NCBI RefSeq assembly: GCF_003182275.1
Contig: NZ_QGTR01000002.1
Location: forward strand, 62,001 to 126,000
Length of the DNA stretch: 64,000 bases
DNA from: Hoeflea marina
Lineage (GTDB): Bacteria > Pseudomonadota > Alphaproteobacteria > Rhizobiales > Rhizobiaceae
Direction: 5' to 3'
The notes beneath the pieces were generated by a model, which saw only the letters and a list, made by a program, of their open reading frames with translations, did not search any database and was not told the origin of the DNA. A program made the position numbers and the translations under genes. Of this stretch, positions 1 through 64,000 are shown in pieces. Position 1 is the stretch's first letter, and each line of letters begins with the position of its first letter.

Positions 1-969
1 GGCAAGGCCGCGCGCCACCACGCGGATCCATTCGGTGGCCAGATCCTCGAAGCCGCTCCAGTGCTCGGGACTGTTCCACAGCGGCGAGGGATCGAGGTTT
101 CGGGCGCGGATCATCCGCTCCAGCGTCATGATCGAGGCGCGCTCGATGAGCTGCACCGGCTTGCCCTCCGGTCCGATCACCGGCAGCGGCCCGATGGCGC
201 CCGCATTGCCGGAGCGGCCCGAGTAGACGCTGCCGTTGAGCACGACGCCGCCGCCGACAAAGGTGCCGATGTAGAAATACAAAAAGTCGCGCAGCCCCTG
301 GTGCCTGCCGAACACCAGTTCGGCCGAACAGGCCGCCGTGGCGTCATTCTGCAGATAGACCGGGAATTCGCACAGTTGCGCGATCATCGCCCGAAGGTCG
401 ACGTCGCGCCACTTGTCCATTTCCTCGCGCGGCGCGTCGGCCTGCTCGGTCCAGTTCCAGAGCTGGAACGGTGCCGCTATGCCGAAGCCGGCGACGCGGT
501 CGCGCAACTCCGGCGCCAGCGCCCCGGTCATGCTCTGCAGACCGCCGCGGACGAAATCGATGATCTGCTCGGGCACCGGCCAGGGGTAGCTCACCCGCAG
601 GGTGGATTTCGGCTCCCCCAGAAAGTCGAGCAGGATCAGTTCCGCGCTGCGGCGGCCCACCTTCAGTCCGATGAAGTAGGCGCCGTCGGGATTGATCGAC
701 ATCGGCACCGAGGGCTGCCCGACCTTGCCGCGCACCGGCTTGCCCCTGACGATGAGATCCTCGGCCTCGAGCGCCCGCATGATCACCGACACGGTCTGCG
801 CCGACAGCCCGGTCATCCGGGCAATGTCGGATTTCGCCAGATTGCCATGGCCGTAGACGAGGCTCAGCACCAGTCGCTCGTTGTAGGCGCGCATGCCGCT
901 CTGGTTCGAGCCGCGCAACGACGGGTTGGCCGCTTCGATCCGTCCTGCCTGACCTGCATCAACGACCAC
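1..969 (-). CDS. frcR: ROK-family transcriptional regulator, FrcR-like (3' end outside window)
   Basis: Truncated by the window edge; 323 codons are present. I read it from a GTG at 969 preceded by GGAGGAG at good spacing; the frame is open to base 1. An N-terminal winged helix-turn-helix (KSDIARMTGLSAQTVS, about residues 35-50) is followed by a sugar-kinase-like ROK domain with the glycine-rich GTFVGGGVVLNG segment and GNAGAIGPLPV. The Cys-rich zinc motif of many ROK proteins is not visible at the expected place. It is divergent from frcBCAK, as FrcR is in Sinorhizobium, so it probably controls that operon in response to imported sugar or its phosphate. The family is firm; the target is inferred from position. 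Confidence 0.85.
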   Translation of the reverse strand, partial: MVVDAGQAGRIEAANPSLRGSNQSGMRAYNERLVLSLVYGHGNLAKSDIARMTGLSAQTVSVIMRALEAEDLIVRGKPVRGKVGQPSVPMSINPDGAYFIGLKVGRRSAELILLDFLGEPKSTLRVSYPWPVPEQIIDFVRGGLQSMTGALAPELRDRVAGFGIAAPFQLWNWTEQADAPREEMDKWRDVDLRAMIAQLCEFPVYLQNDATAACSAELVFGRHQGLRDFLYFYIGTFVGGGVVLNGSVYSGRSGNAGAIGPLPVIGPEGKPVQLIERASIMTLERMIRARNLDPSPLWNSPEHWSGFEDLATEWIRVVARGLA

Positions 970-1047
970 GTCCGCTCCTCCCGGCGCTGTCTGCCATCAG
1001 ACCTGCGCTCTGCGAAGCCGAGAATGGCGCAAACGACCGACAGGGTC

Positions 1048-1080
1048 AATTATTAAATAAGAATGAATTATTTATTGACA
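1048..1080. promoter_or_regulatory. AT-rich imperfect dyad between frcR and frcB; candidate ROK operator and promoter
   Basis: This is the only strongly AT-rich patch in the 217-bp divergent gap. It contains two roughly opposed runs, ATTAAATAA and ATTATTTATT, similar in character to the AT-rich operators of NagC/Mlc/XylR ROK proteins. It ends in TTGACA (1075-1080), a good -35 hexamer for frcB, with TGCATA 18 bp downstream as a possible -10. Operator assignment is inference from composition and position. Confidence 0.4.
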
Positions 1081-1186
1081 GGTTCGGCGGCGCGTGTTTG
1101 CATAGGACAACACGAAGCCCGGGAATGAGGATTTCCGGAAGCTGCGTGGACGCAGGATCGTCTGCAAATTCATCTGGGAGGAAGAC

Positions 1187-2218
1187 ATGAAGCGAATTTC
1201 CGCAGTCAAGACGGCGCTGTTCTGCGCCACCGCGCTGGGCCTCATGGCCGCAGCACCGGCCCATGCCGCCGACACAGGCGCGTGCCTGATCACCAAGACC
1301 GACACCAATCCCTTCTTCGTCAAGATGAAGGAAGGCGCCGAAGCCAAGGCCAAGGAACTGGGCATCGCGCTCAAGACCTTCGCCGGCAAGGTGGATGGCG
1401 ACCATGAAACCCAGGTCGCCGCCATCGAAACCTGCATCGCTGACGGGGCCAAGGGCATCCTGCTCACCGCCTCGGACACCTCGTCCATCGTCACCGCCGT
1501 CAAGCAGGCCCGCGACGCCGGCATTCTGGTGATCGCGCTCGACACCCCGCTCGAACCGGCTGACGCCGCCGACGCCACCTTTGCCACCGACAACTTCCTC
1601 GCCGGCGAACTGATCGGCAAGTGGGCCAAGGCAACGCTCGGCGACAAGGCCGCCGACGCCAGGATCGCCATGCTCGATCTCGCCATCAGCCAGCCGACCG
1701 TCGGCGTGCTCAGGGACCAGGGCTTCCTGCAGGGCTTCGGCATCGATCTCGGCAATCCCGACAAGTGGGGCGACGAAACCGATCCGCGCGTCGTCGGCCA
1801 CGACGTGACCGCCGGCAATGAAGAGGGCGGTCGCAAGGCGATGGAGAATCTCCTCGCCAAGGATCCCGCCATCAATGTCGTCTACACCATCAACGAACCC
1901 GCCGCCGCCGGCGCCTATGAGGCGCTCAAGTCGATCGGCCGCGAGAACGACGTGCTGATCGTGTCCGTCGACGGCGGCTGCCCGGGCGTCGCCAACGTCA
2001 AGGACGGCATCATCGGCGCCACCTCGCAGCAGTATCCGCTGCTGATGGCTTCGCTGGGTATCGAGGCAATCGCCAAGTGGGCCGCCGACGGCTCCAAGCC
2101 CGAGCCGACCCCCGGCAAGAGCTTCTACGACACCGGCGTCGCGCTGGTGACGGACAAGCCGGCCGACGGCGTGGAATCGATCTCGGTCGCCGAAGGCACG
2201 GATCGCTGCTGGGGCTGA
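1187..2218 (+). CDS. frcB: Sugar ABC transporter periplasmic binding protein, FrcB-like
   Basis: A 343-residue exported protein. The start follows GGGAGGAAGAC. A Sec signal peptide ends near residue 27 (AHA/ADTG). The mature protein has the type I periplasmic sugar-binding fold: [18 protein letters not shown] near the N-terminus, [13 protein letters not shown], and the hinge/ligand segment [15 protein letters not shown]. This is the RbsB/FrcB class that captures monosaccharides for an ABC importer. It is first in an operon with permease, ATPase and a P-loop kinase, the order known for the S. meliloti fructose (also ribose/mannose) uptake system. Fructose is the likely ligand by synteny only. 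A stem-loop lies directly downstream. Confidence 0.85.
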
Positions 2219-2247
2219 TCCCCAGAGCGCGCAAGCCCAACTGATCC

Positions 2248-2281
2248 GGCGGAAGGGGCGGGGCGTCCCGTCCCTTCCGCC
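2248..2281 (+). other. Intercistronic stem-loop between frcB and frcC
   Basis: GGCGGAAGGG (2248-2257) pairs perfectly with CCCTTCCGCC (2272-2281), with a 14-nt GC-rich loop and no T-run. Such hairpins between a binding-protein gene and its permease usually protect the upstream mRNA or attenuate transcription, which raises binding-protein levels over the membrane subunits. The structure is seen; its role here is inferred. Confidence 0.6.
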
Positions 2282-2326
2282 TGAGATCGTGCTATAGATG
2301 CCCATGACATCACCCGGGAGGAGAGC

Positions 2327-3423
2327 ATGTCCGAAGGTTCCGCAAATTCCCAGGACTATGAGACCGTCGTAAAGGCGGGGACCGCGGAAAAGGTCGCCGA
2401 GTTCGGCGGCGGTCCGGTGTCCGCCCTCAAGCGCATCCAGCACATGCTGCACAAGGCGCCCTCGATGGTGCCGCTGATCGTGCTCGTCATGTCGATCGTC
2501 ATCTTCGGCATCCTGCTCGGGTCCAAGTTCTTCTCGCCCTTCGCACTGACCCTGATCCTGCAGCAGGTGGCCATTGTCGGCATCGTCGGCGCGGCCCAGA
2601 GCCTGGTGATCCTGACCGCCGGCATCGACCTCAGCGTCGGCGCGATCATGGTGCTGAGTTCCGTGGTCATGGGCCAGTTCGCCTTCCGGTACGGCATCCC
2701 GGTCGAGGTCGCCGTCGGCTGCGGCCTGCTCTGCGGCGTCCTCTGCGGCTACATCAATGGCTGGCTGGTCGCGGTGATGAAGCTGCCGCCGTTCATCGTC
2801 ACGCTCGGCATGTGGCAGATCGTGCTGGCGACCAATTTTCTCTATTCGGCCAACGAGACCATCCGCAGCCAGGACATCGACAGCCAGGCGCCGCTCCTGC
2901 ATTTCTTCGGCCGCACGCTCAGCATCGGTGCCGACGAGGCCGGCCGCGGCGGCGCCACCTTCACCTATGGCGTCATCTTCATGGTGTGCCTGGTGCTGCT
3001 GCTCGCCTATGTCCTGCGCGAGACGGCCTGGGGCCGCCACGTCTATGCGGTCGGCGATGATCCCGAGGCCGCCGAATTGTCGGGTGTGCAGATCAGGAAG
3101 GTGCTGATCTCCGTCTATGTGCTCTCCGGCCTGATCTGCGCCTTCGCCGGCTGGGTTCTCATCGGCCGCATCGGGTCGGTGTCGCCGACCAGCGGCCAGT
3201 TGTCCAACATCGAATCGATCACCGCGGTGGTGATCGGCGGCATCTCGCTGTTCGGCGGCCGCGGCTCCATCCTCGGCATGCTGTTCGGGGCCCTGATCGT
3301 CGGCGTCTTCACCCTCGGCCTGCGCCTGCTCGGAGCGGATGCGCAATGGACCTATCTGCTCATCGGCGTGCTGATCATCGCCGCCGTCGCAGTGGATCAA
3401 TGGATCAGAAAGGTATCAGTCTG

Positions 3424-3424
<1 letters not shown>
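2327..3424 (+). CDS. frcC: Sugar ABC transporter permease, FrcC-like
   Basis: A 365-residue inner-membrane permease of the BPD_transp_2 (RbsC/AraH) family. The start follows GGGAGGAGAGC. A cytoplasmic N-terminus of about 45 residues precedes roughly eight to ten hydrophobic segments. Family hallmarks are LTAGIDLSVGAIMVLSS, GWLVAVMKLPPFIVTLGM and the near-C-terminal GGISLFGGRGS, the loop that contacts the ATPase. Its stop codon overlaps the frcA start by one base (TGATG), indicating translational coupling. It should form the transmembrane channel with FrcB and FrcA. Confidence 0.88.
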
Positions 3425-4193
<769 letters not shown>

Positions 4194-4197
<4 letters not shown>

Positions 4198-4838
4198 TGG
4201 ACCAGGCCGGTGGAGTCGCCGATGCCGATGCGCTTGCGGACGCGGTAATCGCCCGCGCAGAGGGCAGGCCGCGCTTTGTCGTGGCGCTGGCCGGCGCTCC
4301 GGGATCGGGAAAATCCACCTTGTCCGACGCGTTGCAGCGCGCGCTGGAGGAAAGGGGCGCGGCGGCGGTCATCGTGCCAATGGACGGCTTCCATCTCGAC
4401 AATGCCGTCATCGGGCCGCGCGGCCTGCTGGCGCGCAAGGGGTCGCCGCTGACCTTCGATGCAGCCGGCTATCACGCGCTGTTGCGGCGGATCCGCGACC
4501 GCCCGGATGAGGCTGTCGCGGTTCCGGTGTTCGACCGCGGTCTCGATCTCGCCCGCGCCGGCGCCCGCATCGTCGAGCCCGGTCACCGCATCGTCATCAC
4601 CGAGGGCAACTACCTGCTGCTTGACGAGGCGCCATGGTCGGATCTTGCCGGACTGTTCGACCTGACGGTGATGGTGTTTGCCGACGCGGATCTGCTGCGC
4701 CGGCGGCTGATCGACCGCTGGCTCGGTCACGGCCACGACGCGGAGGCGGCCGAGCACCGCGCCATGCAGAACGACATCCCCAACGCGGAACTGGTGCTGG
4801 CACGCTCGCGAACGGCGGACCTTATGGTGCACGGCTGA
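4194..4838 (+). CDS. frcK: P-loop kinase, FrcK-like (uridine/pantothenate kinase superfamily)
   Basis: A 214-residue cytoplasmic protein beginning in an ATGA overlap with frcA. Walker A is GAPGSGKSTL (about residues 31-40), followed by VPMDGFHLDN, typical of the PRK/URK/CoaA-like nucleoside kinase group, and EGNYLLLDE as the Walker B-like segment. It is last in the operon. FrcK has been proposed as the kinase of the imported sugar, but this fold also includes phosphoribulokinase, uridine kinase and unassigned kinases, so the substrate remains open. A strong hairpin follows at 4866-4891. Confidence 0.75.
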
Positions 4839-4865
4839 ATCTGCGTGCAGCGCATCCAGGAAAAA

Positions 4866-4891
4866 GGGCCCGGTGCGGATGCACCGGGCCC
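4866..4891. terminator. Bidirectional intrinsic terminator between frcK and the liv binding-protein gene
   Basis: Perfect 11-bp stem GGGCCCGGTGC (4866-4876) / GCACCGGGCCC (4881-4891) with a 4-nt loop. Read on the minus strand it ends in TTTTT, an excellent terminator for the liv operon. On the plus strand the tail TTGCCTTGTTT is weaker. Confidence 0.85.
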
Positions 4892-4917
4892 TTGCCTTGT
4901 TTGCCAGACGGCTCGGA

Positions 4918-6015
4918 TCAGTTGATCTGAGCGTACTTGCCGTCCTTCCATTCGTAGAAGACGTAACCCGGCAGCGACACGTCGCCCTTGTCGTCGAAGG
5001 ACAGATCGCCGAGCACGGTGTTGAACGTGCCGTCGTTGAGCGCCTTGGTGACGGCTTCGAAGTCGGTCGAGCCGGCAGTCTTGGCGGCATCGGCCCAGGC
5101 CTGGATCGCCGCATAGGTGTAGAGCACGTAGCCTTCCGTGGTCTTGCCTGCATCCTCAAGGGTCTTGACGACCTTGGCGGCGGTTTCATAGCCGCGCGGA
5201 TCGGGCGAGAAGGTCATCAGCGTGCCTTCGCCGGCATCACCGGTGATGGCCCAGTACTCGTCGGTGACCAGGGCATCGCCCGAGATCAGCTGCAAGGTCA
5301 GGCCCTGCTCCTTGGCCTGGCGTGCCATCAGGCCGGCTTCCGTGTGGTAGCCGCCGACATAAAGGACGTCGATGCCTTCCTGCTTCAGCTTGGAAACCAG
5401 GGCCGAATAGTCCTTCTCACCAGCGGTGTAGGATTCGACCATGGCCGGCTTGCCGCCCAGCGCTTCGTAGGCGGCCTGGGTGGCGTCGGCGAGACCCTTG
5501 CCGTAGGCGGTCTTGTCGTTGAAGAAGGCGACCTTCTTGCCGGCAAAGTTGTCGACCAGATACTTGCCGGCGACTTCACCCTGCTGGTCGTCGCGGCCGC
5601 AGACGCGGAAGATGCCTTCGCCCGGACGCTCGTCGGTGAACTTCGGATTGGTCGAAGCCGGCGAAATCTGGATGATGCTCTCGTCGGCATAGACGTCGGA
5701 TGCCGGGATCGAGGAACCCGAGCAGAAATGCCCGGCCACGAAGACCACGCCTTCACCGGCAAACTGGTTGGCGACGGCCACGGCCTGCTTCGGATCGCAG
5801 GCGTCATCGCCGACTTCAAGCTTCAGCATTTCGCCGTTGACGCCACCGGCGGCATTGATGTCGGCCACAGCCTGCTCGGCGCCGGTCTTCATCTGCTCAC
5901 CGAAAGAAGCGTACTGGCCGGTCATCGGACCGGCAGTGGCGATGATGATGTCGGCCCAGGCCGACGTCGACATCACGAGACTTAGGGCAGCGCCCGCCAA
6001 AAGTGCCTTTTTCAT
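4918..6015 (-). CDS. Branched-chain amino acid ABC transporter substrate-binding protein, LivK/BraC-like
   Basis: 365 residues with a Sec signal peptide (cleavage near AWA/D, residue 21) and the Peripla_BP_6/LivJ fold. DIIIATAGPMTGQYASFGEQ is the standard mature N-terminus; a Cys pair (DDACDP, HFCSGS) matches the family disulfide region; QISPASTNPKFTDE follows. It should deliver branched-chain or related amino acids to LivHMGF, encoded upstream on the same strand. It is separated from the rest of the operon by a 181-bp gap that may hold its own promoter, and it ends before a strong terminator. Exact ligand unknown. Confidence 0.88.
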   Translation of the reverse strand: MKKALLAGAALSLVMSTSAWADIIIATAGPMTGQYASFGEQMKTGAEQAVADINAAGGVNGEMLKLEVGDDACDPKQAVAVANQFAGEGVVFVAGHFCSGSSIPASDVYADESIIQISPASTNPKFTDERPGEGIFRVCGRDDQQGEVAGKYLVDNFAGKKVAFFNDKTAYGKGLADATQAAYEALGGKPAMVESYTAGEKDYSALVSKLKQEGIDVLYVGGYHTEAGLMARQAKEQGLTLQLISGDALVTDEYWAITGDAGEGTLMTFSPDPRGYETAAKVVKTLEDAGKTTEGYVLYTYAAIQAWADAAKTAGSTDFEAVTKALNDGTFNTVLGDLSFDDKGDVSLPGYVFYEWKDGKYAQIN

Positions 6016-6196
6016 AGTAACTCCCTCAAAAGAACACCGGTTTTTCGATGTGGCAGAACGGTCGGTGCGTGCCCGGCCTGCCTGTAAACGGCGAGGTTAA
6101 CCCCGCTTGGTGGCTATCAAATCCCAAATTTACCGGGAATGAAAGTGTCTTCGCCGGAAAATTCTCGCTCAGCCTTAACTCCGAACGAGGGCTCGC

Positions 6197-6550
6197 TCAT
6201 CGCGCTTTCCAGCTCAATGGACCCGAGCGTGTATACTTGAAGGTATACTGCAGAGCCATCTGTCCCGCCCGTGTATGGCGCTTGGCGATATAGGCGATCG
6301 CCAGCAGAACCACGATGTCGACCACATAATAATGCAGCGAAATCAGCGTGCCGTGAAACAGCGCGAAATGGATGAACCGCACTGCCGCAGTCAGCAGGAC
6401 GATGTAGAACCCGAGGATTCGGTTGGACCCCCAGCCAAGCGCCACCGCCCGGCCGGTCATCCAGGCCGCGCCGCCACCGAGCACGACGGTGACCAGCAGG
6501 AATTCGAAGGGGCTGACTTCCCACAAGAGTGCGTTCTGAAATTCCATCAT
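6197..6550 (-). CDS. Small membrane protein of the DUF6867 type, liv-operon associated
   Basis: 117 residues (116 if the second ATG at 6547 is used, which has better spacing from GGAG). Three hydrophobic segments are visible: FEFLLVTVVLGGGAAW, ILGFYIVLLTAAVRF and VDIVVLLAIAYIA. It lies between livF and the binding-protein gene on the same strand. A protein of this kind is recurrent at this position in alphaproteobacterial liv operons and has been given a DUF number without a function. Context suggests an accessory of the branched-chain amino acid importer. I chose this start because the longer upstream frame has no sensible leader. Confidence 0.7.
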   Translation of the reverse strand: MMEFQNALLWEVSPFEFLLVTVVLGGGAAWMTGRAVALGWGSNRILGFYIVLLTAAVRFIHFALFHGTLISLHYYVVDIVVLLAIAYIAKRHTRAGQMALQYTFKYTRSGPLSWKAR

Positions 6551-6623
6551 CGGGCTCCTAGAGCATGTCCGGACGAAGCGAACGTCACTTTGCCGCCGGA
6601 CGCTGCGATAAACCAATAGTTTG

Positions 6624-6660
6624 GAGCACCTCTCCGATTCCTCGAAAAGGAGAGGTGCTC
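6624..6660. repeat. 12-bp perfect inverted repeat at the livF 3' end
   Basis: GAGCACCTCTCC (6624-6635) and GGAGAGGTGCTC (6649-6660) form a 12-bp stem with a 13-nt loop. The distal arm abuts the livF stop codon, sharing base 6660. There is no T-run, so it is better seen as an mRNA-stabilising or attenuating hairpin between livF and the DUF6867 gene than as a full terminator. The adjoining GAGCATGTCCGGA motif resembles intergenic repeat remnants common in Hyphomicrobiales. Confidence 0.65.
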
Positions 6661-7394
6661 TAGTGCTTGCCGCCTTCGAGATACGCCGCGCGCACTTCTT
6701 CGCGCTTGAGCAGTTCCCGTCCACTGCCGCTCATGGTGATCTTGCCGTTGACCATGACATGGCCGCGATGGGCGAGCTTCAGGGCATGAAAGGCATTCTG
6801 CTCCACCAGGAACACGGTAAGTCCCTGGTTGCGGTTCAGTTCGCCGATGATCTCGAAGATCTGCCGGACGATCAGCGGCGCCAGGCCGAGCGACGGTTCG
6901 TCAAGCAGCAGCAGCTTCGGCCGGCTCATCAGCGCCCGCCCGATGGCCAGCATCTGCTGCTCGCCCCCCGACAGCGTGCCGCCGCGCTGGCCCTGCCGTT
7001 CCTTCAGCCGTGGAAACAGCTCGAAGACGCGTCGGACGTCGTCATCGAAGTGCTTCTCCTCGACCAGATGGGCGCCCATCTGCAGGTTTTCCATCACCGT
7101 CATGCGCGGGAAGATCCGGCGGCCTTCGGGCGACTGGGCGATGCCCATGCGCATGATCTCGTGGGTCGGCATCGTCGTGATGTCGATGCCGTCGTAGATG
7201 ATGCGGCCGGTGCGGGCGCGGGGATTGCCGCAGATGGTCATCATCAGTGTGGACTTGCCGGCGCCGTTGGCACCGATCAGCGTGACGATCTCGCCGCGGT
7301 TGACATCGATGTCCACGCCGCGCAGCGCAACGATCTTGCCGTAATAGGTTTCAACGCCCGAAACCGAGAGCAGCGGGGATGAGGTCTCGCTCAT
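6660..7394 (-). CDS. livF: Branched-chain amino acid ABC transporter ATPase LivF
   Basis: 244 residues, normal for LivF. Walker A is GANGAGKSTL, the signature LSGGEQQM, Walker B LLLLDEPSLGLAP, and the H-loop lies near VEQNAF. VSGVETYYGKIVALRGV is a LivF-type N-terminus. The start overlaps the livG stop (ATGA), so translation is coupled. It pairs with LivG as the heterodimeric ATPase of the HAAT importer. Confidence 0.93.
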   Translation of the reverse strand: MSETSSPLLSVSGVETYYGKIVALRGVDIDVNRGEIVTLIGANGAGKSTLMMTICGNPRARTGRIIYDGIDITTMPTHEIMRMGIAQSPEGRRIFPRMTVMENLQMGAHLVEEKHFDDDVRRVFELFPRLKERQGQRGGTLSGGEQQMLAIGRALMSRPKLLLLDEPSLGLAPLIVRQIFEIIGELNRNQGLTVFLVEQNAFHALKLAHRGHVMVNGKITMSGSGRELLKREEVRAAYLEGGKH

Positions 7395-8404
7395 TTGGCG
7401 CCTCCGGCTTCATCGTTGGACTTCAGGCCTGCGCCCGTGGACGCAGCATCGCCGTTGGCGTCGTCTTCAAGTGCCGCCTCGACCTCCTCCTCGTCCTCGA
7501 CGCCGAGATAGGCGGCGATAACGCGGGGATCGTTGCGGACGAAAGCGGCGTCGCCGTCGGAGATCTTCTCGCCGTAGTCGAGCACGACGATGTGGTCGGA
7601 GATTTCCATCACCACGCCCATGTCGTGCTCGATGAGCAGGATCGAGGTGCCGTGCTCCTTGCGGATGAACTGCAGCAGCGTGTTGAGCTCGCTCGATTCG
7701 CGCGGATTGAGGCCGGCCGCCGGCTCGTCGAGGCAAAGCAGATGCGGGCCGGTGCACATGGCGCGCGCGATCTCGAGGCGGCGCTGGGCGCCATAGGGCA
7801 GATCGCCGGCCGGGTCGTCGGCGCGATCGATCAGGCCGACCTGTTCCATCCAGTAGACGGACTTCTCGATCGACTTCTCCCGGGCATGCCTGTAGCCGGG
7901 CAGGCCAATCAGGCCGCCAAGCGTGTAGTTGGAGGCGAGCATCAGCGGATTGTGCTGGGCCACCAGCAGGTTCTCGAGCACGGTCATGCCGGCAAACAGA
8001 CGGATATTCTGGAAGGTGCGGGCCACCTTTGCGCGGTGGGAGATCTGGAAGTCCTGCATGCGCTCGAGCAAGAACACGCCTGAGCTTCCCTCCACCCGGA
8101 ACTGCTCTCCCGAATCGGTCGCATCCTCGATCAGCTTGTCGCTGACCTTGTCGCCATGCCGCATGACGATGCGGCCCTCGGTTGGCTTGTAGAAGCCGGT
8201 GACGCAGTTGAAGACAGTCGTCTTGCCCGCGCCGTTGGGTCCGATCAGCGCGGTGATGTCCCCGCGGCCGACATTGAAGGAGAGGTCATTGACCGCCAGC
8301 AGGCCGCCGAAGCGCATCGTCAGATGCTCCACGCTCAGCACGGCATCCTGGTCCCATGAGTGCTGCAGCGCGGCGGGCGCCGCCGTCTTGTTGTCGCCGA
8401 TCAT
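7391..8404 (-). CDS. livG: Branched-chain amino acid ABC transporter ATPase LivG (extended form)
   Basis: 337 residues against about 255 for E. coli LivG. The core is standard: Walker A GPNGAGKTTV, a typical LivG VARTFQNIRLF stretch, and Walker B LLCLDEPAAGLNP. Extra length comes from a roughly 20-residue N-terminal leader, an insertion of about 30 residues between EGRIVMRHGDK and the Q-loop, and an acidic C-terminal tail rich in E and D after YLGVEDEEE. Such extended LivG forms occur in Hyphomicrobiales. Two bases separate it from the livM stop. Confidence 0.92.
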   Translation of the reverse strand: MIGDNKTAAPAALQHSWDQDAVLSVEHLTMRFGGLLAVNDLSFNVGRGDITALIGPNGAGKTTVFNCVTGFYKPTEGRIVMRHGDKVSDKLIEDATDSGEQFRVEGSSGVFLLERMQDFQISHRAKVARTFQNIRLFAGMTVLENLLVAQHNPLMLASNYTLGGLIGLPGYRHAREKSIEKSVYWMEQVGLIDRADDPAGDLPYGAQRRLEIARAMCTGPHLLCLDEPAAGLNPRESSELNTLLQFIRKEHGTSILLIEHDMGVVMEISDHIVVLDYGEKISDGDAAFVRNDPRVIAAYLGVEDEEEVEAALEDDANGDAASTGAGLKSNDEAGGAK

Positions 8405-8406
8405 GG

Positions 8407-9848
8407 TCAGTGTCCCTCGCCCTGTGCGACCATATCGGCGCTGATTGACTTCTTCTGCTTGTAGACAGCCGAAGGTTCACGGGAAGAGACAAGGCCGCGC
8501 GGCTTCCACACCATGATCAGAACCATCGCGAGGCCGAAGATCAGCATGCGGTACTGGGTCGGGTCGAAACCGTCGCCGAACACCGCCTGAAGGAAGTCGA
8601 GGTTTCTCAACAGCTCGATGCCGCCAATCATCACCACGGAGGCGATGACGATGCCGATCTGCGAGCCCAGTCCGCCGAGCACCACGATAGCCAGAATGAT
8701 CGCCGATTCCAGGAACGTGAAGCTTTCCGGCGAGATGAAGCCCTGGCGGGTGGCGAAGAAGGAGCCGGCGAAGCCGCCGAACATGGCGCCGGTGGCAAAG
8801 GCGGTGAGCTTGGTGGTCACCGTGTTGATGCCGAGCGAACGGCAGGCAATCTCGTCCTCGCGCAACGCTTCCCAGGCCCGTCCGATCGGCATCTTGCGCA
8901 GCCGCATGGTGATCAGATTGGTCAGGATCGCCAGCACGAAGATGATGTAATAGAGGAAGACGAAGCGCTGGGTGGTGTCGTATTCCAAGCCGAAGAAGTC
9001 CGAGAAGCTGCCTTCGCCGCGGCTGAATTCGAGCCCGAACAGAGTGGGCTTGGGAATGCGCGACACGCCGTCCGGTCCGCCGGTGAAGTCATACCAGTTG
9101 AGCAGCACGACGCGGACGATCTCGCCGAAGGCGAGAGTGACGATGGCGAGGTAGTCGCCGCGCAGCCTCAGGACCGGGAAGCCGAGGATGACGCCCCAGA
9201 GCGCGGCCAGCAGGCCTGCCAGGGGCAGCGCGATCCAGAAGCCGATATATTCGAAATGCGTCGACAGCAGCGCGAAGGAGTAGGCGCCCACCGCGTAGAA
9301 GGCCACGTAGCCCAGGTCGAGCAGGCCGGCCAGGCCGACCACGATGTTCAGGCCCCAGCCGAGCATGATGTAGGTCATGATCAGGATGGCGATGTCGATG
9401 AACTGGCGGTCGCGGGCCGGAAAGAAGTACATGAAGAAGAACGGCAGGATGACGGCGAATGCAAACAGCAGCCGCCCCAGCCAGGTGCCGAGGCCGGGAA
9501 CGATGATCCGCGACAGTGCCGCACCGGCGGCTTCTTCGGCCTTCCCGCCGCGAAAGAACAGGCTGATGGCGAGCCTGCCTGCGAAGACCACCGCAATGGA
9601 GGCGAACCACAGCGACCAGCGCGTGGTGACCTCGAGGCCGCCCGGCGCAATGTCGGTCCGGATGGCCAGGAAGAAGAAGCCCAGAACCCCCGCGATCAAC
9701 GCCGCGATGGCTGCGTCCTTGATGAGGGCGGCAAGCGATATCGTGCGCCCGCCCGCCGGAGGCCTGGGGGCGGAAAGGCGCTGTTCGCTCTGGAGCTGCG
9801 CCCCTTCCGGGTGGATGTCGTCGGTGGGTTGGCTGACGGTGCTGGACA

Positions 9849-9849
<1 letters not shown>
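8407..9849 (-). CDS. livM: Branched-chain amino acid ABC transporter permease LivM
   Basis: 480 residues from the ATG at 9849, which overlaps the livH stop. The C-terminal two thirds is the BPD_transp_2/LivM permease (GWGLNIVVGLAGLLDLGYVA, RLRGDYLAIVTLAFGEI, LGGLGSQIG). The N-terminal 150 residues are an extension with a Pro/Gly-rich start and two extra hydrophobic segments, common in rhizobial LivM. It forms the membrane pore with LivH. Longer upstream frames are antisense artefacts. Confidence 0.92.
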
Positions 9850-10778
<929 letters not shown>

Positions 10779-10916
10779 GATGCCACTTTCCCCGTTTTTG
10801 CGTCTTTTTTAGCGGAGGCACTTGCCGTGCTTCCTGCGCTGTCCTGCCTCTATAGCCGTTTTTCAAGGCCCGAGAACCAAAAAAAACATTCCTGCACGGG
10901 ATTCGCATTCTTAAAC

Positions 10917-10950
10917 CGATTGAAATTTTTAAAAGCAATGATTTCAATCG
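10917..10950. promoter_or_regulatory. 10-bp inverted repeat in the livH / enolase-superfamily intergenic region
   Basis: CGATTGAAAT (10917-10926) and ATTTCAATCG (10941-10950) are exact reverse complements separated by 14 bp, in a markedly AT-rich part of the 394-bp divergent gap 10779-11172. The spacing (24 bp centre to centre, about two helical turns) suits a dimeric or tetrameric repressor or activator. No coding potential was seen in the rest of the gap. Which side it controls is unknown. Confidence 0.5.
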
Positions 10951-11172
10951 AATTCGGACATCAATCGCCGCATTTTTCGTCATCTGCACAGTTTCAGGGC
11001 GGCAGGGTCAGCTTGCCGCTCGGCCATTGACGGACCGGGCGAGACCGAGTGTGAGGGAGGGATGAAAGCGTTCCGTTGCTGACGGCATATTCCGGCTGGC
11101 GGCTGGATTTCGGCACAGAAACCTGATCGGATGCGCCGCAACGTGCAAGGACTAGCGGCAAGGGAAACGGGC

Positions 11173-12387
11173 ATGAAAATCAAGGACGTCAAGACCTGGG
11201 TGGTGGGCAATCCGCCACCGCAGACCGGTGGCCGCTATTTCATCTTTGTCAGGCTGGTGACCGATGGCGGCGTCGTCGGCTACGGCGAGGCCTATGACGC
11301 GGCGTTCGATCCGCATCTGACGGCCAAGTTGATCGAGGATGTGGCCATGCGTTATCTCGTCGGTCGTGACCCGCATGACATCGAAACCTTCTTCCGGCTC
11401 TGCTATTCCTCGGGCTTCTCGCAGCGTCCCGACGCCACCATGATGGCCTGCTGCTCGGCACTGGAAATGGCCTCATGGGATATCATCGGCAAGGAAGCCG
11501 GCCAGCCCGTCTACAAGCTTCTGGGCGGCAGGATCCACGAGGGCCTGCGCGCCTACACCTATCTCTATCCTCAATCGGGCAGCGTCCATCCGGCCGACAT
11601 CAAGGACCAGCGCAACGTCTACAATGACCCGGACATGGCAGGCGAGGCGGCGGCCGCCTGCGTCAAGCAGGGTTTCAACGCGGTCAAGTTCGATCCGGCG
11701 GGTCCCTACCGCGTGCAGGGCGGCCACCAGCCGCTGCTTGAGGACATCGATCTCTCCGCCCGCATGGTCCGCGCCGTGCGCGAGGCGGTGGGCACGAAGG
11801 CGGACATTCTCTTCGGCACCCACGGTCAGTTCACCGCCGCCGGCGCCATCCGCATGGCCAAGGCCATCGAGGCCGCCGATCCGCTGTGGTTCGAGGAGCC
11901 GGTGCCGCCCGACCAGGTCGGCGCCATGGCCGAAGTCGCCCGCGCCACCTCGATCCCGATCGCGGCCGGCGAGCGGCTGGTGTCCAAGGTCGAGTTTGCA
12001 CGCCTCATCGAGAGCCGTGCCGCGGCCATCCTGCAGCCCAATCTCGGCCGGTCCGGCGGCATTCTCGAGACCAAGAAGATCGCCGGCATGGCCGAGGCGT
12101 TCGGCATCCAGATCGCCCCGCACTGCTATTGCGGCCCGCTGGTCGCCGCCGCCAACATCCAGCTCGCCGCCACCCTGCCGAACTTCCTCATTCTGGAATC
12201 GATCAAGACCTGGGACGGCTTTCATGCCGAAGTGCTCAAGAAGAAGATCGAGTGGCAGGACGGCTTCGTCATTCCGTCGACCGAGCCCGGGCTCGGCGTC
12301 GAACTCGACGAGGCGGTCTGCGACGCCAATCCCTGGACCGGCGACATGCTGCATCTGGAGATGACGCGCGAGCCGATCCGCTTCTGA
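11173..12387 (+). CDS. Mandelate racemase/muconate lactonizing enzyme family protein (probable sugar-acid dehydratase)
   Basis: 404 residues from the ATG at 11173 (AAGGGAAACGGG upstream). The N-terminal capping domain is followed by the enolase-superfamily barrel. Visible residues are WFEEPVPP (Glu about 241), AAGERLV (Glu about 267), LQPNLGRSGGI and APHCYCGP (His about 317, candidate base), an arrangement like galactonate/mannonate dehydratases. At the third beta strand it reads GTHGQ where DgoD/ManD relatives have Asp-x-His, so the usual Asp metal ligand appears to be Gly215. Substrate is unknown; the neighbouring rpe fits sugar-acid metabolism only loosely. Confidence 0.75.
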   Translation: MKIKDVKTWVVGNPPPQTGGRYFIFVRLVTDGGVVGYGEAYDAAFDPHLTAKLIEDVAMRYLVGRDPHDIETFFRLCYSSGFSQRPDATMMACCSALEMASWDIIGKEAGQPVYKLLGGRIHEGLRAYTYLYPQSGSVHPADIKDQRNVYNDPDMAGEAAAACVKQGFNAVKFDPAGPYRVQGGHQPLLEDIDLSARMVRAVREAVGTKADILFGTHGQFTAAGAIRMAKAIEAADPLWFEEPVPPDQVGAMAEVARATSIPIAAGERLVSKVEFARLIESRAAAILQPNLGRSGGILETKKIAGMAEAFGIQIAPHCYCGPLVAAANIQLAATLPNFLILESIKTWDGFHAEVLKKKIEWQDGFVIPSTEPGLGVELDEAVCDANPWTGDMLHLEMTREPIRF

Positions 12388-12394
12388 CTCCGGT

Positions 12395-12784
12395 TCAGGC
12401 AATCGTTCCCTTGTCCCAGGCGGGGTCGTCGAAGCTCTGGATCTCGATGCGGTAGCCGTCGGGCGACAGGAACAGCGACGAGTAGACGCCGAACTCGGCG
12501 CTGTGCGAGGGACCACTTACATAGGTTACGCCCTTGCCGGTGAGGAAGGCGTGCCAGCCGTCGACATCGGGCGAGACGATGGTGATGGTGACGCCCGGAC
12601 CGCGCGGCCGGTCCGGCAGGTTGCAGACGCCGAGATAGCTCGTCGGCGACAGCCGGAAGATGTGGCAGGCGCCCTGGTCGACGACGAAATCGAGTTCCAT
12701 CACCGAGCGGAAGAAATCGGAGGCGCGGGCAAGATCGTCGGTGTAGGTGAACACCACGGAGTGGCTGATCGGCGGATGCGGCAT
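12395..12784 (-). CDS. VOC-superfamily (glyoxalase/bleomycin resistance-like) protein
   Basis: 129 residues, a single vicinal-oxygen-chelate domain with two beta-alpha-beta-beta-beta modules. His8 (PISHSVVFTY) and a C-terminal Glu in YRIEIQSFD occupy positions used as metal ligands in this superfamily. The start is preceded by AAGGAGCCCAC. It converges on the enolase-superfamily gene with only 7 bp between stops. Members range from lyases to dioxygenases and antibiotic-binding proteins, so no reaction can be assigned. Confidence 0.75.
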   Translation of the reverse strand: MPHPPISHSVVFTYTDDLARASDFFRSVMELDFVVDQGACHIFRLSPTSYLGVCNLPDRPRGPGVTITIVSPDVDGWHAFLTGKGVTYVSGPSHSAEFGVYSSLFLSPDGYRIEIQSFDDPAWDKGTIA

Positions 12785-12959
12785 GTGGGCTCCTTGCGCG
12801 GGATCGAGGGCGAACGTCGACTGCTAGCCGATTCTCCGCCTATTCGCCGCTTCATTCGGTGGAGCAACCGCGCAAAAGCCGGTCTCCGCTCTTGACCATG
12901 CCGGCGCGCTTCGGCAAACCGCCGGGATCGGCGGCGCGGCCGCCTCTGGAGGATTCTGC

Positions 12960-13637
12960 ATGACCGGACCCGTGATCATTTCGCCATCGGTGCTGTCGGC
13001 CGATTTCTCGAAGCTCGGCGACGAGATCGAGGCGGTGGTGCGCGCCGGCGCGGACTGGATCCATCTCGACGTCATGGACGGCCATTACGTGCCCAATATC
13101 ACCTTCGGACCGCCGGTGATCAAGGCGGTGCGCGACCGGACCGACGTGATCTTCGACTGCCATCTGATGATCGAGCCCTGCGACCCGTTCCTCGATGCCT
13201 TCGCCGCCGCCGGTTGCGACATCATCACCGTGCATGCCGAGGCCACCAGGCATCTCGACCGCTCGCTGCAGGCGATCAAGGCGCTGGGCAAGAAGGCCGG
13301 CGTCTCGCTCAATCCGTCGACGCCGGAATCGGTGATCGAATATGTGCTCGACCGGCTCGACCTGGTGCTGCTGATGACCGTCAATCCGGGTTTCGGCGGC
13401 CAGGCCTTCATTCCTTCGGTGATCGACAAGGTCAAGCGCGTCAAGGCGATGATCGGCGACCGGCCGATCCATATCGAGATCGATGGCGGTGTCTCGCCGG
13501 ACAATGCGGGAATCCTCACCGCGGCCGGCGCGGACGCGCTGGTGGCGGGATCTGCAATCTTCACCAAGGGCGGCGAGGCGGCCTGGAAGACCAATATTGC
13601 CGCCATCCGCAAGGCCGGTGAGGCCGGCCGGGGCTAG
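12960..13637 (+). CDS. rpe: Ribulose-phosphate 3-epimerase
   Basis: 225 residues, full length for Rpe. It interconverts ribulose 5-phosphate and xylulose 5-phosphate in the pentose phosphate pathway. Diagnostic motifs are [32 protein letters not shown] (metal His and catalytic Asp), [11 protein letters not shown], and [11 protein letters not shown] with catalytic Asp, followed by the phosphate-binding [11 protein letters not shown]. The start follows TGGAGGATTCTGC. It is monocistronic as far as visible and is followed by a RIME-like repeat. Confidence 0.95.
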
Positions 13638-13675
13638 CGGCTGAAGGCGGCTGAAGACTGCCGACAACCAGAACG

Positions 13676-13781
13676 GCTAAGGCACATCGTGCGAATTCGG
13701 ATTCGCGCGATGGGCCTTAGCTCTTTGATTTTGCATGTCGTGGTCCCGAAACCGCTGCACATTTTCGGGCCACATGCATTA
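13676..13781. repeat. RIME-like intergenic element (two palindromes), copy A
   Basis: A 106-bp element made of two dyads. The first has outer arms GCTAAGGC (13676-13683) / GCCTTAGC (13714-13721) with a CGAAT/ATTCG core. The second runs from GCATGTCGTGG to CCACATGC around CCCGAAA/TTTTCGGG (13733-13778). Length and architecture match the rhizobial intergenic mosaic elements (RIME1) known from Rhizobium and Sinorhizobium. It fills the gap between convergent rpe and the DsbA-like gene and reaches the latter's TAA stop. A degenerate second copy lies at 56037-56113. Confidence 0.75.
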
Positions 13782-14441
13782 GCTGGCCGGCGCCCGCATC
13801 GTCGCCAGCTGTTCCAGGATCTTCGTGTAGTTCTCGACGCCCTGGGCGCCGCTGACGAGATGCTTGCGGTCGAAGATGACGGCCGGCACGCCGCTGATGC
13901 CCTGCTGCGTCCAGAAGCCTTCGGTCTGCCGCACGGCCTCGGCGAAGCGCTGATCCTCGATCACCTTCCGCGCCTCCGCCGTGTCAAGGCCGACCGAACC
14001 GGCGATCTCGACCAGCACGGCGATATCGGACACATCGCGCTGCTCGCTGAAATAGGCCGAGAACAGCGCCTGTTTCAGGTCGTGGCCACGACCGGATTTG
14101 TCGGCCCAGTGGATCATCTGATGGGCATTGAAGGTGTTGACGATGCGCGAGCCGTCGGAAAACTTGAATGGAAAGCCGACAGCGGCACCGAGCTCGGTCA
14201 GCCGGGCGCGCGCCTGCTGCGACTGTTCGCGGGTGGAGCCGTATTTCTCGGCGATGTGTTCGCCCAGATTCTGGCCTTCCGGCCCCATCTGCGGGTTGAG
14301 CTCGAAGGGGTGCCAGTGGATCTCGTGCGCGGTGGCGGTGGCCGTGAGCGCCTCGGCCAGCTGGCGGTAGCCGACCACGCACCAGGGACAGACCACGTCG
14401 GAGACGATGTCGATCTGCAATCTTTCGGGCTTGTCGGTCAT
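13779..14441 (-). CDS. DsbA-family 2-hydroxychromene-2-carboxylate isomerase/FrnE-like oxidoreductase
   Basis: 220 residues from the ATG at 14441 (GGAGAAC upstream); a 72-base upstream in-frame extension looks non-coding. Thioredoxin-fold DsbA/FrnE protein: the active-site dithiol VVCPWCVVG lies at about residues 18-26 and the cis-Pro region is GISGVPAVIFD. No signal peptide, so cytosolic; FrnE homologues act as disulfide isomerases in stress tolerance or in polyketide pathways. HWHPFELNPQMGPEGQN is typical. The stop codon lies at the edge of the RIME-like element. Confidence 0.82.
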   Translation of the reverse strand: MTDKPERLQIDIVSDVVCPWCVVGYRQLAEALTATATAHEIHWHPFELNPQMGPEGQNLGEHIAEKYGSTREQSQQARARLTELGAAVGFPFKFSDGSRIVNTFNAHQMIHWADKSGRGHDLKQALFSAYFSEQRDVSDIAVLVEIAGSVGLDTAEARKVIEDQRFAEAVRQTEGFWTQQGISGVPAVIFDRKHLVSGAQGVENYTKILEQLATMRAPAS

Positions 14442-14588
14442 GGGCGTCCAGTTCTCCAATGAAGGCGGGGTCGAACCTAGATAGGCCCGGGATGGCGAAA
14501 ATTCCAGCGGCATGCCGAACTGACCCTGCTCATCAAACCGAGGCCCGGATCGCTCCGGACCCCGTAAATCGCAGCCGGAGACTTCAGC

Positions 14589-16073
14589 TCAGGCTTCCGC
14601 CGCCATCGCCGCCTCGCGCGCGCCCTCGGCGTCGCCGCCGGCGCCGTTGAAGAAGACGTTGAGGCCGACCGCGGCGATCGAGGCGAGCAGGATGCCCGAA
14701 TCGATCAGCGGGTGGATGGCGTGCGGCAGCCACATCTTGAAGTCCGGCGCGATGAGCGGGATCATGCCGAAGCCGAGCGCGATGGCGACCACGAACAGAT
14801 TGTTGCGGCTGGTCTTGAAATCCACCGACGACAGGATCCGGATGCCGGTCGCCGCCACCATGCCGAACATCACCAGCCCGGCGCCGCCGAGCACCACCGT
14901 TGGCAGCGCCTCGACCAGAGCTCCCATCTTCGGAATAAGCCCCAGCACCACCATGATGGCGCCGCCCGCCACGCAGACGAAGCGCGAGCGGATGCCGGTG
15001 ACCCCGACCAGCCCGACATTCTGCGAGAAGCTGGTATAGGGAAACGTATTGAACAGCCCGCCGATGACGGTGCCGAGGCCGTCCATGCGCAGGCCCGCCG
15101 ACAGGGCAGGCCGGGTGATCCTGCGCCCGGTGATGTCACCCAGTGCCAGGAACATGCCGGTGGATTCGATCATCACCACGATCATCACCAGCACCATGGT
15201 CAGGATCAGCACCGGGTCGAAGATCGGGGTGCCGAAATGGAACGGCAGGATCGGCGCGAACCAGGCGGTGCTGGCCACCTTGGCAAAGCTCATCATGCCG
15301 AGCAATGCGGCGATCACCCCGCCGGCGACGATGCCGACCAGCACGGCAATGTTGGAGAAGAAGCCCCTGGCGTAGCGGGCGACGCCCAGCACGATGGCGA
15401 GCACCACCAGCGACAGGACGATGTTCTTGACCGGCGCATAGGCGGGATTGTCCATGGTGGGCGCCAGGCCGAAGCCGCGCGGCTGGTCCGGCAGCGTGGC
15501 GCCCCCGGCCGCGGCCATGTCGGAGATGCCCTTGAGCCAGGCCGCGTGCTCGGGATTGACGATCTTCGGCGCCGTGGGTCCGACGGGGAGACCGAAGATC
15601 CAGCTGATGCCGATGCGCATCAGCGTGACGCCGATGACCAGGATGATGGTGCCCGTGACCACCGGCGGAAAGAAGCGCAGCATCCGGCTGACCAGCGGCG
15701 CGATCAGGATGCCGACGATGCCGGCGCCGATGATGGCGCCGAAGATCATCCGCGCGCCCTCGGCGCCGGGATGCGCGAGGCCGATCGACACCATCGGTCC
15801 GACGGAGGCGAAGGTGACGCCCATCATCACCGGCAGCCTGATGCCGAACCACTGGGTGGCGCCGAGCGACTGCAGGATCGAGACGATGCCGCAGACGAAC
15901 AGATCCGCCGAGATCAGGAACGCCACCTGCTCGGGTTCGAGCTTGAGCACCCGGCCGACGATCAGCGGCACGGCGATGGCGCCGGCATACATGACGAGCA
16001 CGTGCTGCAGGCCGAGCGTGAACAGCTTGGCCGGCGGCAGCATCTCGTCGACGGGATGGACGGCTTCAGACAT
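14589..16073 (-). CDS. NCS2-family nucleobase:cation symporter (uric acid/xanthine permease)
   Basis: 494 residues from the ATG at 16073 (AAGGGGAACC upstream). About twelve to fourteen transmembrane segments. NCS2 hallmarks: LQHVLVMYAGAIAVP in TM1, QWFGIRLPVMMGVTFASVGP, MIESTGMFLALGDITGR with the substrate-contacting Glu, and GLFNTFPYTSFSQNVGLVG. These last motifs resemble urate/xanthine transporters (UacT, PucJK, XanP) rather than uracil permeases. Downstream of allantoicase on the same strand, it likely brings in urate, xanthine or a related purine for degradation. Confidence 0.85.
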   Translation of the reverse strand: MSEAVHPVDEMLPPAKLFTLGLQHVLVMYAGAIAVPLIVGRVLKLEPEQVAFLISADLFVCGIVSILQSLGATQWFGIRLPVMMGVTFASVGPMVSIGLAHPGAEGARMIFGAIIGAGIVGILIAPLVSRMLRFFPPVVTGTIILVIGVTLMRIGISWIFGLPVGPTAPKIVNPEHAAWLKGISDMAAAGGATLPDQPRGFGLAPTMDNPAYAPVKNIVLSLVVLAIVLGVARYARGFFSNIAVLVGIVAGGVIAALLGMMSFAKVASTAWFAPILPFHFGTPIFDPVLILTMVLVMIVVMIESTGMFLALGDITGRRITRPALSAGLRMDGLGTVIGGLFNTFPYTSFSQNVGLVGVTGIRSRFVCVAGGAIMVVLGLIPKMGALVEALPTVVLGGAGLVMFGMVAATGIRILSSVDFKTSRNNLFVVAIALGFGMIPLIAPDFKMWLPHAIHPLIDSGILLASIAAVGLNVFFNGAGGDAEGAREAAMAAEA

Positions 16074-16224
16074 GACGGTTCCCCTTTGTTGGTGAACGGC
16101 CCGCCGAAGCCCCTGTCCGGTCAGGCCGGCCTGAGGATTGACGGCACACTCCCCAGGTGCCGGTCCGGGCCAGGCGCGCCCGGGCATGCAAGTCCAGTCT
16201 CGCGCCGCCCGCCGTCGAGGGATG

Positions 16225-17238
16225 TCAGTCCAGCTTGCCGAAAAGCTTGAGCCGGCTGATGCCCCCGTCGGGGAATATGTTGAGGCGCACATGCGTGACC
16301 GCGCCGATGTTTTCCACCGCATCGGAGAGATCGTGCACATGATCGGCCGAAAGCTTCTGCGGCGCAACAAGCATCGGCCAGAACATCGAGGAGGTGACGA
16401 TGGCGTTGTCGACATCGGCGCCGAAATCCGAAAGGTCCGCGGCCTGGATCGAGCACCGGTCGGGAAAATTTCCCTTGAAGAAAGCCGTGTCGACGATGGC
16501 GCGCGTGATCTGGCCGCGGCCGCCGAGTGCCACGATGATCCAGTCATTGCCCGGCACCCGACGGCGGCGGGTTTCCCAGCCGTCCCCCATATTGATGCCG
16601 CGACCCGGCGCCAGCATCCGGTGATAGGTCCCGTAATGGGCGTCGGAGAAGGCGATGATGCGTCCGCCGTTGAGCGAGGCGGACAGTTCGATCTCGCCAT
16701 CGCCGACCTTGCTGCGATCGAGATGCGGCTGGCCGAAGACACGCAGCCGCGCCACGCCGCCATCGGGATAGATGTGCAGCCGCACATGGGTGAAGATTTC
16801 GGAGGAGGTCGAGGCGAAATAGTGCGAAGCGCTGGGGCCGAGTGGCGAGGTGGAGAGCACTTCGGTCCACTGCGTGGACTCGTCCGGGTCTGTGGCCGAA
16901 TTGCAGGCCTCGATGCGGCAGGCCGGCGGATAGTTGCCGGTGAAATGCGAGGTGTCGACGTCGAAGCCGTCGATGCGACCGGCCACCGCCAGCCGGACGA
17001 CCGCGTGGTCGTGGCCGAGCACCCGCTTGCGGCGGGATTCCCAGCCGTCCATCCACTTGCCGTTGTCATCGAACTTGTCCTCGATGAACACGGCCGGTGC
17101 GTCGGCGAGCATCCGCTCCAGCGGGGCGAAGAACTCGTCGGTGGCCGACAGTCCCCGGGCGCCGAGCCCGGCGGAGGCCAGGTTGACGGCGTTGCGGGCG
17201 AATGCGGGAAGCTCGGCAGTCTTGTGGTCGCTCATCAT
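16225..17238 (-). CDS. alc: Allantoicase
   Basis: 337 residues from tandem ATG codons at 17238 and 17235 (AAGGATCC upstream; the second has better spacing). Hydrolyses allantoate to (S)-ureidoglycolate and urea in purine catabolism. The protein is an internal duplication of two jelly-roll allantoicase domains: DGWESRRKRVLGHDHAVVRL and DGWETRRRRVPGNDWIIVAL recur, as do VRLHIYPDGGVARLRVFG and VRLNIFPDGGISRLKLFG. It sits between a LysR regulator and a purine permease, probably as one operon. Upstream frame extensions run into the LysR gene and were excluded. Confidence 0.93.
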   Translation of the reverse strand: MMSDHKTAELPAFARNAVNLASAGLGARGLSATDEFFAPLERMLADAPAVFIEDKFDDNGKWMDGWESRRKRVLGHDHAVVRLAVAGRIDGFDVDTSHFTGNYPPACRIEACNSATDPDESTQWTEVLSTSPLGPSASHYFASTSSEIFTHVRLHIYPDGGVARLRVFGQPHLDRSKVGDGEIELSASLNGGRIIAFSDAHYGTYHRMLAPGRGINMGDGWETRRRRVPGNDWIIVALGGRGQITRAIVDTAFFKGNFPDRCSIQAADLSDFGADVDNAIVTSSMFWPMLVAPQKLSADHVHDLSDAVENIGAVTHVRLNIFPDGGISRLKLFGKLD

Positions 17239-17306
17239 GGATCCTTGCTCGGTCTGGTCGTCGGATGTCTGATTGTCAGGATAATCCAGTGTTGTGCATC
17301 CGTATT

Positions 17307-18242
17307 TCAAATTTTTCCGAAAGATGTTGATGTCGACTGGCTCTCTATCGTCTCGCGGCACCGCCGAACGATAAAGTCCATGAACAGCTTCACTTTGGGA
17401 TCCTGCAATTTCTTGTGCGGGTAGACGCAGGAGAAGGGCTGCAGCGTCGGCGGCGTGTCGGCCGCCACCGGCACCAGCGTCCCGGCGGCCAGGTGGCCGG
17501 CGATCTCGAACACTGTCTTGTTGATGATGCCGCAGCCCGCCAGCGCCCAGCCTGTGAGCACGTCTCCGTCGTCGGATTCGAGCGAGCTCTCCGGATGATA
17601 GGCGCGGACTTCGCCATCAACCTGCAAGTTCCAGAAATACTCGGTGGCTCCGGGATAGCGCAGCAGCAGGCATTTGTGCGGCGACGAGAGGATGTCGTCG
17701 CCGGTCCGCGGCATTCCATGGCTGGCGACATAGTCGGGCGAAGCCACCAGCACGCGGTTGAAATCATGGATGCCGCGCACCCGCATGTCGGAATCGGGAA
17801 GTGCGCCGAGCATAAAGGCGGCGTCCAGGCCCTCATTGGCGATGTCGACCTTCCTGTCCGAAAGCCTGAGCCGGACATTGATGTCGGGATACAGGCGCTT
17901 GAACTCCGGAACCTGCGGGGCCACCAGTTTCTTGCCGAGCGCCAGCGGCGCCGAGATGAACAGGGTGCCCCTGGGTTGCGAGGTGATCTCGGCGATGTTG
18001 CCCTCGACCTCCCGGATGGTGTCGAGGATCTTGATGGCGCCCTTGTAGAACAATTCGCCGTGTTCGGTCGGCTTCAGGCTGCGGGTGGTGCGGTTGAACA
18101 GGCGCACCCCGAGACTCTTCTCGAGATCCGATATGCGGCTCGAGGACACCGCCGCCGAAACCCGCAGGTCGCGCGCGGCCGCCGACATGCTGCCCAGTTC
18201 ATAGACCCGGACAAAGGTCAGCAGCGTCTCCACATAGGCCAT
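17307..18242 (-). CDS. LysR-family transcriptional regulator upstream of allantoicase
   Basis: 311 residues from the ATG at 18242, preferred because GCGGGGACC precedes it and LysR helix-turn-helix domains usually start within a few residues of the first Leu-rich helix; an ATG at 18257 is also possible. N-terminal HTH: YELGSMSAAARDLRVSAAVS with SSRISDLEKSLGVRLF. The C-terminal periplasmic-binding-like effector domain carries the CrgA-type LRYPGATEYFWNL region. It heads the alc-permease gene set on the same strand and is the natural candidate regulator, effector unknown. Confidence 0.83.
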   Translation of the reverse strand: MAYVETLLTFVRVYELGSMSAAARDLRVSAAVSSSRISDLEKSLGVRLFNRTTRSLKPTEHGELFYKGAIKILDTIREVEGNIAEITSQPRGTLFISAPLALGKKLVAPQVPEFKRLYPDINVRLRLSDRKVDIANEGLDAAFMLGALPDSDMRVRGIHDFNRVLVASPDYVASHGMPRTGDDILSSPHKCLLLRYPGATEYFWNLQVDGEVRAYHPESSLESDDGDVLTGWALAGCGIINKTVFEIAGHLAAGTLVPVAADTPPTLQPFSCVYPHKKLQDPKVKLFMDFIVRRCRETIESQSTSTSFGKI

Positions 18243-18334
18243 GCCGGTCCCCGCCATTCCATTGATGCAGGCTGAAACGGCTCCAGATTGCCTGCCTTTC
18301 CCTGATAATCATATCGGCCGACGTGGCGCAATGC

Positions 18335-18823
18335 TCAGCCGGCGCGCTTGTGACGCACCAGCGCCAGATCGAGCGCGGAGAGGAAGCGCGAGCGGTCCTG
18401 ACGGCTGAACGGGGCCGGGCCGCCGACCACGGAGCCGCCGGCGCGCAGGTCGGCCATGATCGAGCGTGTCGCCACCGCCATGCCGATGGAGGCCTCGGTG
18501 AAGGGCTTGCCGGTCGGGCCGATCACGGCGCTCGCCTTGGCCTTGATGCAGCGTTCGGCCAGCAGGATATCGGCAGTGACGATGACCGAGGCCGTGGTGG
18601 TCAGCTCGACGATGCGGTCGTCGGCAGCGTCGAAATTGCCCGGCACGATCTCGCGCCCGACCAGCGGATCGTCCTCGATGCGCATGAAGCTGTTGGAGAT
18701 GAAGATGATCGGCACGCCGTGTCTCAGCGCCACGCGTACGCACTCCTCGCGCACCGGACAGGCGTCGGCATCGACCAGGATCTTCAGCGGGGGAGGCGGG
18801 GCGGAGTCGGTTTCGCGGGTCAT
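18335..18823 (-). CDS. YaiI/YqxD family protein (DUF188)
   Basis: 162 residues, full length for the family. Recognised by ILVDADACPVREE at the N-terminus, FISNSF, VTADILLAERCI, and VIGPTGKPFTEASIGMA. The Asp-rich VDADACPV segment and fold suggest a PIN-like metal-dependent nuclease, but no activity has been established for the family. It lies upstream of the LysR gene on the same strand with a 92-bp gap. Confidence 0.88.
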   Translation of the reverse strand: MTRETDSAPPPPLKILVDADACPVREECVRVALRHGVPIIFISNSFMRIEDDPLVGREIVPGNFDAADDRIVELTTTASVIVTADILLAERCIKAKASAVIGPTGKPFTEASIGMAVATRSIMADLRAGGSVVGGPAPFSRQDRSRFLSALDLALVRHKRAG

Positions 18824-19118
18824 TCCCGTCTCATGCCCGCAAGCCGCCGGACTGTCAAACTCGCTCAGGGCACCCGCGACCGGGCAGGCATAACCGATTG
18901 ACTCGATTAATCATGAGGGATATCCGAATCTTCCACGCACGGCGTCGCCATGCTGCGGTGCCCCTGATCGGAGCGTTTCCGGACACTGCGGCGCAGCACC
19001 CGGAGAGGTGATTCCGGCACCGGATGACAGTCTGCCCGCAGTGCTGACTGTCCCGCCTGGGAGGCGGACGGCAGCGCCCCGGCTGCCGGACGAAAGCAAG
19101 CCATCAAGGAGGATTACC

Positions 19119-20153
19119 ATGTTCAAGATGACCCGCAGGACCACGCTGCGCCGGATGACATCAGCCATGCTCGCCGCATCGCTCGGCCTGGGCTTCACTG
19201 CCGCCGCGCACGCCAACGACACCATCAAGATCGGCATCCTGTCGCTGACCTCGCATTCGCCGAGCATCATCGCTGCCGGCAAGGGCTATTTCGGCGAGCA
19301 GGGACTTGACGTCGAGTTCGTGTCCTTCCAGGCGGCCCAGCCGATGGCGGTGGCGATTGCCTCCAACGACATCGATTTCGGCATGACCGCGATTTCCGGC
19401 GGCCTGATCAGCCTCGCTGAAAAGGGCGCCATCAAGATCATCGGCGGCGCGCTGCAGGAAACACCGGAAATCGACGGCCAGAAGATCCTCGCCGCAAAGG
19501 CCGCCTATGACGCAGGCCTCACCAGTCCGGACAAGCTGGTCGGTCACAGCTTCGGCGTCACCACCCAGGGCTCCTCGTTCCACTACATGGCGCACAAGAT
19601 TGCCGACAAGGCGGGCTTTGACCGGAGCGAGATCAGGATCGTGCCGATGCAGAAGGTGCCGGCGGTGATCGCGGCGCTGAAGTCGGGCCAGATCGATGCC
19701 TGGTCGATCGTGCCCAACATCGCAGGCGCGCTGACCAAGGGACCGGAAGTGGTCGAGATTGGCAAGGTGTCCGACTATATCGACAACTACCAGGTCACCA
19801 CGGTCTTCACCTCGACGAAGAACGTCACGGATCACAAGGACCTGGTCAAGCGCTTCCTCGCCGGTCTCGCCAAGGGCATCGACGATTACAACGCCGCCTA
19901 TGTCGACAAGACCTTGGGCGCCGACGACGTCGCCGCGATCTCGGAGATGGTGCACAAATACGTTTATGCCGACCAGCCGATGGACAAGGCCGCACCCCGG
20001 ATTGCCGCCGGCGCCATGCGCATCAACAGGAATGCCAAGCTCAATCTCGCCAGCGTCGAGGACCAGCTCAAATGGTTCCAGTCCGAGAAGCTGGTGCCCG
20101 GTGGCGTCACCATGGACGATCTGGTCGACACCGAGTTTGTCGAAACCTTCTGA
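19119..20153 (+). CDS. ABC transporter substrate-binding protein, SsuA/TauA/NMT1-like
   Basis: 344 residues from the ATG at 19119, preceded by AAGGAGGATTACC; an in-frame upstream extension lacks coding character. A long twin-Arg-containing leader (MTRRTTLRRMTS...) ends in a signal cleavage near AHA/ND. The mature protein has the type II NMT1 fold: GILSLTSHSPSIIAAGKGYF, ASNDIDFGMTAISGGL, TQGSSFHYMAHKIADKAG. First gene of a three-gene importer. Ligands of this family include sulfonates, nitrate, aromatic acids and thiamin precursors; none can be chosen here. The 295-bp gap upstream (18824-19118) shows no obvious gene. Confidence 0.82.
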   Translation: MFKMTRRTTLRRMTSAMLAASLGLGFTAAAHANDTIKIGILSLTSHSPSIIAAGKGYFGEQGLDVEFVSFQAAQPMAVAIASNDIDFGMTAISGGLISLAEKGAIKIIGGALQETPEIDGQKILAAKAAYDAGLTSPDKLVGHSFGVTTQGSSFHYMAHKIADKAGFDRSEIRIVPMQKVPAVIAALKSGQIDAWSIVPNIAGALTKGPEVVEIGKVSDYIDNYQVTTVFTSTKNVTDHKDLVKRFLAGLAKGIDDYNAAYVDKTLGADDVAAISEMVHKYVYADQPMDKAAPRIAAGAMRINRNAKLNLASVEDQLKWFQSEKLVPGGVTMDDLVDTEFVETF

Positions 20154-20262
20154 GGCATGGGTGGAGAATGTTCACCGGCGTCGCGTTCTCGTGGCGCCGG
20201 CCCCGCCGTCCGGAACGGCCTGGATCGCAGCCCGGAAGGGCGCTTGCAAGGAGTGACGCTCA

Positions 20263-21033
20263 ATGGAGCTGATCCTCGAAAAAATCAATCATTCCTATGG
20301 CGACATGCCGGTGCTCACCGACATTTCGCTCTCCGTCGGCAGCGGCGAGATCGTCTGTGTCGTCGGTCCGTCCGGTTGCGGCAAGTCCACCCTGCTGCGC
20401 ATTATCGGCGGACTCGAACGGCCGACCAGCGGCGAGGTTCTCATGTCCGGCGAGCCGCCGGCCGACAGCCTCAACCCGCTCACCTATGTGTTTCAGGATT
20501 TTGCCCTGCTGCCCTGGCGGACCGTCGAGGGCAATGTCCGCCTGGTGCTGGAGGACCACCGAATCGGGCGCGAGCGCGTCGGCGCCGTCGTCGATGACGT
20601 GCTCGCCCGTACCAAGCTCACCGAGTTCGCCGCAGCCTATCCGCGCCAGCTCTCGGGCGGAATGAAACAGCGCGTCGCCATCGCCAGGGCGCTGTCGGTC
20701 AATCCGGCGGTCATGCTGATGGACGAGCCGCTCTCGGCGCTCGACAGCCAGACCCGCGACCTGTTGATGGACGATCTGATCGAACTCTGGACGCAGGTGC
20801 GTTTTTCCGCCTGCTACATCACCCACAATCTGGCCGAGGCCGTGCGGCTCGGTCATCGCATCGTGGTGATGTCGCGCAGGCCCGGCCGGATCCGCGACAT
20901 CGTCGAGATCGACATTCCGCTTTCCGAGCGGCCCGGTTTCCCCACAGAGACCGCGGCCATCCAGCGCCGGCTGTGGGAAATGATGCGCGACGAGGCCCGC
21001 GCCGCCGACCGGGAGCTGTCCGATGTCGCTTGA
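20263..21033 (+). CDS. ABC transporter ATP-binding protein, SsuB/TauB-like
   Basis: 256 residues. Walker A GPSGCGKSTL, Q-loop YVFQDFALLPWRTV, signature LSGGMKQR, Walker B VMLMDEPLSALD, H-loop ITHNLAEA. The Q-loop ending in LLPWRTV and the C-terminal EIDIPLSERPG are typical of the nitrate/sulfonate/taurine subgroup. Its end overlaps the permease start by 11 bp, indicating coupling. Confidence 0.9.
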   Translation: MELILEKINHSYGDMPVLTDISLSVGSGEIVCVVGPSGCGKSTLLRIIGGLERPTSGEVLMSGEPPADSLNPLTYVFQDFALLPWRTVEGNVRLVLEDHRIGRERVGAVVDDVLARTKLTEFAAAYPRQLSGGMKQRVAIARALSVNPAVMLMDEPLSALDSQTRDLLMDDLIELWTQVRFSACYITHNLAEAVRLGHRIVVMSRRPGRIRDIVEIDIPLSERPGFPTETAAIQRRLWEMMRDEARAADRELSDVA

Positions 21034-21868
21034 TCGGAGCCTGCCTTCCGCCGCTCCGGCAACCGAGAAGCCGGGGGCAGCGCCAACCCGGCCAGTGCCG
21101 TTTCGCGGTTCCGGCTTCACGCACCGCCCGCACCGCCATGTTGCGCCGCTTGTCTTCGCCGCACTGCTGATCCTGTGGGAGATCGGCTCGCGCACCGGTT
21201 TCATCTCCAACATTTCACTGCCGGCGCCGACGGAAGCTGCGGAGGCGATGGCCGATCTGTTCCGCAGCGGCATGATCTGGAAGCACCTGTCCGCAAGCCT
21301 GTTCCGGCTGACCGTCGGCTGGAGCCTCGGCACCCTGCTCGGCATCGCCGTGGGCCTGGCCATCGGCCTCTTCTCGGTGGCGCGCGCCGGGCTGTCGCCG
21401 CTGGTCTCGGCACTGTTTCCGATTCCCAAGATCGCGCTTCTGCCGCTGTTCATCGTCTGGTTCGGGATCGGAGAGGGATCCAAGGTCGCCACCATCCTCT
21501 TCGGCTCCTTCTTCCCGACGGTGATCGCCACCTATGGCGGCGTCGACAATGTCGATCGCAGCCTGATCCGCATGGGCCAGTCCTTCGGCCTGTCCTGGTC
21601 CTCGATCGTGCGCAAGATCATCATTCCGGGCGCTTTGCCCGCCATCCTGTCGGGCTTCCGCATCTCGGCCTCCATTGCCATCATCCTGCTGGTGGCGGCC
21701 GAAATGATCGGTGCCGAATACGGCATCGGCGCCTATATCCTGATGGCCGGCGCGCTCTATGCAATTGACCAGCTGATCGCGGGCGTGGCGCTGCTGTCAC
21801 TGCTCGGACTTGCCGTGGCCTGGCTGATCGGTCGCGCCGAAAAGATGTTGCTCGGCTGGCGGATCTGA
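21023..21868 (+). CDS. ABC transporter permease, SsuC/TauC-like
   Basis: 281 residues. A Pro-rich cytosolic N-terminus of about 40 residues precedes six hydrophobic segments. LFPIPKIALLPLFIVWFGIG and SFFPTVIATYGGVDNV match the BPD_transp_1 sulfonate/nitrate subgroup, and FGLSWSSIVRKIIIPGALP is the EAA loop that docks to the ATPase. With the two upstream genes it forms a complete importer of unknown substrate. Confidence 0.88.
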   Translation: MSLDRSLPSAAPATEKPGAAPTRPVPFRGSGFTHRPHRHVAPLVFAALLILWEIGSRTGFISNISLPAPTEAAEAMADLFRSGMIWKHLSASLFRLTVGWSLGTLLGIAVGLAIGLFSVARAGLSPLVSALFPIPKIALLPLFIVWFGIGEGSKVATILFGSFFPTVIATYGGVDNVDRSLIRMGQSFGLSWSSIVRKIIIPGALPAILSGFRISASIAIILLVAAEMIGAEYGIGAYILMAGALYAIDQLIAGVALLSLLGLAVAWLIGRAEKMLLGWRI

Positions 21869-21993
21869 ATTCAATCGGAGTGCCTGAATTTTAGGCGTTG
21901 CCGGATATTGCTCTGCATGGGGCATTGTGTGCTTGCCAAGCCGGTTTGCGCCGGGCATCATGCTGCAATGCAGTATGACATGGCCCCTCAAGC

Positions 21994-23781
21994 ATGCCGG
22001 ACGATCCTGTGACACCCGGCGCCTCGATCCCCTCGCGCCTCGTGAGCGGTCTCGAGCAGTTGCTGGCCTTCATCTATCCCGACGAGAATCCCGCCACCCT
22101 GGCGAGGTTCGCCGCCGCCAGCTTCTTCGGCGATATCAAGCCGCGAAAGCGCGGCCGCATGCCCGGCACCGGCTTCTGGACCGAGCGCGACACCTACGTC
22201 ATCACCTATGGCAACACCATCGCCGACGGCGTGCATCGCCCGCTCGACCTGCTGCGAGATTTCGCCGAACGGCACCTCGCCGGCGTCTTCACCGGGATCC
22301 ACATCCTGCCGTATTTTCCCTTCACCTCCGATGATGGCTTCGCCATCACGGACTACAGGGCGGTCAACGCCCAGCTCGGCACCTGGGAGGATGTCGGCCG
22401 CATCGCCGGCCGGTTCCGGCTGATGTCGGACCTGGTGCTCAACCACTGCTCCAGCCAGTCGCCGATGTTCTCGGACTACCTGCAGGGCCATGCGCCCTGG
22501 GACCGGTTTTTCCGGGAAGCTTCGCCGGATGCCGATCTGAGCGAAGTGGTGCGCCCGCGCACCCACCCGCTGCTGCGCCAGGTGGAGACTGCGGGCGGCC
22601 CCCGTCATGTCTGGTGCACCTTCAGCCACGACCAAGTGGATTTTGACTTCTCGAACCCGCGCGTGCTGATGGAATTCCTCGACATCCTGCGCCTGCACAT
22701 CGAGAAGGGTGCCCGCACCATCCGGCTCGATGCGGTCGCCTTTGTCTGGAAGGAAGTCGGCACCCCCTGCATCCACCTGCCGCAGACCCATGCCGTCGTC
22801 CGGCTGATGCGGTTGCTCGCCGACTACCATCCGGAGCTGATCATCCTGATCACCGAAACCAATGTGCCCAATGTCGAGAATCTGAGCTATTTCGGCAACC
22901 GCAACGAGGCGCACGCGATCTACAATTTCTCGCTGCCGCCGCTGCTGCTGCATGCGCTGCTCACCGGCTCGTCGCGCTATCTCAACGCCTGGCAGATGGG
23001 CATGCCGCCGGCGCAACTGGGATGCGCCTATTTCAATTTCTCCGCCTCCCATGACGGCATCGGCATCCGTCCCGCGGAGGGTCTGATCCCCGACGAGGAG
23101 ATTGCCGCCATGATCGAGGCGGTACAGGGCTTCGGCGGGTTGGTCTCGATGCGCAGCCTGCCCGGTGGCGCAAAGCCCTACGAGCTCAACGTCGCCCTCT
23201 ACGACGCGGTTGCCGGGACGGTGCATGGCCCCGACGGTTTCCAGTTCGAGCGCTTCATCCTCAGTCAGGCGATCGTGATGGCGCTCGAGGGCATTCCCGC
23301 CTTCTATATCCACTCGCTGCTTGCCAGCCGGAACGACCGCGAGGGAGTCGAGCGGCTGGGCTACAATCGCGCCATCAACCGTCGGGCGCTGGATCGGGCC
23401 GCACTGGAGGCGGAGCTGACCGACCCCGACAGCGAGGAGGCGCGGGTCTTCACGCGGATCAAGGCGCTGGTCGCCGTCCGCTCGCGCCAGCCGGCCTTCC
23501 ACCCGAATGCGACGCAGTTCACGCTGCAGCTCGGCCCCGAATTCTTCGGCTTCTGGCGCCAGAGCATCGACCGTTCGCAGAGCATCTTCGCCGTCTTCAA
23601 TCTCACCGCCGGGCAGCGCAGCATCCCGGCAATGTCCCTCAACCTGATTGCCGGCGAGCCGTGGACCGACCTGCTCAGCGGCGAGAGTGTGCAGCCGGTC
23701 AGCGGCGAACTCGTCTTTGCTCCCTACCAGGCGCGCTGGATCGCCAACCGGCAGGGTGCCGGTACCCGCGAGAAGCCATGA
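21994..23781 (+). CDS. GH13_18-type sugar phosphorylase, probable glucosylglycerate phosphorylase
   Basis: 595 residues, related to sucrose phosphorylase and to YcjM-type glucosylglycerate phosphorylases. GH13 signatures: TGIHILPYFPF, DLVLNHCS, nucleophile in ARTIRLDAVAF, acid/base in LITETNVPN, stabilising Asp in NFSASHDGIGI. The enzyme should phosphorolyse an alpha-glucoside to glucose 1-phosphate. Its stop overlaps the start of a MpgP/GpgP-type phosphatase that is followed by a GpgS-type synthase, so glucosylglycerate is the likely donor; sucrose is the alternative. The start has only a weak ribosome binding site, so the exact N-terminus is less certain. Confidence 0.8.
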   Translation: MPDDPVTPGASIPSRLVSGLEQLLAFIYPDENPATLARFAAASFFGDIKPRKRGRMPGTGFWTERDTYVITYGNTIADGVHRPLDLLRDFAERHLAGVFTGIHILPYFPFTSDDGFAITDYRAVNAQLGTWEDVGRIAGRFRLMSDLVLNHCSSQSPMFSDYLQGHAPWDRFFREASPDADLSEVVRPRTHPLLRQVETAGGPRHVWCTFSHDQVDFDFSNPRVLMEFLDILRLHIEKGARTIRLDAVAFVWKEVGTPCIHLPQTHAVVRLMRLLADYHPELIILITETNVPNVENLSYFGNRNEAHAIYNFSLPPLLLHALLTGSSRYLNAWQMGMPPAQLGCAYFNFSASHDGIGIRPAEGLIPDEEIAAMIEAVQGFGGLVSMRSLPGGAKPYELNVALYDAVAGTVHGPDGFQFERFILSQAIVMALEGIPAFYIHSLLASRNDREGVERLGYNRAINRRALDRAALEAELTDPDSEEARVFTRIKALVAVRSRQPAFHPNATQFTLQLGPEFFGFWRQSIDRSQSIFAVFNLTAGQRSIPAMSLNLIAGEPWTDLLSGESVQPVSGELVFAPYQARWIANRQGAGTREKP

Positions 23782-24575
23782 GCCCGTGCGATCGTCTTCT
23801 GGTCTTCACCGACCTCGACGGCACGCTGATCGACCACCGGACCTATGGTTTCGACGCCGCCCGACCCGCGCTCGGACGCCTGCACCGCGAGGGCCATGCC
23901 CTGGTGATGGCTTCGAGCAAGACCGCCGCCGAGGTCGTCCCGCTGCGCGCCGCCGCCGGCTTTGCCCACTGCGCCGCCATCGTCGAGAATGGAGCCGGCA
24001 TCCTGCCGCCGGCCGGGGATGCCGCCGTAAGCGGGACGGAGGATGCGCACGACCGGCTGCGCGCAGCGCTCGACGAACTGCCTCCCGCGCTGCGCCGCCG
24101 GTTCACCGGCTTTTCCGACTGGAGTGTCGATGAAGTCTCGGTGAACAGCGGGCTTGATCGCGCGGCGGCATCGCTCGCGCGCCGTCGGCAGTTTTCCGAA
24201 CCTGGCCTGTGGACCGGCGGCAGGGAGGATTACCAGATCTTCGCGCTGCTGCTCGCCGAGAAGGGCATCTTCGCCCAGCAGGGCGGACGGTTCCTGACAT
24301 TGTCCTTCGGAGCCACCAAGGGCGACCGCATGGCGGAGATCACCCGGCAATGGCGCCGCACCGGCGAACCGATCACCACGGTGGCCCTCGGCGATGCGCC
24401 CAACGACATCACCATGCTGCAGCAGGCCGATATCGGGGTGATTATTGCAAATCCCGATCAGCCGGGCATCGACCGCCTCGAAGGCGAGGACAGCGGCCGC
24501 GTCCGCCGTTCGCTTCACCCTGGCCCCCTCGGCTGGAACGCGGAGATGCTGCGCATCCTTGACGAGTTGCGATGA
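23778..24575 (+). CDS. gpgP: Mannosyl/glucosyl-3-phosphoglycerate phosphatase (HAD family)
   Basis: 265 residues from the ATG at 23778, overlapping the upstream stop (ATGA). Cof-type HAD phosphatase of the MpgP/YedP group: motif I FTDLDGTLID (nucleophile and acid Asp), motif II VMASSKTAAEV, motif III Lys in GATKGDRM, motif IV LGDAPNDITMLQ. Such enzymes remove the phosphate from mannosyl- or glucosyl-3-phosphoglycerate to give mannosyl- or glucosylglycerate. A GpgS-type synthase 13 bp downstream supports the glucosyl activity. The symbol is by context. Confidence 0.83.
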   Translation: MSPCDRLLVFTDLDGTLIDHRTYGFDAARPALGRLHREGHALVMASSKTAAEVVPLRAAAGFAHCAAIVENGAGILPPAGDAAVSGTEDAHDRLRAALDELPPALRRRFTGFSDWSVDEVSVNSGLDRAAASLARRRQFSEPGLWTGGREDYQIFALLLAEKGIFAQQGGRFLTLSFGATKGDRMAEITRQWRRTGEPITTVALGDAPNDITMLQQADIGVIIANPDQPGIDRLEGEDSGRVRRSLHPGPLGWNAEMLRILDELR

Positions 24576-24588
24576 GAGGACTGCCGCC

Positions 24589-25800
24589 ATGGCCGATTAC
24601 CATCAGACCGGAAATGTCGCCACGCTCCACAATCTGGGCTCGGTCTCCGCCTCCGTTCTCGAGCGCCAGCTCGAAAGCTTTGCCGAGCGTCGCAAGATCA
24701 CGCTGATCCTGCCTTCGCTGTATTCCGAACTTGAGGCCCCCGCCCTCGACGCCATCGTCGAGGCGCTGGCCGGCGCGCGCTACATCAACCACATCGTCAT
24801 CGGGCTGGATCGCGCGGACGAGGCGCAGTTCCGGCACGCGCGGCGGTTCTTCGCCCGGCTGCCGCAGCAGCATTCGATCCTGTGGAACGACGGGCCGCGG
24901 CTCGGCACCATCCACCGGCGTCTGGCCGATGCCGGCCTTGCAGCCGGCGAGCCTGGAAAGGGGCGCAACGTCTGGTACTGCATCGGCTACACGCTCGCCT
25001 GCCAGGACAGCGACGTGGTTGCGCTGCACGATTGCGACATCACCACCTATTCAAGAGACATGCTGACGCGGCTGGTCTATCCCGTGGCCAATCCGGCCTT
25101 TTCCTACCAGTTCGCCAAGGGCTATTACCCGCGCATCGCCGACGGCAGGCTCAACGGCCGGGTCACGCGGCTGCTGGTGACGCCGGTTCTCAAGGCGTTG
25201 CAGAAGACCTGCGGCCAGAGCGACTATCTCGATTACCTGCAGGCCTTCCGCTATCCGTTGGCCGGCGAGTTCGCCATGCGCACCTCGATCCTGCCGAACA
25301 TGCGGATCCCGTCAGACTGGGGCCTGGAAATCGGTGTGCTCTCGGAAGTGGCGCGCAACCTGTCGCGCCATGCGGTCTGCCAGGTCGATATCGCAGACAG
25401 CTACGACCACAAGCACCAGCCGCTGTCGGAGGCAGACGCCAGCGCCGGCCTCTCGCGGATGTCGACAGACATCTGCAAGGCGCTGTTTCGCAAGCTGGCC
25501 ACCGAGGGCGCGGTCTTCAGCCACGAGACGTTCCGCACCATCAAGGCGACCTATTACCGGATCGCCCTCGATATGATCGAGATGTATTACAACGACGCGA
25601 TGATGAACGGGCTCAGGGTCGACCGCCACACCGAGGAGCAGGCCGTCGAACTTTTCGCGGCGAACCTGGTCGAGGCCGGCCACACATTTATCGAGAACCC
25701 GATGGAAACGCCGTTCATTCCGAACTGGAGTCGCGTCCAGTCCGCCGACCCGGACGTCCTGAGGGAGATTCGGGAGGCGGTGCTGGCCGACAACGCGTGA
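24589..25800 (+). CDS. gpgS: Glucosyl-3-phosphoglycerate synthase (GT81)
   Basis: 403 residues from the ATG at 24589 (GAGAGGACTGCCGCC upstream). GT-A glycosyltransferase that joins glucose from NDP-glucose to 3-phosphoglycerate, the first step of glucosylglycerate synthesis. Visible motifs: ITLILPSLYSE, KGRNVWYCIGYTL, and the metal-binding HDCDITTYSRDML (about residues 147-159), with FAKGYYPRIADGRLNGRVTR and WGLEIGVLSEVA as in archaeal and proteobacterial GpgS. Glucosylglycerate is a compatible solute made under salt stress and nitrogen limitation. Last gene of the operon. Confidence 0.88.
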   Translation: MADYHQTGNVATLHNLGSVSASVLERQLESFAERRKITLILPSLYSELEAPALDAIVEALAGARYINHIVIGLDRADEAQFRHARRFFARLPQQHSILWNDGPRLGTIHRRLADAGLAAGEPGKGRNVWYCIGYTLACQDSDVVALHDCDITTYSRDMLTRLVYPVANPAFSYQFAKGYYPRIADGRLNGRVTRLLVTPVLKALQKTCGQSDYLDYLQAFRYPLAGEFAMRTSILPNMRIPSDWGLEIGVLSEVARNLSRHAVCQVDIADSYDHKHQPLSEADASAGLSRMSTDICKALFRKLATEGAVFSHETFRTIKATYYRIALDMIEMYYNDAMMNGLRVDRHTEEQAVELFAANLVEAGHTFIENPMETPFIPNWSRVQSADPDVLREIREAVLADNA

Positions 25801-25836
25801 GTGGCGAGACGTCAAGCTCTGTTGCGGGCAAAGAAA

Positions 25837-25860
25837 ACGCCGGGTCCTCGGACCCGGCGT
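25837..25860. terminator. Intrinsic terminator shared by gpgS and the convergent exported-protein gene
   Basis: ACGCCGGGTCC (25837-25847) / GGACCCGGCGT (25850-25860), an 11-bp perfect stem. On the minus strand it is followed by TTTTCTTTG, a good terminator for the gene at 25912-26211. The hairpin with its preceding CAAAGAAA matches the one at 26474-26497, so it was duplicated with the gene. Confidence 0.85.
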
Positions 25861-25911
25861 GCGTGAAGCTCTCCGGCCGGGCGTCGTGCGCCAGCCGGCA
25901 GCTGCGTCGGC

Positions 25912-26211
25912 CTACATCTTGCAGCGGGCGGCGACGCTGTCGGTGAAGAGGGCTTCGTCCTTCTGCCATTCGGTGCAGGCGGCCTTGAACTTGGTCATTT
26001 CCTCGTCCGTCGCGCTGCCCATGCGTGTGGCGAAATCGTCATCGTCGCGCATCTGCTTCGTGTCCGGATTGACCATCATGTCGTAGACGCTCGGGTCCAT
26101 GTTGTCCGCGTTGCTCCAATACGTATTGTCCGCATTGGTCTGCGCAAAGGCGACTGTGGAAGTCATGGCGAAGGCTGCTGCTGCAGCGATTGTGGTCAGG
26201 GTTTTCATCAT
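25912..26211 (-). CDS. Small exported protein, paralogue 1 (unrecognised family)
   Basis: 99 residues. A signal peptide of about 23 residues (MMKTLTTIAAAAAFAMTS..., cleavage near AFA/Q) leads a 76-residue acidic mature protein with NMDPSVYDMMVNPDTKQM, an Asp run (RDDDDFATRM) and two cysteines (KAACTEW, AARCKM) that could form a disulfide. AGGAGTGA precedes the start. It is a clear paralogue of the protein at 26533-26835. It has its own EcfG-type promoter and terminator. I recognise no domain; a periplasmic stress role is inferred only from the promoter. Confidence 0.82.
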   Translation of the reverse strand: MMKTLTTIAAAAAFAMTSTVAFAQTNADNTYWSNADNMDPSVYDMMVNPDTKQMRDDDDFATRMGSATDEEMTKFKAACTEWQKDEALFTDSVAARCKM

Positions 26212-26283
26212 TCACTCCTCATATTTGCTTTTGACAAAGCAGCTTCTGTATGGGGGAGGGTTGCTCTGTCGGTACAGATATTC

Positions 26284-26308
26284 AACGGGAGCTTCGGAAA
26301 TTGGTTCC
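26284..26308 (-). promoter_or_regulatory. EcfG (general stress response) promoter for the gene at 25912-26211
   Basis: On the minus strand GGAAC (26308-26304), 17-bp spacer, GTT (26286-26284): an exact match to the alphaproteobacterial sigma-EcfG consensus GGAAC-N16/17-GTT. It predicts a leader of roughly 65-70 nt. The rest of the 321-bp gap 26212-26532 contains only the upstream gene's terminator and no convincing gene. Confidence 0.75.
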
Positions 26309-26473
26309 CCGATCAGTTCATTTTTTGGCAGAGGCATGTCGCGCACCACCGGAATCGGAGCCGGGAGTGCCGGCGATGGCCGATTGTCGCGTCGGCCGTG
26401 GCCGTCGTCCGGCCGCGTCCCTGTCATCGGTTTGGCGGCCCGCCGGCAGAGTGCCATCCCTCACGCAAAGAAA

Positions 26474-26497
26474 ACGCCGGGCTGTGAAGCCCGGCGT
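26474..26497 (-). terminator. Intrinsic terminator of the gene at 26533-26835
   Basis: ACGCCGGGCT (26474-26483) / AGCCCGGCGT (26488-26497), a 10-bp stem with a 4-nt loop. On the minus strand it is followed by TTTTCTTTG, the same tail as the terminator at 25837-25860. Confidence 0.85.
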
Positions 26498-26532
26498 CAT
26501 CGATCGGATCGTCGGAGTACCGACGTTCCGGC

Positions 26533-26835
26533 CTACATCTTGCAGCGAGCTGCGACCTTGTCGGTGAACAGGACTTCGTTCTGCTGCCATTCGCTGCAGG
26601 CCGCGCCGAACTTGGTCTTTTCCTCGTCGGTGGCCATGCTCATGCGCTTGGCGAAATCGTCGTCTTCGCGCATGGCCTTGGTTTCCGGATTGATCATCAT
26701 GTCATAGACGCTCGGGTCCATGTTGTCGGCCGAGCTCCAGTAGGTGTCGCCATCCATCGCGGTGGATGCAGCGAAGGCTGCCGTCGAGGTCAGGGCGATG
26801 GCTGCTGCTGCGACGAATGTGGTGAACTTGTTCAT
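26533..26835 (-). CDS. Small exported protein, paralogue 2 (unrecognised family)
   Basis: 100 residues. Signal peptide MNKFTTFVAAAAIALTS..., cleavage near AFA/AS. The mature part shares most residues with the protein at 25912-26211, including YWSSADNMDPSVYDMM, NPETKAM, REDDDFAKRM, the two cysteines and the terminal VAARCKM. Start by ATG at 26835 after GGGAGTGACAC. It carries its own EcfG promoter and intrinsic terminator, so the two are separate transcripts rather than an operon. The conserved YW-N(A/M)D and Cys residues suggest a compact disulfide-bonded periplasmic protein. Function unknown. Confidence 0.82.
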   Translation of the reverse strand: MNKFTTFVAAAAIALTSTAAFAASTAMDGDTYWSSADNMDPSVYDMMINPETKAMREDDDFAKRMSMATDEEKTKFGAACSEWQQNEVLFTDKVAARCKM

Positions 26836-26910
26836 GTGTCACTCCCAGTGGGTTGGTCAGGTCTATTGAAATTCTCGTTCGGCTGGCTTGTGATGCCGTT
26901 ACGTTCAAAT

Positions 26911-26935
26911 AACGAACTGACCGGTATTTGGTTCC
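26911..26935 (-). promoter_or_regulatory. EcfG (general stress response) promoter for the gene at 26533-26835
   Basis: On the minus strand GGAAC (26935-26931), 17-bp spacer, GTT (26913-26911). It predicts a leader of about 70 nt, nearly the same as for the downstream paralogue. Two consensus-perfect sites at equivalent positions make chance occurrence unlikely. Confidence 0.78.
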
Positions 26936-27249
26936 ACTGATTAAGCGATCAATGGAAATAATTTGCTTCTCCTGAGATAATGCCCGAATTCGTTTCCGGC
27001 TGCCGGTCGGTGAATACCTCGCGCTCGCCCCCGACCACCCCGATCTTCACCGCACCGCGTTCAGCCCGCTGGCCTCGCCGTCCCGCTCTCACCCATCCCC
27101 TGCCCATCGGCGCCATGAGCGGCAAGCTGGTCCTTGGACCCTACGGCTTCTTCGACGCCGCCATCTTCGATCCGGCGCCGCTCGACACCTGTATCGGCGC
27201 TCAAGCGCTGCATCCGCACGCGGTCTGAAATGCACGCATGGCGTTGCGC
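26936..27249. other. Intergenic stretch with no gene called
   Basis: About 314 bp between the EcfG promoter and the NtrC-like site. A frame at 26980-27228 (82 codons) ends with a segment GKLVLGPYGFFDAAIFDP that faintly recalls the end of a VOC domain, but it has no ribosome binding site and its first half looks random. It may be an eroded gene fragment. Confidence 0.3.
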
Positions 27250-27266
27250 TGCACAATTGTTGTGCG
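27250..27266. promoter_or_regulatory. NtrC-like enhancer site
   Basis: TGCAC-N7-GTGCG, matching the NtrC consensus TGCAC-N7-GTGCA in 9 of 10 defined positions. Its centre is about 130 bp upstream of the predicted sigma-54 start site, a usual distance for NtrC enhancers. A weaker TGCA...TGTGCA half-palindrome lies at 27275-27288. Confidence 0.6.
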
Positions 27267-27363
27267 CCGGCGGATGCAAATCTGTGCAGCCTGCGGGCGC
27301 CGCGGATCCATCGAGAATTGTTTAAACTGTTGAAAAAAATCGAAATTGTCGTTCTGTCAAAAC

Positions 27364-27379
27364 TGGCACGCTTTGTGCA
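27364..27379 (+). promoter_or_regulatory. Sigma-54 (RpoN) promoter
   Basis: TGGCAC-N5-GTGCA with GG (27365-27366) and GC (27377-27378) exactly 10 bp apart; only one base differs from TGGCAC-N5-TTGCA. Predicted transcription start about 27390. An AT-rich tract lies just upstream (27310-27360), suitable for IHF bending. Confidence 0.72.
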
Positions 27380-27390
27380 TTGTCAGGGTC

Positions 27391-27507
27391 AGATCCAGAG
27401 GGGATCAAACATAGCGTCCATCGAATGGCGCATCAGGCAAGGCCGCCAACCAGGCAACAGATCCGCGACAAGCGGATTGTCCCGGTTTGGCGGCTTTTCT
27501 TGTTTTT
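27391..27507 (+). ncRNA. Candidate nitrogen-regulated small RNA with intrinsic terminator
   Basis: About 117 nt from the predicted sigma-54 start to a T-rich tail. Stem 1: GATCC (27392-27396) / GGATC (27402-27406). Stem 2: GCG-U-CCAU (27414-27421) / AUGGCGC (27425-27431). Stem 3: GCCGCCAACC (27442-27451) / GGTTTGGCGGC (27484-27494), with an inner hairpin ATCCGC (27461-27466) / GCGGAT (27472-27477), followed by TTTTCTTGTTTTT. Three hairpins, no convincing reading frame with a ribosome binding site, and sigma-54/NtrC signals point to a regulatory RNA. The NtrC-activated MmgR (alpha-r8) RNA of Sinorhizobium is a precedent, but homology was not tested. It converges on the DMT permease gene. Confidence 0.6.
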
Positions 27508-27669
27508 CAACCACGGCCGACCGGACCTCCCATCCACGCCGAAGCAGAGGCAGGACATGATCAAGACAGCATTTGCACGCGCAGCGCGGCGCCGGCTCCG
27601 GCCGCCGTCATCCGGACCTTGGTCAGGCACGAGGAGACACCCCACGGACGCCACCCCGCGCTGAGCGGA

Positions 27670-28554
27670 TCACACGGGTGCGGCGATGGCGACCCGGTTG
27701 GCTGCGCGGATGTTGATCCAGTTGGCAAGGAAGATGACGCCGCCGCCCAGGAAGACGAACCAGTCGAGCTGCTCGTGGAACAGCACCATGCCGACGATGG
27801 CGATCACCGGCAGGCGGGCGAAATCGATCGGGATCACGAAGCTCGCCGGCGCCAGCGCCAGCGCGGTCGTCAGGCAGAAATGCGCCGCCAGCCCGGATAT
27901 GCCGATGGCCACCAGCCAGGGCAGCGTGGTGGCTGTCGGCCAGGTCACCACGCCGTCATAGCCGGTCATGATGGCGCCGAAGCAGAGCTGCATCAGGGTG
28001 AGCCAGAACAGGATCGAGACGGCGCTTTCGTCGCGGGTCAACGACTTGGTCAGCAGCAGCGTGGCGGCAAAGAAGATCGCCGCGGTCGCCGCCGCGACGA
28101 CGCCCGGGTTGAGCGAGTTGAAGTCGGGGCGGACCACGATCAGGATGCCGAGGAAGCCCAGCACGGTGGCCACCAGGCGCGGCAGCGTCAGCGGTTCCTT
28201 CAGGATGAAGACCGACAGCAGGATCACCCAGACCGGCGAGGTGAATTCGAGCGCGAAGACCTGCGCCAGCGGGATCAGCGCAAGCGCCCAGAACCAGAGG
28301 TTCTGCCCGGTGAAGTGACACAGGTTGCGCGCGAGATGGGACCGGAATCGCGCGACCCGGACTTCGCCGAGCCGGCCGCTGCCGCCGGCGACCGCCAGCA
28401 CGATCACGAATCCGACCAGCGAACGCCAGGTCATGATTTCGAATGTGTCGTGCAGTCCCGACACCATCCGGCCGGAGATCGCCATCATCGAGAAGAACCC
28501 GATCGAGCCCATCATCCAGAGAGTCGCGGCGAGGGGGCGATAGGTCTGCGGCAT
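27670..28554 (-). CDS. DMT-superfamily permease (EamA family)
   Basis: 294 residues with ten hydrophobic segments arranged as two EamA repeats of five. WRSLVGFVIVLAVAGG, NLCHFTGQNLWFWALALIPLA and FTSPVWVILLSVFILKEPL followed by RLVATVLGFLGILIVVRP are typical of the RhaT/EamA drug-metabolite exporters. The second repeat ends FFAATLLLTKSL...FHEQLDWFVFLGGGVIF. Start preceded by GGAGACTGCCCGC. Substrate unknown; exporters of amino acids or S-adenosylmethionine are common in the family. Confidence 0.87.
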   Translation of the reverse strand: MPQTYRPLAATLWMMGSIGFFSMMAISGRMVSGLHDTFEIMTWRSLVGFVIVLAVAGGSGRLGEVRVARFRSHLARNLCHFTGQNLWFWALALIPLAQVFALEFTSPVWVILLSVFILKEPLTLPRLVATVLGFLGILIVVRPDFNSLNPGVVAAATAAIFFAATLLLTKSLTRDESAVSILFWLTLMQLCFGAIMTGYDGVVTWPTATTLPWLVAIGISGLAAHFCLTTALALAPASFVIPIDFARLPVIAIVGMVLFHEQLDWFVFLGGGVIFLANWINIRAANRVAIAAPV

Positions 28555-28653
28555 GCGGGCAGTCTCCGGTCGTCATGCAGGGCTGCCGGTCAATCGCCGT
28601 CGGTGCCTGGAGAGAAAGTGTCGTGGATGTATGTGTCGCGTCGACGCCCGCTG

Positions 28654-29958
28654 TCAATTCGTCCGGTAAAGATCCGCGCGGGTCGGCGGCAGGGCGACGG
28701 TCGGTCCGCGATTGGCGTGCGAGGCGAGCGTCTGGTAGAGCCGCACGCCGTTGCGCTCGAAGGCGACCGAGCAGCCGCCGAGATAGAGCAGCCACATCCG
28801 CGTCTTCACTTCGCCGACTTCCGCCACGGCTTCATCGTAGCGGGCGAGCAGCCGGTCATGCCAGTGGCGGCAGGTGCGCTGGTAGTGCTCGCGCCAGTCC
28901 TCGACATCGTGCACCTCGAACTTGTGTCTCTCCAGCATCGTCACGGTGTTGCCGATGTGGTCGAGTTCGCCGCCCGGGAAGATATATTTGGTCAGGAGCG
29001 CGAATTCCTCGTTCTTGCGCTTGAAGCTGCGCGCGTCCTTCTTCGCCGGCTTGGTGATGGCGTGGTGCAGGAACAGTCCGTCGGGCTTGAGCACCCGTTT
29101 GACGGTCTGATAGTAGGTCGGATAATTGTCGATGCCGATATGCTCCTGGATGCCGATGGCGGCCACCTTGTCGAACTGGCCCTGCACGGTGGCGTAGTCG
29201 GCGAGTTCGAACCTGACCCGGTCCGACAGGCCGAGCCGCTCCGCCTTGGCCCTGGCATATTCCACCTGCTGCGTCGACAGCGTCACGCCGAGCGTGGTCA
29301 CGCCATAATGGGTGGCGGCATAACAGGACAGCGCGCCCCAGCCGCAGCCGATGTCGAGCATGGTCTCGCCCGGCTTCAGCCGGAGCTTGCGGCAGATCAT
29401 CTCCAGCTTGTCCTGCTGCATCGTATCGATGTCGTTGTCCCAGTCGGTGCAGTAGGCGCAGGTGTAGACCATCTCCCTGTCGAGCCAGAGCTCGTAGAAG
29501 GCGTTTGAGACATCGTAGTGATACTGGATGTTCTTCTCGTTCTCTTCGCGGCTGCCGTCCGACGGCTTTTCCGAGGGCTGCGTCTCCAGCGGCCAGGGAC
29601 CGCCGCGGTCGACGAACAGGAACTTGCGCGCCGTGTTGAGCACCAGCCATTTGCTGAGCGCCTTGCGGATCTGCTTGCTGCGCACCTTCGGCCGTTGCGC
29701 CACCAGGTCGAACATGTCGCCGTTGACGAGGTCGATGCGCCGGGAGACCCAAAGATTGAGCAGCGTCTCCATGTTGGGCCTGCGGGTAAGTGCTGCGACC
29801 AGGCCCTCGTCGGCGAGCGAAATCGCAAACGCGTCGGGCGCGAGATCCTCGGGGATGGTGGAGCCGTCCCAGAGGCGAAAGCCGACATCGATCTGCAGGA
29901 TTTCACGGGCATGGGCGAGAAGTTCGCGAAGGCTGTTCAGTCGGCCTGCTGCACTCAT
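28654..29958 (-). CDS. Cyclopropane-fatty-acyl-phospholipid synthase family methyltransferase
   Basis: 434 residues. The C-terminal two thirds is the SAM-dependent CFA-synthase domain: YHYDVSNAFYELWLD, YTCAYCTDWDNDIDTMQQ, SAM motif MLDIGCGWGALSCYAA, GVTLSTQQVEYARAKAE, and QEHIGIDNY where E. coli Cfa has FEHVG. Rhizobial genomes carry several such paralogues; some make cyclopropane lipids and others methylate different lipids. An extended N-terminal lipid-binding-like domain is present. Start preceded by GGAGCCTTG. No operon partner visible. Confidence 0.83.
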   Translation of the reverse strand: MSAAGRLNSLRELLAHAREILQIDVGFRLWDGSTIPEDLAPDAFAISLADEGLVAALTRRPNMETLLNLWVSRRIDLVNGDMFDLVAQRPKVRSKQIRKALSKWLVLNTARKFLFVDRGGPWPLETQPSEKPSDGSREENEKNIQYHYDVSNAFYELWLDREMVYTCAYCTDWDNDIDTMQQDKLEMICRKLRLKPGETMLDIGCGWGALSCYAATHYGVTTLGVTLSTQQVEYARAKAERLGLSDRVRFELADYATVQGQFDKVAAIGIQEHIGIDNYPTYYQTVKRVLKPDGLFLHHAITKPAKKDARSFKRKNEEFALLTKYIFPGGELDHIGNTVTMLERHKFEVHDVEDWREHYQRTCRHWHDRLLARYDEAVAEVGEVKTRMWLLYLGGCSVAFERNGVRLYQTLASHANRGPTVALPPTRADLYRTN

Positions 29959-30172
29959 GGGACAAGGCTCCGGGGCGTTGGCGCAATCATCGTGACGCTC
30001 GGTCCAGGTCGGCCTGGCCCGATCATGGCGGAAACATGGCGCAGATCGGCGACAAACACCAGTTTATGATCGGTGCAAATGCCGCAATTCCCACGGAAAT
30101 CATCAGGCAAAATCATGGATGCTTCACAAAACGCAACTGTACAGCCCGCCGGAGCCTCCATAAGGTCCGGCG

Positions 30173-31393
30173 ATGACCGGATCCGACATTCTTGACAGCC
30201 GCTATTCCTGGCTGCGCCTTCTCGTAACGCTTCTGATCGCGATGATCGGCAATGTCGGCATGTGGGCCGTCATCATCATCATGCCCAGGGTGCAGGCCGA
30301 ATTCGGGATCGCCCGCGCCGATGCGGCGCTGCCCTATACGCTGACCATGGTCGGATTTGCGCTGGGCAACCTGGTCATCGGCCGCGTCGTTGACCGTTTC
30401 GGCATCACCACCGCGATGATCTGCTCGGCGCTGACCATCGCCTTCGGCTATGTTCTGGCCGGTGTCAGTTCGAGCGTCGTCATGCTTGCCGCCGTGCAGT
30501 TCGTCATCGGCTTCGGCACCGCCGCCAGCTTCGGCCCGCTGATCGCCGACATCTCGCACTGGTTCTACAGGCGTCGGGGCATTGCCGTCGGCGTGGCGGC
30601 CAGCGGCAATTATCTCTCCGGCGCCATCTGGCCGATCCTTTTGAGCGGCATCCTGGCCGACCACGGCTGGCGTACGGTCTATTACGTGCTGGCGGTGCTG
30701 ACGGTGGTGCTGGTGGTGCCGCTGGCGCTGATGCTCAAGCGGCGCATTCCCGAAGCCGCCTCGCTTCACGCCGAGACCATGTCCAGGACCAATGCGCGCT
30801 CCGTCAGCTTCTCGCCGCGCATGCTGCAATGGCTGCTGGCGCTGGCGGGAGTCGGCTGCTGCGTCGCCATGTCGATGCCGCAGGTCCACATCGTCTCGCT
30901 GTGCGCCGATCTGGGTTACGGCCCGACCGTCGGCGCCGAGATGCTGTCGCTGATGCTGATGGGCGGCGTGGTCTCGCGGCTGGCTTCGGGGGTCATCGCC
31001 GACCGGCTGGGCGGCGTGATGACGCTGCTGATCGGCTCGACCCTGCAATGCATCGCGCTGTTTCTCTACCTGCCCTTCGACGGACTGGCCTCGCTCTATG
31101 TGGTAAGCCTGGTCTTCGGCCTGTCGCAGGGCGGCATCGTGCCGAGCTACGCCATTATCGTGCGGGAATATTTGCCGGCGAAAGAGGCCGGCGCCCGGGT
31201 CGGCTTCGTCATCATGGCCACCATCGTCGGCATGGCGATCGGCGGCTGGATGTCGGGCTGGATCTACGACCTGACCGGCTCCTACCAGGCGGCCTTCATC
31301 AACGGCATTGCCTGGAATTTCCTCAATATCGGCATCATCGGCCTGATCCTGGTCAGGTCGCGCAACCGGAGCGGCAGGGTGGTGCCGGCCTGA
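30173..31393 (+). CDS. Major facilitator superfamily transporter
   Basis: 406 residues with twelve hydrophobic segments. The loop 2-3 motif appears as GRVVDRFGITTAMI and its second-half counterpart as GVIADRLGGVMTLLIG. WFYRRRGIAVGVAASGNYLSG is typical of the monocarboxylate/oxalate-formate-like branch. The start follows AAGGTCCGGCG. A TPP riboswitch begins about 105 bp downstream, so this gene is probably not part of the thiamin operon. Substrate unknown; a carboxylate is plausible from the family. Confidence 0.83.
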   Translation: MTGSDILDSRYSWLRLLVTLLIAMIGNVGMWAVIIIMPRVQAEFGIARADAALPYTLTMVGFALGNLVIGRVVDRFGITTAMICSALTIAFGYVLAGVSSSVVMLAAVQFVIGFGTAASFGPLIADISHWFYRRRGIAVGVAASGNYLSGAIWPILLSGILADHGWRTVYYVLAVLTVVLVVPLALMLKRRIPEAASLHAETMSRTNARSVSFSPRMLQWLLALAGVGCCVAMSMPQVHIVSLCADLGYGPTVGAEMLSLMLMGGVVSRLASGVIADRLGGVMTLLIGSTLQCIALFLYLPFDGLASLYVVSLVFGLSQGGIVPSYAIIVREYLPAKEAGARVGFVIMATIVGMAIGGWMSGWIYDLTGSYQAAFINGIAWNFLNIGIIGLILVRSRNRSGRVVPA

Positions 31394-31497
31394 GCCCGGG
31401 GCCGGCGGTCGCGCCTAGTGGCCCTGGCAATGTTGAAATGATTGCGGTTTTCATTTTCGGTCTTGCTTTCCACGGCAAAGCCAATAGTCTGACCGAA

Positions 31498-31588
31498 CAA
31501 CAGGGGTGCTCCGTATTGCCGGGGCTGAGATGTCGAACGCCAGTTCGCGGACCCTATAGCTGATCTGGGTAATGCCAGCGGAGCGAGG
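31498..31588 (+). promoter_or_regulatory. TPP riboswitch (THI element)
   Basis: Contains the conserved THI-box blocks in order: CAGGGGTGC (31501-31509), GGGGCTGAGATG (31521-31532), ACCCTATAGCTGATCTGGG (31551-31569) and TAATGCCAGCGGAGCGAGG (31570-31588). The aptamer ends on the GAGG Shine-Dalgarno of ykoF, five bases before its ATG, so it probably works by sequestering the ribosome binding site when TPP is bound. The ykoFEDC genes are THI-box regulated in Bacillus subtilis too. Confidence 0.93.
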
Positions 31589-31593
31589 TGACG

Positions 31594-32202
31594 ATGTTTT
31601 CCGGCGCACAGGTGTCTCTGTATCCGATGTCCGACGATTTTGTCGGCGTGATCTTCGGCGCCATCGGCGCGCTTGATGCCTGGCGTGATCGCCTCCGCAT
31701 CGAAACCGACGATATCTCCACCCTGCTGGTCGGCCCGCCGGAAATCCTGTTTCCGGCCATGCGCGACCTTCTCCTCAGCGCCGCCGGCAGCGGCGTGCAC
31801 TGCGTGCTCTCGGCCGCCGTGTCGCGCGGCTGTCCCGGAGAGCCCGATGATCCCGTCTGCACGCCGATCAGCGATGGTCCGGATGGCCGGCCGCTCGGCG
31901 AGCGCATCTACGCTGCGCGTGCGGCGGTGGCGGGCTCCGGGCTGACCGGGCAACAGGTGGCGGCGCAGTTTTCTCTCTACCCGCTAGGCGCCGGCCACCA
32001 CATGGACGAGATCTACGGCTGCATCGAGTTCCTGAAATCGTCGGGCGTCTTCGACCGCTCGAAGAACTTCTGCACCAAGCTCAGCGGCGATGCCGGACCG
32101 GTCTTCGCCACGCTGTCGGAAGCCTTCACCCGCTTCGGCGCCGGTGCGGGCCATGTGGCGCTGGACGTGACGGTTTCGGCCAACAGTCCCAGCGCCGCCT
32201 GA
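31594..32202 (+). CDS. ykoF: YkoF family thiamin/HMP-binding protein
   Basis: 202 residues from the ATG at 31594 (GAGG at 31585-31588; a GTG at 31588 lies inside the riboswitch end). YkoF proteins are cytosolic, two ferredoxin-like repeats, and bind thiamin or hydroxymethylpyrimidine. The repeat is visible as SGAQVSLYPMSDDFVGVIFG and AAQFSLYPLGAGHHMDEIYG. It is first in a riboswitch-controlled operon with an ECF-type importer. Followed by a (CT)12 microsatellite. Confidence 0.88.
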   Translation: MFSGAQVSLYPMSDDFVGVIFGAIGALDAWRDRLRIETDDISTLLVGPPEILFPAMRDLLLSAAGSGVHCVLSAAVSRGCPGEPDDPVCTPISDGPDGRPLGERIYAARAAVAGSGLTGQQVAAQFSLYPLGAGHHMDEIYGCIEFLKSSGVFDRSKNFCTKLSGDAGPVFATLSEAFTRFGAGAGHVALDVTVSANSPSAA

Positions 32203-32210
32203 CCGGCGAA

Positions 32211-32235
32211 CTCTCTCTCTCTCTCTCTCTCTCTC
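32211..32235 (+). repeat. (CT)12 dinucleotide microsatellite between ykoF and ykoE
   Basis: An uninterrupted run of 25 bases of alternating C and T, 8 bp after the ykoF stop and 27 bp before the ykoE start codon. It is the only long simple repeat I see in the window. In the transcript the CUCUCU run is partly complementary to the ykoE Shine-Dalgarno AAGAGGUG. Confidence 0.95.
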
Positions 32236-32262
32236 CCAAACCAGCCATCAAGAGGTGTAGCC

Positions 32263-32862
32263 ATGACTCCCGCCACCGCGAATCCGTCCAGCATCTGGAC
32301 CATGCGAGAAACGATGATCGTTGCCGTTCTGGGCGCCGTCTTCGGCGTGCTCTATCTCGGCTGGGTGCAGGTGTGGCTGATCGCCCAGGCCGTCTTCGGC
32401 TCCGTCACCATGGATGTGGTCATGGGCTTCTGGTTCATCGTCTCCATCATAGCGGCCGCCATCATCCGCAAGCCGGGTGTCGCGCTCGCCTCGGAGGTGC
32501 TGTCCGCGGCGGTGCAGATCCTGCTCGGAAGTCCCGCCGGATTGTTGCTGCTGGTCACCGGACTGGTGCAGGGCGCGGGCGCCGAGGCGGTGTTTGCCGC
32601 CACGCGCTGGCGCAGCTATCGTCTGCCCGTGCTGATGGCGGCGGGTGTCGGGGCGGCGGTCTTCTCCTTCGCCTACACCTGGATCCGCTTCGACTACGGC
32701 GCGCTCGCTCCGACCCTGCTCGTGGTCATGTTCGTGCTGCGCTGCGCAAGCGGCGCCCTGCTCGGGGGCCTGCTCGGTCATCTCATCGTCCAGGCCCTGT
32801 ACAGGACCGGCGTGCTGTCGGGGCTTGCGATAGACCACGACAGGCGCGCCGCCGCCGCGTGA
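32263..32862 (+). CDS. ykoE: ECF transporter S component YkoE (thiamin precursor importer)
   Basis: 199 residues, about five to six hydrophobic segments. WTMRETMIVAVLGAVFGVLY and VMGFWFIVSIIAAAIIRKPG are typical of YkoE substrate-capture subunits; SAAVQILLGSPAGLLLLVTG contains the small-residue coupling surface. The start follows AAGAGGTGTAGCC. Encoded between YkoF and the ATPase YkoD under a TPP riboswitch, it should bind hydroxymethylpyrimidine or thiamin. Confidence 0.9.
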   Translation: MTPATANPSSIWTMRETMIVAVLGAVFGVLYLGWVQVWLIAQAVFGSVTMDVVMGFWFIVSIIAAAIIRKPGVALASEVLSAAVQILLGSPAGLLLLVTGLVQGAGAEAVFAATRWRSYRLPVLMAAGVGAAVFSFAYTWIRFDYGALAPTLLVVMFVLRCASGALLGGLLGHLIVQALYRTGVLSGLAIDHDRRAAAA

Positions 32863-32866
32863 TCCG

Positions 32867-34522
32867 ATGACCGGTGCGCACGCCTGCTGGGACGAGGTCC
32901 GGGTCCGCTACCCCTATGCGGCGCGGGATGCGGTCGGGCCGGTGTCGCTCGGCCTGGCGCCGGGCGAACGGCTGCTGCTGCTGGGGCCGTCGGACTCGGG
33001 AAAATCGACCCTGCTGCAGACGCTCACCGGCCTCATCCCGCAATCCGTGCCCGCCGCGGTCAGCGGCTCGGTAACGCTCAACGGCGTGTCGGTCGCCGCC
33101 CATCCGCCGTCCCACTGGGCGCGGACCGTCTCGCAATTGTTCCAGGACGCCGAGCAGACCCTGTGCGGGCTCAGCGTCGAGGACGAGATCGCCTTCGCCC
33201 TGGAGAACGAGGCCCGGCCTGCGGCAGACATCGGCCGCCGCGTGGCCGCGGCAATGGCGAGCGTTGGCCTGCCGGACAACTGGCGCAGCCGGCGCATTTC
33301 CACCCTGTCGGGCGGCGAAAGGCAGATGGTGGCGCTGGCAGCGACGCTCGCCGCGGACGCGCCGATCTTCGTCGCCGACGAACCCACCGCCAGTCTCGCC
33401 CCGGCGGTCGCCGCGCGGATGATCGCGCTGCTGCTCGGCGGTGATCGCCTGCGCACGGTGCTGGTCGTCGATCATCGGCTCGACGGCATGATCCGCCACG
33501 TCGACCGTGTCGTGGTGCTCGACCGCGACGGGGCGGTGCTCGTGCAGGGGCCGCCGGGGCCGGTGTTCCGCGACCACGGCGACCGGCTCGAGGATCTCGG
33601 CATCTGGACCCCGCTGGTGAGCCGGTTCGACCGCGCTCTGATGCGGGCAGGGCTTGCCGCGCCGCGCCCGCCCGCGGGCAACGACGATCTCATCTCCTGG
33701 CTCGATGGCCTTCGCGGGGCGGACCGGCACCGCGCCTTTCGGGCCGTCGAGCCGATCGCGCGGGATGCGCTGCCGGCGGTGAACCTGCGCCGCGGTGGAC
33801 CGGTGGCGCGGCTCGAGCAGGCCTGCTGCGCGCCGCTGTTCGGGCCGGTGGTCCTGTCCGGCATCTCGCTTGCGGTCTGCAGCGGCGAGGTGCTGGGGAT
33901 CCTTGGCGCCAACGGGGCGGGAAAATCCACGCTCGGCGGCAGTCTTGCCGGCCTGCTGCGGCTCAGGGGCGGCCGGCGCCACGGGCCGGCGGGCGGCATG
34001 GCGTTCCAGAACCCGGAGAACCAGTTCACGCAAGCCTCGGTGCGCGACGAGGTGAGGCGGGCGTCTGCCGATGACTCTGCGAGAGCGGTGGCGGAGGCTC
34101 TCGAGGACTGGGGGCTGGGGGAGGTGGCCGGCCGGCATCCCTTCGAGCTGTCGCAGGGGCAGAAGCGGCGGCTGGCGCTCGCCACGCTGACGGTCAGCGA
34201 CCGCTGGCCGCTTTTGGTGCTCGACGAACCCACTTCCGGACTGGATGCCGCCTCGACCCGGACCGTCGCGCGCCACATCCGCCGCCTGGCAGCCGCCGGA
34301 CGAGCGCTTGCCGTGATCACCCACGACCTGGATTTCGCGTTGAAGGTCTGCGACCGGGCGGCCGTGCTCCAGGCCGGCGCGGTGAGCGCCGATGCGGAGC
34401 CCGTGCAGATCTTCCATCAGGCGGGTCTGCTTGCCGATGCCGGACTGCGCGCCCCGGAGGTGCTGCCGATGCTCGACTGGGTGGAGGGCAAGCGCCACCG
34501 CGCCGGGACCGACCGATGCTGA
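32867..34522 (+). CDS. ykoD: ECF transporter ATPase with two ABC domains, YkoD
   Basis: 551 residues, two ATP-binding cassettes in one chain as in YkoD. Domain 1: Walker A GPSDSGKSTL, signature LSGGERQM, Walker B IFVADEPTASLAP. Domain 2 (from about residue 310): GANGAGKSTLGG, signature LSQGQKRR, LLVLDEPTSGLD and THDLDFAL. Domain 2 is slightly compact, as if loops were trimmed. Four bases separate it from ykoE; its end overlaps ykoC by 7 bp. It powers uptake by the EDC complex. Confidence 0.92.
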   Translation: MTGAHACWDEVRVRYPYAARDAVGPVSLGLAPGERLLLLGPSDSGKSTLLQTLTGLIPQSVPAAVSGSVTLNGVSVAAHPPSHWARTVSQLFQDAEQTLCGLSVEDEIAFALENEARPAADIGRRVAAAMASVGLPDNWRSRRISTLSGGERQMVALAATLAADAPIFVADEPTASLAPAVAARMIALLLGGDRLRTVLVVDHRLDGMIRHVDRVVVLDRDGAVLVQGPPGPVFRDHGDRLEDLGIWTPLVSRFDRALMRAGLAAPRPPAGNDDLISWLDGLRGADRHRAFRAVEPIARDALPAVNLRRGGPVARLEQACCAPLFGPVVLSGISLAVCSGEVLGILGANGAGKSTLGGSLAGLLRLRGGRRHGPAGGMAFQNPENQFTQASVRDEVRRASADDSARAVAEALEDWGLGEVAGRHPFELSQGQKRRLALATLTVSDRWPLLVLDEPTSGLDAASTRTVARHIRRLAAAGRALAVITHDLDFALKVCDRAAVLQAGAVSADAEPVQIFHQAGLLADAGLRAPEVLPMLDWVEGKRHRAGTDRC

Positions 34523-35247
34523 GCGGCCTGCATCCGCTGCCGAAGCTTCTGGTCTGCCTTGCCTGGATCGCGGCCTCCATCGTCGTCTTCGACCTCGGCT
34601 TCCAGCTGATGACGATCGCCCTTTCGTCCGCCGCGCTCATCGTGCTGGAGCGGCGGTCGCCGCTGTTCGTGCTCCTGGTGATGGTGCCCTTCGCGCTGTT
34701 CGGCTTCGGCTTTCTCACCACGAGCATCCTGTTCCGGCAGGAGTCGGATTTCGCCGTGCGCATGGCGGCCGAACAGGCGTTTTCCTCCCCGGCCGTGTCC
34801 GCCGGACTGGTGCTGTTTGCCCGCGCCGTCGCCTGCGGCATGGTCTCGGCCGTCTTCGGGCTGACCACCGATCCCGGCGCCTTGGTCAAGGCATTGATGA
34901 TCCACTGGCGCCTGCCGCCGCAGATCGGCTTCGCCCTGTTCGCGGCCATCCAGCTGGTTCCCGACCTCGGGCGCGAGGCTCAGCAGATCCGGCTGGCCCG
35001 CGCCATGCGCGAGGGCCGATTGCCGCGCCGGATACCGGGACCGGCCGAGGCCGCGTCGCTGGTCGTGCCGCTGCTCGCCTATGCCATCCGCCGCGCCGGC
35101 CGATCGGCGATGGCCATGGAAGCGAGGGGGCTCTCGCGCAATGCGCCGCGAACCTTTCTCTCGGCGCCCCGGATCGGCCGGGGCGACTGGATTTTTGTTC
35201 TCGCCGCCACCGCGTTGCTGGCCTCCTGCCTGACGCTGATCGGCTGA
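34516..35247 (+). CDS. ykoC: ECF transporter transmembrane T component YkoC
   Basis: 243 residues, CbiQ/EcfT family with four to six hydrophobic segments. The cytosolic coupling helices carry the two Ala-Arg-Gly-like motifs expected of EcfT: RLARAMREGRLPRR and MAMEARGLSRNAPR. It overlaps ykoD by 7 bp. It completes the YkoEDC importer and ends 14 bp before the convergent amino acid permease gene, with no terminator visible. Confidence 0.9.
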   Translation: MLSGLHPLPKLLVCLAWIAASIVVFDLGFQLMTIALSSAALIVLERRSPLFVLLVMVPFALFGFGFLTTSILFRQESDFAVRMAAEQAFSSPAVSAGLVLFARAVACGMVSAVFGLTTDPGALVKALMIHWRLPPQIGFALFAAIQLVPDLGREAQQIRLARAMREGRLPRRIPGPAEAASLVVPLLAYAIRRAGRSAMAMEARGLSRNAPRTFLSAPRIGRGDWIFVLAATALLASCLTLIG

Positions 35248-35261
35248 TCCGCGAAAGCCAT

Positions 35262-36041
35262 TCAGCGCGCGCGCGCCGGAATCCGCAGCTCGAAGCGCTT
35301 GAAGGCGAGAGCGATCGCGCCGGCGATGACCATGTAGATGACCGCGAGCAGCAGCAGCGGCTCGTAGACGATGAAGGTGTCCTGTCTGACCCTCGAGGCC
35401 ACGGCGTAGATGTCGATGACGGTGATCGTGGCAACGAGAGGCGTCGCCTTCAATTGCAGGATGGTCTCGCCGGCCAGGGTCGGCAACGCGTTGCGGATGG
35501 CCTGTGGCAGCCAGATGCGGCGGAAGATCGTCCGGCGCGGCATGCCGAAGGCGCGCGCCGCCTCGATCTGTCCGCGGGCGACGCCCGAAAACGCGCCGCG
35601 CATCACTTCGCCCTCGTAGCCGGCAAAGGACAGTGTCAGCGCCAGCACCGCATAGGGCCAGGCCTGGCGCAGATAGGGCCACAATTCGCTGTTGCGGATC
35701 GCCGGAAACTGCGGAAACAGCGAGCCGAGGCCGTAATAAAGCAGCCAGATCTGCAGCAACAGCGGCGTGCCGCGGATGATGGTGCAGAAGGCCTTGGCCG
35801 GCGCTGACAGATACCAGGGACCGACGGCCTGGGCGAGCCCGAGCGGGATGGCGAGCAGCATGCCGAGAACGCTGCTGACCACCAGCAGCCAGATCGTCCG
35901 CCACAGGCCTTCGAGCGCGAGGCCGGAGTATCTCGGGATCCAGTCCCAGCGCATCGACACCGCGCACCAAGCGACGATGCCCAGCGCCACCAGCATCATG
36001 ACGATCCGGTGCGGCACGAGCAGCGGGCGGAGCGCGGTCAT
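35262..36041 (-). CDS. Polar amino acid ABC transporter permease, HisM/ArtM-like
   Basis: 259 residues from the ATG at 36041, overlapping the partner permease stop. GLWRTIWLLVVSSVLGMLLA and AFCTIIRGTPLLLQIWLLYY are the classical His/Arg/Gln permease motifs, with GVARGQIEAARAFGMPRRTI as the EAA loop. Its extra N-terminal segment before the permease domain is normal for HisM-type subunits. Part of a minus-strand set with a second permease, a binding protein and an ATPase. Confidence 0.88.
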   Translation of the reverse strand: MTALRPLLVPHRIVMMLVALGIVAWCAVSMRWDWIPRYSGLALEGLWRTIWLLVVSSVLGMLLAIPLGLAQAVGPWYLSAPAKAFCTIIRGTPLLLQIWLLYYGLGSLFPQFPAIRNSELWPYLRQAWPYAVLALTLSFAGYEGEVMRGAFSGVARGQIEAARAFGMPRRTIFRRIWLPQAIRNALPTLAGETILQLKATPLVATITVIDIYAVASRVRQDTFIVYEPLLLLAVIYMVIAGAIALAFKRFELRIPARAR

Positions 36042-36790
36042 GCGCCGCCACTCCTGAGCGAGGGCTGACCCTTGCGGGCCCAGCGTTCGATGCGTTTGAA
36101 GGCGACGCCGGAGATCAGCGTGACGGCGAGATAGATCGCGCCGGCTGCAAGAAAGAAGGTGAAATAGGCCCGCGTCGAGCCCGCCGCCTGCTTGGTTTCC
36201 AGCGTCAGCTCGTTGAAGCCGACGACGGCGAGCAGGGCCGTGTCCTTGGTGGCGATCAGCCAGAGATTGGCGAGTCCCGGAATGGCGAAGCTCATCATCG
36301 CCGGGATCGTCACCCGCCGCATCAGCATGAACGGCGGCATGCCATAGGCGCGCGCCGCCTCGATCTGCCCCGGCGGCACGGCCAGGATGGCGCCGCGCAG
36401 GATTTCGGTGGCATAGGCGCCCTGGACGATGCCGAGCACCCAGATGCCGGCGACGACGCCGTTGATCTCGACCCGGCCATAGCCCAGTGCTGCGGCCATC
36501 TGGTTGATGAGGTCGGTGCCGATGTAATAGAGGATCAGGATCAGCACCAGCTCGGGAACGGCGCGGATCACGGTGGTGTAGACGGCGAGCAGGTCGCGCA
36601 CCACCGGACCGCCATAGAGCTTGCCGTAGGCGCCGAACAATCCGATCACCAGGCCGAAGCCGAAGGCGCCAAAGGCGATCTGCAGCGAATTGACGAGACC
36701 GCGCAGCAAGTTCGCCCCCCAACCGGGGGGCGAAAGAGACAGCAATTGAAGGCTGCTGGCGAGACCGAGGGTCTCGACGAGGTGCGACAC
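36038..36790 (-). CDS. Polar amino acid ABC transporter permease, HisQ/ArtQ-like
   Basis: 250 residues. LLRGLVNSLQIAFGAFGFGL, VIRAVPELVLILILYYIGT and VPPGQIEAARAYGMPPFMLM identify the HisQ side of the permease pair. Overlaps the HisM-like gene by 4 bp (ATGA). The binding-protein gene lies 8 bp upstream. Together they form the heterodimeric channel for a basic or polar amino acid. Confidence 0.88.
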   Translation of the reverse strand: MSHLVETLGLASSLQLLSLSPPGWGANLLRGLVNSLQIAFGAFGFGLVIGLFGAYGKLYGGPVVRDLLAVYTTVIRAVPELVLILILYYIGTDLINQMAAALGYGRVEINGVVAGIWVLGIVQGAYATEILRGAILAVPPGQIEAARAYGMPPFMLMRRVTIPAMMSFAIPGLANLWLIATKDTALLAVVGFNELTLETKQAAGSTRAYFTFFLAAGAIYLAVTLISGVAFKRIERWARKGQPSLRSGGA

Positions 36791-36798
36791 GGGCAGCC

Positions 36799-37572
36799 TT
36801 ACTTGCTGTAGATGCTGGTCGTGAAGTACTTCGAGGTGATCTTGTCGTAGGTGCCGTCGGCGAGAATGGCGGCGATGCCCTCGTTGATCTTGGCCTTCAG
36901 ATCTTCGTCGCCCTTGCGCAGGCCAGCGCCGACGCCGGCACCGAGAATGGCCGGATCATTGGCGACAGCGCCCTTGATCTCGCAGCAGGCGCCGGCTTCG
37001 CTGTTGACGAAATCGGCGAGCGCGATCGAGTCTGCCTGGGTGGCGTCGATGCGGCCGGCGATCAGGTCCTGGTTCGCCTCATCCTGGGTCTGGTAGACCT
37101 TGAGCTCGGTCTTGCCCTCGAAATGCGCCTGCGCATAGGCCTGGTGGGTGGTCGAGGCCTGAATGCCGAGGATCTTGCCCGCGAGGCCTTCCGGCGTCGG
37201 CTTGATGTCGGAATCCTTGGCGGCGACGATGACGGCCGGGGTGTTGTAATACATGTCGGAGAAATCGATGCTCTGCATGCGCTCGTCGGTGATCGACATC
37301 GAGGCCATGATCACGTCGATCTGCTTTCCGGTCAGCGATGGAATGATACCGTCCCAGGCCACCGGCGTGATCGCGCAATCGAGCTTGGCGGCGCCACAGA
37401 CGGCGCCGATGATCTCGACCTCCCAGCCGGTCCAGTTGCCGGCGGCGTCCGCCGAGGCGAAGGGCGGATAGGGTTCGGCGGCGATGCCGACCTTGATCTG
37501 CTCGGCGCTGGCGGCGCCAAGCGACGCGGCGAGTGCCAGCAGGCTGGCGGCGGCGATGGATTTGAAAGTCAT
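36799..37572 (-). CDS. Polar (probably basic) amino acid ABC transporter binding protein
   Basis: 257 residues from the ATG at 37572 (AGAGAGGACG upstream). Signal peptide ends near ASA/EQ (residue 23). SBP_bac_3 fold: KVGIAAEPYPPFASADAAGN, WEVEIIGAVCGAAKLDC, VAWDGIIPSLTGKQIDVIMASMSITDER split across the ligand site, and LGIQASTTHQ. These match lysine/arginine/ornithine and histidine binders. Neighbouring arginine-type catabolic genes suggest arginine or a methylated arginine as ligand, an inference from context. Confidence 0.87.
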   Translation of the reverse strand: MTFKSIAAASLLALAASLGAASAEQIKVGIAAEPYPPFASADAAGNWTGWEVEIIGAVCGAAKLDCAITPVAWDGIIPSLTGKQIDVIMASMSITDERMQSIDFSDMYYNTPAVIVAAKDSDIKPTPEGLAGKILGIQASTTHQAYAQAHFEGKTELKVYQTQDEANQDLIAGRIDATQADSIALADFVNSEAGACCEIKGAVANDPAILGAGVGAGLRKGDEDLKAKINEGIAAILADGTYDKITSKYFTTSIYSK

Positions 37573-37603
37573 GGTTCGTCCTCTCTGGTTGTTTGTCCGC
37601 TGC

Positions 37604-38401
37604 TCAGGCAACGGTTTGCAGGAATTGCTTCAGCCGTTCCGACTTCGGCGCACTGAAGACGGCCTCCGGCGGGCCTTCCTCTTCGATGATGCCGTTGTGC
37701 AGATAGATGACGTGGCTTGCCACCTCGCGGGCGAATTTCATCTCGTGGGTGACGAGCAGCATGGTTCGCCCCTCGGCGGCGAGATCGCGGATCACCGACA
37801 GCACCTCGCCCACCAGCTCCGGATCGAGCGCGCTGGTGGGTTCGTCGAACAGCATCACGCTGGGCTCGATGGCGAGCGCCCGGGCGATCGCGGCGCGCTG
37901 CTGCTGGCCGCCCGACAGGAAGGCCGGATAGGTGTCGGCTTTCTCGGACAGCCCGACCCGCGCCAGCAGCGTGCGGGCCCGCTCGATCGCCTCCGCCCTC
38001 GGCACGCCGAGCACATGCACCGGCACTTCGATGACGTTTTCCAGGAGCGTCCGGTGGGTCCACAGGTTGAAGGACTGGAACACCATGCCAAGCCGCGTGC
38101 GGGCCTTCTCGATCTGCTTGCGGTGGGTGGGCGTGCCGTCGGCGCGCATCTTGATGTCTTCGCCGTTGATGACGATGCGTCCGCCCGAGGGCGTCTCGAG
38201 AAAGTTGACGCAGCGCAAAAGCGTCGACTTGCCCGAGCCGCTGCCGCCGATGATCGCCACCACATCGCCCTTGTGGGCGGTCAGCGACACGCCCCTGAGC
38301 ACTTCCAGCTCACCAAAGCACTTCCGCAGCCCCTCGATGCGGATGGCTTCGGTTCCTGCCCCGGTGCCCGATGCGGTTTCGCGCGCTGGCGACGAATTCA
38401 T
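37604..38401 (-). CDS. Polar amino acid ABC transporter ATPase, HisP/ArtP-like
   Basis: 265 residues. Walker A GGSGSGKSTLLRCVN, Q-loop VFQSFNLWTHRTLLENV, signature LSGGQQQR, Walker B VMLFDEPTSALDPE, H-loop THEMKFARE: all HisP/GlnQ hallmarks. HGDVVAIIG-type core with an insertion MRADGTPTHRKQIEKART as in HisP. First gene of the importer set and divergent from a TetR gene, with a short AT-rich control region between. Confidence 0.92.
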   Translation of the reverse strand: MNSSPARETASGTGAGTEAIRIEGLRKCFGELEVLRGVSLTAHKGDVVAIIGGSGSGKSTLLRCVNFLETPSGGRIVINGEDIKMRADGTPTHRKQIEKARTRLGMVFQSFNLWTHRTLLENVIEVPVHVLGVPRAEAIERARTLLARVGLSEKADTYPAFLSGGQQQRAAIARALAIEPSVMLFDEPTSALDPELVGEVLSVIRDLAAEGRTMLLVTHEMKFAREVASHVIYLHNGIIEEEGPPEAVFSAPKSERLKQFLQTVA

Positions 38402-38445
38402 CCCGTCCCTCCAAATTTCGATTGTATTAAGGTCAGCATTTTGAA

Positions 38446-38463
38446 ATTATGCAAGCGTATAAT
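38446..38463. promoter_or_regulatory. Candidate TetR operator/promoter in the importer-tetR divergent gap
   Basis: ATTAT-GCAAGCGT-ATAAT is an 18-bp imperfect palindrome whose right arm forms TATAAT (38458-38463), a perfect -10 hexamer for the rightward genes. An operator overlapping a -10 in the 94-bp divergent gap is where a TetR repressor would be expected to bind. No good -35 is visible. Confidence 0.4.
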
Positions 38464-38495
38464 AAACGTTCAACCAGGAATCAGTCCGAAAAGAG

Positions 38496-39134
38496 ATGCG
38501 GCGCAAATTCAGACGCGAACCTGCCGACCAGCGTCGCGAGGCGCTGATTGCCTCGACGCTGTCGCTGATCGCGCGCGGCGGTCCCGAGGCAGCGACCGTG
38601 CGCAACATCGCCGAGGCGGCGGGCGTGACCCAGGGCCTGATCCGCCACTATTTCTCCTCCAAGGAGGAGCTGCTCGGGGCAGCCTACGAGCGCCACATGG
38701 AACTGTTGACCGACGCCACCGGCGTGGTGCTGGAGGAGGACCACGCGAGCGCCGTCCTGAGGCTGGCTGCGTTTGTCACAGCGGGTCTGACGCCGCCGGT
38801 CGTCGATGCCCAGGCGGTGGCGCTGTGGGCCGGCTTCATCCATCTGGTGCAGCGCGACCCGGCCATGCGCGCCATCCACGCGCACACCTATCTGGAGTTT
38901 CGCGACCAGCTCGAAGGCCTTATCGGCGCGGCGCTCGAGGAGGCCGGCAAGCCCTGCGACAAGGGGCTGCTGCGCAGATCGGCGATTGCCTGCAATGCGG
39001 TCATCGACGGTCTCTGGCTGGAAGGCGGCGCACTTCCAGAAAGTTTCGAAGCGGGCGAATTGCCTGAGGTGGGGCTGGCGTCGGTGGGCGCCATCCTCGG
39101 ACTTGATCTCATCACATCTGCGAGGCGACCATGA
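38496..39134 (+). CDS. TetR/AcrR-family regulator, BetI-like
   Basis: 212 residues. N-terminal HTH: TLSLIARGGPEAATVRNIAE and GVTQGLIRHYFSSKEELLGA. The C-terminal ligand domain resembles the BetI_C group (WAGFIHLVQRDPAMRAIHA). It overlaps the aminotransferase start by 4 bp and is divergent from the amino acid importer, so it likely controls both directions. No choline genes are nearby, so the BetI resemblance is structural, not functional. Confidence 0.85.
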   Translation: MRRKFRREPADQRREALIASTLSLIARGGPEAATVRNIAEAAGVTQGLIRHYFSSKEELLGAAYERHMELLTDATGVVLEEDHASAVLRLAAFVTAGLTPPVVDAQAVALWAGFIHLVQRDPAMRAIHAHTYLEFRDQLEGLIGAALEEAGKPCDKGLLRRSAIACNAVIDGLWLEGGALPESFEAGELPEVGLASVGAILGLDLITSARRP

Positions 39135-40324
39135 AATATGCATCCGTGACCGAACGCCTGGCGGGCCTTGGCGGCGAGAAATGGGCCATCCACGCCCGTG
39201 CCCGCGAGCTCCGGCGCCAGGGCCGCGACATTGTCGAGCTGACGATCGGCGAGCCCGATGTGCCGGCGCCCGCGTCGCTGATGGATGTCGCCGCCGCCGC
39301 GATGCAGGCCGGACGCACCGGTTATTCGAACGGGCGCGGGGAGTCGAAACTGCTGGCGGCGCTATCCGAACGCTACACCCGCTCCACAGGCAGGCCGATC
39401 GGCGGCGACCAGTTCCTGTGCCTGCCGGGCACCCAGACTGCGCTTTATACCGTCTTCAGCGGGCTGGTGGAGATGGGCGATGAGGTGCTCGTCGGCGATC
39501 CGATGTATGCCACCTATGAAGGCGTCATCACCGCCCACGGCGCCCGCGCGGTGCCTGTGCCGCTCCGGGCGGAGCGCGGATTCCGGCTGTCGGCCGCCGA
39601 TATCGAGGCGCGCATCACGCCAAGAAGTCGGGCGATTCTGATCAACACGCCGCACAATCCGACCGGCGCCATCCTCACCGCCGGGGACATCGCCGAAATC
39701 GGCGCCCTGGCGCTCAAGCACGATCTCTGGATCATTTCCGACGAGGTCTATGAGGAACTGGTGTTCGACGGGGCGACATTCGTCTCTCCGCTGGCCTTGC
39801 CGGAGCTCGCGGACCGGGTGGTGGCGGTGTCCTCGATTTCCAAATCGCACGCCGCCCCCGGTTTTCGCAGCGGCTGGTGCGTCGGTCCGGCCGAGTTCGC
39901 AAGCCGGTTGTTGCCGTTGTCGGAAACCATGCTGTTCGGCAGCCAGCCCTTCATTGCCGACATGACCGCCGCCGCGGTATCGGCGCCGTCGCCGGTTGCC
40001 GAAGGCATGCGCAGGCGGTTTGCCGCACGCGCCGACCGGCTGTTCGACAGTCTCGACGGCGTCGCCGGACTGAAGGTCAACCGACCGCAGGCCGGCATGT
40101 TCGCTTTGCTCAATGTCGCCGCCACCGGAATGTCGGGCCATGACTACGCTTTCGACCTGCTCGAGACCGCCGGCGTGGCGGTGATGCCGGGGTCCTCCTT
40201 CGGCGAGCAGCTCAAGGACTGGGTGCGGCTGGCCCTGACCGCCGGGGACGACCCGATCGGCGAGGCCTGCCTGCGCATCGCCTCGCATGCCCGTTCCGCC
40301 GTCAAGCTCAAGGCCGCATCATGA
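39131..40324 (+). CDS. PLP-dependent aminotransferase, class I/II (arginine:pyruvate transaminase-like)
   Basis: 397 residues, AspC fold type I. Motifs: ELTIGEPDVPAPASLM, NTPHNPTGAIL (cofactor-site Asn), SDEVYEELVF, Schiff-base Lys in SSISKSHAAPGFRSGW, and a C-terminal Arg in WVRLALT for the carboxylate. The neighbour is a ThDP decarboxylase of the 2-ketoarginine type, the same pairing as AruH-AruI of the arginine transaminase pathway in Pseudomonas. I therefore favour transamination of arginine or a derivative. Start overlaps tetR, stop overlaps the next gene. Confidence 0.82.
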   Translation: MKYASVTERLAGLGGEKWAIHARARELRRQGRDIVELTIGEPDVPAPASLMDVAAAAMQAGRTGYSNGRGESKLLAALSERYTRSTGRPIGGDQFLCLPGTQTALYTVFSGLVEMGDEVLVGDPMYATYEGVITAHGARAVPVPLRAERGFRLSAADIEARITPRSRAILINTPHNPTGAILTAGDIAEIGALALKHDLWIISDEVYEELVFDGATFVSPLALPELADRVVAVSSISKSHAAPGFRSGWCVGPAEFASRLLPLSETMLFGSQPFIADMTAAAVSAPSPVAEGMRRRFAARADRLFDSLDGVAGLKVNRPQAGMFALLNVAATGMSGHDYAFDLLETAGVAVMPGSSFGEQLKDWVRLALTAGDDPIGEACLRIASHARSAVKLKAAS

Positions 40325-41901
40325 CCACCATCGGCGAAGCCCTGGTCCACGCTCTCGAAGCCCGTGAGGTCGAGGTCGTCTTCGGCATCCCGGGTGTCCA
40401 CACCGTCGAGCTCTACCGCGGGCTGGCGGGCTCCGCGATCCGCCACGTCACTGCGCGCCACGAGCAGGGCGCGGGCTTCATGGCCGACGGCTATGCGCGG
40501 GTGTCCGGCAAGCCCGGCGTCGCCTTCGTCATCACCGGGCCCGGGCTCACCAACTGCCTGACGCCGATGGCGCAGGCGCGCGCCGACAGCGTGCCGATGC
40601 TGGTGATCTCAGGCGTCAACGCCCGCGCCACGCTCGGCAGGCAGCTCGGCCATCTTCACGAACTGCCCGACCAGCGTGGCATGACGGCGCTGGTGGCGCG
40701 GAGCTCGACCCGGATCGAGGCGGAGGCCGGGCTCATGCCGGCGCTCGACCATGCGTTCGAGCTGTTCGCCCATGCGCGCGGCGGGCCGGTGCATATCGAG
40801 ATTCCCACCGACGTGATGAAGCTCGACCACGGCGCCGGCGCCCGGGCGCCGGTGCCCGGCCAGGCGCCGATACCGGAGACGGAGGCCATTGCCGCCGCCG
40901 CCCGGTCGCTGGCCTCGGCCGGCAAGGTGGTCATCCTGGCCGGCGGCGGCGCCAAGCACTCCGATGCGACGCTCACGGCGCTGGCCGAGCGGCTCGACGC
41001 TCCCGTCATCCAGACCGCGAATGCCCGGGGCCTGATGCATCGCCACCCGCTCTGCGTGCCGGCCAGTCCCTGCCTTGAGGCGGTGCGCGATCTCATCCGC
41101 GACGCCGACGTGGTGCTGGCGCTGGGCACCGAATTCGGCCCCACCGAGTACGACATGTACCAGGCGGGCGGCGTGCCGGAGTTCAGGGGCCTGGTGCGCG
41201 TCGATGTCAGCGCCGACCAACTCGCGCGCCACCCCGCAAGCCACGCCCTCCGCGGCAAGGTGGAAGCGGTCCTGCCGCTGCTGCTCGATGCTCTGGGCAA
41301 CCGGGTGGCGAGCGCTGCCGGCGCCCAACGCGCCGAGTCCGCCCGCGCCGCGGCAAGGGCCGAGATCGGCGGGGCCATGCGCGCGCAGGTCGACCTGCTC
41401 GACACCATCCGCACCGCCGTGCCCGACGCGATCCTGGTCGGCGATTCGACGCAGCCCGTCTATGCCGGCAATCTCTACTACGACCACGATCGGCCGGGCG
41501 GCTGGTTCAACGCCGCCACCGGCTATGGGGCGCTGGGCTATGCAATTCCCGCCGCGATCGGTGCGGCGCTCGCCGATCCCGGCGCGCGCGTCATCTGCAT
41601 CACCGGCGACGGCGGCGCGCAGTTCACGCTCCCCGAACTGATGACGGCCGTGGACGAGAAACTGCCGATCCTGTTCATCATCTGGAACAACCATGCCTAT
41701 GGCGAGATCGCCTCGGCGATGGCCGAGGCCGGTGTCACCGTGATCGGCTGCGACCCGACGCCGCCGGATTTCGGCCATATCGCGGCCGCCTGCGCCATGC
41801 CGTTCCAGCGCTGTGCCATGACACCCACGGCTCTTGCCGAAGCCCTGAAGCACGCCGAAGTCCTGACCGGGCCGGCGATGATCGAAATCGTGATGGACTG
41901 A
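40321..41901 (+). CDS. ThDP-dependent enzyme, 5-guanidino-2-oxopentanoate decarboxylase (AruI)-like
   Basis: 526 residues, acetolactate synthase/decarboxylase superfamily. Catalytic Glu about residue 48 (TARHEQGAGFMADGYAR), a central domain starting near ETEAIAAAARSL, and the ThDP motif GDGGAQFTLPELMTA ending in IIWNNHAYGEI. HLHELPDQRGMTALVARSST and HIEIPTDVM fit AruI-type proteins that decarboxylate 2-ketoarginine to 4-guanidinobutyraldehyde. It directly follows the matching transaminase with a 4-bp overlap. No guanidinobutyraldehyde dehydrogenase follows, so the pathway would need genes elsewhere. Confidence 0.78.
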   Translation: MTTIGEALVHALEAREVEVVFGIPGVHTVELYRGLAGSAIRHVTARHEQGAGFMADGYARVSGKPGVAFVITGPGLTNCLTPMAQARADSVPMLVISGVNARATLGRQLGHLHELPDQRGMTALVARSSTRIEAEAGLMPALDHAFELFAHARGGPVHIEIPTDVMKLDHGAGARAPVPGQAPIPETEAIAAAARSLASAGKVVILAGGGAKHSDATLTALAERLDAPVIQTANARGLMHRHPLCVPASPCLEAVRDLIRDADVVLALGTEFGPTEYDMYQAGGVPEFRGLVRVDVSADQLARHPASHALRGKVEAVLPLLLDALGNRVASAAGAQRAESARAAARAEIGGAMRAQVDLLDTIRTAVPDAILVGDSTQPVYAGNLYYDHDRPGGWFNAATGYGALGYAIPAAIGAALADPGARVICITGDGGAQFTLPELMTAVDEKLPILFIIWNNHAYGEIASAMAEAGVTVIGCDPTPPDFGHIAAACAMPFQRCAMTPTALAEALKHAEVLTGPAMIEIVMD

Positions 41902-41944
41902 CCCGAAGCCAACGCCGCCGACGCGGCCCCGACGAGGCATATGC

Positions 41945-42727
41945 ATGACCGACCATTCCTATGAATTCACCCGCGCTGTCACCCGCAAGCCGGGGAGCAG
42001 CATCATCGACGGTTTGCGCGCCGAGGATCTCGGCACGCCCGATCTCGAGCGCATGCTCGCCGCCCATGCGAGCTATGTCGCCACCCTGCGCGAGACCGGC
42101 GCCGAGGTGATCGAGCTGCCGCCGCTGGAGGCGTTTCCGGATTCGGTGTTCGTCGAGGACACGGCGCTCTGCCTGCATGAGGGCGCCATCCTGATGCGTC
42201 CGGGCGCCGAAAGCCGCGCCGGCGAAGTGGCTGAGATGGCGCCGACGCTGCGCGCACTCTACGACGAGGTGGTCGCGATCGAAGGTCCCGGCACCATCGA
42301 GGGCGGCGACATCCTGACCACGTCGCGCGAAATCCTCGTCGGCCGCTCGGCCCGCACCGATGCGGCGGGGGTTGCCGAACTCTCCCGGCTCGCCGGCCGC
42401 TGGGGCTACGCCGTGCGCGAGGTGTTCACGCCGGAAGGCGTGCTGCACTTCAAGACCGACTGCTCGCTGATCGGCCCGAACACCATCCTGTCCACGAGGC
42501 GGCTCGCCGCCTCGGGCTGCTTCGAGGGCTACGATGTGGTCTTCACCGCCGACGGCGAGGAGGCGGCGGCCAATGCCATCCGCTTCAACCGCCTCGTGCT
42601 GATGGCGGCGGGGTTTCCGGCCACGGCGGCGAAGCTTCGCGCCGCAGGCTACGATGTGCGCGAGATCGACAATTCGGAGTGCGCCAAGCTCGACGGCGGC
42701 ATGTCCTGCCTGTCGCTCAGGTTCTGA
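41945..42727 (+). CDS. Dimethylargininase-like amidinohydrolase (DDAH family)
   Basis: 260 residues, full length for bacterial DDAH. It has the pentein-fold signature set: FPDSVFVEDTAL, GTIEGGDIL, catalytic His168 in LHFKTDCSLIG, and nucleophile Cys255 in GGMSCLSLRF. DDAH cleaves N-omega-methylated arginines to citrulline and methylamines; close relatives hydrolyse other guanidino compounds. It lies 43 bp after the decarboxylase in the same direction, downstream of an amino acid importer region. Methylarginine is the prime candidate substrate but was not shown. Confidence 0.86.
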   Translation: MTDHSYEFTRAVTRKPGSSIIDGLRAEDLGTPDLERMLAAHASYVATLRETGAEVIELPPLEAFPDSVFVEDTALCLHEGAILMRPGAESRAGEVAEMAPTLRALYDEVVAIEGPGTIEGGDILTTSREILVGRSARTDAAGVAELSRLAGRWGYAVREVFTPEGVLHFKTDCSLIGPNTILSTRRLAASGCFEGYDVVFTADGEEAAANAIRFNRLVLMAAGFPATAAKLRAAGYDVREIDNSECAKLDGGMSCLSLRF

Positions 42728-42830
42728 TCGGAGAATCTGTCGGTGGCTTGACTGGCCGGCTTGCCGACGCGGTCCGCTTGCTCCTACAACTTGATCGCCG
42801 CGTCCGCGGTGTTTGAGGAGAGGCTGGCTT

Positions 42831-44354
42831 ATGTGTGGATTCGTATGCCTTTGGAGATGCGGTGACGAGGCGCTGGCCAGGCGCATGATCGACAAGATCG
42901 CGCATCGCGGTCCCGACGCGGTCGACGTGATAAGCGCCGGCAACGCGCCGGTGATCATGGCCCATTGCCGGCTGTCGATCATCGGGCCGGAAAACGGCGC
43001 CCAGCCGATGCACCAGGACGAGGACATGCTCGTCGTCAACGGCGAGATCTACAACTACACCGACCTGCGCGCCATTCTCGGCGAAGGCCGGTTCCGCACC
43101 AGCAGCGACTCGGAGACCATCCTGCATCTCCACCGTTCCGACATCCTGCGCTGGGTGACACGGCTGGACGGCATGTTCTCCTTCGTGCTGGCGACGCCCG
43201 AGCGCATCATCGCCGCCCGCGATCCGCTCGGCATCAAGCCGCTCTATTTTGCCCGCATCGGCGATGGCATCGCGCTTGCCTCCGAGATCAAGGCCTTCGA
43301 CGGCATCGGCGTCGACGCGGTGGAGGCCGTGCCGGCGGGCTCGACGCTCGACAGCGTCACCGGGCTGCAGCGCTGGTTCCGCATCCCGCAGGGCGCGGGC
43401 CGCGCCGAGGATGGCATCGACGAACAGGCGGTCTGGAAGGAATTGCGGCTGGTGCTCGAGGAGGCGGTGCGCAAGTGGATGGTCGCCGACGTCGAGGTGG
43501 GTTCGTTTCTTTCCGGCGGGCTCGACAGCTCCATCATCGCGGCGATCGCCGCCCGGCAGCTGGCGCGCCGCGGCAGGCGGCTCAAGACCTTTGCCGTGGG
43601 GCTCAAGGGCAGCGCCGATCTGATCGCAGCCCGCCGCGTGGCCGGGCATATCGGCTCGGAGCATTTCGAGCGCGCCTTCACGCCCGAGGACGTGGCGGAA
43701 GTGCTGCCGCATGTCATCTACCATCTCGAAAGCGCCGACACCGATCTGGTCCGCTCCGCAGTGCCGACGCATTTTGTGGCCAGGCTGGCGCGCAGGCATG
43801 TCAAGGCCGTGCTGACCGGCGAGGGGGCCGACGAGCTGTTTGCCGGCTACACCTATCATCACGGCTATGTCGATCGCCCGCGCGAACTGGCCGACGAACT
43901 CACCCGCTCGCTCGGCACCATGCACAACATCAACCTCTTGCGGGTCGACCGCATCACCATGGCCGAGAGCCTCGAAGCGCGAACGCCGTTCCTCGACCGC
44001 GAGCTGGTCGCCTTTGCCCAGTCTATTCCGGCGACCCTGAAACTGCGCCGAACCGATGCCGACAATCCGGACCGTACCGGGCCGACGACGGAGAAATGGA
44101 TCCTGCGCAAGGCCTGCGACGACCTGCTGCCGCACGACCTGGTCTGGCGCCGCAAGGCACAGTTCGACGAGGGCTCCGGCTCTGTGGATGCGCTGGCGAT
44201 TGCTCTTCAGAAAATGACCGGCGCCGACGCGCCGCTCGACCGCGCCGCCGAAGGCGCCTGCTACAAGCAAATTCTCTGCGAGCAATATCAGGATCCGGAG
44301 CTGGTCCTGAGCAATGCGGGCGACTGGTCGCTGGGCCGCGCCATTGCGGTCTGA
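42831..44354 (+). CDS. asnB: Asparagine synthase (glutamine-hydrolysing), AsnB-type
   Basis: 507 residues from the ATG at 42831 (GAGGAGAGG upstream), so that Cys2 (MCGFV) is the glutaminase nucleophile. KIAHRGPDA and VNGEIYNY lie in the N-terminal amidotransferase domain; SGGLDSSIIA is the ATP-pyrophosphatase P-loop; LTGEGADELFAGY and TPFLDRELVAFA complete the synthetase domain. It converts Asp, Gln and ATP to Asn. Why it closes an arginine-type catabolic cluster is unclear; it might instead act on a related acid. Confidence 0.85.
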   Translation: MCGFVCLWRCGDEALARRMIDKIAHRGPDAVDVISAGNAPVIMAHCRLSIIGPENGAQPMHQDEDMLVVNGEIYNYTDLRAILGEGRFRTSSDSETILHLHRSDILRWVTRLDGMFSFVLATPERIIAARDPLGIKPLYFARIGDGIALASEIKAFDGIGVDAVEAVPAGSTLDSVTGLQRWFRIPQGAGRAEDGIDEQAVWKELRLVLEEAVRKWMVADVEVGSFLSGGLDSSIIAAIAARQLARRGRRLKTFAVGLKGSADLIAARRVAGHIGSEHFERAFTPEDVAEVLPHVIYHLESADTDLVRSAVPTHFVARLARRHVKAVLTGEGADELFAGYTYHHGYVDRPRELADELTRSLGTMHNINLLRVDRITMAESLEARTPFLDRELVAFAQSIPATLKLRRTDADNPDRTGPTTEKWILRKACDDLLPHDLVWRRKAQFDEGSGSVDALAIALQKMTGADAPLDRAAEGACYKQILCEQYQDPELVLSNAGDWSLGRAIAV

Positions 44355-44425
44355 CGCGAGCGCTGGCTGTCGTCGTCCCATCATGCGGCTTGACGTTGAC
44401 GGCTGGCAGGACCAAGATTTCCGGT

Positions 44426-44447
44426 GAGGCGCGGGAGGACGCGCCTC
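44426..44447 (+). other. Hairpin with a GGAGGA loop just upstream of the AraC gene
   Basis: GAGGCGCG (44426-44433) / CGCGCCTC (44440-44447), 8-bp perfect stem with loop GGAGGA, immediately followed by the true Shine-Dalgarno GGGAGGA and the ATG at 44462. It could shield mRNA or offer a decoy ribosome-docking loop. It has no T-run, so it is not a terminator for asnB. Confidence 0.5.
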
Positions 44448-44461
44448 GGGAGGAACAGCCG

Positions 44462-45289
44462 ATGTCATCGATCAAGCTCTTTCGGGGCGGATTCGGCCAT
44501 GTGTCCGTGCTCAACGTGATGAGCGACCTGGTCACCCACGCCCATCCCGAGGCCCATGTGATCATCTGGCTCGAGGGCGCGACCGGAAGGATGACGGTCG
44601 GGGACCAGCCGGTGGCGCTCGGGCCGGGCCTGGCGGTGGGCATCAACTCGCTCGAGCCGCACAGCCATGCCTTTGCCTCGGACGGCCGCCCGGGCCTGTT
44701 TCTTGCCTTCTACATCGATCCCGACTGGGCGCGGCTGCGCCGCGGCCTGCCGGCCGGTGCGCCGCTGTTTGCCGATCCCGCCATTCCCATGGACGCCTGG
44801 CTTCATCGCGCAGCCCGGCACCTCTTCGACAATCTCTGCGACGAGTCCGGTCTTGGCGATCTCGTCGACTACGAAATCGAACGCTTCATCGACTGCCTCT
44901 TCGACGCCGCCGAGCCTGGACGAAGACGCGCGCCACGCGGCTACGGTGCCGGCGCAAGCCGGGATTTTCGGGTCCGCAAGGCGATCGAACTGATGCAGGC
45001 CAACATCTGCGAGCGCATCTGCTTCGATGACGTCGCCCGCAAGGTCGGGCTGTCGCGGGCGCATTTCTTCTCGCTGTTCAAGGAGCAGATGCAGCTCACG
45101 CCGAATGTCTACTGGAACACTTTGAGGATGGAGGAGGCGCGCCGCCAGCTGCAGACCTCGCAGGACTCGCTGATCTCGGTGGCCTGCAATCTCGGCTTCA
45201 CCACGCCGGGAAACTTCTCGCGCTTCTTCCGCGACCATGTCGGTGTGCCGCCGATCCAGTACCGCGAGGCGGCGCGCGCGCCCTGGTGA
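44462..45289 (+). CDS. AraC-family transcriptional regulator
   Basis: 275 residues from the ATG at 44462. N-terminal cupin-type sensor (THAHPEAHVIIWLEGATGRM, GINSLEPHSHAF) and C-terminal double HTH: ICFDDVARKVGLSRAHFFSL followed by SVACNLGFTTPGNFSRFFR. The cupin retains His residues that could bind metal or a small carboxylate. It precedes the SRPBCC/Mo-hydroxylase genes on the same strand, 115 bp away, and is the only regulator for that cluster in the window. Effector unknown. Confidence 0.87.
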   Translation: MSSIKLFRGGFGHVSVLNVMSDLVTHAHPEAHVIIWLEGATGRMTVGDQPVALGPGLAVGINSLEPHSHAFASDGRPGLFLAFYIDPDWARLRRGLPAGAPLFADPAIPMDAWLHRAARHLFDNLCDESGLGDLVDYEIERFIDCLFDAAEPGRRRAPRGYGAGASRDFRVRKAIELMQANICERICFDDVARKVGLSRAHFFSLFKEQMQLTPNVYWNTLRMEEARRQLQTSQDSLISVACNLGFTTPGNFSRFFRDHVGVPPIQYREAARAPW

Positions 45290-45404
45290 CCGCCGCAGCC
45301 GCGGATTTTCCGACTGAGGGATAAGCCTCCAAGACGCATTGATAAGCAGCCCCGGTCCGCCGGGCCTAGTCTTGCCGCATCGGAAATCGCGAGGGCATCA
45401 TTCA

Positions 45405-45848
45405 ATGGCGAACGTCACCATCTCCAGCGTCATCGACGCACCGGTCGAACAGGTCTGGGCCCGCATCCGCGACTTCAACGGCCTGCCGTCCTGGCATCCG
45501 CGCATGGTCGAGAGCCATATCGAAGACGGCAAGCCGGCCACCGAGATCGGCTGCGTGCGCAACTTCACGCTGGCAAGCGGTCCGAAAATTCGCGAGAAGC
45601 TGACGGCATTTTCCGACGAGGATTTCCTCGTCAGCTACTCGATCATCGAGCACCCGGCGCCAATCAGCAATCACACCGCGACGCTGCAATTGCGCCGCAT
45701 CACCGATGGCGACCGGACCTACGCGGAATGGTCTTCCAGTTTTGACGCGCCTGCGGAAAAGGCCGACGAAATGGCCGCCGGCATGGGCGCCAATGTGTTC
45801 CAGGGCGGTTTCAACGCCCTGCATGACCACTTCACCGCAAAGGCCTGA
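45405..45848 (+). CDS. SRPBCC-family protein
   Basis: 147 residues from the ATG at 45405. Bet v 1/START-like fold: SSVIDAPVEQVWARIRDFNG and WHPRMVESHIEDG at the start, then a terminal amphipathic helix (ANVFQGGFNALHDHF). Related to polyketide-cyclase-like ligand binders. CoxG proteins of Cox clusters belong to the same superfamily, so a role in Mo-hydroxylase function or membrane recruitment is possible. Followed 21 bp later by the FAD subunit. Confidence 0.8.
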   Translation: MANVTISSVIDAPVEQVWARIRDFNGLPSWHPRMVESHIEDGKPATEIGCVRNFTLASGPKIREKLTAFSDEDFLVSYSIIEHPAPISNHTATLQLRRITDGDRTYAEWSSSFDAPAEKADEMAAGMGANVFQGGFNALHDHFTAKA

Positions 45849-45869
45849 ACCGACCCGAGGAGTTTCGCC

Positions 45870-46670
45870 ATGTCGCTCTCCCTGCAGACGTTTTCGACGG
45901 TCAAGGACGCCTCGGCGGCGCTCAGGTCGGGCGGCGCGCGCTATCTCGGCGGCGGCACGCTGGTGGTGCGAGCCGTCAACGAGGGCGATATTTCGGTCAC
46001 CGGCTATGTGCGGGCCACCGACCCGGCCCTGTCATCGATCGACCACGCGGACGGCCGGGTGCGCATCGGCGCTTCGGTGACCATGGCGACGATTGCCCGC
46101 CGCCGCGATCTCGGCGACGTGGTGCGCGCGGCGAAGGCGGTCGGCGGCCCGGCAATCCGCAACATGGCCACCGTCGGCGGCAATCTGCATGCGCCCGCGC
46201 CCTATGGAGACTTTGCCGTGGCGCTGCTGGCGCTCGATGTCACGGTGCATTTTACGGATCGCGACATGCCGATGGCGGACTTCATCGCCGGCAACGGCAC
46301 GCCGTCCGGGCACGACATCGTCACCGCCGTCAGCTTTGCCGTGCCCCCCGCCGGCAGTTTCAGGTTCCTCAAGGTCTCGCGCGTCAAGCCCAAGGGTGTC
46401 TCGGTGCTCTCGATCGCCACGCTGATCGACACCGACGGCGCCGGCGCGGTGCAGACGGCGCGGATCGCGCTCGGCTGCATGGCCGAGCGGCCGATGCGCG
46501 CGGCTGCCGCCGAACGGGCGCTCGTGGGCAGCAGGCTGACCCGCGAGGGCATCGCCGCAGCCGTCGCGGCCATCGGCGAGGGAACCGATCCGATCACCGA
46601 TCCGATCGCCAGCGCCTGGTACCGGGCCGAAGTGTTGCCGGTGCATTTCAGGCGGCTGCTGCTCGGCTGA
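45870..46670 (+). CDS. Molybdenum hydroxylase FAD-binding subunit (CoxM/XdhB-like)
   Basis: 266 residues, typical for the medium subunit. FAD-binding motifs: RYLGGGTLVVRAVNEG (pyrophosphate loop) and AIRNMATVGGNLHAPAPYGD, the conserved second loop. The C-terminal CO_deh_flav_C domain includes LKVSRVKPKGVSVLS. It passes electrons from the 2Fe-2S subunit to an acceptor. Order in the cluster is FAD, 2Fe-2S, Mo subunits. Confidence 0.9.
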   Translation: MSLSLQTFSTVKDASAALRSGGARYLGGGTLVVRAVNEGDISVTGYVRATDPALSSIDHADGRVRIGASVTMATIARRRDLGDVVRAAKAVGGPAIRNMATVGGNLHAPAPYGDFAVALLALDVTVHFTDRDMPMADFIAGNGTPSGHDIVTAVSFAVPPAGSFRFLKVSRVKPKGVSVLSIATLIDTDGAGAVQTARIALGCMAERPMRAAAAERALVGSRLTREGIAAAVAAIGEGTDPITDPIASAWYRAEVLPVHFRRLLLG

Positions 46671-46727
46671 GAGAGGCGTCTGGGAGAGATCGCCGCGGCC
46701 TCGGGGCCTGCGGCAGGAGGAGGAAGA

Positions 46728-47210
46728 ATGGCCAGGGTTCCGGTTCAATTTACACTCAACGGCGAGGAGCGGGCCGAGTTCATCGAGAGCGGCACGACGC
46801 TGCTGCACGCGCTGCGCGACACGATGGGCGACACCTCTCCCAAGGGCGGCTGCCAGCAGGGCACCTGCGGCGCCTGCTCGGTGATCGTCGACGGCGAGTT
46901 GCGCCTTAGCTGCCTGACGCTGGCTCAGACCTGTGAGGGTGCAGCCATCGAGACCACCGCCGGGCTCGCCGCGGGTGGAGTGCTGCATCCGCTGCAGCGC
47001 GCGATCATGGATGGCTTCGCCGCCCAGTGCGGTTTCTGCACCCCCGGCATGATCATGGCCGCCAAGGCGCTGCTCGACCACACCCCGAACCCGACCCGCG
47101 AGGACGTGATCGAGGCGATCTCCGGCAATGTCTGCCGCTGCACCGGCTACGAGCCGATCATCGCGGCGGTGCTCGCCGCCGCCCGCTCCAATTCGCAGAA
47201 CGCAGGCTGA
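46728..47210 (+). CDS. Molybdenum hydroxylase 2Fe-2S subunit (CoxS/XdhC-like)
   Basis: 160 residues. Two [2Fe-2S] clusters: plant-type motif CQQGTCGACSVIVDGELRLSC in the N-terminal ferredoxin domain (shown in part), and CGFCTPGMIMAAK with NVCRCTGYE in the C-terminal helical domain. AGGAGGAGGAAGA precedes the start. It ends 10 bp before the Mo-subunit gene. Electron carrier between Mo centre and FAD. Confidence 0.93.
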   Translation: MARVPVQFTLNGEERAEFIESGTTLLHALRDTMGDTSPKGGCQQGTCGACSVIVDGELRLSCLTLAQTCEGAAIETTAGLAAGGVLHPLQRAIMDGFAAQCGFCTPGMIMAAKALLDHTPNPTREDVIEAISGNVCRCTGYEPIIAAVLAAARSNSQNAG

Positions 47211-47220
47211 GGAGGCGATC

Positions 47221-48588
47221 ATGGAAATCCGGAAAGAGTATTTCGCCGATGAGCGTCAGGATGATCTCCACGAGATCGGCCAGTCGCGGCCGCGCTCCGA
47301 TCTCCCCGGCCACGTCACCGGCAAGACCAACTACTTCGCCGACCGCACCTTTCCGGGCCTCACGCATCTCAAGATGGTGCGCAGCCCGCATCACCACGCC
47401 AATATCCGCTCCATCGACACGTCGGAAGCCGAGAAGCATCCGGGCGTCATCCGCGTTCTGACGGCCAAGGACGTGCCGCACAATGTCTACACCATCCTGA
47501 TCCTGATCCAGGTCGGCCCCGAGGACGAGACCGTGCTCGCCGACCGGAAGGTGAGCTGGAAGGGCCAGGCGGTTGTCGCCGTGGTGGCAACGAGCGAACG
47601 TGCGGCGCAGGAAGCGGCGGCGAAGGTCAGGATCGACTACGAGGTGCTGCCGGCGGTCTTCGACATGCTCGAGGCGCTCAAGCCCGACGCGCCCGAGGTC
47701 AACGAGCACCACCCCGGCAATTACTATCATTATGACAGCGGCGACCATCGCAAGGTGCGCTTCGGCGACATCGACGCCGGCTTCGCCATGGCCGACCACA
47801 TTCTCGAGCAGACCTATCATTCCTCGCCGATCGAGCAGGCGCCGGCCGAGACCACCGGCTGCATCGTCACACCCGACGGAAACGACCGCTTCACCTGCTA
47901 CACCAACACGCAGGCGATGTTCTTCACCCTCGACAACACCTCGATCATCCTGCAGATGCCGGGACACAAGCTGCACATGGTCGGCGGCACCGTGGGCGGC
48001 GGCTTCGGCGGCAAGGTCGATGTCATCGTCGAGCCGATCGCCATCCTGGCGGCCAAGCTCACCAACCGGCCGGTCTCCTTCATCTATTCCCGCGAGGAGG
48101 AGATGCAGATCTCCTCGCCGCGCGCCGCCGAGACGATCATTCTCAGGGACGGCGTCATGAACGACGGCCGGCTCGTCGCCCGCAAGGTCACCGGCTACAC
48201 CGACGCCGGCGCCTTCTCCCGACATTCGCCCTATGGGGCGCAGAAGGGAGCGGCGCACTATCCCGGTCCCTACACGGTGCCGAATGTCTGGATCGACACC
48301 TACTGCGTCTACACCAACCGCACGCCGTCGAGCGCCATGCGCGGCTTCGGCGTCACCATCGCCGACTTCGCGCTCGAGGTGCAGATGGACAAGCTCGCCC
48401 GGCTCATCGGCATGGACCCGCTCGAGTTCCGCTTCATCAACGCCTATCGCGACGGCGACATCAAGGCGCATCGCCAGCCGACCGAGGGCGCGGCGCTGAT
48501 CGAATGCATGCAGGAGGCCTCGCGCGTGGCGAACTGGCCGGTGGCGGAGAAATACATGGCGATGTCCTCGCGCGGAAGGGAGGCCTGA
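47221..48588 (+). CDS. Molybdenum hydroxylase large subunit, N-terminal half
   Basis: 455 residues from the ATG at 47221 (GAGGAGGCGATC upstream). Contains the a/b hammerhead domain (RSDLPGHVTGKTNYFADRTF) and the first Mo-cofactor domain with GGTVGGGFGGK (255-265) and SSAMRGFGVTIADF (371-383). The AMRGFG motif resembles xanthine dehydrogenase/aldehyde oxidases (FRGFG) rather than CO dehydrogenase (AYRCSFR). The usual chain continues another 330 residues; here it stops, and the rest is a separate gene one base downstream. Substrate probably an N-heterocycle or aldehyde. Confidence 0.87.
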   Translation: MEIRKEYFADERQDDLHEIGQSRPRSDLPGHVTGKTNYFADRTFPGLTHLKMVRSPHHHANIRSIDTSEAEKHPGVIRVLTAKDVPHNVYTILILIQVGPEDETVLADRKVSWKGQAVVAVVATSERAAQEAAAKVRIDYEVLPAVFDMLEALKPDAPEVNEHHPGNYYHYDSGDHRKVRFGDIDAGFAMADHILEQTYHSSPIEQAPAETTGCIVTPDGNDRFTCYTNTQAMFFTLDNTSIILQMPGHKLHMVGGTVGGGFGGKVDVIVEPIAILAAKLTNRPVSFIYSREEEMQISSPRAAETIILRDGVMNDGRLVARKVTGYTDAGAFSRHSPYGAQKGAAHYPGPYTVPNVWIDTYCVYTNRTPSSAMRGFGVTIADFALEVQMDKLARLIGMDPLEFRFINAYRDGDIKAHRQPTEGAALIECMQEASRVANWPVAEKYMAMSSRGREA

Positions 48589-48589
48589 G

Positions 48590-49606
48590 ATGGCGATCCG
48601 GAAGGGCCGCGGCGTGGCGGCGATCAATTATCCGACCGGCATGAATCTCGGCGGCGACCCCAGCCAGGCGCTGGTGCACTCGACGCCGACCGGCAATTTC
48701 ATGGTCTCGCTGTCGAGCGTCGATCTCGGCCAGGGGCTCAAGCAGGTGATGGCGCAGATCTGCGCCGAGACCATCGGCGTGCCGACGGACCTCGTGACCA
48801 TCGACACCGCCGACACCGACACCGGCCCGCATTGCATGGGCACATTCGCCTCGCGCGGCACCCACCGCATCGGCAACGCCGTCAGGCAGGCGGCCGAGGA
48901 GGCGCGCCAGGTGATGCTGGAGGTGGCGGCGGACGAACTCGAGGTCAACGCCTCGGACCTCGACACCGACGGCACTGGCAACATCCACGTCAAGGGCGCG
49001 CCGCAGAAGTCGATCTCGATCTTCGATACCGCGCTGGCCGCCCATTTCAAGCGCGGCCGCTCGATCTCCGGCCGCGGCATGTTCCTGGTGCCGCGCTCGT
49101 TTCCGGAAACCGAGACCGGGGCGATGAAGCCCGCCACCTGCTACGCCCATGCCTGCGTCGTGGCCGACGTCGAGGTGGACGACGAGACCGGCGAGGTCAC
49201 CGTGGTCTCGGTCAAGAATGTCTACGAGGTGGGCCGGGCGCTCAATCCGAAGATGGTCGAGCAGCAGCTCGTCGGCGGCTCCTGGATGGGCATCAGCCAC
49301 GCGCTTTACGAGACCACCGAGCCCTATTATCCGAACCGCGAGCACGGCGGCACCGACTTCAACCAGTATCTGATGCCCGGACCCGGCGATCTGGCGGCGA
49401 CCGAGACCATCGTCATCGAGCGGCCCGCCGCCGACGGCCCCTATGGCGCCAAGGGCGTGGGCGAGATGTGCGCCAATCCCCAGATCCCGGCGCTTGCCAA
49501 CGCCATTTTCGACGCGGTTGGCGTTCGCATCGATTCGATGCCGATCACGCCCGAGCGCATCCTGCGCGCGTTGAAGGCGCAGGCCGGCGAAATGCGGACC
49601 GGATGA
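48590..49606 (+). CDS. Molybdenum hydroxylase large subunit, C-terminal half
   Basis: 338 residues with its own ATG and ribosome binding site (GGAAGGGAGG). It holds the second Mo-cofactor domain: GQGLKQVMAQICAETIG, DTDTGPHCMGTFASRGT, and the catalytic GAKGVGE with Glu292. Together with the upstream half the length is 793 residues, the normal size of one XdhC/CoxL-type chain. The break lies between domains and both parts are intact, so this is a stable split rather than damage. Its stop overlaps the CoxD-like start. Confidence 0.87.
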   Translation: MAIRKGRGVAAINYPTGMNLGGDPSQALVHSTPTGNFMVSLSSVDLGQGLKQVMAQICAETIGVPTDLVTIDTADTDTGPHCMGTFASRGTHRIGNAVRQAAEEARQVMLEVAADELEVNASDLDTDGTGNIHVKGAPQKSISIFDTALAAHFKRGRSISGRGMFLVPRSFPETETGAMKPATCYAHACVVADVEVDDETGEVTVVSVKNVYEVGRALNPKMVEQQLVGGSWMGISHALYETTEPYYPNREHGGTDFNQYLMPGPGDLAATETIVIERPAADGPYGAKGVGEMCANPQIPALANAIFDAVGVRIDSMPITPERILRALKAQAGEMRTG

Positions 49607-50487
49607 TGGCAAGCGGGGCAATCGACAGCCTTGCCGCTTCGCCCGACGCCGTGGCGGCACGGCTGGCGGAGGCGGCCTATCTCGCCGACGAGAGCCTGGC
49701 GACCGCCATCTTCCTCGCCATTAGGCTCGGCAAGCCGCTGCTGCTCGAGGGTGCGCCCGGGGTCGGCAAGACGGAGGCGGCCAAGGCGATTGCCACCGCG
49801 CTCGGCCGCGACCTGGTGCGGCTGCAATGCTACGAGGGGATCGATTCAGCGCACGCACTCTATGAGTGGAACTACCAGCGCCAGCTGCTCGCCATCCGCC
49901 AGGCCGGAGAGCACGAGACCGACATCTATGACGACCGGTTCCTCATTGCCCGGCCCCTCATGCAGGTGCTGCGGGCGCCGGAACAAGCGCTGCTGCTGGT
50001 CGACGAGATCGACCGCTCCGACCATGAATTCGAGGCGCTGCTCCTGGAGTTTCTCTCGGATTTCCAGATCTCCATTCCCGAGCGCGGCACCATCCGTGCC
50101 AAAAGCCGGCCGCTGGTGGTGCTGACGTCGAACCGCACCCGCGAACTGGCCGAAGCCTTGCGCCGGCGCTGCGTCTATCACTGGATCGCCTACCCGGACG
50201 CGGCCCGCGAGGCGGAGATCATCATGTTGCGCGCCGGCGACGTCGTCCGGCAGACGGCGCTCGCCGTCGCCAGCGCCGTGCGCGACATCCGTGCCCGCCC
50301 GCTGGCCAAGCCCCCGGGCATTGCCGAGGCGGTCGAATGGGCCAATGCCGCCACCATCCTGGAGAAGGGCGGCAGCCCCTGGCCCGAAGCCTTCCGCCGC
50401 GCCATCGGCGTGCTGATCAAGGACGAGGAAGATCTCGGCTACATCGCGCCGGAACTGGGCCGCATCGTCGAGGCGGCGATGTCATGA
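49603..50487 (+). CDS. MoxR-type AAA ATPase, CoxD-like
   Basis: 294 residues starting in an ATGA overlap. Walker A GAPGVGKTEAAKA, Walker B ALLLVDEIDRSD, sensor 1 LVVLTSNRTREL. CoxD of Oligotropha matures the CuSMo centre of CO dehydrogenase together with the VWA protein CoxE. Here the same pair follows a non-CODH hydroxylase. Likely a chaperone that inserts or sulfurates the cofactor. Overlaps the next gene by 4 bp. Confidence 0.87.
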   Translation: MMASGAIDSLAASPDAVAARLAEAAYLADESLATAIFLAIRLGKPLLLEGAPGVGKTEAAKAIATALGRDLVRLQCYEGIDSAHALYEWNYQRQLLAIRQAGEHETDIYDDRFLIARPLMQVLRAPEQALLLVDEIDRSDHEFEALLLEFLSDFQISIPERGTIRAKSRPLVVLTSNRTRELAEALRRRCVYHWIAYPDAAREAEIIMLRAGDVVRQTALAVASAVRDIRARPLAKPPGIAEAVEWANAATILEKGGSPWPEAFRRAIGVLIKDEEDLGYIAPELGRIVEAAMS

Positions 50488-51635
50488 GCCCGACCAGCGC
50501 CCCGGACCCATCGGACTTGCCTCAGGCCGCCAGACCTCTCTTCGGCTTCGCCCGCCTGCTCCGCCGCCACGGTTTTCCGGTGGCGCCCGAACAGGTGACC
50601 GGCTTCATGCAGGCGGTGTATCTGCTCGGGCCACGTTCGATGGACGATATCCGCGAGGCGGCGCTGGCGATGCTGGCGCCGCAGCCCGACAGGCGCGACG
50701 AGTTCGAGGCGCATTTCCGCAGCTGGTTTTATGGCGAGGCGGCGGCGGTCGTTGAAGGCGAGGGCGAGGACGAAACCGAAATCAAGGATGACGGGGGTGC
50801 AATCGAGGAGCAGCTCGAAATCCAGCGGACCGAGACCGGCGGCGAACTCTCGTCAGCCGCTGAGCAGTTGAGTCGCCGTGAGCTTCAAAGCGACCGCTCC
50901 CGCCTCACGAATTTCCAGCGCCGGATCTCCGACAGCCTGCCCAGGCGCCGATCCTTCCGCACCGTGCGCACCGCGTCCGGCGGTCATGTCGACCTGCGGC
51001 GTTCGCTGCGCAGCATCCTCGGCTCCGACGGCGACATCCCGTCGCCGCGCTGGCGCAAGCGCCAGACGGTGCCGCGCCGGCTGCTGGTGCTGATCGACGT
51101 GTCGGGCTCGATGAAGCTGCACACCGCCGATTACCTCAGGCTGGCGCACGCCGTGGTGCAGGGCGCGCCCCATGCCGAGGTCTTCAGCTTCGCCACGCGG
51201 CTCACCCGGCTCACCTCCGCGCTCAGGGTTCGCGACCGCGACCAGGCGCTGGCGCGCGCGTCCGAACTGGTCGACGATTGGGACGGAGGCACCCAGATCG
51301 GCGCCACGCTGCTCGCCTTTCTCTCGGTGCCGCGCTTCTCGGCCTTTGCCCGCGGCGCGTCGGTGGTGATCCTGTCCGACGCGCTGGAGCGCGGCGATCC
51401 GGCGGCCATGCAGCTTGCCGTGCAGCGCTTTGCCGCCCGCGCCCATCGGCTGTCGCTCGCCACGCCGCTCGCCGGCGATCCGCGCTTCCGGCCGGAGACC
51501 GCGGCGCTGAAGGCGATCCTGCCGCTGCTCGACGACCTCGTCGACGGCTCGTCGATCGCCGGACTCACCCGATTCCTGCTGTCGCTGGCGCGCTCCGCGC
51601 CCGACGCGAAAACTCTCTGGCGGAGGGCATCATGA
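50484..51635 (+). CDS. von Willebrand factor A domain protein, CoxE-like
   Basis: 383 residues from an ATGA overlap. The N-terminal part is helical with an acidic stretch (EGEGEDETEIKDD) near residue 90; the C-terminal VWA domain carries the MIDAS motif LIDVSGSMKLHT and FSFATRLTRLTSAL. CoxE-type VWA proteins partner a MoxR ATPase in cofactor maturation. It overlaps the next gene by 4 bp, so all four downstream cistrons are tightly coupled. Confidence 0.87.
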   Translation: MSPTSAPDPSDLPQAARPLFGFARLLRRHGFPVAPEQVTGFMQAVYLLGPRSMDDIREAALAMLAPQPDRRDEFEAHFRSWFYGEAAAVVEGEGEDETEIKDDGGAIEEQLEIQRTETGGELSSAAEQLSRRELQSDRSRLTNFQRRISDSLPRRRSFRTVRTASGGHVDLRRSLRSILGSDGDIPSPRWRKRQTVPRRLLVLIDVSGSMKLHTADYLRLAHAVVQGAPHAEVFSFATRLTRLTSALRVRDRDQALARASELVDDWDGGTQIGATLLAFLSVPRFSAFARGASVVILSDALERGDPAAMQLAVQRFAARAHRLSLATPLAGDPRFRPETAALKAILPLLDDLVDGSSIAGLTRFLLSLARSAPDAKTLWRRAS

Positions 51636-52522
51636 CGCAACCGATCATCGATTCGCATTTCCACATCTGGCGCCAGGAGGACCTGCCCTGGCTCAAGGGG
51701 CCGATGGTGCCGCGCATCTTCGGTCCCTACGAGCCGATCCGGCGCGACTATCCGATCGAGGAGTTTCTCGAGGACCAGAGCCGCTCCGGCATCGAGAAGG
51801 CGGTCTATGTGCAGACCAACTGGGCGAAGCAGGATTTCGAGAAGGAAGTGGCCTGGGTGCAGGCGACCGCCGACCATACCGGCTGGCCCCACGCCATCGT
51901 CGGCTATGCCGACATGACGGTCGACGATGTCCGGCCCCAGCTCGACCGGCTCACGCGCTACCCGCTGCTCCGCGGCGTGCGGATGCAGTTGCACTGGCAC
52001 GAGAACCCGGACTACCGCTTTGCCCCGTCGGCCGAGCAGGTGCTCGATCCCAAGGTGCGGGCCAATGTGGCGCGGCTCAAGGACTATGGCCTGTCCTTCG
52101 ACCTGCAGCTGTTTCCGCCGCAGATGCGCGACGGCGCCGAGCTGGTGGGCGAAAACCCGGACACCGACTTCATCCTCACCCACACCGGGATGCTCACCGA
52201 CCTCGCGCCCGAAACCCGCGCCGCCTGGGAATCGGGGCTGAGCCAGCTGGCCGTGCACCCGAACCTCTCGGCCAAGCTCTCGGGCCTCGGCACCTTCATC
52301 CACGCCAATGATCCGGCACTGATCAAGTTCATCGTCGGCAGGGCCGTCGACATCCTCGGCAGCGACCGGCTGATGTTCGGCTCGAATTTTCCGATCGAGA
52401 AATTGTGGACCGACCATGCCGCCCTGACGCGGGCGCACCGGGCCGCCACGGAGAGCTTCGACGCCAAGGCGCAGGCCGACATCTTCTGGACCACCGCCGA
52501 GCGGATCTACCGGCCGGTGTGA
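51632..52522 (+). CDS. TIM-barrel amidohydrolase (amidohydrolase_2 family)
   Basis: 296 residues. The N-terminal metal motif is IIDSHFHIWRQEDLPW; a later HTG (LTHTGML) and the terminal GSNFPIE, with Asn where many relatives have Asp, are typical of the L-rhamnonolactonase/2-pyrone-4,6-dicarboxylate lactonase branch. Last gene of the Mo-hydroxylase cluster, overlapping coxE-like by 4 bp. It may hydrolyse a lactone or lactam made by the hydroxylase. Three bases separate it from a convergent aldehyde dehydrogenase gene. Confidence 0.82.
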   Translation: MTQPIIDSHFHIWRQEDLPWLKGPMVPRIFGPYEPIRRDYPIEEFLEDQSRSGIEKAVYVQTNWAKQDFEKEVAWVQATADHTGWPHAIVGYADMTVDDVRPQLDRLTRYPLLRGVRMQLHWHENPDYRFAPSAEQVLDPKVRANVARLKDYGLSFDLQLFPPQMRDGAELVGENPDTDFILTHTGMLTDLAPETRAAWESGLSQLAVHPNLSAKLSGLGTFIHANDPALIKFIVGRAVDILGSDRLMFGSNFPIEKLWTDHAALTRAHRAATESFDAKAQADIFWTTAERIYRPV

Positions 52523-52525
52523 AGC

Positions 52526-54919
52526 CTATTCACCATAGGGGATCCAGATGTTCTTCACATCCACGGCGCGGCGGAGATAAAGCGCCCCTTCGGCCTCGGC
52601 GCGGTTCATCCAGTCGGTGGCCTTGCCGTGATCGACAAAGGTCCGCTTCAGGTTGCCGACCGACAGCTTCTCGACCATCGCCGACAGCTCGGCGGTGCCG
52701 AAGGCCCAGAGGGCATCGACATCGTTGTGAGTGGCGAGCGCCTTGCCGAGTTCGTCCGTCGATCCGGTGACGATGTTGATGACGCCGGCGGGCACGTCGG
52801 AAGTTTCCAGGATCGAGTAGAAATCGGTGGCGGCCAGTGGATGGGCCTCGCTCGGTACCGCGACCACCCGGTTGCCCATGGCGATCAGTGGCGCCACCAG
52901 GCTGATGAAGCCGAGCAGCGGCGCTTCCGGCGGACACAGAACGCCCACCACGCCGAGCGACTCCGGCATCGCCAGCGCCACGCCGCGCAACGGCGGCACA
53001 TGCACCGCGCCTTCATATTTGTCGGCCCAGGCGCCATAGGTGAACAGCCGCTCTATGGAGGCCTCGACCTCGGCCGCGGCCTTGCCGGACGATACACCGG
53101 TCATCGCCGCGATGCGGGCTGCGAACTCGTCGGCGCGACTGCTGAGATTCTCGGCAATGTAATAGAGGATCTGCGCCCGGTTGTGCGCCGTGGCGCTCGA
53201 CCAGCCGGCGGCTGCCTGGGCGGCGGCAACGGCATTGCGGATGTCCTTGCGGTTGCCTTCGCCGACTTCCCCCAGAACCTTGCCCTTGGGCGAGACGATG
53301 CTGCGCGAATAATTGCCGTCGGGCCGTGCCTGTTTGCCGCCGACATAGAGCTTGGCGGTGCGGTCGAGCGAGGGCATGCCGAATTCGCCGGCGGCCGGTT
53401 TTGCAGCGGGAAGGGCGGGCATCGCCCGCGGCTTGCGGCCCTGCCAGGCTTTCGGCTTGAGATATTCATAAGCGCCTTCGCGCCCGCCCTCGCGTCCGAA
53501 GCCGGATTCGCGCTTGCCGCCGAAGCCGACGGCGGCATCGAACAGGTTGGTGGCGTTGACCCAGACCACCCCGGCGGCGAGCTTGGCGGCGACGTTGAGC
53601 GCCAGTCCGATGGTCTCGCTCCAGACGCTTGCCGCAAGGCCGTAGCGGGAATTGTTGGCAAGCTGGATCGCCTCGTCGGGCGTGCGGAAGGTCATCGACA
53701 CGGCGACCGGCCCGAAGATCTCCTCGGTGGCGACCGTCGAGGACGACTGCACGCCGCTGAGCAGCGTCGGCGGATAGAAGCTGCCGCCTTGAGGCATTTC
53801 GATCTGCGCCTGGTGCAGCGTCGCGCCTTCGGCAACGCCCTGCTTGACCAGTGCCTCGATGCGGCTCAACTGCACCGGCGCGACGATGGCGCCCATGTCG
53901 ATGCACTTGTCGAGCGGTTGGCCGACGCGAAGCGTCGACATCCGGCGCAGCAGCCGCTCCTGGAACAGCGGCGCGATGCCTTCCTGCACCAGCAGCCGCG
54001 AGCCCGCGCAGCAGACCTGGCCCTGGTTGAACCAGATCGCGTCGACCACGCCTTCGACCGCGCCGTCGATATCGGCGTCATCGAAGACGATGAACGGCGA
54101 CTTGCCGCCGAGTTCCAGTGTCAGAGACTTGCCGCTGCCGGCGGTGCGCTCGCGGATGAGGCGGCCGACCTCGGTCGAGCCGGTAAAGGCGATCTTGTCG
54201 ACATCGCCGTGATCGACGAGCAGGGCGCCGGTCTCGCCTTCGCCTGTGACCACGTTGAGCACGCCGGCGGGCAGGCCCGCGGCGGCCGCCAGTTCGGCAA
54301 ACAGCAGTGCGGTCAGCGAAGTGAATTCGGCGGGTTTGAGGACCACGGTGTTGCCGAGCGCCAGCGCCGGCGCCACCTTCCAGGCCAGCATCAGGAAGGG
54401 GAAGTTCCATGGAATGATCTGACCGACGACGCCGACCGGTATATGGTCGGAAAATTCGGTATCCTGGATCTGCGCCCAGCCCGCGTGATGGTAGAAATGC
54501 CGTGCCGCCAGCGGAATGTCGATGTCGCGGGTCTCGCGCACCGGCTTGCCGTTGTCGATGGCCTCGACCACCGCGATCAGCCGCGCGTGCCGCTGGATCA
54601 TCCGCGCCAGCGCATAGAGATGTCGGGCGCGGGCATGGCCGGGCAGTTTCGCCCACGGGCCTTGCGCCTTGCGCGCGGCGGCGACGGCATGGTCGACATC
54701 GGCCTTGCTGCCGATGGCGAGTTTTGCCAGCACGGCGCCGGTGGCCGGCTCGAACGTGTCGAAGCTCTTGCCTGACTGCGATGGCGTGAAGCCGCCATTG
54801 ATGAAGTGTCCGAACTTGCCTTCGTGACGCGCCAGCCAGCCGCGGGCCTCGCTGTCGGCTTCCGGGGCAGGGCCGTAGGACATCTCGTCGAAATATTTGG
54901 CAACGCTCATCTGGGTCAT
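52526..54919 (-). CDS. Long aldehyde dehydrogenase with a second, catalytically incomplete ALDH-like region
   Basis: 797 residues starting in an overlap with the deoC stop. The first 500 residues are a full ALDH: PWNFPFLMLAWKVAPALA, Glu269 in LELGGKSPFIV, catalytic Cys303 in NQGQVCCAGSR, EIFGPVAVSM. From about residue 525 a second ALDH-like region (LYVGGKQARPDGNYSRSI...GVLCPPEAPLLGFISL) covers only the NAD-binding part and lacks the Glu and Cys sites. Next to deoC it probably oxidises acetaldehyde from deoxyribose breakdown. The chain is about 60% longer than ordinary ALDHs. Confidence 0.87.
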   Translation of the reverse strand: MTQMSVAKYFDEMSYGPAPEADSEARGWLARHEGKFGHFINGGFTPSQSGKSFDTFEPATGAVLAKLAIGSKADVDHAVAAARKAQGPWAKLPGHARARHLYALARMIQRHARLIAVVEAIDNGKPVRETRDIDIPLAARHFYHHAGWAQIQDTEFSDHIPVGVVGQIIPWNFPFLMLAWKVAPALALGNTVVLKPAEFTSLTALLFAELAAAAGLPAGVLNVVTGEGETGALLVDHGDVDKIAFTGSTEVGRLIRERTAGSGKSLTLELGGKSPFIVFDDADIDGAVEGVVDAIWFNQGQVCCAGSRLLVQEGIAPLFQERLLRRMSTLRVGQPLDKCIDMGAIVAPVQLSRIEALVKQGVAEGATLHQAQIEMPQGGSFYPPTLLSGVQSSSTVATEEIFGPVAVSMTFRTPDEAIQLANNSRYGLAASVWSETIGLALNVAAKLAAGVVWVNATNLFDAAVGFGGKRESGFGREGGREGAYEYLKPKAWQGRKPRAMPALPAAKPAAGEFGMPSLDRTAKLYVGGKQARPDGNYSRSIVSPKGKVLGEVGEGNRKDIRNAVAAAQAAAGWSSATAHNRAQILYYIAENLSSRADEFAARIAAMTGVSSGKAAAEVEASIERLFTYGAWADKYEGAVHVPPLRGVALAMPESLGVVGVLCPPEAPLLGFISLVAPLIAMGNRVVAVPSEAHPLAATDFYSILETSDVPAGVINIVTGSTDELGKALATHNDVDALWAFGTAELSAMVEKLSVGNLKRTFVDHGKATDWMNRAEAEGALYLRRAVDVKNIWIPYGE

Positions 54920-55971
54920 CCGATCGGGTGTCTGTTGAAGGCCGAATAGGCGCCGGTCACATGGTGTTCCAGCTGCCGCTCGATGTCGGCGAGCAGGCTG
55001 GAGGCGCCGATGCGGAAGAGGTCCGGCTCCAGCCATTCGCGCCCCAGTTCCTCCTTCATCAGGAACTGGTAGTTGAGAATGTCCTTGGCCGCCGAAATGC
55101 CGCCGGCGGGCTTGTATCCGACCTTGATGCCGGTGCGCTCCTCATAGGCGCGGATGGCGCGCAGCATGGTCAGCGTCACCGCCAGCGTCGCGTTGACGCC
55201 TTCCTTGCCGGTGGAGGTCTTGATGAAATCGGCGCCCGCCATCATGCAGACGAGCGACGCCCTGGCGACATTGCGCAGCGTCTTGAGATCGCCGGTGGCG
55301 AGAATCGCCTTGACATGGGCATCGCCGCAGGCGGCGCGATAGTCCTTCATCTCATCGTAAAGCGCCGTCCAGTTGCCGGTCAGCACATGCTCGCGGGTGA
55401 TCACGATGTCGATCTCGCGGGCGCCGTCGGCGACCGAGGCCTCGATTTCCTTGAGCTTGAGGTGATGCGGGCTCAGTCCCGCCGGGAAACCGGTGGAGAC
55501 GGCGGCGACCGGGACGCCGCTGTCGCCCAGCGCCTCGACGGCAGTGGCGACGTAGCGGTGGTAGACGCAGATGGCGCCGGTGGTGATGCGGCGATCACCC
55601 ATGCCGAGGCGTTCGAGAATGTCGCGACGGACCGGATTGAGCGCCTTGGCGCAGAGCCGCCTGACCCGCTCGGGGGTGTCGTCGCCGCTGAGCGTGGTCA
55701 GGTCGATGCAGGTCACGGCTTTGAGCAGCCAGGCCGCCTGCGCGTCCTTCTTGACCGTTCGGCGTCCCGGCAGCGAAGCCACCCGCCGCTCGGTCGCCGA
55801 AAGGTTCACCCGGCTGTCGAGCACCCAGGACAGATCGAGCTCCATGCCGGGATTGCGCGCATGCCCGTGATTGGACTGGCGATGGGCCAAGGCCGATGCC
55901 GCGCCATGCTCGTGAGTGTGCGGTGCTTCCAACGGCCAACCTCCCGGCATGGGTGCGGCCGGGGCCGTCAT
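54916..55971 (-). CDS. deoC: Deoxyribose-phosphate aldolase
   Basis: 351 residues from the ATG at 55971; the ribosome binding site is weak and a TTG at 55983 is an alternative. Cleaves 2-deoxyribose 5-phosphate to glyceraldehyde 3-phosphate and acetaldehyde. Schiff-base Lys lies in ADFIKTSTGKEGVN; second catalytic Lys in KVGYKPAGGIS; also TVSTGFPAG-like VAAVSTGFPAGLSPH. It is about 90 residues longer than E. coli DeoC because of a His/Pro-rich N-terminus. An aldehyde dehydrogenase overlaps downstream and a DeoR regulator lies upstream. Confidence 0.92.
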   Translation of the reverse strand: MTAPAAPMPGGWPLEAPHTHEHGAASALAHRQSNHGHARNPGMELDLSWVLDSRVNLSATERRVASLPGRRTVKKDAQAAWLLKAVTCIDLTTLSGDDTPERVRRLCAKALNPVRRDILERLGMGDRRITTGAICVYHRYVATAVEALGDSGVPVAAVSTGFPAGLSPHHLKLKEIEASVADGAREIDIVITREHVLTGNWTALYDEMKDYRAACGDAHVKAILATGDLKTLRNVARASLVCMMAGADFIKTSTGKEGVNATLAVTLTMLRAIRAYEERTGIKVGYKPAGGISAAKDILNYQFLMKEELGREWLEPDLFRIGASSLLADIERQLEHHVTGAYSAFNRHPIG

Positions 55972-56036
55972 GCCAATCGTCAATTGTTAAATTTCTTTCA
56001 TTTTGATGTTACTATTCCACCATGCGGCGACGGCGT

Positions 56037-56113
56037 CAAGGGCAGCGACTTCGCGCCTTGTAGGCATGCATGTCGGATCCCCAACCGCCGCGCACTTTCG
56101 GGCGACATGAGTC
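56037..56113. repeat. RIME-like intergenic element, degenerate copy B
   Basis: Two dyads as in copy A (13676-13781): CAAGG (56037-56041) / CCTTG (56056-56060) with GCGA/TCGC inside, then GCATGTCGGATCC ... CTTTCGGGCGACATG (56067-56109). The second dyad aligns with copy A over about 50 bp with scattered differences. As in copy A, the end reaches the stop codon of a minus-strand gene (deoR, TGA at 56112-56114). Confidence 0.65.
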
Positions 56114-56840
56114 AGGCCGGCAGCTCGGCAGCCCCGTCCTCGGTGATGACCGCGTCGAACGCCTGCGCCTCGCCGAAGAAGGCCGGGCGGAGCCTGCCGA
56201 TCTTGCTGGAATCCACCAGCAGGACGGTCTGGCGCGACCGCGCCATTGCCGCGCGTTTGATCTCTGCCTCATGGAAATGGGCGCAGGTCGCGCCCCGCTG
56301 CCGGTCGATGCCGGCGGCGGAGAGAACGGCGACATTGATGGCAAGCCCGTTCAATGTCCGCAGGGCCTCGGGGCCGGAGAACGAGGCGGAGGCGGGATGG
56401 TACACGCCGCCCAGCATCACCAGGCGGACATTGCGCTTGCGCACCAGGCGTTCGGCCACATTCAACGCGTAGCAGACCGCGGTGATCGAAATCTCCTCGG
56501 GCAACAGATCGACCAGATGGGGGACGGTGGTGCCGCAATCGAAGAACACCGTGTCGTCAGGCTTGATGAAGCCGATGGCGTGGGCGCAGGCCCGGCGCTT
56601 GGCGGTCGCATGGCTGTCGCCGGCGCGCGCCAGATCGTAAGGGCCATCCCGCTCCAGATCTCCGGCCGGGACGATATGGCCTCCGAGAAAGGCGAAGCGG
56701 TCGCCATGAGCGCCCACATCGCGGCGCACGGTCATCTCGGAAACGCCCAGCATCTGTGCCGCGGTCTTGATGTGCAGCACACGGTGGGTGACGAGGGCAT
56801 CGGACAATGCCGAAATGCGCCGTGCTTTGGGATGGCTCAT
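56112..56840 (-). CDS. DeoR-family transcriptional regulator
   Basis: 242 residues. N-terminal DeoR HTH: KTAAQMLGVSEMTVRRDV. The C-terminal DeoRC sensor has FFDCGTTVPHLVDLLP and SKIGRLRPAFFG, the sugar-phosphate isomerase-like site. It is upstream of deoC-aldh on the same strand and presumably represses them, with deoxyribose 5-phosphate or a related sugar phosphate as inducer. The gap to deoC holds a RIME-like element. Confidence 0.9.
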   Translation of the reverse strand: MSHPKARRISALSDALVTHRVLHIKTAAQMLGVSEMTVRRDVGAHGDRFAFLGGHIVPAGDLERDGPYDLARAGDSHATAKRRACAHAIGFIKPDDTVFFDCGTTVPHLVDLLPEEISITAVCYALNVAERLVRKRNVRLVMLGGVYHPASASFSGPEALRTLNGLAINVAVLSAAGIDRQRGATCAHFHEAEIKRAAMARSRQTVLLVDSSKIGRLRPAFFGEAQAFDAVITEDGAAELPA

Positions 56841-57055
56841 GAATCCGCCTCGCTGGGTGAGGCATGGATTACAGGTTTGTGCCGATATTCACAAGATGGT
56901 GATTGGATATGATCATCCAGAGCGCCGATGCCGCCCCCGTTTTCGCCCCGATGCAGCGACGAACCGGCCGAGCTGACACCGGAGGCGGCGGATGGACCGG
57001 CCTCCGGCGGGGGCAGCCGGAGGTTCAACCCGGCTGCACAGTTTTTAACGAGCGC

Positions 57056-57412
57056 TCAGCGGCGCGTGAAGGCGGCGAACAGGTAGCCGATGCCGGCTGC
57101 GACCGCGACCGCCTTCAGCGGCTTGCGGCGGATCCGTTCCTCGAGGTCGCTTTCGAGCGATGCAAGGCTGTCGCGAGCCTGGTCGAGCGCCTGCTGAGAC
57201 GTGTCCGCGGCCTCCTCACCCAGGCGCGAGGCGCGCTCCTTGTATTCTTCCGCTTTCAGCGAGCCGAATTCGCGGATGGCCTTGCCGAGGCCCGTCACAT
57301 CCTGGCGCAAGAGCTCCAGTTGATTGAGGACATCGTCGCCGGCGGCGTTGGCATCGGCCGCGGTGGCGGCGGCTGCGGCAGACTTCGAAGCCGAAGCGGG
57401 CGGAGGGGTCAT
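57056..57412 (-). CDS. DUF883-family (ElaB/YqjD-like) protein
   Basis: 118 residues from the ATG at 57412 (AAGGAG upstream). Ala-rich start, then amphipathic helices (DDVLNQLELLRQDVTGLGKA, ALDQARDSLASLESDLEERI) and a short C-terminal membrane helix (PLKAVAVAAGIGYLFAAF) ending in Thr-Arg-Arg. YqjD-type proteins anchor to the inner membrane and can bind ribosomes in stationary phase. The EcfG promoter 30 bp upstream fits a stress role. Confidence 0.83.
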   Translation of the reverse strand: MTPPPASASKSAAAAATAADANAAGDDVLNQLELLRQDVTGLGKAIREFGSLKAEEYKERASRLGEEAADTSQQALDQARDSLASLESDLEERIRRKPLKAVAVAAGIGYLFAAFTRR

Positions 57413-57441
57413 GGCATAAACTCCTTGTTGTTCACCCCGAC

Positions 57442-57466
57442 AACTCGCCAGCCCGGCGGTTGTTCC
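57442..57466 (-). promoter_or_regulatory. EcfG promoter for the DUF883 gene
   Basis: On the minus strand GGAAC (57466-57462), 17-bp spacer, GTT (57444-57442), giving a leader of about 25 nt. Third exact EcfG site in the window, with the same spacer length as the pair at 26284 and 26911. Confidence 0.8.
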
Positions 57467-57649
57467 ACCTCCACAGGATTCTTGCGGTGACGTGCAGGTC
57501 GGAGGCCGCACCGCTTGCGATTGCGCGCATGCAGGTTCTGCGGCACAATTGGAATGTGAGGGTGGTGCATCGCGGCGGCCTTTCGCGAGCCTGGCGGAGC
57601 GGCTGGGGCGCAAGCAGGGGCATTGCGGGAGACATGTGCCGAGGGCGTC

Positions 57650-58750
57650 ATGGACATGACTCGGGAGAAGATGGAGATACTCGTCGTCGGCGCAGGACCG
57701 ACCGGTCTTACGGCCGCCCTTCAACTGGCGCGGCGCGGATATCTGCCGCGGATCATCGACGGCAAGGATCGTCCGACATCGCTGAGCAGGGCCGTCGGCA
57801 TCAGCCCCAACAGTCTGGATCTGCTGGAGCCCACCGGCGTGACCGAACTGCTGCTGGCGAAGGGACTGAAGGTCCGGCAGCTCTGCTTCCATGCCTCCGG
57901 CAGGCAGCTCTGCCAACTGGATTTCACCCAGCTCGGCCACCGCTTCGACTTTCTGCTTTCCCTGCCGCAACGCGAAACCGAGCGCTGCATGGTTGCGGCG
58001 CTCGAGCGACAGGGGATCCATGTCGAATGGGGCAGTGAGCTTGTCGCGGTGGACCGCGACGGGGCACGCCTGCTGGCCGCGATCCGCGCGCCGGAGGGTG
58101 CCATCACGGTGTCCTGCGACCATCTGTTCGGTGCCGACGGCGCCCACAGCACGGTGCGCCGCCAGATGCGGGCGGAGTTCGAGGGCAAGACCCATCGGCG
58201 CCGATGGAGCATTGCCGATGCGGAGATCGACGGCTGGCCCCACGAGCCGCTGGCGGCGCATGTGTTTCTTCACCGCAACGGCGATGCCGGCTTCATCATT
58301 CCGATCGGCCCCCGGCGGTTTCGCGCCGTCTCCAACACGCCCGACGCGCTGTCGCGAATCCCCGGCGGCTATACGGTGGATCGGCTGCTGCAGGCCGACA
58401 GCTTCGAATTGTCGGTGCGCCAGGCCTCCACCTACCAGGCCGATGGCATGGCGCTGGGCGGCGACGCCGCGCATGTGCATTCGCCGATCGGCGCCCGGGG
58501 CATGAATCTCGGCATCGAGGATGCCTCGGCCTTCGCCGCGCGGCTCGCAGACGGTGAACTCGACGGCTACACCGCCGAACGCCGGCCGATCGGAGGCGAA
58601 TGGATAACCTTTTCCGAACGGCTCCTGGCGCTCGTCGAGACGCGCAATCCGCTGCTCGCGGAGTTCCGCAATCTCGCCCTCAGCGCAGCCGGCCGTGCCC
58701 CGCCGCTGCAGCGCGCCGTGTTGCGCCGCATCACCGGACTTCGGCAGTGA
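57650..58750 (+). CDS. FAD-dependent monooxygenase (PHBH/UbiH-type)
   Basis: 366 residues from the ATG at 57650 (GAGGG upstream); starts at 57662 and 57671 cannot be excluded. Group A flavoprotein: Rossmann VVGAGPTGLTAALQLARRG, the DG-type FGADGAHSTVRRQM, and GGDAAHVHSPIGARGMNLGI. The substrate-binding sheet lies between. Shorter than TfdB/PheA hydroxylases as it lacks their thioredoxin-like C-terminus. Aromatic hydroxylation is the usual reaction; the substrate is unknown. No operon partner. Confidence 0.82.
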   Translation: MDMTREKMEILVVGAGPTGLTAALQLARRGYLPRIIDGKDRPTSLSRAVGISPNSLDLLEPTGVTELLLAKGLKVRQLCFHASGRQLCQLDFTQLGHRFDFLLSLPQRETERCMVAALERQGIHVEWGSELVAVDRDGARLLAAIRAPEGAITVSCDHLFGADGAHSTVRRQMRAEFEGKTHRRRWSIADAEIDGWPHEPLAAHVFLHRNGDAGFIIPIGPRRFRAVSNTPDALSRIPGGYTVDRLLQADSFELSVRQASTYQADGMALGGDAAHVHSPIGARGMNLGIEDASAFAARLADGELDGYTAERRPIGGEWITFSERLLALVETRNPLLAEFRNLALSAAGRAPPLQRAVLRRITGLRQ

Positions 58751-58988
58751 GGCCACCAATCGGGTGCCGGGACCGCCTTGCCGGGAGTGTTCCAAGCCGT
58801 GCAGGCGGCCGGATGATGGGTGCGGCTCCGCGACTGTGATCCGCGAGCCGCGGTGCGTCAGGCCGCAAGCTGGCGCTCGCGGTCCTGGGCGCCATTCTGC
58901 CGGCAAGCCTGGCCCGCATGGCGACCCGAGCTTCGGCGGAGGGTTCGCCGCAATGCATTCTCGCGGGCGATCGCGCGCCGGCTGCTCT

Positions 58989-60245
58989 TCAGCCGTCTAT
59001 TCCAAAGCCTGTGAAGGGCAGGAATGACACCAGGTCGCCCCGCTCCACCGTGGTCGTGGCCTCTGTCACTTCGATCAGGCCGGTCGCTTCCCGCAGCCCC
59101 GAGATCAGCCCCGAGCCATCTCGGGCGAATTTGTGCGCCACCGGCCGACCGTCTGCGCCGGTCTCGAGCGAGCCGCGCCAGAACTCCCGGCGACCGGGCT
59201 TCTTGTCCCGCACCTCGAAGCCGGCCGCCACCGGGAACCGCACCGGCTCCCGGTAACTGCCGCCGCCAAGCACGGTGAGCGCCGGGCGCACATAGAGCAG
59301 AAAGCAGACGAAGGCGGCCACCGGATTGCCCGGCAGGCCGAGAAACACGCAGTCCCCGATCTGCCCGAAGCTCATCGACCGGCCGGGCTTGATTGCCATC
59401 TGCCAGAGATGGCGGGTGCCCAGTCGGTCGACGGCGTTGACGATGTGGTCCTCGTCGCCGTGCGATGCGCCGCCGCTGGTCAGGATCACGTCATGGCTCT
59501 TGGCGACCTCGGCCAGGGTGGCTTCGATCAGCGCCGCGTTGTCCGGCAGGATGCCGAGATCGGTGATCTCGCAGGGCAGGGTGGCGGTCAGCGCACGCAG
59601 CATGGCGCGGTTGGAATCATAGACCTGTCCCTGGCTGATTTCGGCGCCCGGCTCCAGCAGTTCGTCACCGTTCGACAGGATCGCGACCCGCACCGGGGCG
59701 CGCACCTTGACCCGCGCCAGACCGAAGGACGCCAGCGCCGCCATGTCCTGCGGCCGCAGCCGCGATGCGGCGTGCAGGACGGTGCTGTCGGCGGCCACAT
59801 CCTCGCCGGCACGGCGGGCATTGTCGCCGCGCCGGAGACCGGACGGAACGCTGACGGTGTCGCCTTCGACCGTGCAATCCTCCTGCATCGCCACCGTGTC
59901 GGCGCCTTCAGGCATGGCCGCACCGGTGAAGATGCGGGCGGCCTGGCCCGGTTCCAGGCTGTGGCGGCCGAGATCACCGGCAGCGATGCGGGCGACCACC
60001 GGCATCGGACCACTGGCCGGCGCCGCGAACGTGTAGCCGTCGACTGCGGCGTTGTCGTGCAGCGGCACGTTGCGCGGCGCCATGATGTCCGCGGCGAGCC
60101 AGCGTCCGGAAGTCGCGGCCAGCGGCAGCTCCTCGGTGCCGGTCACCGTCGAAAGCCGTCCCGTGAGGATCGCCAGGCATTCCCCATGGCTCATGGGGTC
60201 GCCCTCGGTGCGGAAGCAGTCGCTCAGCAGCTTGCGCGGGGTCAT
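58989..60245 (-). CDS. moeA: Molybdopterin molybdenumtransferase MoeA
   Basis: 418 residues, standard size. Inserts molybdate into adenylylated molybdopterin. Motifs: DNAAVDGYTF, AGDLGRHSLEPGQAARIFTG, GDELLEPG, TSGGASHGDEDHI and LPGNPVAAFVCFLLYVRP, the MPT-binding site. It overlaps mobB by 4 bp at the end of a mobA-mobB-moeA operon. Needed for Mo-enzymes such as the hydroxylase at 47221-49606. The 238-bp gap to the convergent FAD gene shows no gene. Confidence 0.95.
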   Translation of the reverse strand: MTPRKLLSDCFRTEGDPMSHGECLAILTGRLSTVTGTEELPLAATSGRWLAADIMAPRNVPLHDNAAVDGYTFAAPASGPMPVVARIAAGDLGRHSLEPGQAARIFTGAAMPEGADTVAMQEDCTVEGDTVSVPSGLRRGDNARRAGEDVAADSTVLHAASRLRPQDMAALASFGLARVKVRAPVRVAILSNGDELLEPGAEISQGQVYDSNRAMLRALTATLPCEITDLGILPDNAALIEATLAEVAKSHDVILTSGGASHGDEDHIVNAVDRLGTRHLWQMAIKPGRSMSFGQIGDCVFLGLPGNPVAAFVCFLLYVRPALTVLGGGSYREPVRFPVAAGFEVRDKKPGRREFWRGSLETGADGRPVAHKFARDGSGLISGLREATGLIEVTEATTTVERGDLVSFLPFTGFGIDG

Positions 60246-60760
60246 GCGGCGGTCCCTCCCAGTCCGGTTGTCCGCGCGATCATATCGGCGATCCCGCCAA
60301 TGTCGTCCAGCGCGAAGACGGGAATTCGGGCATCGGCAACCGGATGGTCGGCGGCGATGGCGCAGATGCTCCCATGGGTGTCGGGCAGCGGCGCCCGGTC
60401 GCCTGCAGCCAGCCTTCGGACCTCGATCTTCGGATGGCTTTCGCGCTTGTAGCCTTCGATCAGCACCAGGTCGCAGGCCCCGAGCTGCGCCAGCACCGCG
60501 TCAAGCGACGGTTCGGAGGCCTCGCCCAGCTCGTGCATGACCGCCCAGCGGCGGCCGGAAACGATGGCGACGTCGCGGGCGCCTGCCTGGCGATGGCGGT
60601 GGCTGTCGGTGCCCTCGCGGTCGATATCGAAGAGATGGTGCGCGTGCTTGACCGTGCCGACCGCAAAGCCGCGGCGGGTGAACTCCGCCACCAGCCGGCA
60701 GGTGAGCGTGGTCTTTCCGGAGTTCTTCCATCCGGCGACGCCGAAGATGCGTCGGGTCAT
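60242..60760 (-). CDS. mobB: Molybdopterin-guanine dinucleotide biosynthesis protein MobB
   Basis: 172 residues. P-loop GWKNSGKTTL at the N-terminus, TVKHAHHLFDIDREGTDS, and LVLIEGYKRESHPKIEV, as in MobB. GTP-binding adaptor that assists MobA/MoeA in cofactor maturation. Overlaps both neighbours by 4 bp. Confidence 0.95.
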   Translation of the reverse strand: MTRRIFGVAGWKNSGKTTLTCRLVAEFTRRGFAVGTVKHAHHLFDIDREGTDSHRHRQAGARDVAIVSGRRWAVMHELGEASEPSLDAVLAQLGACDLVLIEGYKRESHPKIEVRRLAAGDRAPLPDTHGSICAIAADHPVADARIPVFALDDIGGIADMIARTTGLGGTAA

Positions 60761-61377
60761 GCCGCGGCCCCGGCGAGGTAGCGTTCAGCCTCGGCGAGCT
60801 GCCCGGGCGTGTTGGCGTTGAAGAACGGGTCCGGCGCGCCGTCGGCATCCGCCTCGAAATCGCAAGCGACGTGATCGTGCCGATCGACCCAGGCGCGCAC
60901 CTTCAGGGTGTCGCCCGCGGCCAGCCACTGCGCCAGGTCCCCGCGCAGGACCGTCGGCCAGAGTCCGAACACCGGATGCAGGTTGCCCCCCGAGCGGGCG
61001 ACGACGATGCGCTCCGGGCCCGCCAGCAGCGCGAACCGTTCGACAAGGTCGAGCGGCAGGAACGGCGTGTCGGTCGCGGCGGTGACCAGGTGGGTGACGC
61101 CCGGCAGTGTTGCCGCCCATTCGAGCCCCGTCAGCACACCTGCAAGCGGGCCGGCATGGCCGCCGACCGTGTCGGGCAGCACCGGCAGGCCGAAGTGCCC
61201 ATAGGGGGCTGGATCGGAATTGGCGTTGATCGCCAGCAGGTCGACCTGCGGCGCGATCCGGTCGATCACCCGCGCGATCATCGGCCGGCCGCCGAGCGGC
61301 TGCAGGCCCTTTTCGCCTCCGCCCATCCGTCGCGACAGGCCGCCCGCCAGGACCAATCCGGCAATTGCCTTGCTCAT
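60757..61377 (-). CDS. mobA: Molybdenum cofactor guanylyltransferase MobA
   Basis: 206 residues. GTP-binding GLVLAGGLSRRMGGGEKGL, RPMIARVIDRI, DTVGGHAGPLAGVLTGLEWA and TAATDTPFLPLDLVERF are diagnostic. Transfers GMP to Mo-molybdopterin to give the MGD form; paralogues (MocA) make the cytidine form used by xanthine-dehydrogenase-type enzymes. Sequence reading does not separate the two, but the GTP-type motif and MobB partner favour MobA. Start of the operon. Confidence 0.9.
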   Translation of the reverse strand: MSKAIAGLVLAGGLSRRMGGGEKGLQPLGGRPMIARVIDRIAPQVDLLAINANSDPAPYGHFGLPVLPDTVGGHAGPLAGVLTGLEWAATLPGVTHLVTAATDTPFLPLDLVERFALLAGPERIVVARSGGNLHPVFGLWPTVLRGDLAQWLAAGDTLKVRAWVDRHDHVACDFEADADGAPDPFFNANTPGQLAEAERYLAGAAA

Positions 61378-61636
61378 CGATCCGTCTCCCCGGCAGTGAC
61401 GCCGCGCCTTGCGCGGACCGCCTTCGATCCGGCGCTCCGTGAGCCGCGAGACCGGGCGGAGGGCATGTCAGCCCCGGTGGCAACGAGATGAGAGTCAATG
61501 TCCATGCTCCTGTCTAGGGGGAATCTGGCCTGAATGGAACCACCCCATCCCCTGGCGGCGGGCAGGGCGGACCAGCCGACGAGCCGCCGACCAGCGGCGG
61601 GAACGATCCGGACGGACGACGCTGCGCCACCGCATC

Positions 61637-61650
61637 TTGATGGAGATCAA
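61637..61650. promoter_or_regulatory. FNR/FixK-type box upstream of pfkB
   Basis: TTGAT-GGAG-ATCAA, a perfect match to the TTGAT-N4-ATCAA box of FNR, FixK and FnrN. It lies in the 497-bp gap between mobA (minus) and pfkB (plus). An activator at -41.5 would place the start near 61685, giving pfkB a leader of about 190 nt. The rest of the gap shows no convincing gene. Confidence 0.7.
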
Positions 61651-61874
61651 GGCGATCCGCTTCGCATCAGTCTGATCATGTGGATGTTGCATCAAAAGAC
61701 CGGATTGGCGGATGCTTGCAAACCCTATGACTTTCGGCGAAGCAATGGCGGTCCGTTCCCGCCGCGCTGCCGCCATGAACGAGGCAGCCGGACGCGCTGC
61801 CGGCGCCGGGATCTGCCGGTCCCGAAACATGGGCTCGCCCCGTCCGGCGGGCTGCCGAGATCACACACGTGCCC

Positions 61875-62987
61875 ATGAGCAGGATCCTGACCATCACGCT
61901 CAATCCGGCTGTCGACATCTCCGGCGACACGGATGTCGTCACGCCGACCCGCAAGGTCCGGACGTCGGGCACGCGCCACGATCCGGGCGGCGGCGGCATC
62001 AATGTCGCCCGCGTCATCGCCGAGCTCGGCGGGGATGCGGAGGCCGTCTTCCTGGCCGGAGGCGAGATCGGCCCTCTGCTCGACCGGTTGCTCGCGGAGG
62101 AAGGCCTGCGCCGCAGGTTGTTTCCCATCGCCGGACAGACCCGGGTCGACTTCGTCGTCCAGGAGCGCAAGACCGGTCTCGAATATCGCCTTGTCGCCGC
62201 GGGTCCGGCCGTGGGACCGGACGAACTCGAGCCCTGCTTCCAGGCCATCGCCTCGCATATCGGCGGCTACGTCGTGGCCAGCGGCAGCCTGCCGGACGGT
62301 GCGCCGAGCGACACCTATGTCCGCATGGCGGAGCTGGCGGCGGCGTCGGGCAGCCGGTTTGTTCTCGACACGTCGGGGGAAGGGCTGCAGGCGGCCCTGG
62401 AGAGGTCGCGCATCTTCCTCGTCAAGCCCAGTCTCGGTGAGCTGGAGAAACTCGTCGGCCGCCAGCTCGACGACGACGGCGCCGGCCGGGCCGCCGCCGG
62501 CATTGTTGCGCGCGGCGCGGCCGAGATGGTGGCCGTCACGATGGGGGCGGACGGTGCGCTGCTGGCCACATCCACCGGCCTCCTTCGCGTCCCGCCCATC
62601 CATGTCCGCGTGCGCTCCGCCGTCGGAGCCGGAGACAGTTTCCTGGGCGCGATGGTCTGGGCGTTGTCCGAAGGCAAGGCTGTCGGCGAGGCGTTCCGGT
62701 TCGGCGTGGCCGCCGGCGCCGCGGCGGTGATGACGCCGGGTACCGAACTCTGTCGGCGCGGCGACGTCATCGAACTCTTCGAGATGCTGAACGCGCGCGG
62801 CGGCGACGGCGGGAGGACCATCCGGATGAGCCGGCAATCGACGGACAATTCAGGTCCCGCATGCGATGTGCCCCAGGTGCCGGAGGTGACGGAGGCCGAC
62901 GTGGTCGCGATCTGCCTGTCCCATGGCAATGGCCGCCTCCGGAAGATGCAACAGATCGATAACCATGTTCGCTCTGCGGTTCAATAA
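61875..62987 (+). CDS. pfkB: 6-phosphofructokinase, Pfk-2/PfkB type
   Basis: 370 residues from the ATG at 61875 (a GTG at 61869 is also possible). PfkB sugar kinase closest in motifs to E. coli Pfk-2: ILTITLNPAVDISGDTD, PGGGGINVARVIAELGG, VASGSLPDGAP, VKPSLGELEKLVGRQL, catalytic SAVGAGDSFLGAM and VTPGTELC-like MTPGTELCRRGDV. Phosphorylates fructose 6-phosphate. E. coli Pfk-2 ends just after that; here about 60 extra residues follow (from RGGDGG), with no recognised domain. The FNR/FixK box upstream suggests oxygen-limited expression. No neighbour in the same direction. Confidence 0.85.
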   Translation: MSRILTITLNPAVDISGDTDVVTPTRKVRTSGTRHDPGGGGINVARVIAELGGDAEAVFLAGGEIGPLLDRLLAEEGLRRRLFPIAGQTRVDFVVQERKTGLEYRLVAAGPAVGPDELEPCFQAIASHIGGYVVASGSLPDGAPSDTYVRMAELAAASGSRFVLDTSGEGLQAALERSRIFLVKPSLGELEKLVGRQLDDDGAGRAAAGIVARGAAEMVAVTMGADGALLATSTGLLRVPPIHVRVRSAVGAGDSFLGAMVWALSEGKAVGEAFRFGVAAGAAAVMTPGTELCRRGDVIELFEMLNARGGDGGRTIRMSRQSTDNSGPACDVPQVPEVTEADVVAICLSHGNGRLRKMQQIDNHVRSAVQ

Positions 62988-63756
62988 AGCCGCGGCCTAC
63001 CAGACCTGCGGTCCGCAACAGGTCCGGGCCATCCGCCCTGCATATCCAAAACCGGATGCGGCGGGGCGTCGGTCGATCGCAAGCCGGCACCGCCTGCAGC
63101 AGGAGGTTGACATCGACAACCGCCTCACCCGTCTGCGCGAAATAGTCGCCAGGCAATTCGACTGCTTTTCGAATCCCTCCTCAACCCTTCTGCGGTTTGC
63201 TCTGAATGCGGAAACGTCTGAATTCCCGGCCGACGTTGCAGATTGCAGAAGTCTGTCTTTAAATCAGTATTCGGACAGACATGATTTTAGATATTGATTT
63301 CATTATGGAAATTATCTGATTGTATATACTGAACACTTGAATGGATTCGTATATATGGGTTGAGATGTTTAAATTCATGGTATAAATCTGCGGAAAGGCG
63401 AGTTTTTTGCACGTGACAGCTGTTCATTGCTGGAGTGTCTGGCGGCAATGCTGCAGAATGTCGTGTTCTCGCGCCGCACCTGCCCGGTTCAGCTTGGCGG
63501 GGCGACTTCGGGTTCTGCGGACGCAGTCCGGATTGGCGCCACCGACCATTGCGCCCGGAACGCGATCGGGCTGGGCCGTACGAGGACCGGGCGTTGCCGC
63601 CAGGACCCATGGCCTGACGGGCCGGGCTTCGCGGCTGCGTTCTCGACGGGCAGACCGCTGGTGCGGCTGACCTGACCGGTTTGCAGTGCCGCGCCCGCAT
63701 GCGGGCAAGCGGGATGGATGGGTATCCCGCTGTGCGGGAGAGGCTTGGGGGAATGA
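62988..63756 (+). other. Long intergenic region with an AT-rich core
   Basis: 769 bp with no firm gene. Bases 63240-63420 are much richer in A and T than anything nearby and should hold the promoter of the downstream exported-protein gene. An inverted repeat GTCTGTC (63251-63257) / GACAGAC (63274-63280) lies at its start. A frame at 62965-63297 (110 codons, overlapping pfkB) has partly GC-biased third positions but no ribosome binding site, so it is not called. Confidence 0.4.
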
Positions 63757-64000
63757 ATGAACTTGATTGCGCGACCTTTCCGCTCGCCGGCGTCACCGAG
63801 ACTGCCAGGATCCGGCATTCTGGTCACCCTGCTCCTGTTTGCCTTCGCCTTCGCCGCGGGTCTCGATGTCCGGCCGGCCAGTGCCGCATTCGATGATTGC
63901 ACCGAGACCATAGCGACAACCGAGGTGCTGATTCTGGACGTGACGCTGAACAATTGCGCCAAGACGGAGTTTGCCACGCCCGGCAGCAACGTGATCATCA
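63757..64000 (+). CDS. Exported protein, N-terminal fragment (runs off the window)
   Basis: 81 codons are present from the ATG at 63757 (GGGGG upstream). A basic N-terminus (MNLIARPFRSPASPRL) and hydrophobic core (GILVTLLLFAFAFAAGL) form a signal peptide with cleavage near ASA/AFDD. The mature start FDDCTETIATTEVLILDVTL contains two cysteines (DDC, NNC) and short beta-like strands. I recognise no family; a beta-rich surface or autotransporter-type protein would begin like this. Preceded by the AT-rich region. Confidence 0.65.
   Translation, partial: MNLIARPFRSPASPRLPGSGILVTLLLFAFAFAAGLDVRPASAAFDDCTETIATTEVLILDVTLNNCAKTEFATPGSNVII

Follow-up and report, generated by a model that had tools for sequence, protein, structure and literature searches.

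A conserved sigma-54-type small RNA gene of Hoeflea marina with exact complementarity to AbcR: a candidate SmelC165-family sponge

We have identified in Hoeflea marina a conserved small RNA (sRNA) gene, located behind a sigma-54 promoter and an NtrC-type operator, whose first hairpin carries the sequence UCCAGAGGGGA (27394-27404, plus strand). The new observation is that this 11-mer is the exact complement of UCCCCUCUGGA of AbcR (ar15, RF02345), across most of the aSD2 motif of that RNA; the transcript family as such is already known in Sinorhizobium and Rhizobium. Judging from the sequence, we consider it probable that the RNA is a member of the SmelC165 family which is activated by NtrC and sigma-54 under nitrogen shortage, and which titrates or destabilises AbcR. 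We hold slightly less firmly to the broader proposal that NtrC acts on rhizobial nutrient uptake through a dedicated sigma-54-driven AbcR sponge, which would explain how AbcR behaves under nitrogen stress; the sponge element would have been added to, or lost from, an older NtrC-controlled RNA. No report of NtrC regulation or of AbcR pairing of a SmelC165-type RNA was found in the accessible portions of the open-access literature.

The small RNA gene and its conservation

The coordinates refer to the window, i.e. the whole stretch of 64,000 nt that was analysed. The gene is placed on the plus strand, in a gap between a minus-strand ORF (26533-26835), whose product of 100 aa looks secreted by eye and has no Pfam match, and the minus-strand gene of an EamA transporter (27670-28554). 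A similar ORF product of approximately 100 aa, likewise secreted-looking by eye and devoid of a Pfam match, is encoded at 25912-26211, and the flanks of the two ORFs are also similar, as if locally duplicated. Elsewhere in the window (31492-31603) we noted a TPP riboswitch (RF00059), which scored 54.4 bits, just over the cut-off of 54.3.

An earlier note on this DNA had claimed for the gap an NtrC-like palindrome, a -24/-12 promoter and a structured segment of 117 nt ending in a strong intrinsic terminator, and all three were found where it had placed them. The sigma-54 promoter TGGCACGCTTTGTGCA (27364-27379, plus strand) is an exact consensus with GG-N10-GC spacing; it is conserved among relatives, at a near-constant distance from the RNA 5' end, and its position gives a predicted +1 at 27390/27391. 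The sRNA gene of approximately 117 nt (27390/27391-27507, plus strand) is defined by its fold z-score and a covariance model, with the 5' end inferred from the promoter and the 3' end from the terminator. The operator TGCACAATTGTTGTGCG (27250-27266) lies at about -140 and obtains a score of 16.2 from a motif that was learned on other genomes. A second, weaker site may be present at about -118 (GGATGCAAATCTGTGCA, 27272-27288); its score of 8.2 is lower than the 95th percentile of control windows (10.7), which makes it uncertain.

Each taken alone, the promoter and the palindrome are not beyond chance. The pattern TGGCACGN5TGCA occurs once in the window as an exact match and 14 times with up to two mismatches (31.6 expected), the shorter TGGCACGN5TGC occurs 16 times in the whole genome compared with 27 exact matches of the reversed control, and the operator palindrome with up to one mismatch has 10 matches in the window compared with 14.7 expected. 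The significance of this set of elements derives from conservation and not from motif counts.

The segment 27391-27507 folds with an energy of -52.4 kcal/mol (z = -6.4), which was equalled by none of 200 shuffled sequences. Hairpin 1 (GAUCC-AGAGG-GGAUC, 27392-27406) stands at the predicted 5' end and is followed by hairpin 2 (GCGUCCAUCGAAUGGCGC, 27414-27431) and by an intrinsic terminator (27442-27507), all on the plus strand. The arms of the terminator, GCCGCCAACC (27442-27451) and GGTTTGGCGGC (27484-27494), enclose a further hairpin, ATCCGCGACAAGCGGAT (27461-27477), and the second arm leads into the U tract TTTTCTTGTTTTT (27495-27507). This terminator was missed by a generic scan, presumably because the loop limit of the scan was 8.

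Three helices were retained in an alignment of 14 sequences (the H. marina locus and 13 relatives), in which 97.2% of the cells were paired. Nine of the 23 pairs were changed on both sides, and none of 500 shuffled alignments reached the covariation score. Most of these changes, seven, affect the 14 helix pairs of the terminator; hairpin 2 has a single such pair (C-G to U-A), as has hairpin 1 (A-U to G-C, in three of the 14 sequences). A larger alignment of 78 rows was derived from 87 matches (in which 81 of 82 source loci were recovered, L131 being absent) by removing six opposite-strand matches and three loci (L070, L086 and L095). Over these 78 sequences hairpin 1 was near-invariant, and its covariation was weak (its score was reached by 103 of 500 shuffles and its number of double-change pairs by 485) because it hardly varies. 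The earlier note had predicted a discrete sRNA of the sigma-54/NtrC type, and had named beforehand, as one outcome that would refute it, a lack of conservation of promoter and stems in relatives. Promoter and stems proved to be conserved and, together with the recurring operator motif, they support the prediction.

When 101 genomes were searched at the DNA level, 15 matches were obtained in addition to the locus itself. Two of them (L014 and L016) looked spurious and were left out; the remainder extend for the most part over the promoter and the first hairpin. The covariance model, built from the 14 aligned sequences, matched 169 of 394 Rhizobiaceae genomes, representing 49 of 109 genera, and 32 of the 33 Sinorhizobium genomes. 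A sample of the whole order yielded matches in 19 of 297 genomes, eight of them outside Rhizobiaceae; two of these eight (L193 and L195) were read, and the match of L195, from another family of the order (G512), carries the CCAGAGGGG hairpin and lies near a contig end. In 15 of the 33 Sinorhizobium genomes (G424:C2, G781:C2, G785:C5, G793:C4 and others) a second, weaker match of the model, possibly a paralogue, was also recorded.

The pattern consisting of the promoter and the 5' hairpin was present in 91 of the 394 family genomes, and its reversed control in none. It was found in at least 118 stretches of contigs, 80 of which were listed with names, and the matches listed come from Hoeflea, Rhizobium, Agrobacterium, Ensifer/Sinorhizobium, Shinella, Ciceribacter and other taxa; since this pattern contains the 11-mer, the invariance of the latter among these stretches is ascertained. 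One genome (G285) has the pattern in two copies. A plasmid collection gave no match with the H. marina promoter and RNA as the query, in a search that was insensitive, as a Sinorhizobium query did match.

Complementarity to AbcR

Searching four genomes for the complement TCCCCTCTGG revealed 25 sites, among them tandem sites approximately 205 bp apart, which were identified through Rfam as AbcR (ar15, RF02345); the remaining ones were the sRNA itself and other places. The nine ar15 matches in loci found through the 10-mer make a biased count; the unbiased one comes from a search of 70 chosen genomes with RF02345, which was positive for 60 of them, 51 exceeding the cut-off, with a single match in H. 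marina. This AbcR of H. marina has the 11-nt complement, and the 10- and 11-nt complement was present in all of the 30 best-match ar15 loci and in 25 of 30 further loci that were read. Tandem arrangements were seen in another Hoeflea genome (G003, L252), which has three AbcR copies, and in G156 (L288), which has four AbcR motif sites.

The available text of a study of AbcR1/2 (PMC8844928) locates aSD2 (UUCCCCUC) between stem-loops 1 and 2, and links it, by mutation analysis, to the repression of amino-acid uptake mRNAs, with the repression of SMa0495, prbA and others being assigned to it; the motif is also implicated in the case of the amino-acid permease gene aapQ. Of the 11 nt of the complement, seven fall on aSD2, leaving out one of its eight bases, and four extend beyond it. 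No complementary stretch between the sRNA and AbcR is longer, and only three of 1000 shuffled AbcR sequences reach 11 nt anywhere. In the predicted folds, the first seven bases of the site in H. marina AbcR and the five loop bases of hairpin 1 in the sRNA are unpaired.

Cofolding gave graded results. For both Hoeflea pairs the gain was -11.0 kcal/mol, with no shuffled AbcR out of 60 as good in either case; against shuffled sRNAs, 3 of 60 (H. marina) and 6 of 60 (the second Hoeflea) performed equally well. The gain was -12.0 in G034 (2 of 60 shuffled AbcR as good) and modest in relation to the shuffles in G401 (-12.2 and -12.6, with 7 and 10 of 60 as good) and G792 (-8.7 and -8.9, with 14 and 12 of 60). 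In two genomes whose RNA has another first hairpin the gains were -5.5 and -0.9, i.e. worse than most shuffles.

This other form of the RNA came to light among the covariance-model hits that were read, 13 of 30 of which did not contain CCAGAGGGG. One of the 13 was the second, weaker match in G046 and one came from another family, and the other 11 differed in the first hairpin, in many cases a tight one of the GGCC type. In these 11 the promoter, the operator and hairpin 2 persist: the variant form (L307, L314, L315, L319, L320, L322, L330 and others) has a sigma-54 promoter, an NtrC box mostly at -150, a hairpin 2 of the type GCGUCCAAUGRCGGGCGCC and the terminator. The relatives concerned, which we take to be Mesorhizobium-like, do not have the AbcR site, and the sponge element was thus gained or lost on one branch. 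Besides its proposed part as an AbcR sponge, the sRNA probably has a second, older role.

The retention of hairpin 2 and the terminator in relatives without the AbcR complement also suits the most serious alternative, namely that the sRNA is induced by NtrC and sigma-54 and has mRNAs as its real targets, which it would contact by hairpin 2, by the single-stranded linker or by the terminator hairpin, and that the AbcR match is incidental. The loop does resemble a Shine-Dalgarno sequence, and since the 11-mer holds a core of this kind, part of the AbcR match follows from SD/anti-SD likeness; the modest cofold gains in G401 and G792 agree with this alternative as well. A further point against the sponge reading is that the AbcR motif is conserved as well in genomes without a hit of the covariance model (e.g. 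G009, G016, G019 and G033), so the two do not co-vary. We nevertheless regard an incidental match as rather unlikely. In the lineage possessing the 11-mer, this element is near-invariant and few parts of the RNA are as well conserved, which was in part ascertained by the search pattern; in the Sinorhizobium loci found by the covariance model it is complete in 21 of 28, with CAGAGGGGA present in all 28. Furthermore, its exact complement overlaps a functional motif, aSD2.

Pairing with AbcR, the reading that we prefer, can be set beside data in the accessible part of PMC8844928, according to which nitrogen stress prevents the accumulation of AbcR1 and promotes that of AbcR2, an exception to the match with promoter activity. 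The authors describe this as "hinting at posttranscriptional AbcR1/2 regulation" and propose that sponges of AbcR1/2 be looked for. A sponge driven by NtrC would fit the behaviour of AbcR1; the rise of AbcR2 is not predicted by a sponge that destroys both siblings, and would need another cause.

Control of the promoter

The motif used for scoring was learned by expectation-maximisation on the upstream regions of 106 non-redundant loci, drawn from the matches listed and excluding H. marina. It is a 17-bp palindrome, TGCnCAAAATTTGnGCA. On the loci used for learning, i.e. in sample, the median of the best upstream scores was 13.7, compared with 2.8 for control windows; the best site fell between -160 and -91 in 108 of 116 cases. 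In the relatives with another first hairpin, which are outside the training set, the operator is usually situated at -150 to -152 and its score can reach 20.3; some relatives have weak scores (e.g. 3.4 in L327). The operator of H. marina, itself of the form TGC-N11-GCG, was also scored out of sample, and two sites in the window reach a score of at least 16, compared with 0.04 on average when the window was shuffled 50 times by mononucleotide.

The second of these strong NtrC-like boxes (TGCCTGAATTTTAGGCG, 21881-21897, score 16.4), with a weak GG-N10-GC site following it, is placed approximately 100 bp before an operon (21994-25797) encoding sucrose-phosphorylase-like, mannosyl-3-phosphoglycerate-phosphatase-like and GpgS-like proteins. 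Glucosylglycerate synthesis may share the NtrC regulon. The functional link between this pathway and the sRNA, which the earlier note thought conceivable, receives no support from synteny, although the box is present before the operon: no glucosylglycerate genes were seen within approximately 2.2 kb of the sRNA in two other Hoeflea loci (ORFs judged by eye).

The same motif was found, out of sample, at nitrogen-related genes of H. marina, whose names (glnII, amtB, glnA), like that of the ABC operon below, were read from translations, two P-II genes having been found separately. It precedes glnII (15.6, with a sigma-54 site), glnK-amtB (16.3; a strict scan detected no sigma-54 site before glnK), glnB-glnA (11.4 and 9.8, with a weaker sigma-54 site) and an ABC operon of the spermidine/putrescine type (15.7, with a sigma-54 site). 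Among the 16 exact sigma-54-like sites of the genome, three have an upstream box scoring at least 15, namely those of the sRNA, glnII and the ABC operon. The recurrence of the operator before glnII, glnK-amtB and the polyamine-type ABC operon lends good support to NtrC/sigma-54 control.

It is improbable, in our judgement, that another sigma-54 activator, e.g. NtrX or a less studied enhancer-binding protein, controls the promoter in place of NtrC. The genome has six strong Sigma54_activat matches, and the learned motif differs in detail from the enteric NtrC consensus. The plain pattern TGC-N11-GCA was found upstream of 43 of 116 loci (16 of 103 controls), and TGC-N10-GCA is as enriched (52 of 116, compared with 17 of 103), which indicates that the spacing is not uniform. 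Two other patterns, TGT-N10-ACA (3 of 116 compared with 3 of 103) and GCAA-N3-6-TTGC (9 of 116 compared with 10 of 103), showed no excess upstream. Against another activator stand the recurrence of the motif at the glutamine synthetase and P-II loci of H. marina listed above and its fit to the rhizobial NtrC signature, which the available text of PMC10746234 gives as TGC-N11-GCA. NtrC is therefore the best reading of this promoter that the sequence allows, NtrX or another activator being less likely.

Kinship with SmelC165 and proposed role

The 5' hairpin contains AGAGGGGA, which is Shine-Dalgarno-like, and it might on that account be the ribosome-binding site of a short leader ORF. This is very improbable: a start codon (ATG, GTG or TTG) follows GGGGA at a distance of 4-12 nt in just 17 of 117 loci and is absent in H. 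marina, and 34 of the 117 loci have no start with an ORF in the 46 positions scanned. These counts led us to reject a leader ORF.

The locus had been described in the earlier note as unannotated, which is correct with respect to Rfam, where no family reached the gathering score for the H. marina locus or the relatives scanned, and does not hold for its S. meliloti counterpart, very probably the known SmelC165. The kinship with MmgR (alpha-r8) that the note had considered was not borne out: the RNAs are alike in being rhizobial sRNAs with three stem-loops and with a response to NtrC, which is predicted for the RNA described here (MmgR is NtrC-induced according to the text seen of PMC7143759), but that it is a diverged MmgR has a negligible probability, since the alpha-r8 core 10-mer UUUCCUCCCU (as given in the part of PMC12559287 available) is missing, there is no Rfam match, and MmgR is a 77-nt RNA from another S. 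meliloti locus with a different type of promoter, having a dyad between -35 and -10.

Membership of other families was likewise rejected. The CCUCCUCCC motifs of NfeR1 (alpha-r14) are absent, the sRNA has no match at the gathering score to AbcR/alpha-r15 (RF02345), the only match of this family in the genome being on contig C6, and the H. marina locus (L023) has no match to alpha-r35 (RF02346). Two Sinorhizobium loci gave partial, sub-threshold ar35 matches (27.0 and 23.1 bits; cut-off 45). In many members (L046, L235 and others) the terminator encloses GUGAUCCCGGAUGUACGGACAC with a GGAUGUA loop, which is reported, in the sources as far as accessible, for SmelB053 and for cspA 3'UTRs; this module alone is common to them and to SmelB053/ar35, and the terminator hairpin of H. 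marina does not have GGAUGUA.

SmelC165 of S. meliloti 1021 is listed, in the accessible text of PMC7143759, as a single-copy RNA of 116 nt (910182-910297, plus strand) with a predicted RpoN promoter and an RNA-seq transcript; its table row, as extracted, has no Hfq or nodule entry, and symbols may have been lost from it. The family model, described in the available part of PMC3927594, is Rhizobiaceae-wide with complete microsynteny, and comprises a stem with internal loops followed by poly-U. These partial texts state no known function and no NtrC or AbcR link for SmelC165. The family studied here resembles it in length, strand, predicted RpoN promoter, single copy, Rhizobiaceae range and a broken stem with poly-U.

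In S. meliloti Ak57 (CP090106.1) the homologue, to which the RNA region of G792 is 91% similar, sits between nurR (LuxR family) and mrp, on the same strand as SmelC165. Its distance from the SRP RNA is 651,963 bp; the published coordinates of strain 1021, in the portion accessible, place SmelC035 (the SRP RNA) and SmelC165 650,255 bp apart. The identity of the S. meliloti homologue with SmelC165 is strongly indicated by this interpolated position, as distinct from a letter-by-letter comparison of sequences. The synteny with a LuxR-type regulator and mrp was also observed in several Sinorhizobium/Rhizobium loci, and not in the window or the Hoeflea loci that were read. A study of SmelC165 from 2011 reports, in the text available, no relatives in A. 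tumefaciens or A. radiobacter, whereas we found the RNA in A. tumefaciens B6, Hoeflea, Shinella, Ciceribacter and others.

The mechanism that we propose is as follows. The sRNA would be transcribed by sigma-54 RNA polymerase from a stand-alone gene, with NtrC, bound approximately 140 bp upstream at the palindrome, acting as a putative activator when nitrogen is short. The loop and arms of hairpin 1 would then pair with the AbcR stretch overlapping single-stranded aSD2, and this would titrate or destabilise AbcR. This would lift the AbcR block on translation of mRNAs for amino-acid and other ABC transporters, and NtrC may in this way extend its control of nitrogen scavenging to the post-transcriptional level. 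The contribution of hairpin 2 and the terminator may be to stabilise the RNA and to present a U tract for binding of Hfq.

There is a precedent in Caulobacter, where, according to the accessible text of PMC12559287, CrfA sponges SisA-D. As far as these descriptions can be compared, CrfA is a nutrient-stress sRNA, as the RNA described here is predicted to be, and each has a stem-loop rich in G and A that is complementary to the anti-SD core of a conserved sRNA. CrfA differs in responding to carbon starvation and in having an alpha-r8 target, whereas the RNA described here would respond to nitrogen through NtrC/sigma-54 and has alpha-r15 (AbcR) as its putative target. GlnZ of E. coli, described in the part of PMC10954441 available, is an NtrC-activated sRNA acting on nitrogen/carbon flux, to which the RNA proposed here would be similar; it differs in being tied to the glnA 3'UTR, in targeting mRNAs and in belonging to another bacterium.

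AbcR1/2 interact with the mRNAs of approximately 6% of the protein-coding genes of S. meliloti and repress amino-acid uptake, as stated in the available portion of PMC8844928. SmelC165 is a named, single-copy candidate for the factor that switches AbcR off when nitrogen is scarce. If this is true, a global nitrogen regulator would act through an RNA that acts on another RNA, and nitrogen sensing would be coupled to the release of the transport genes repressed by AbcR.
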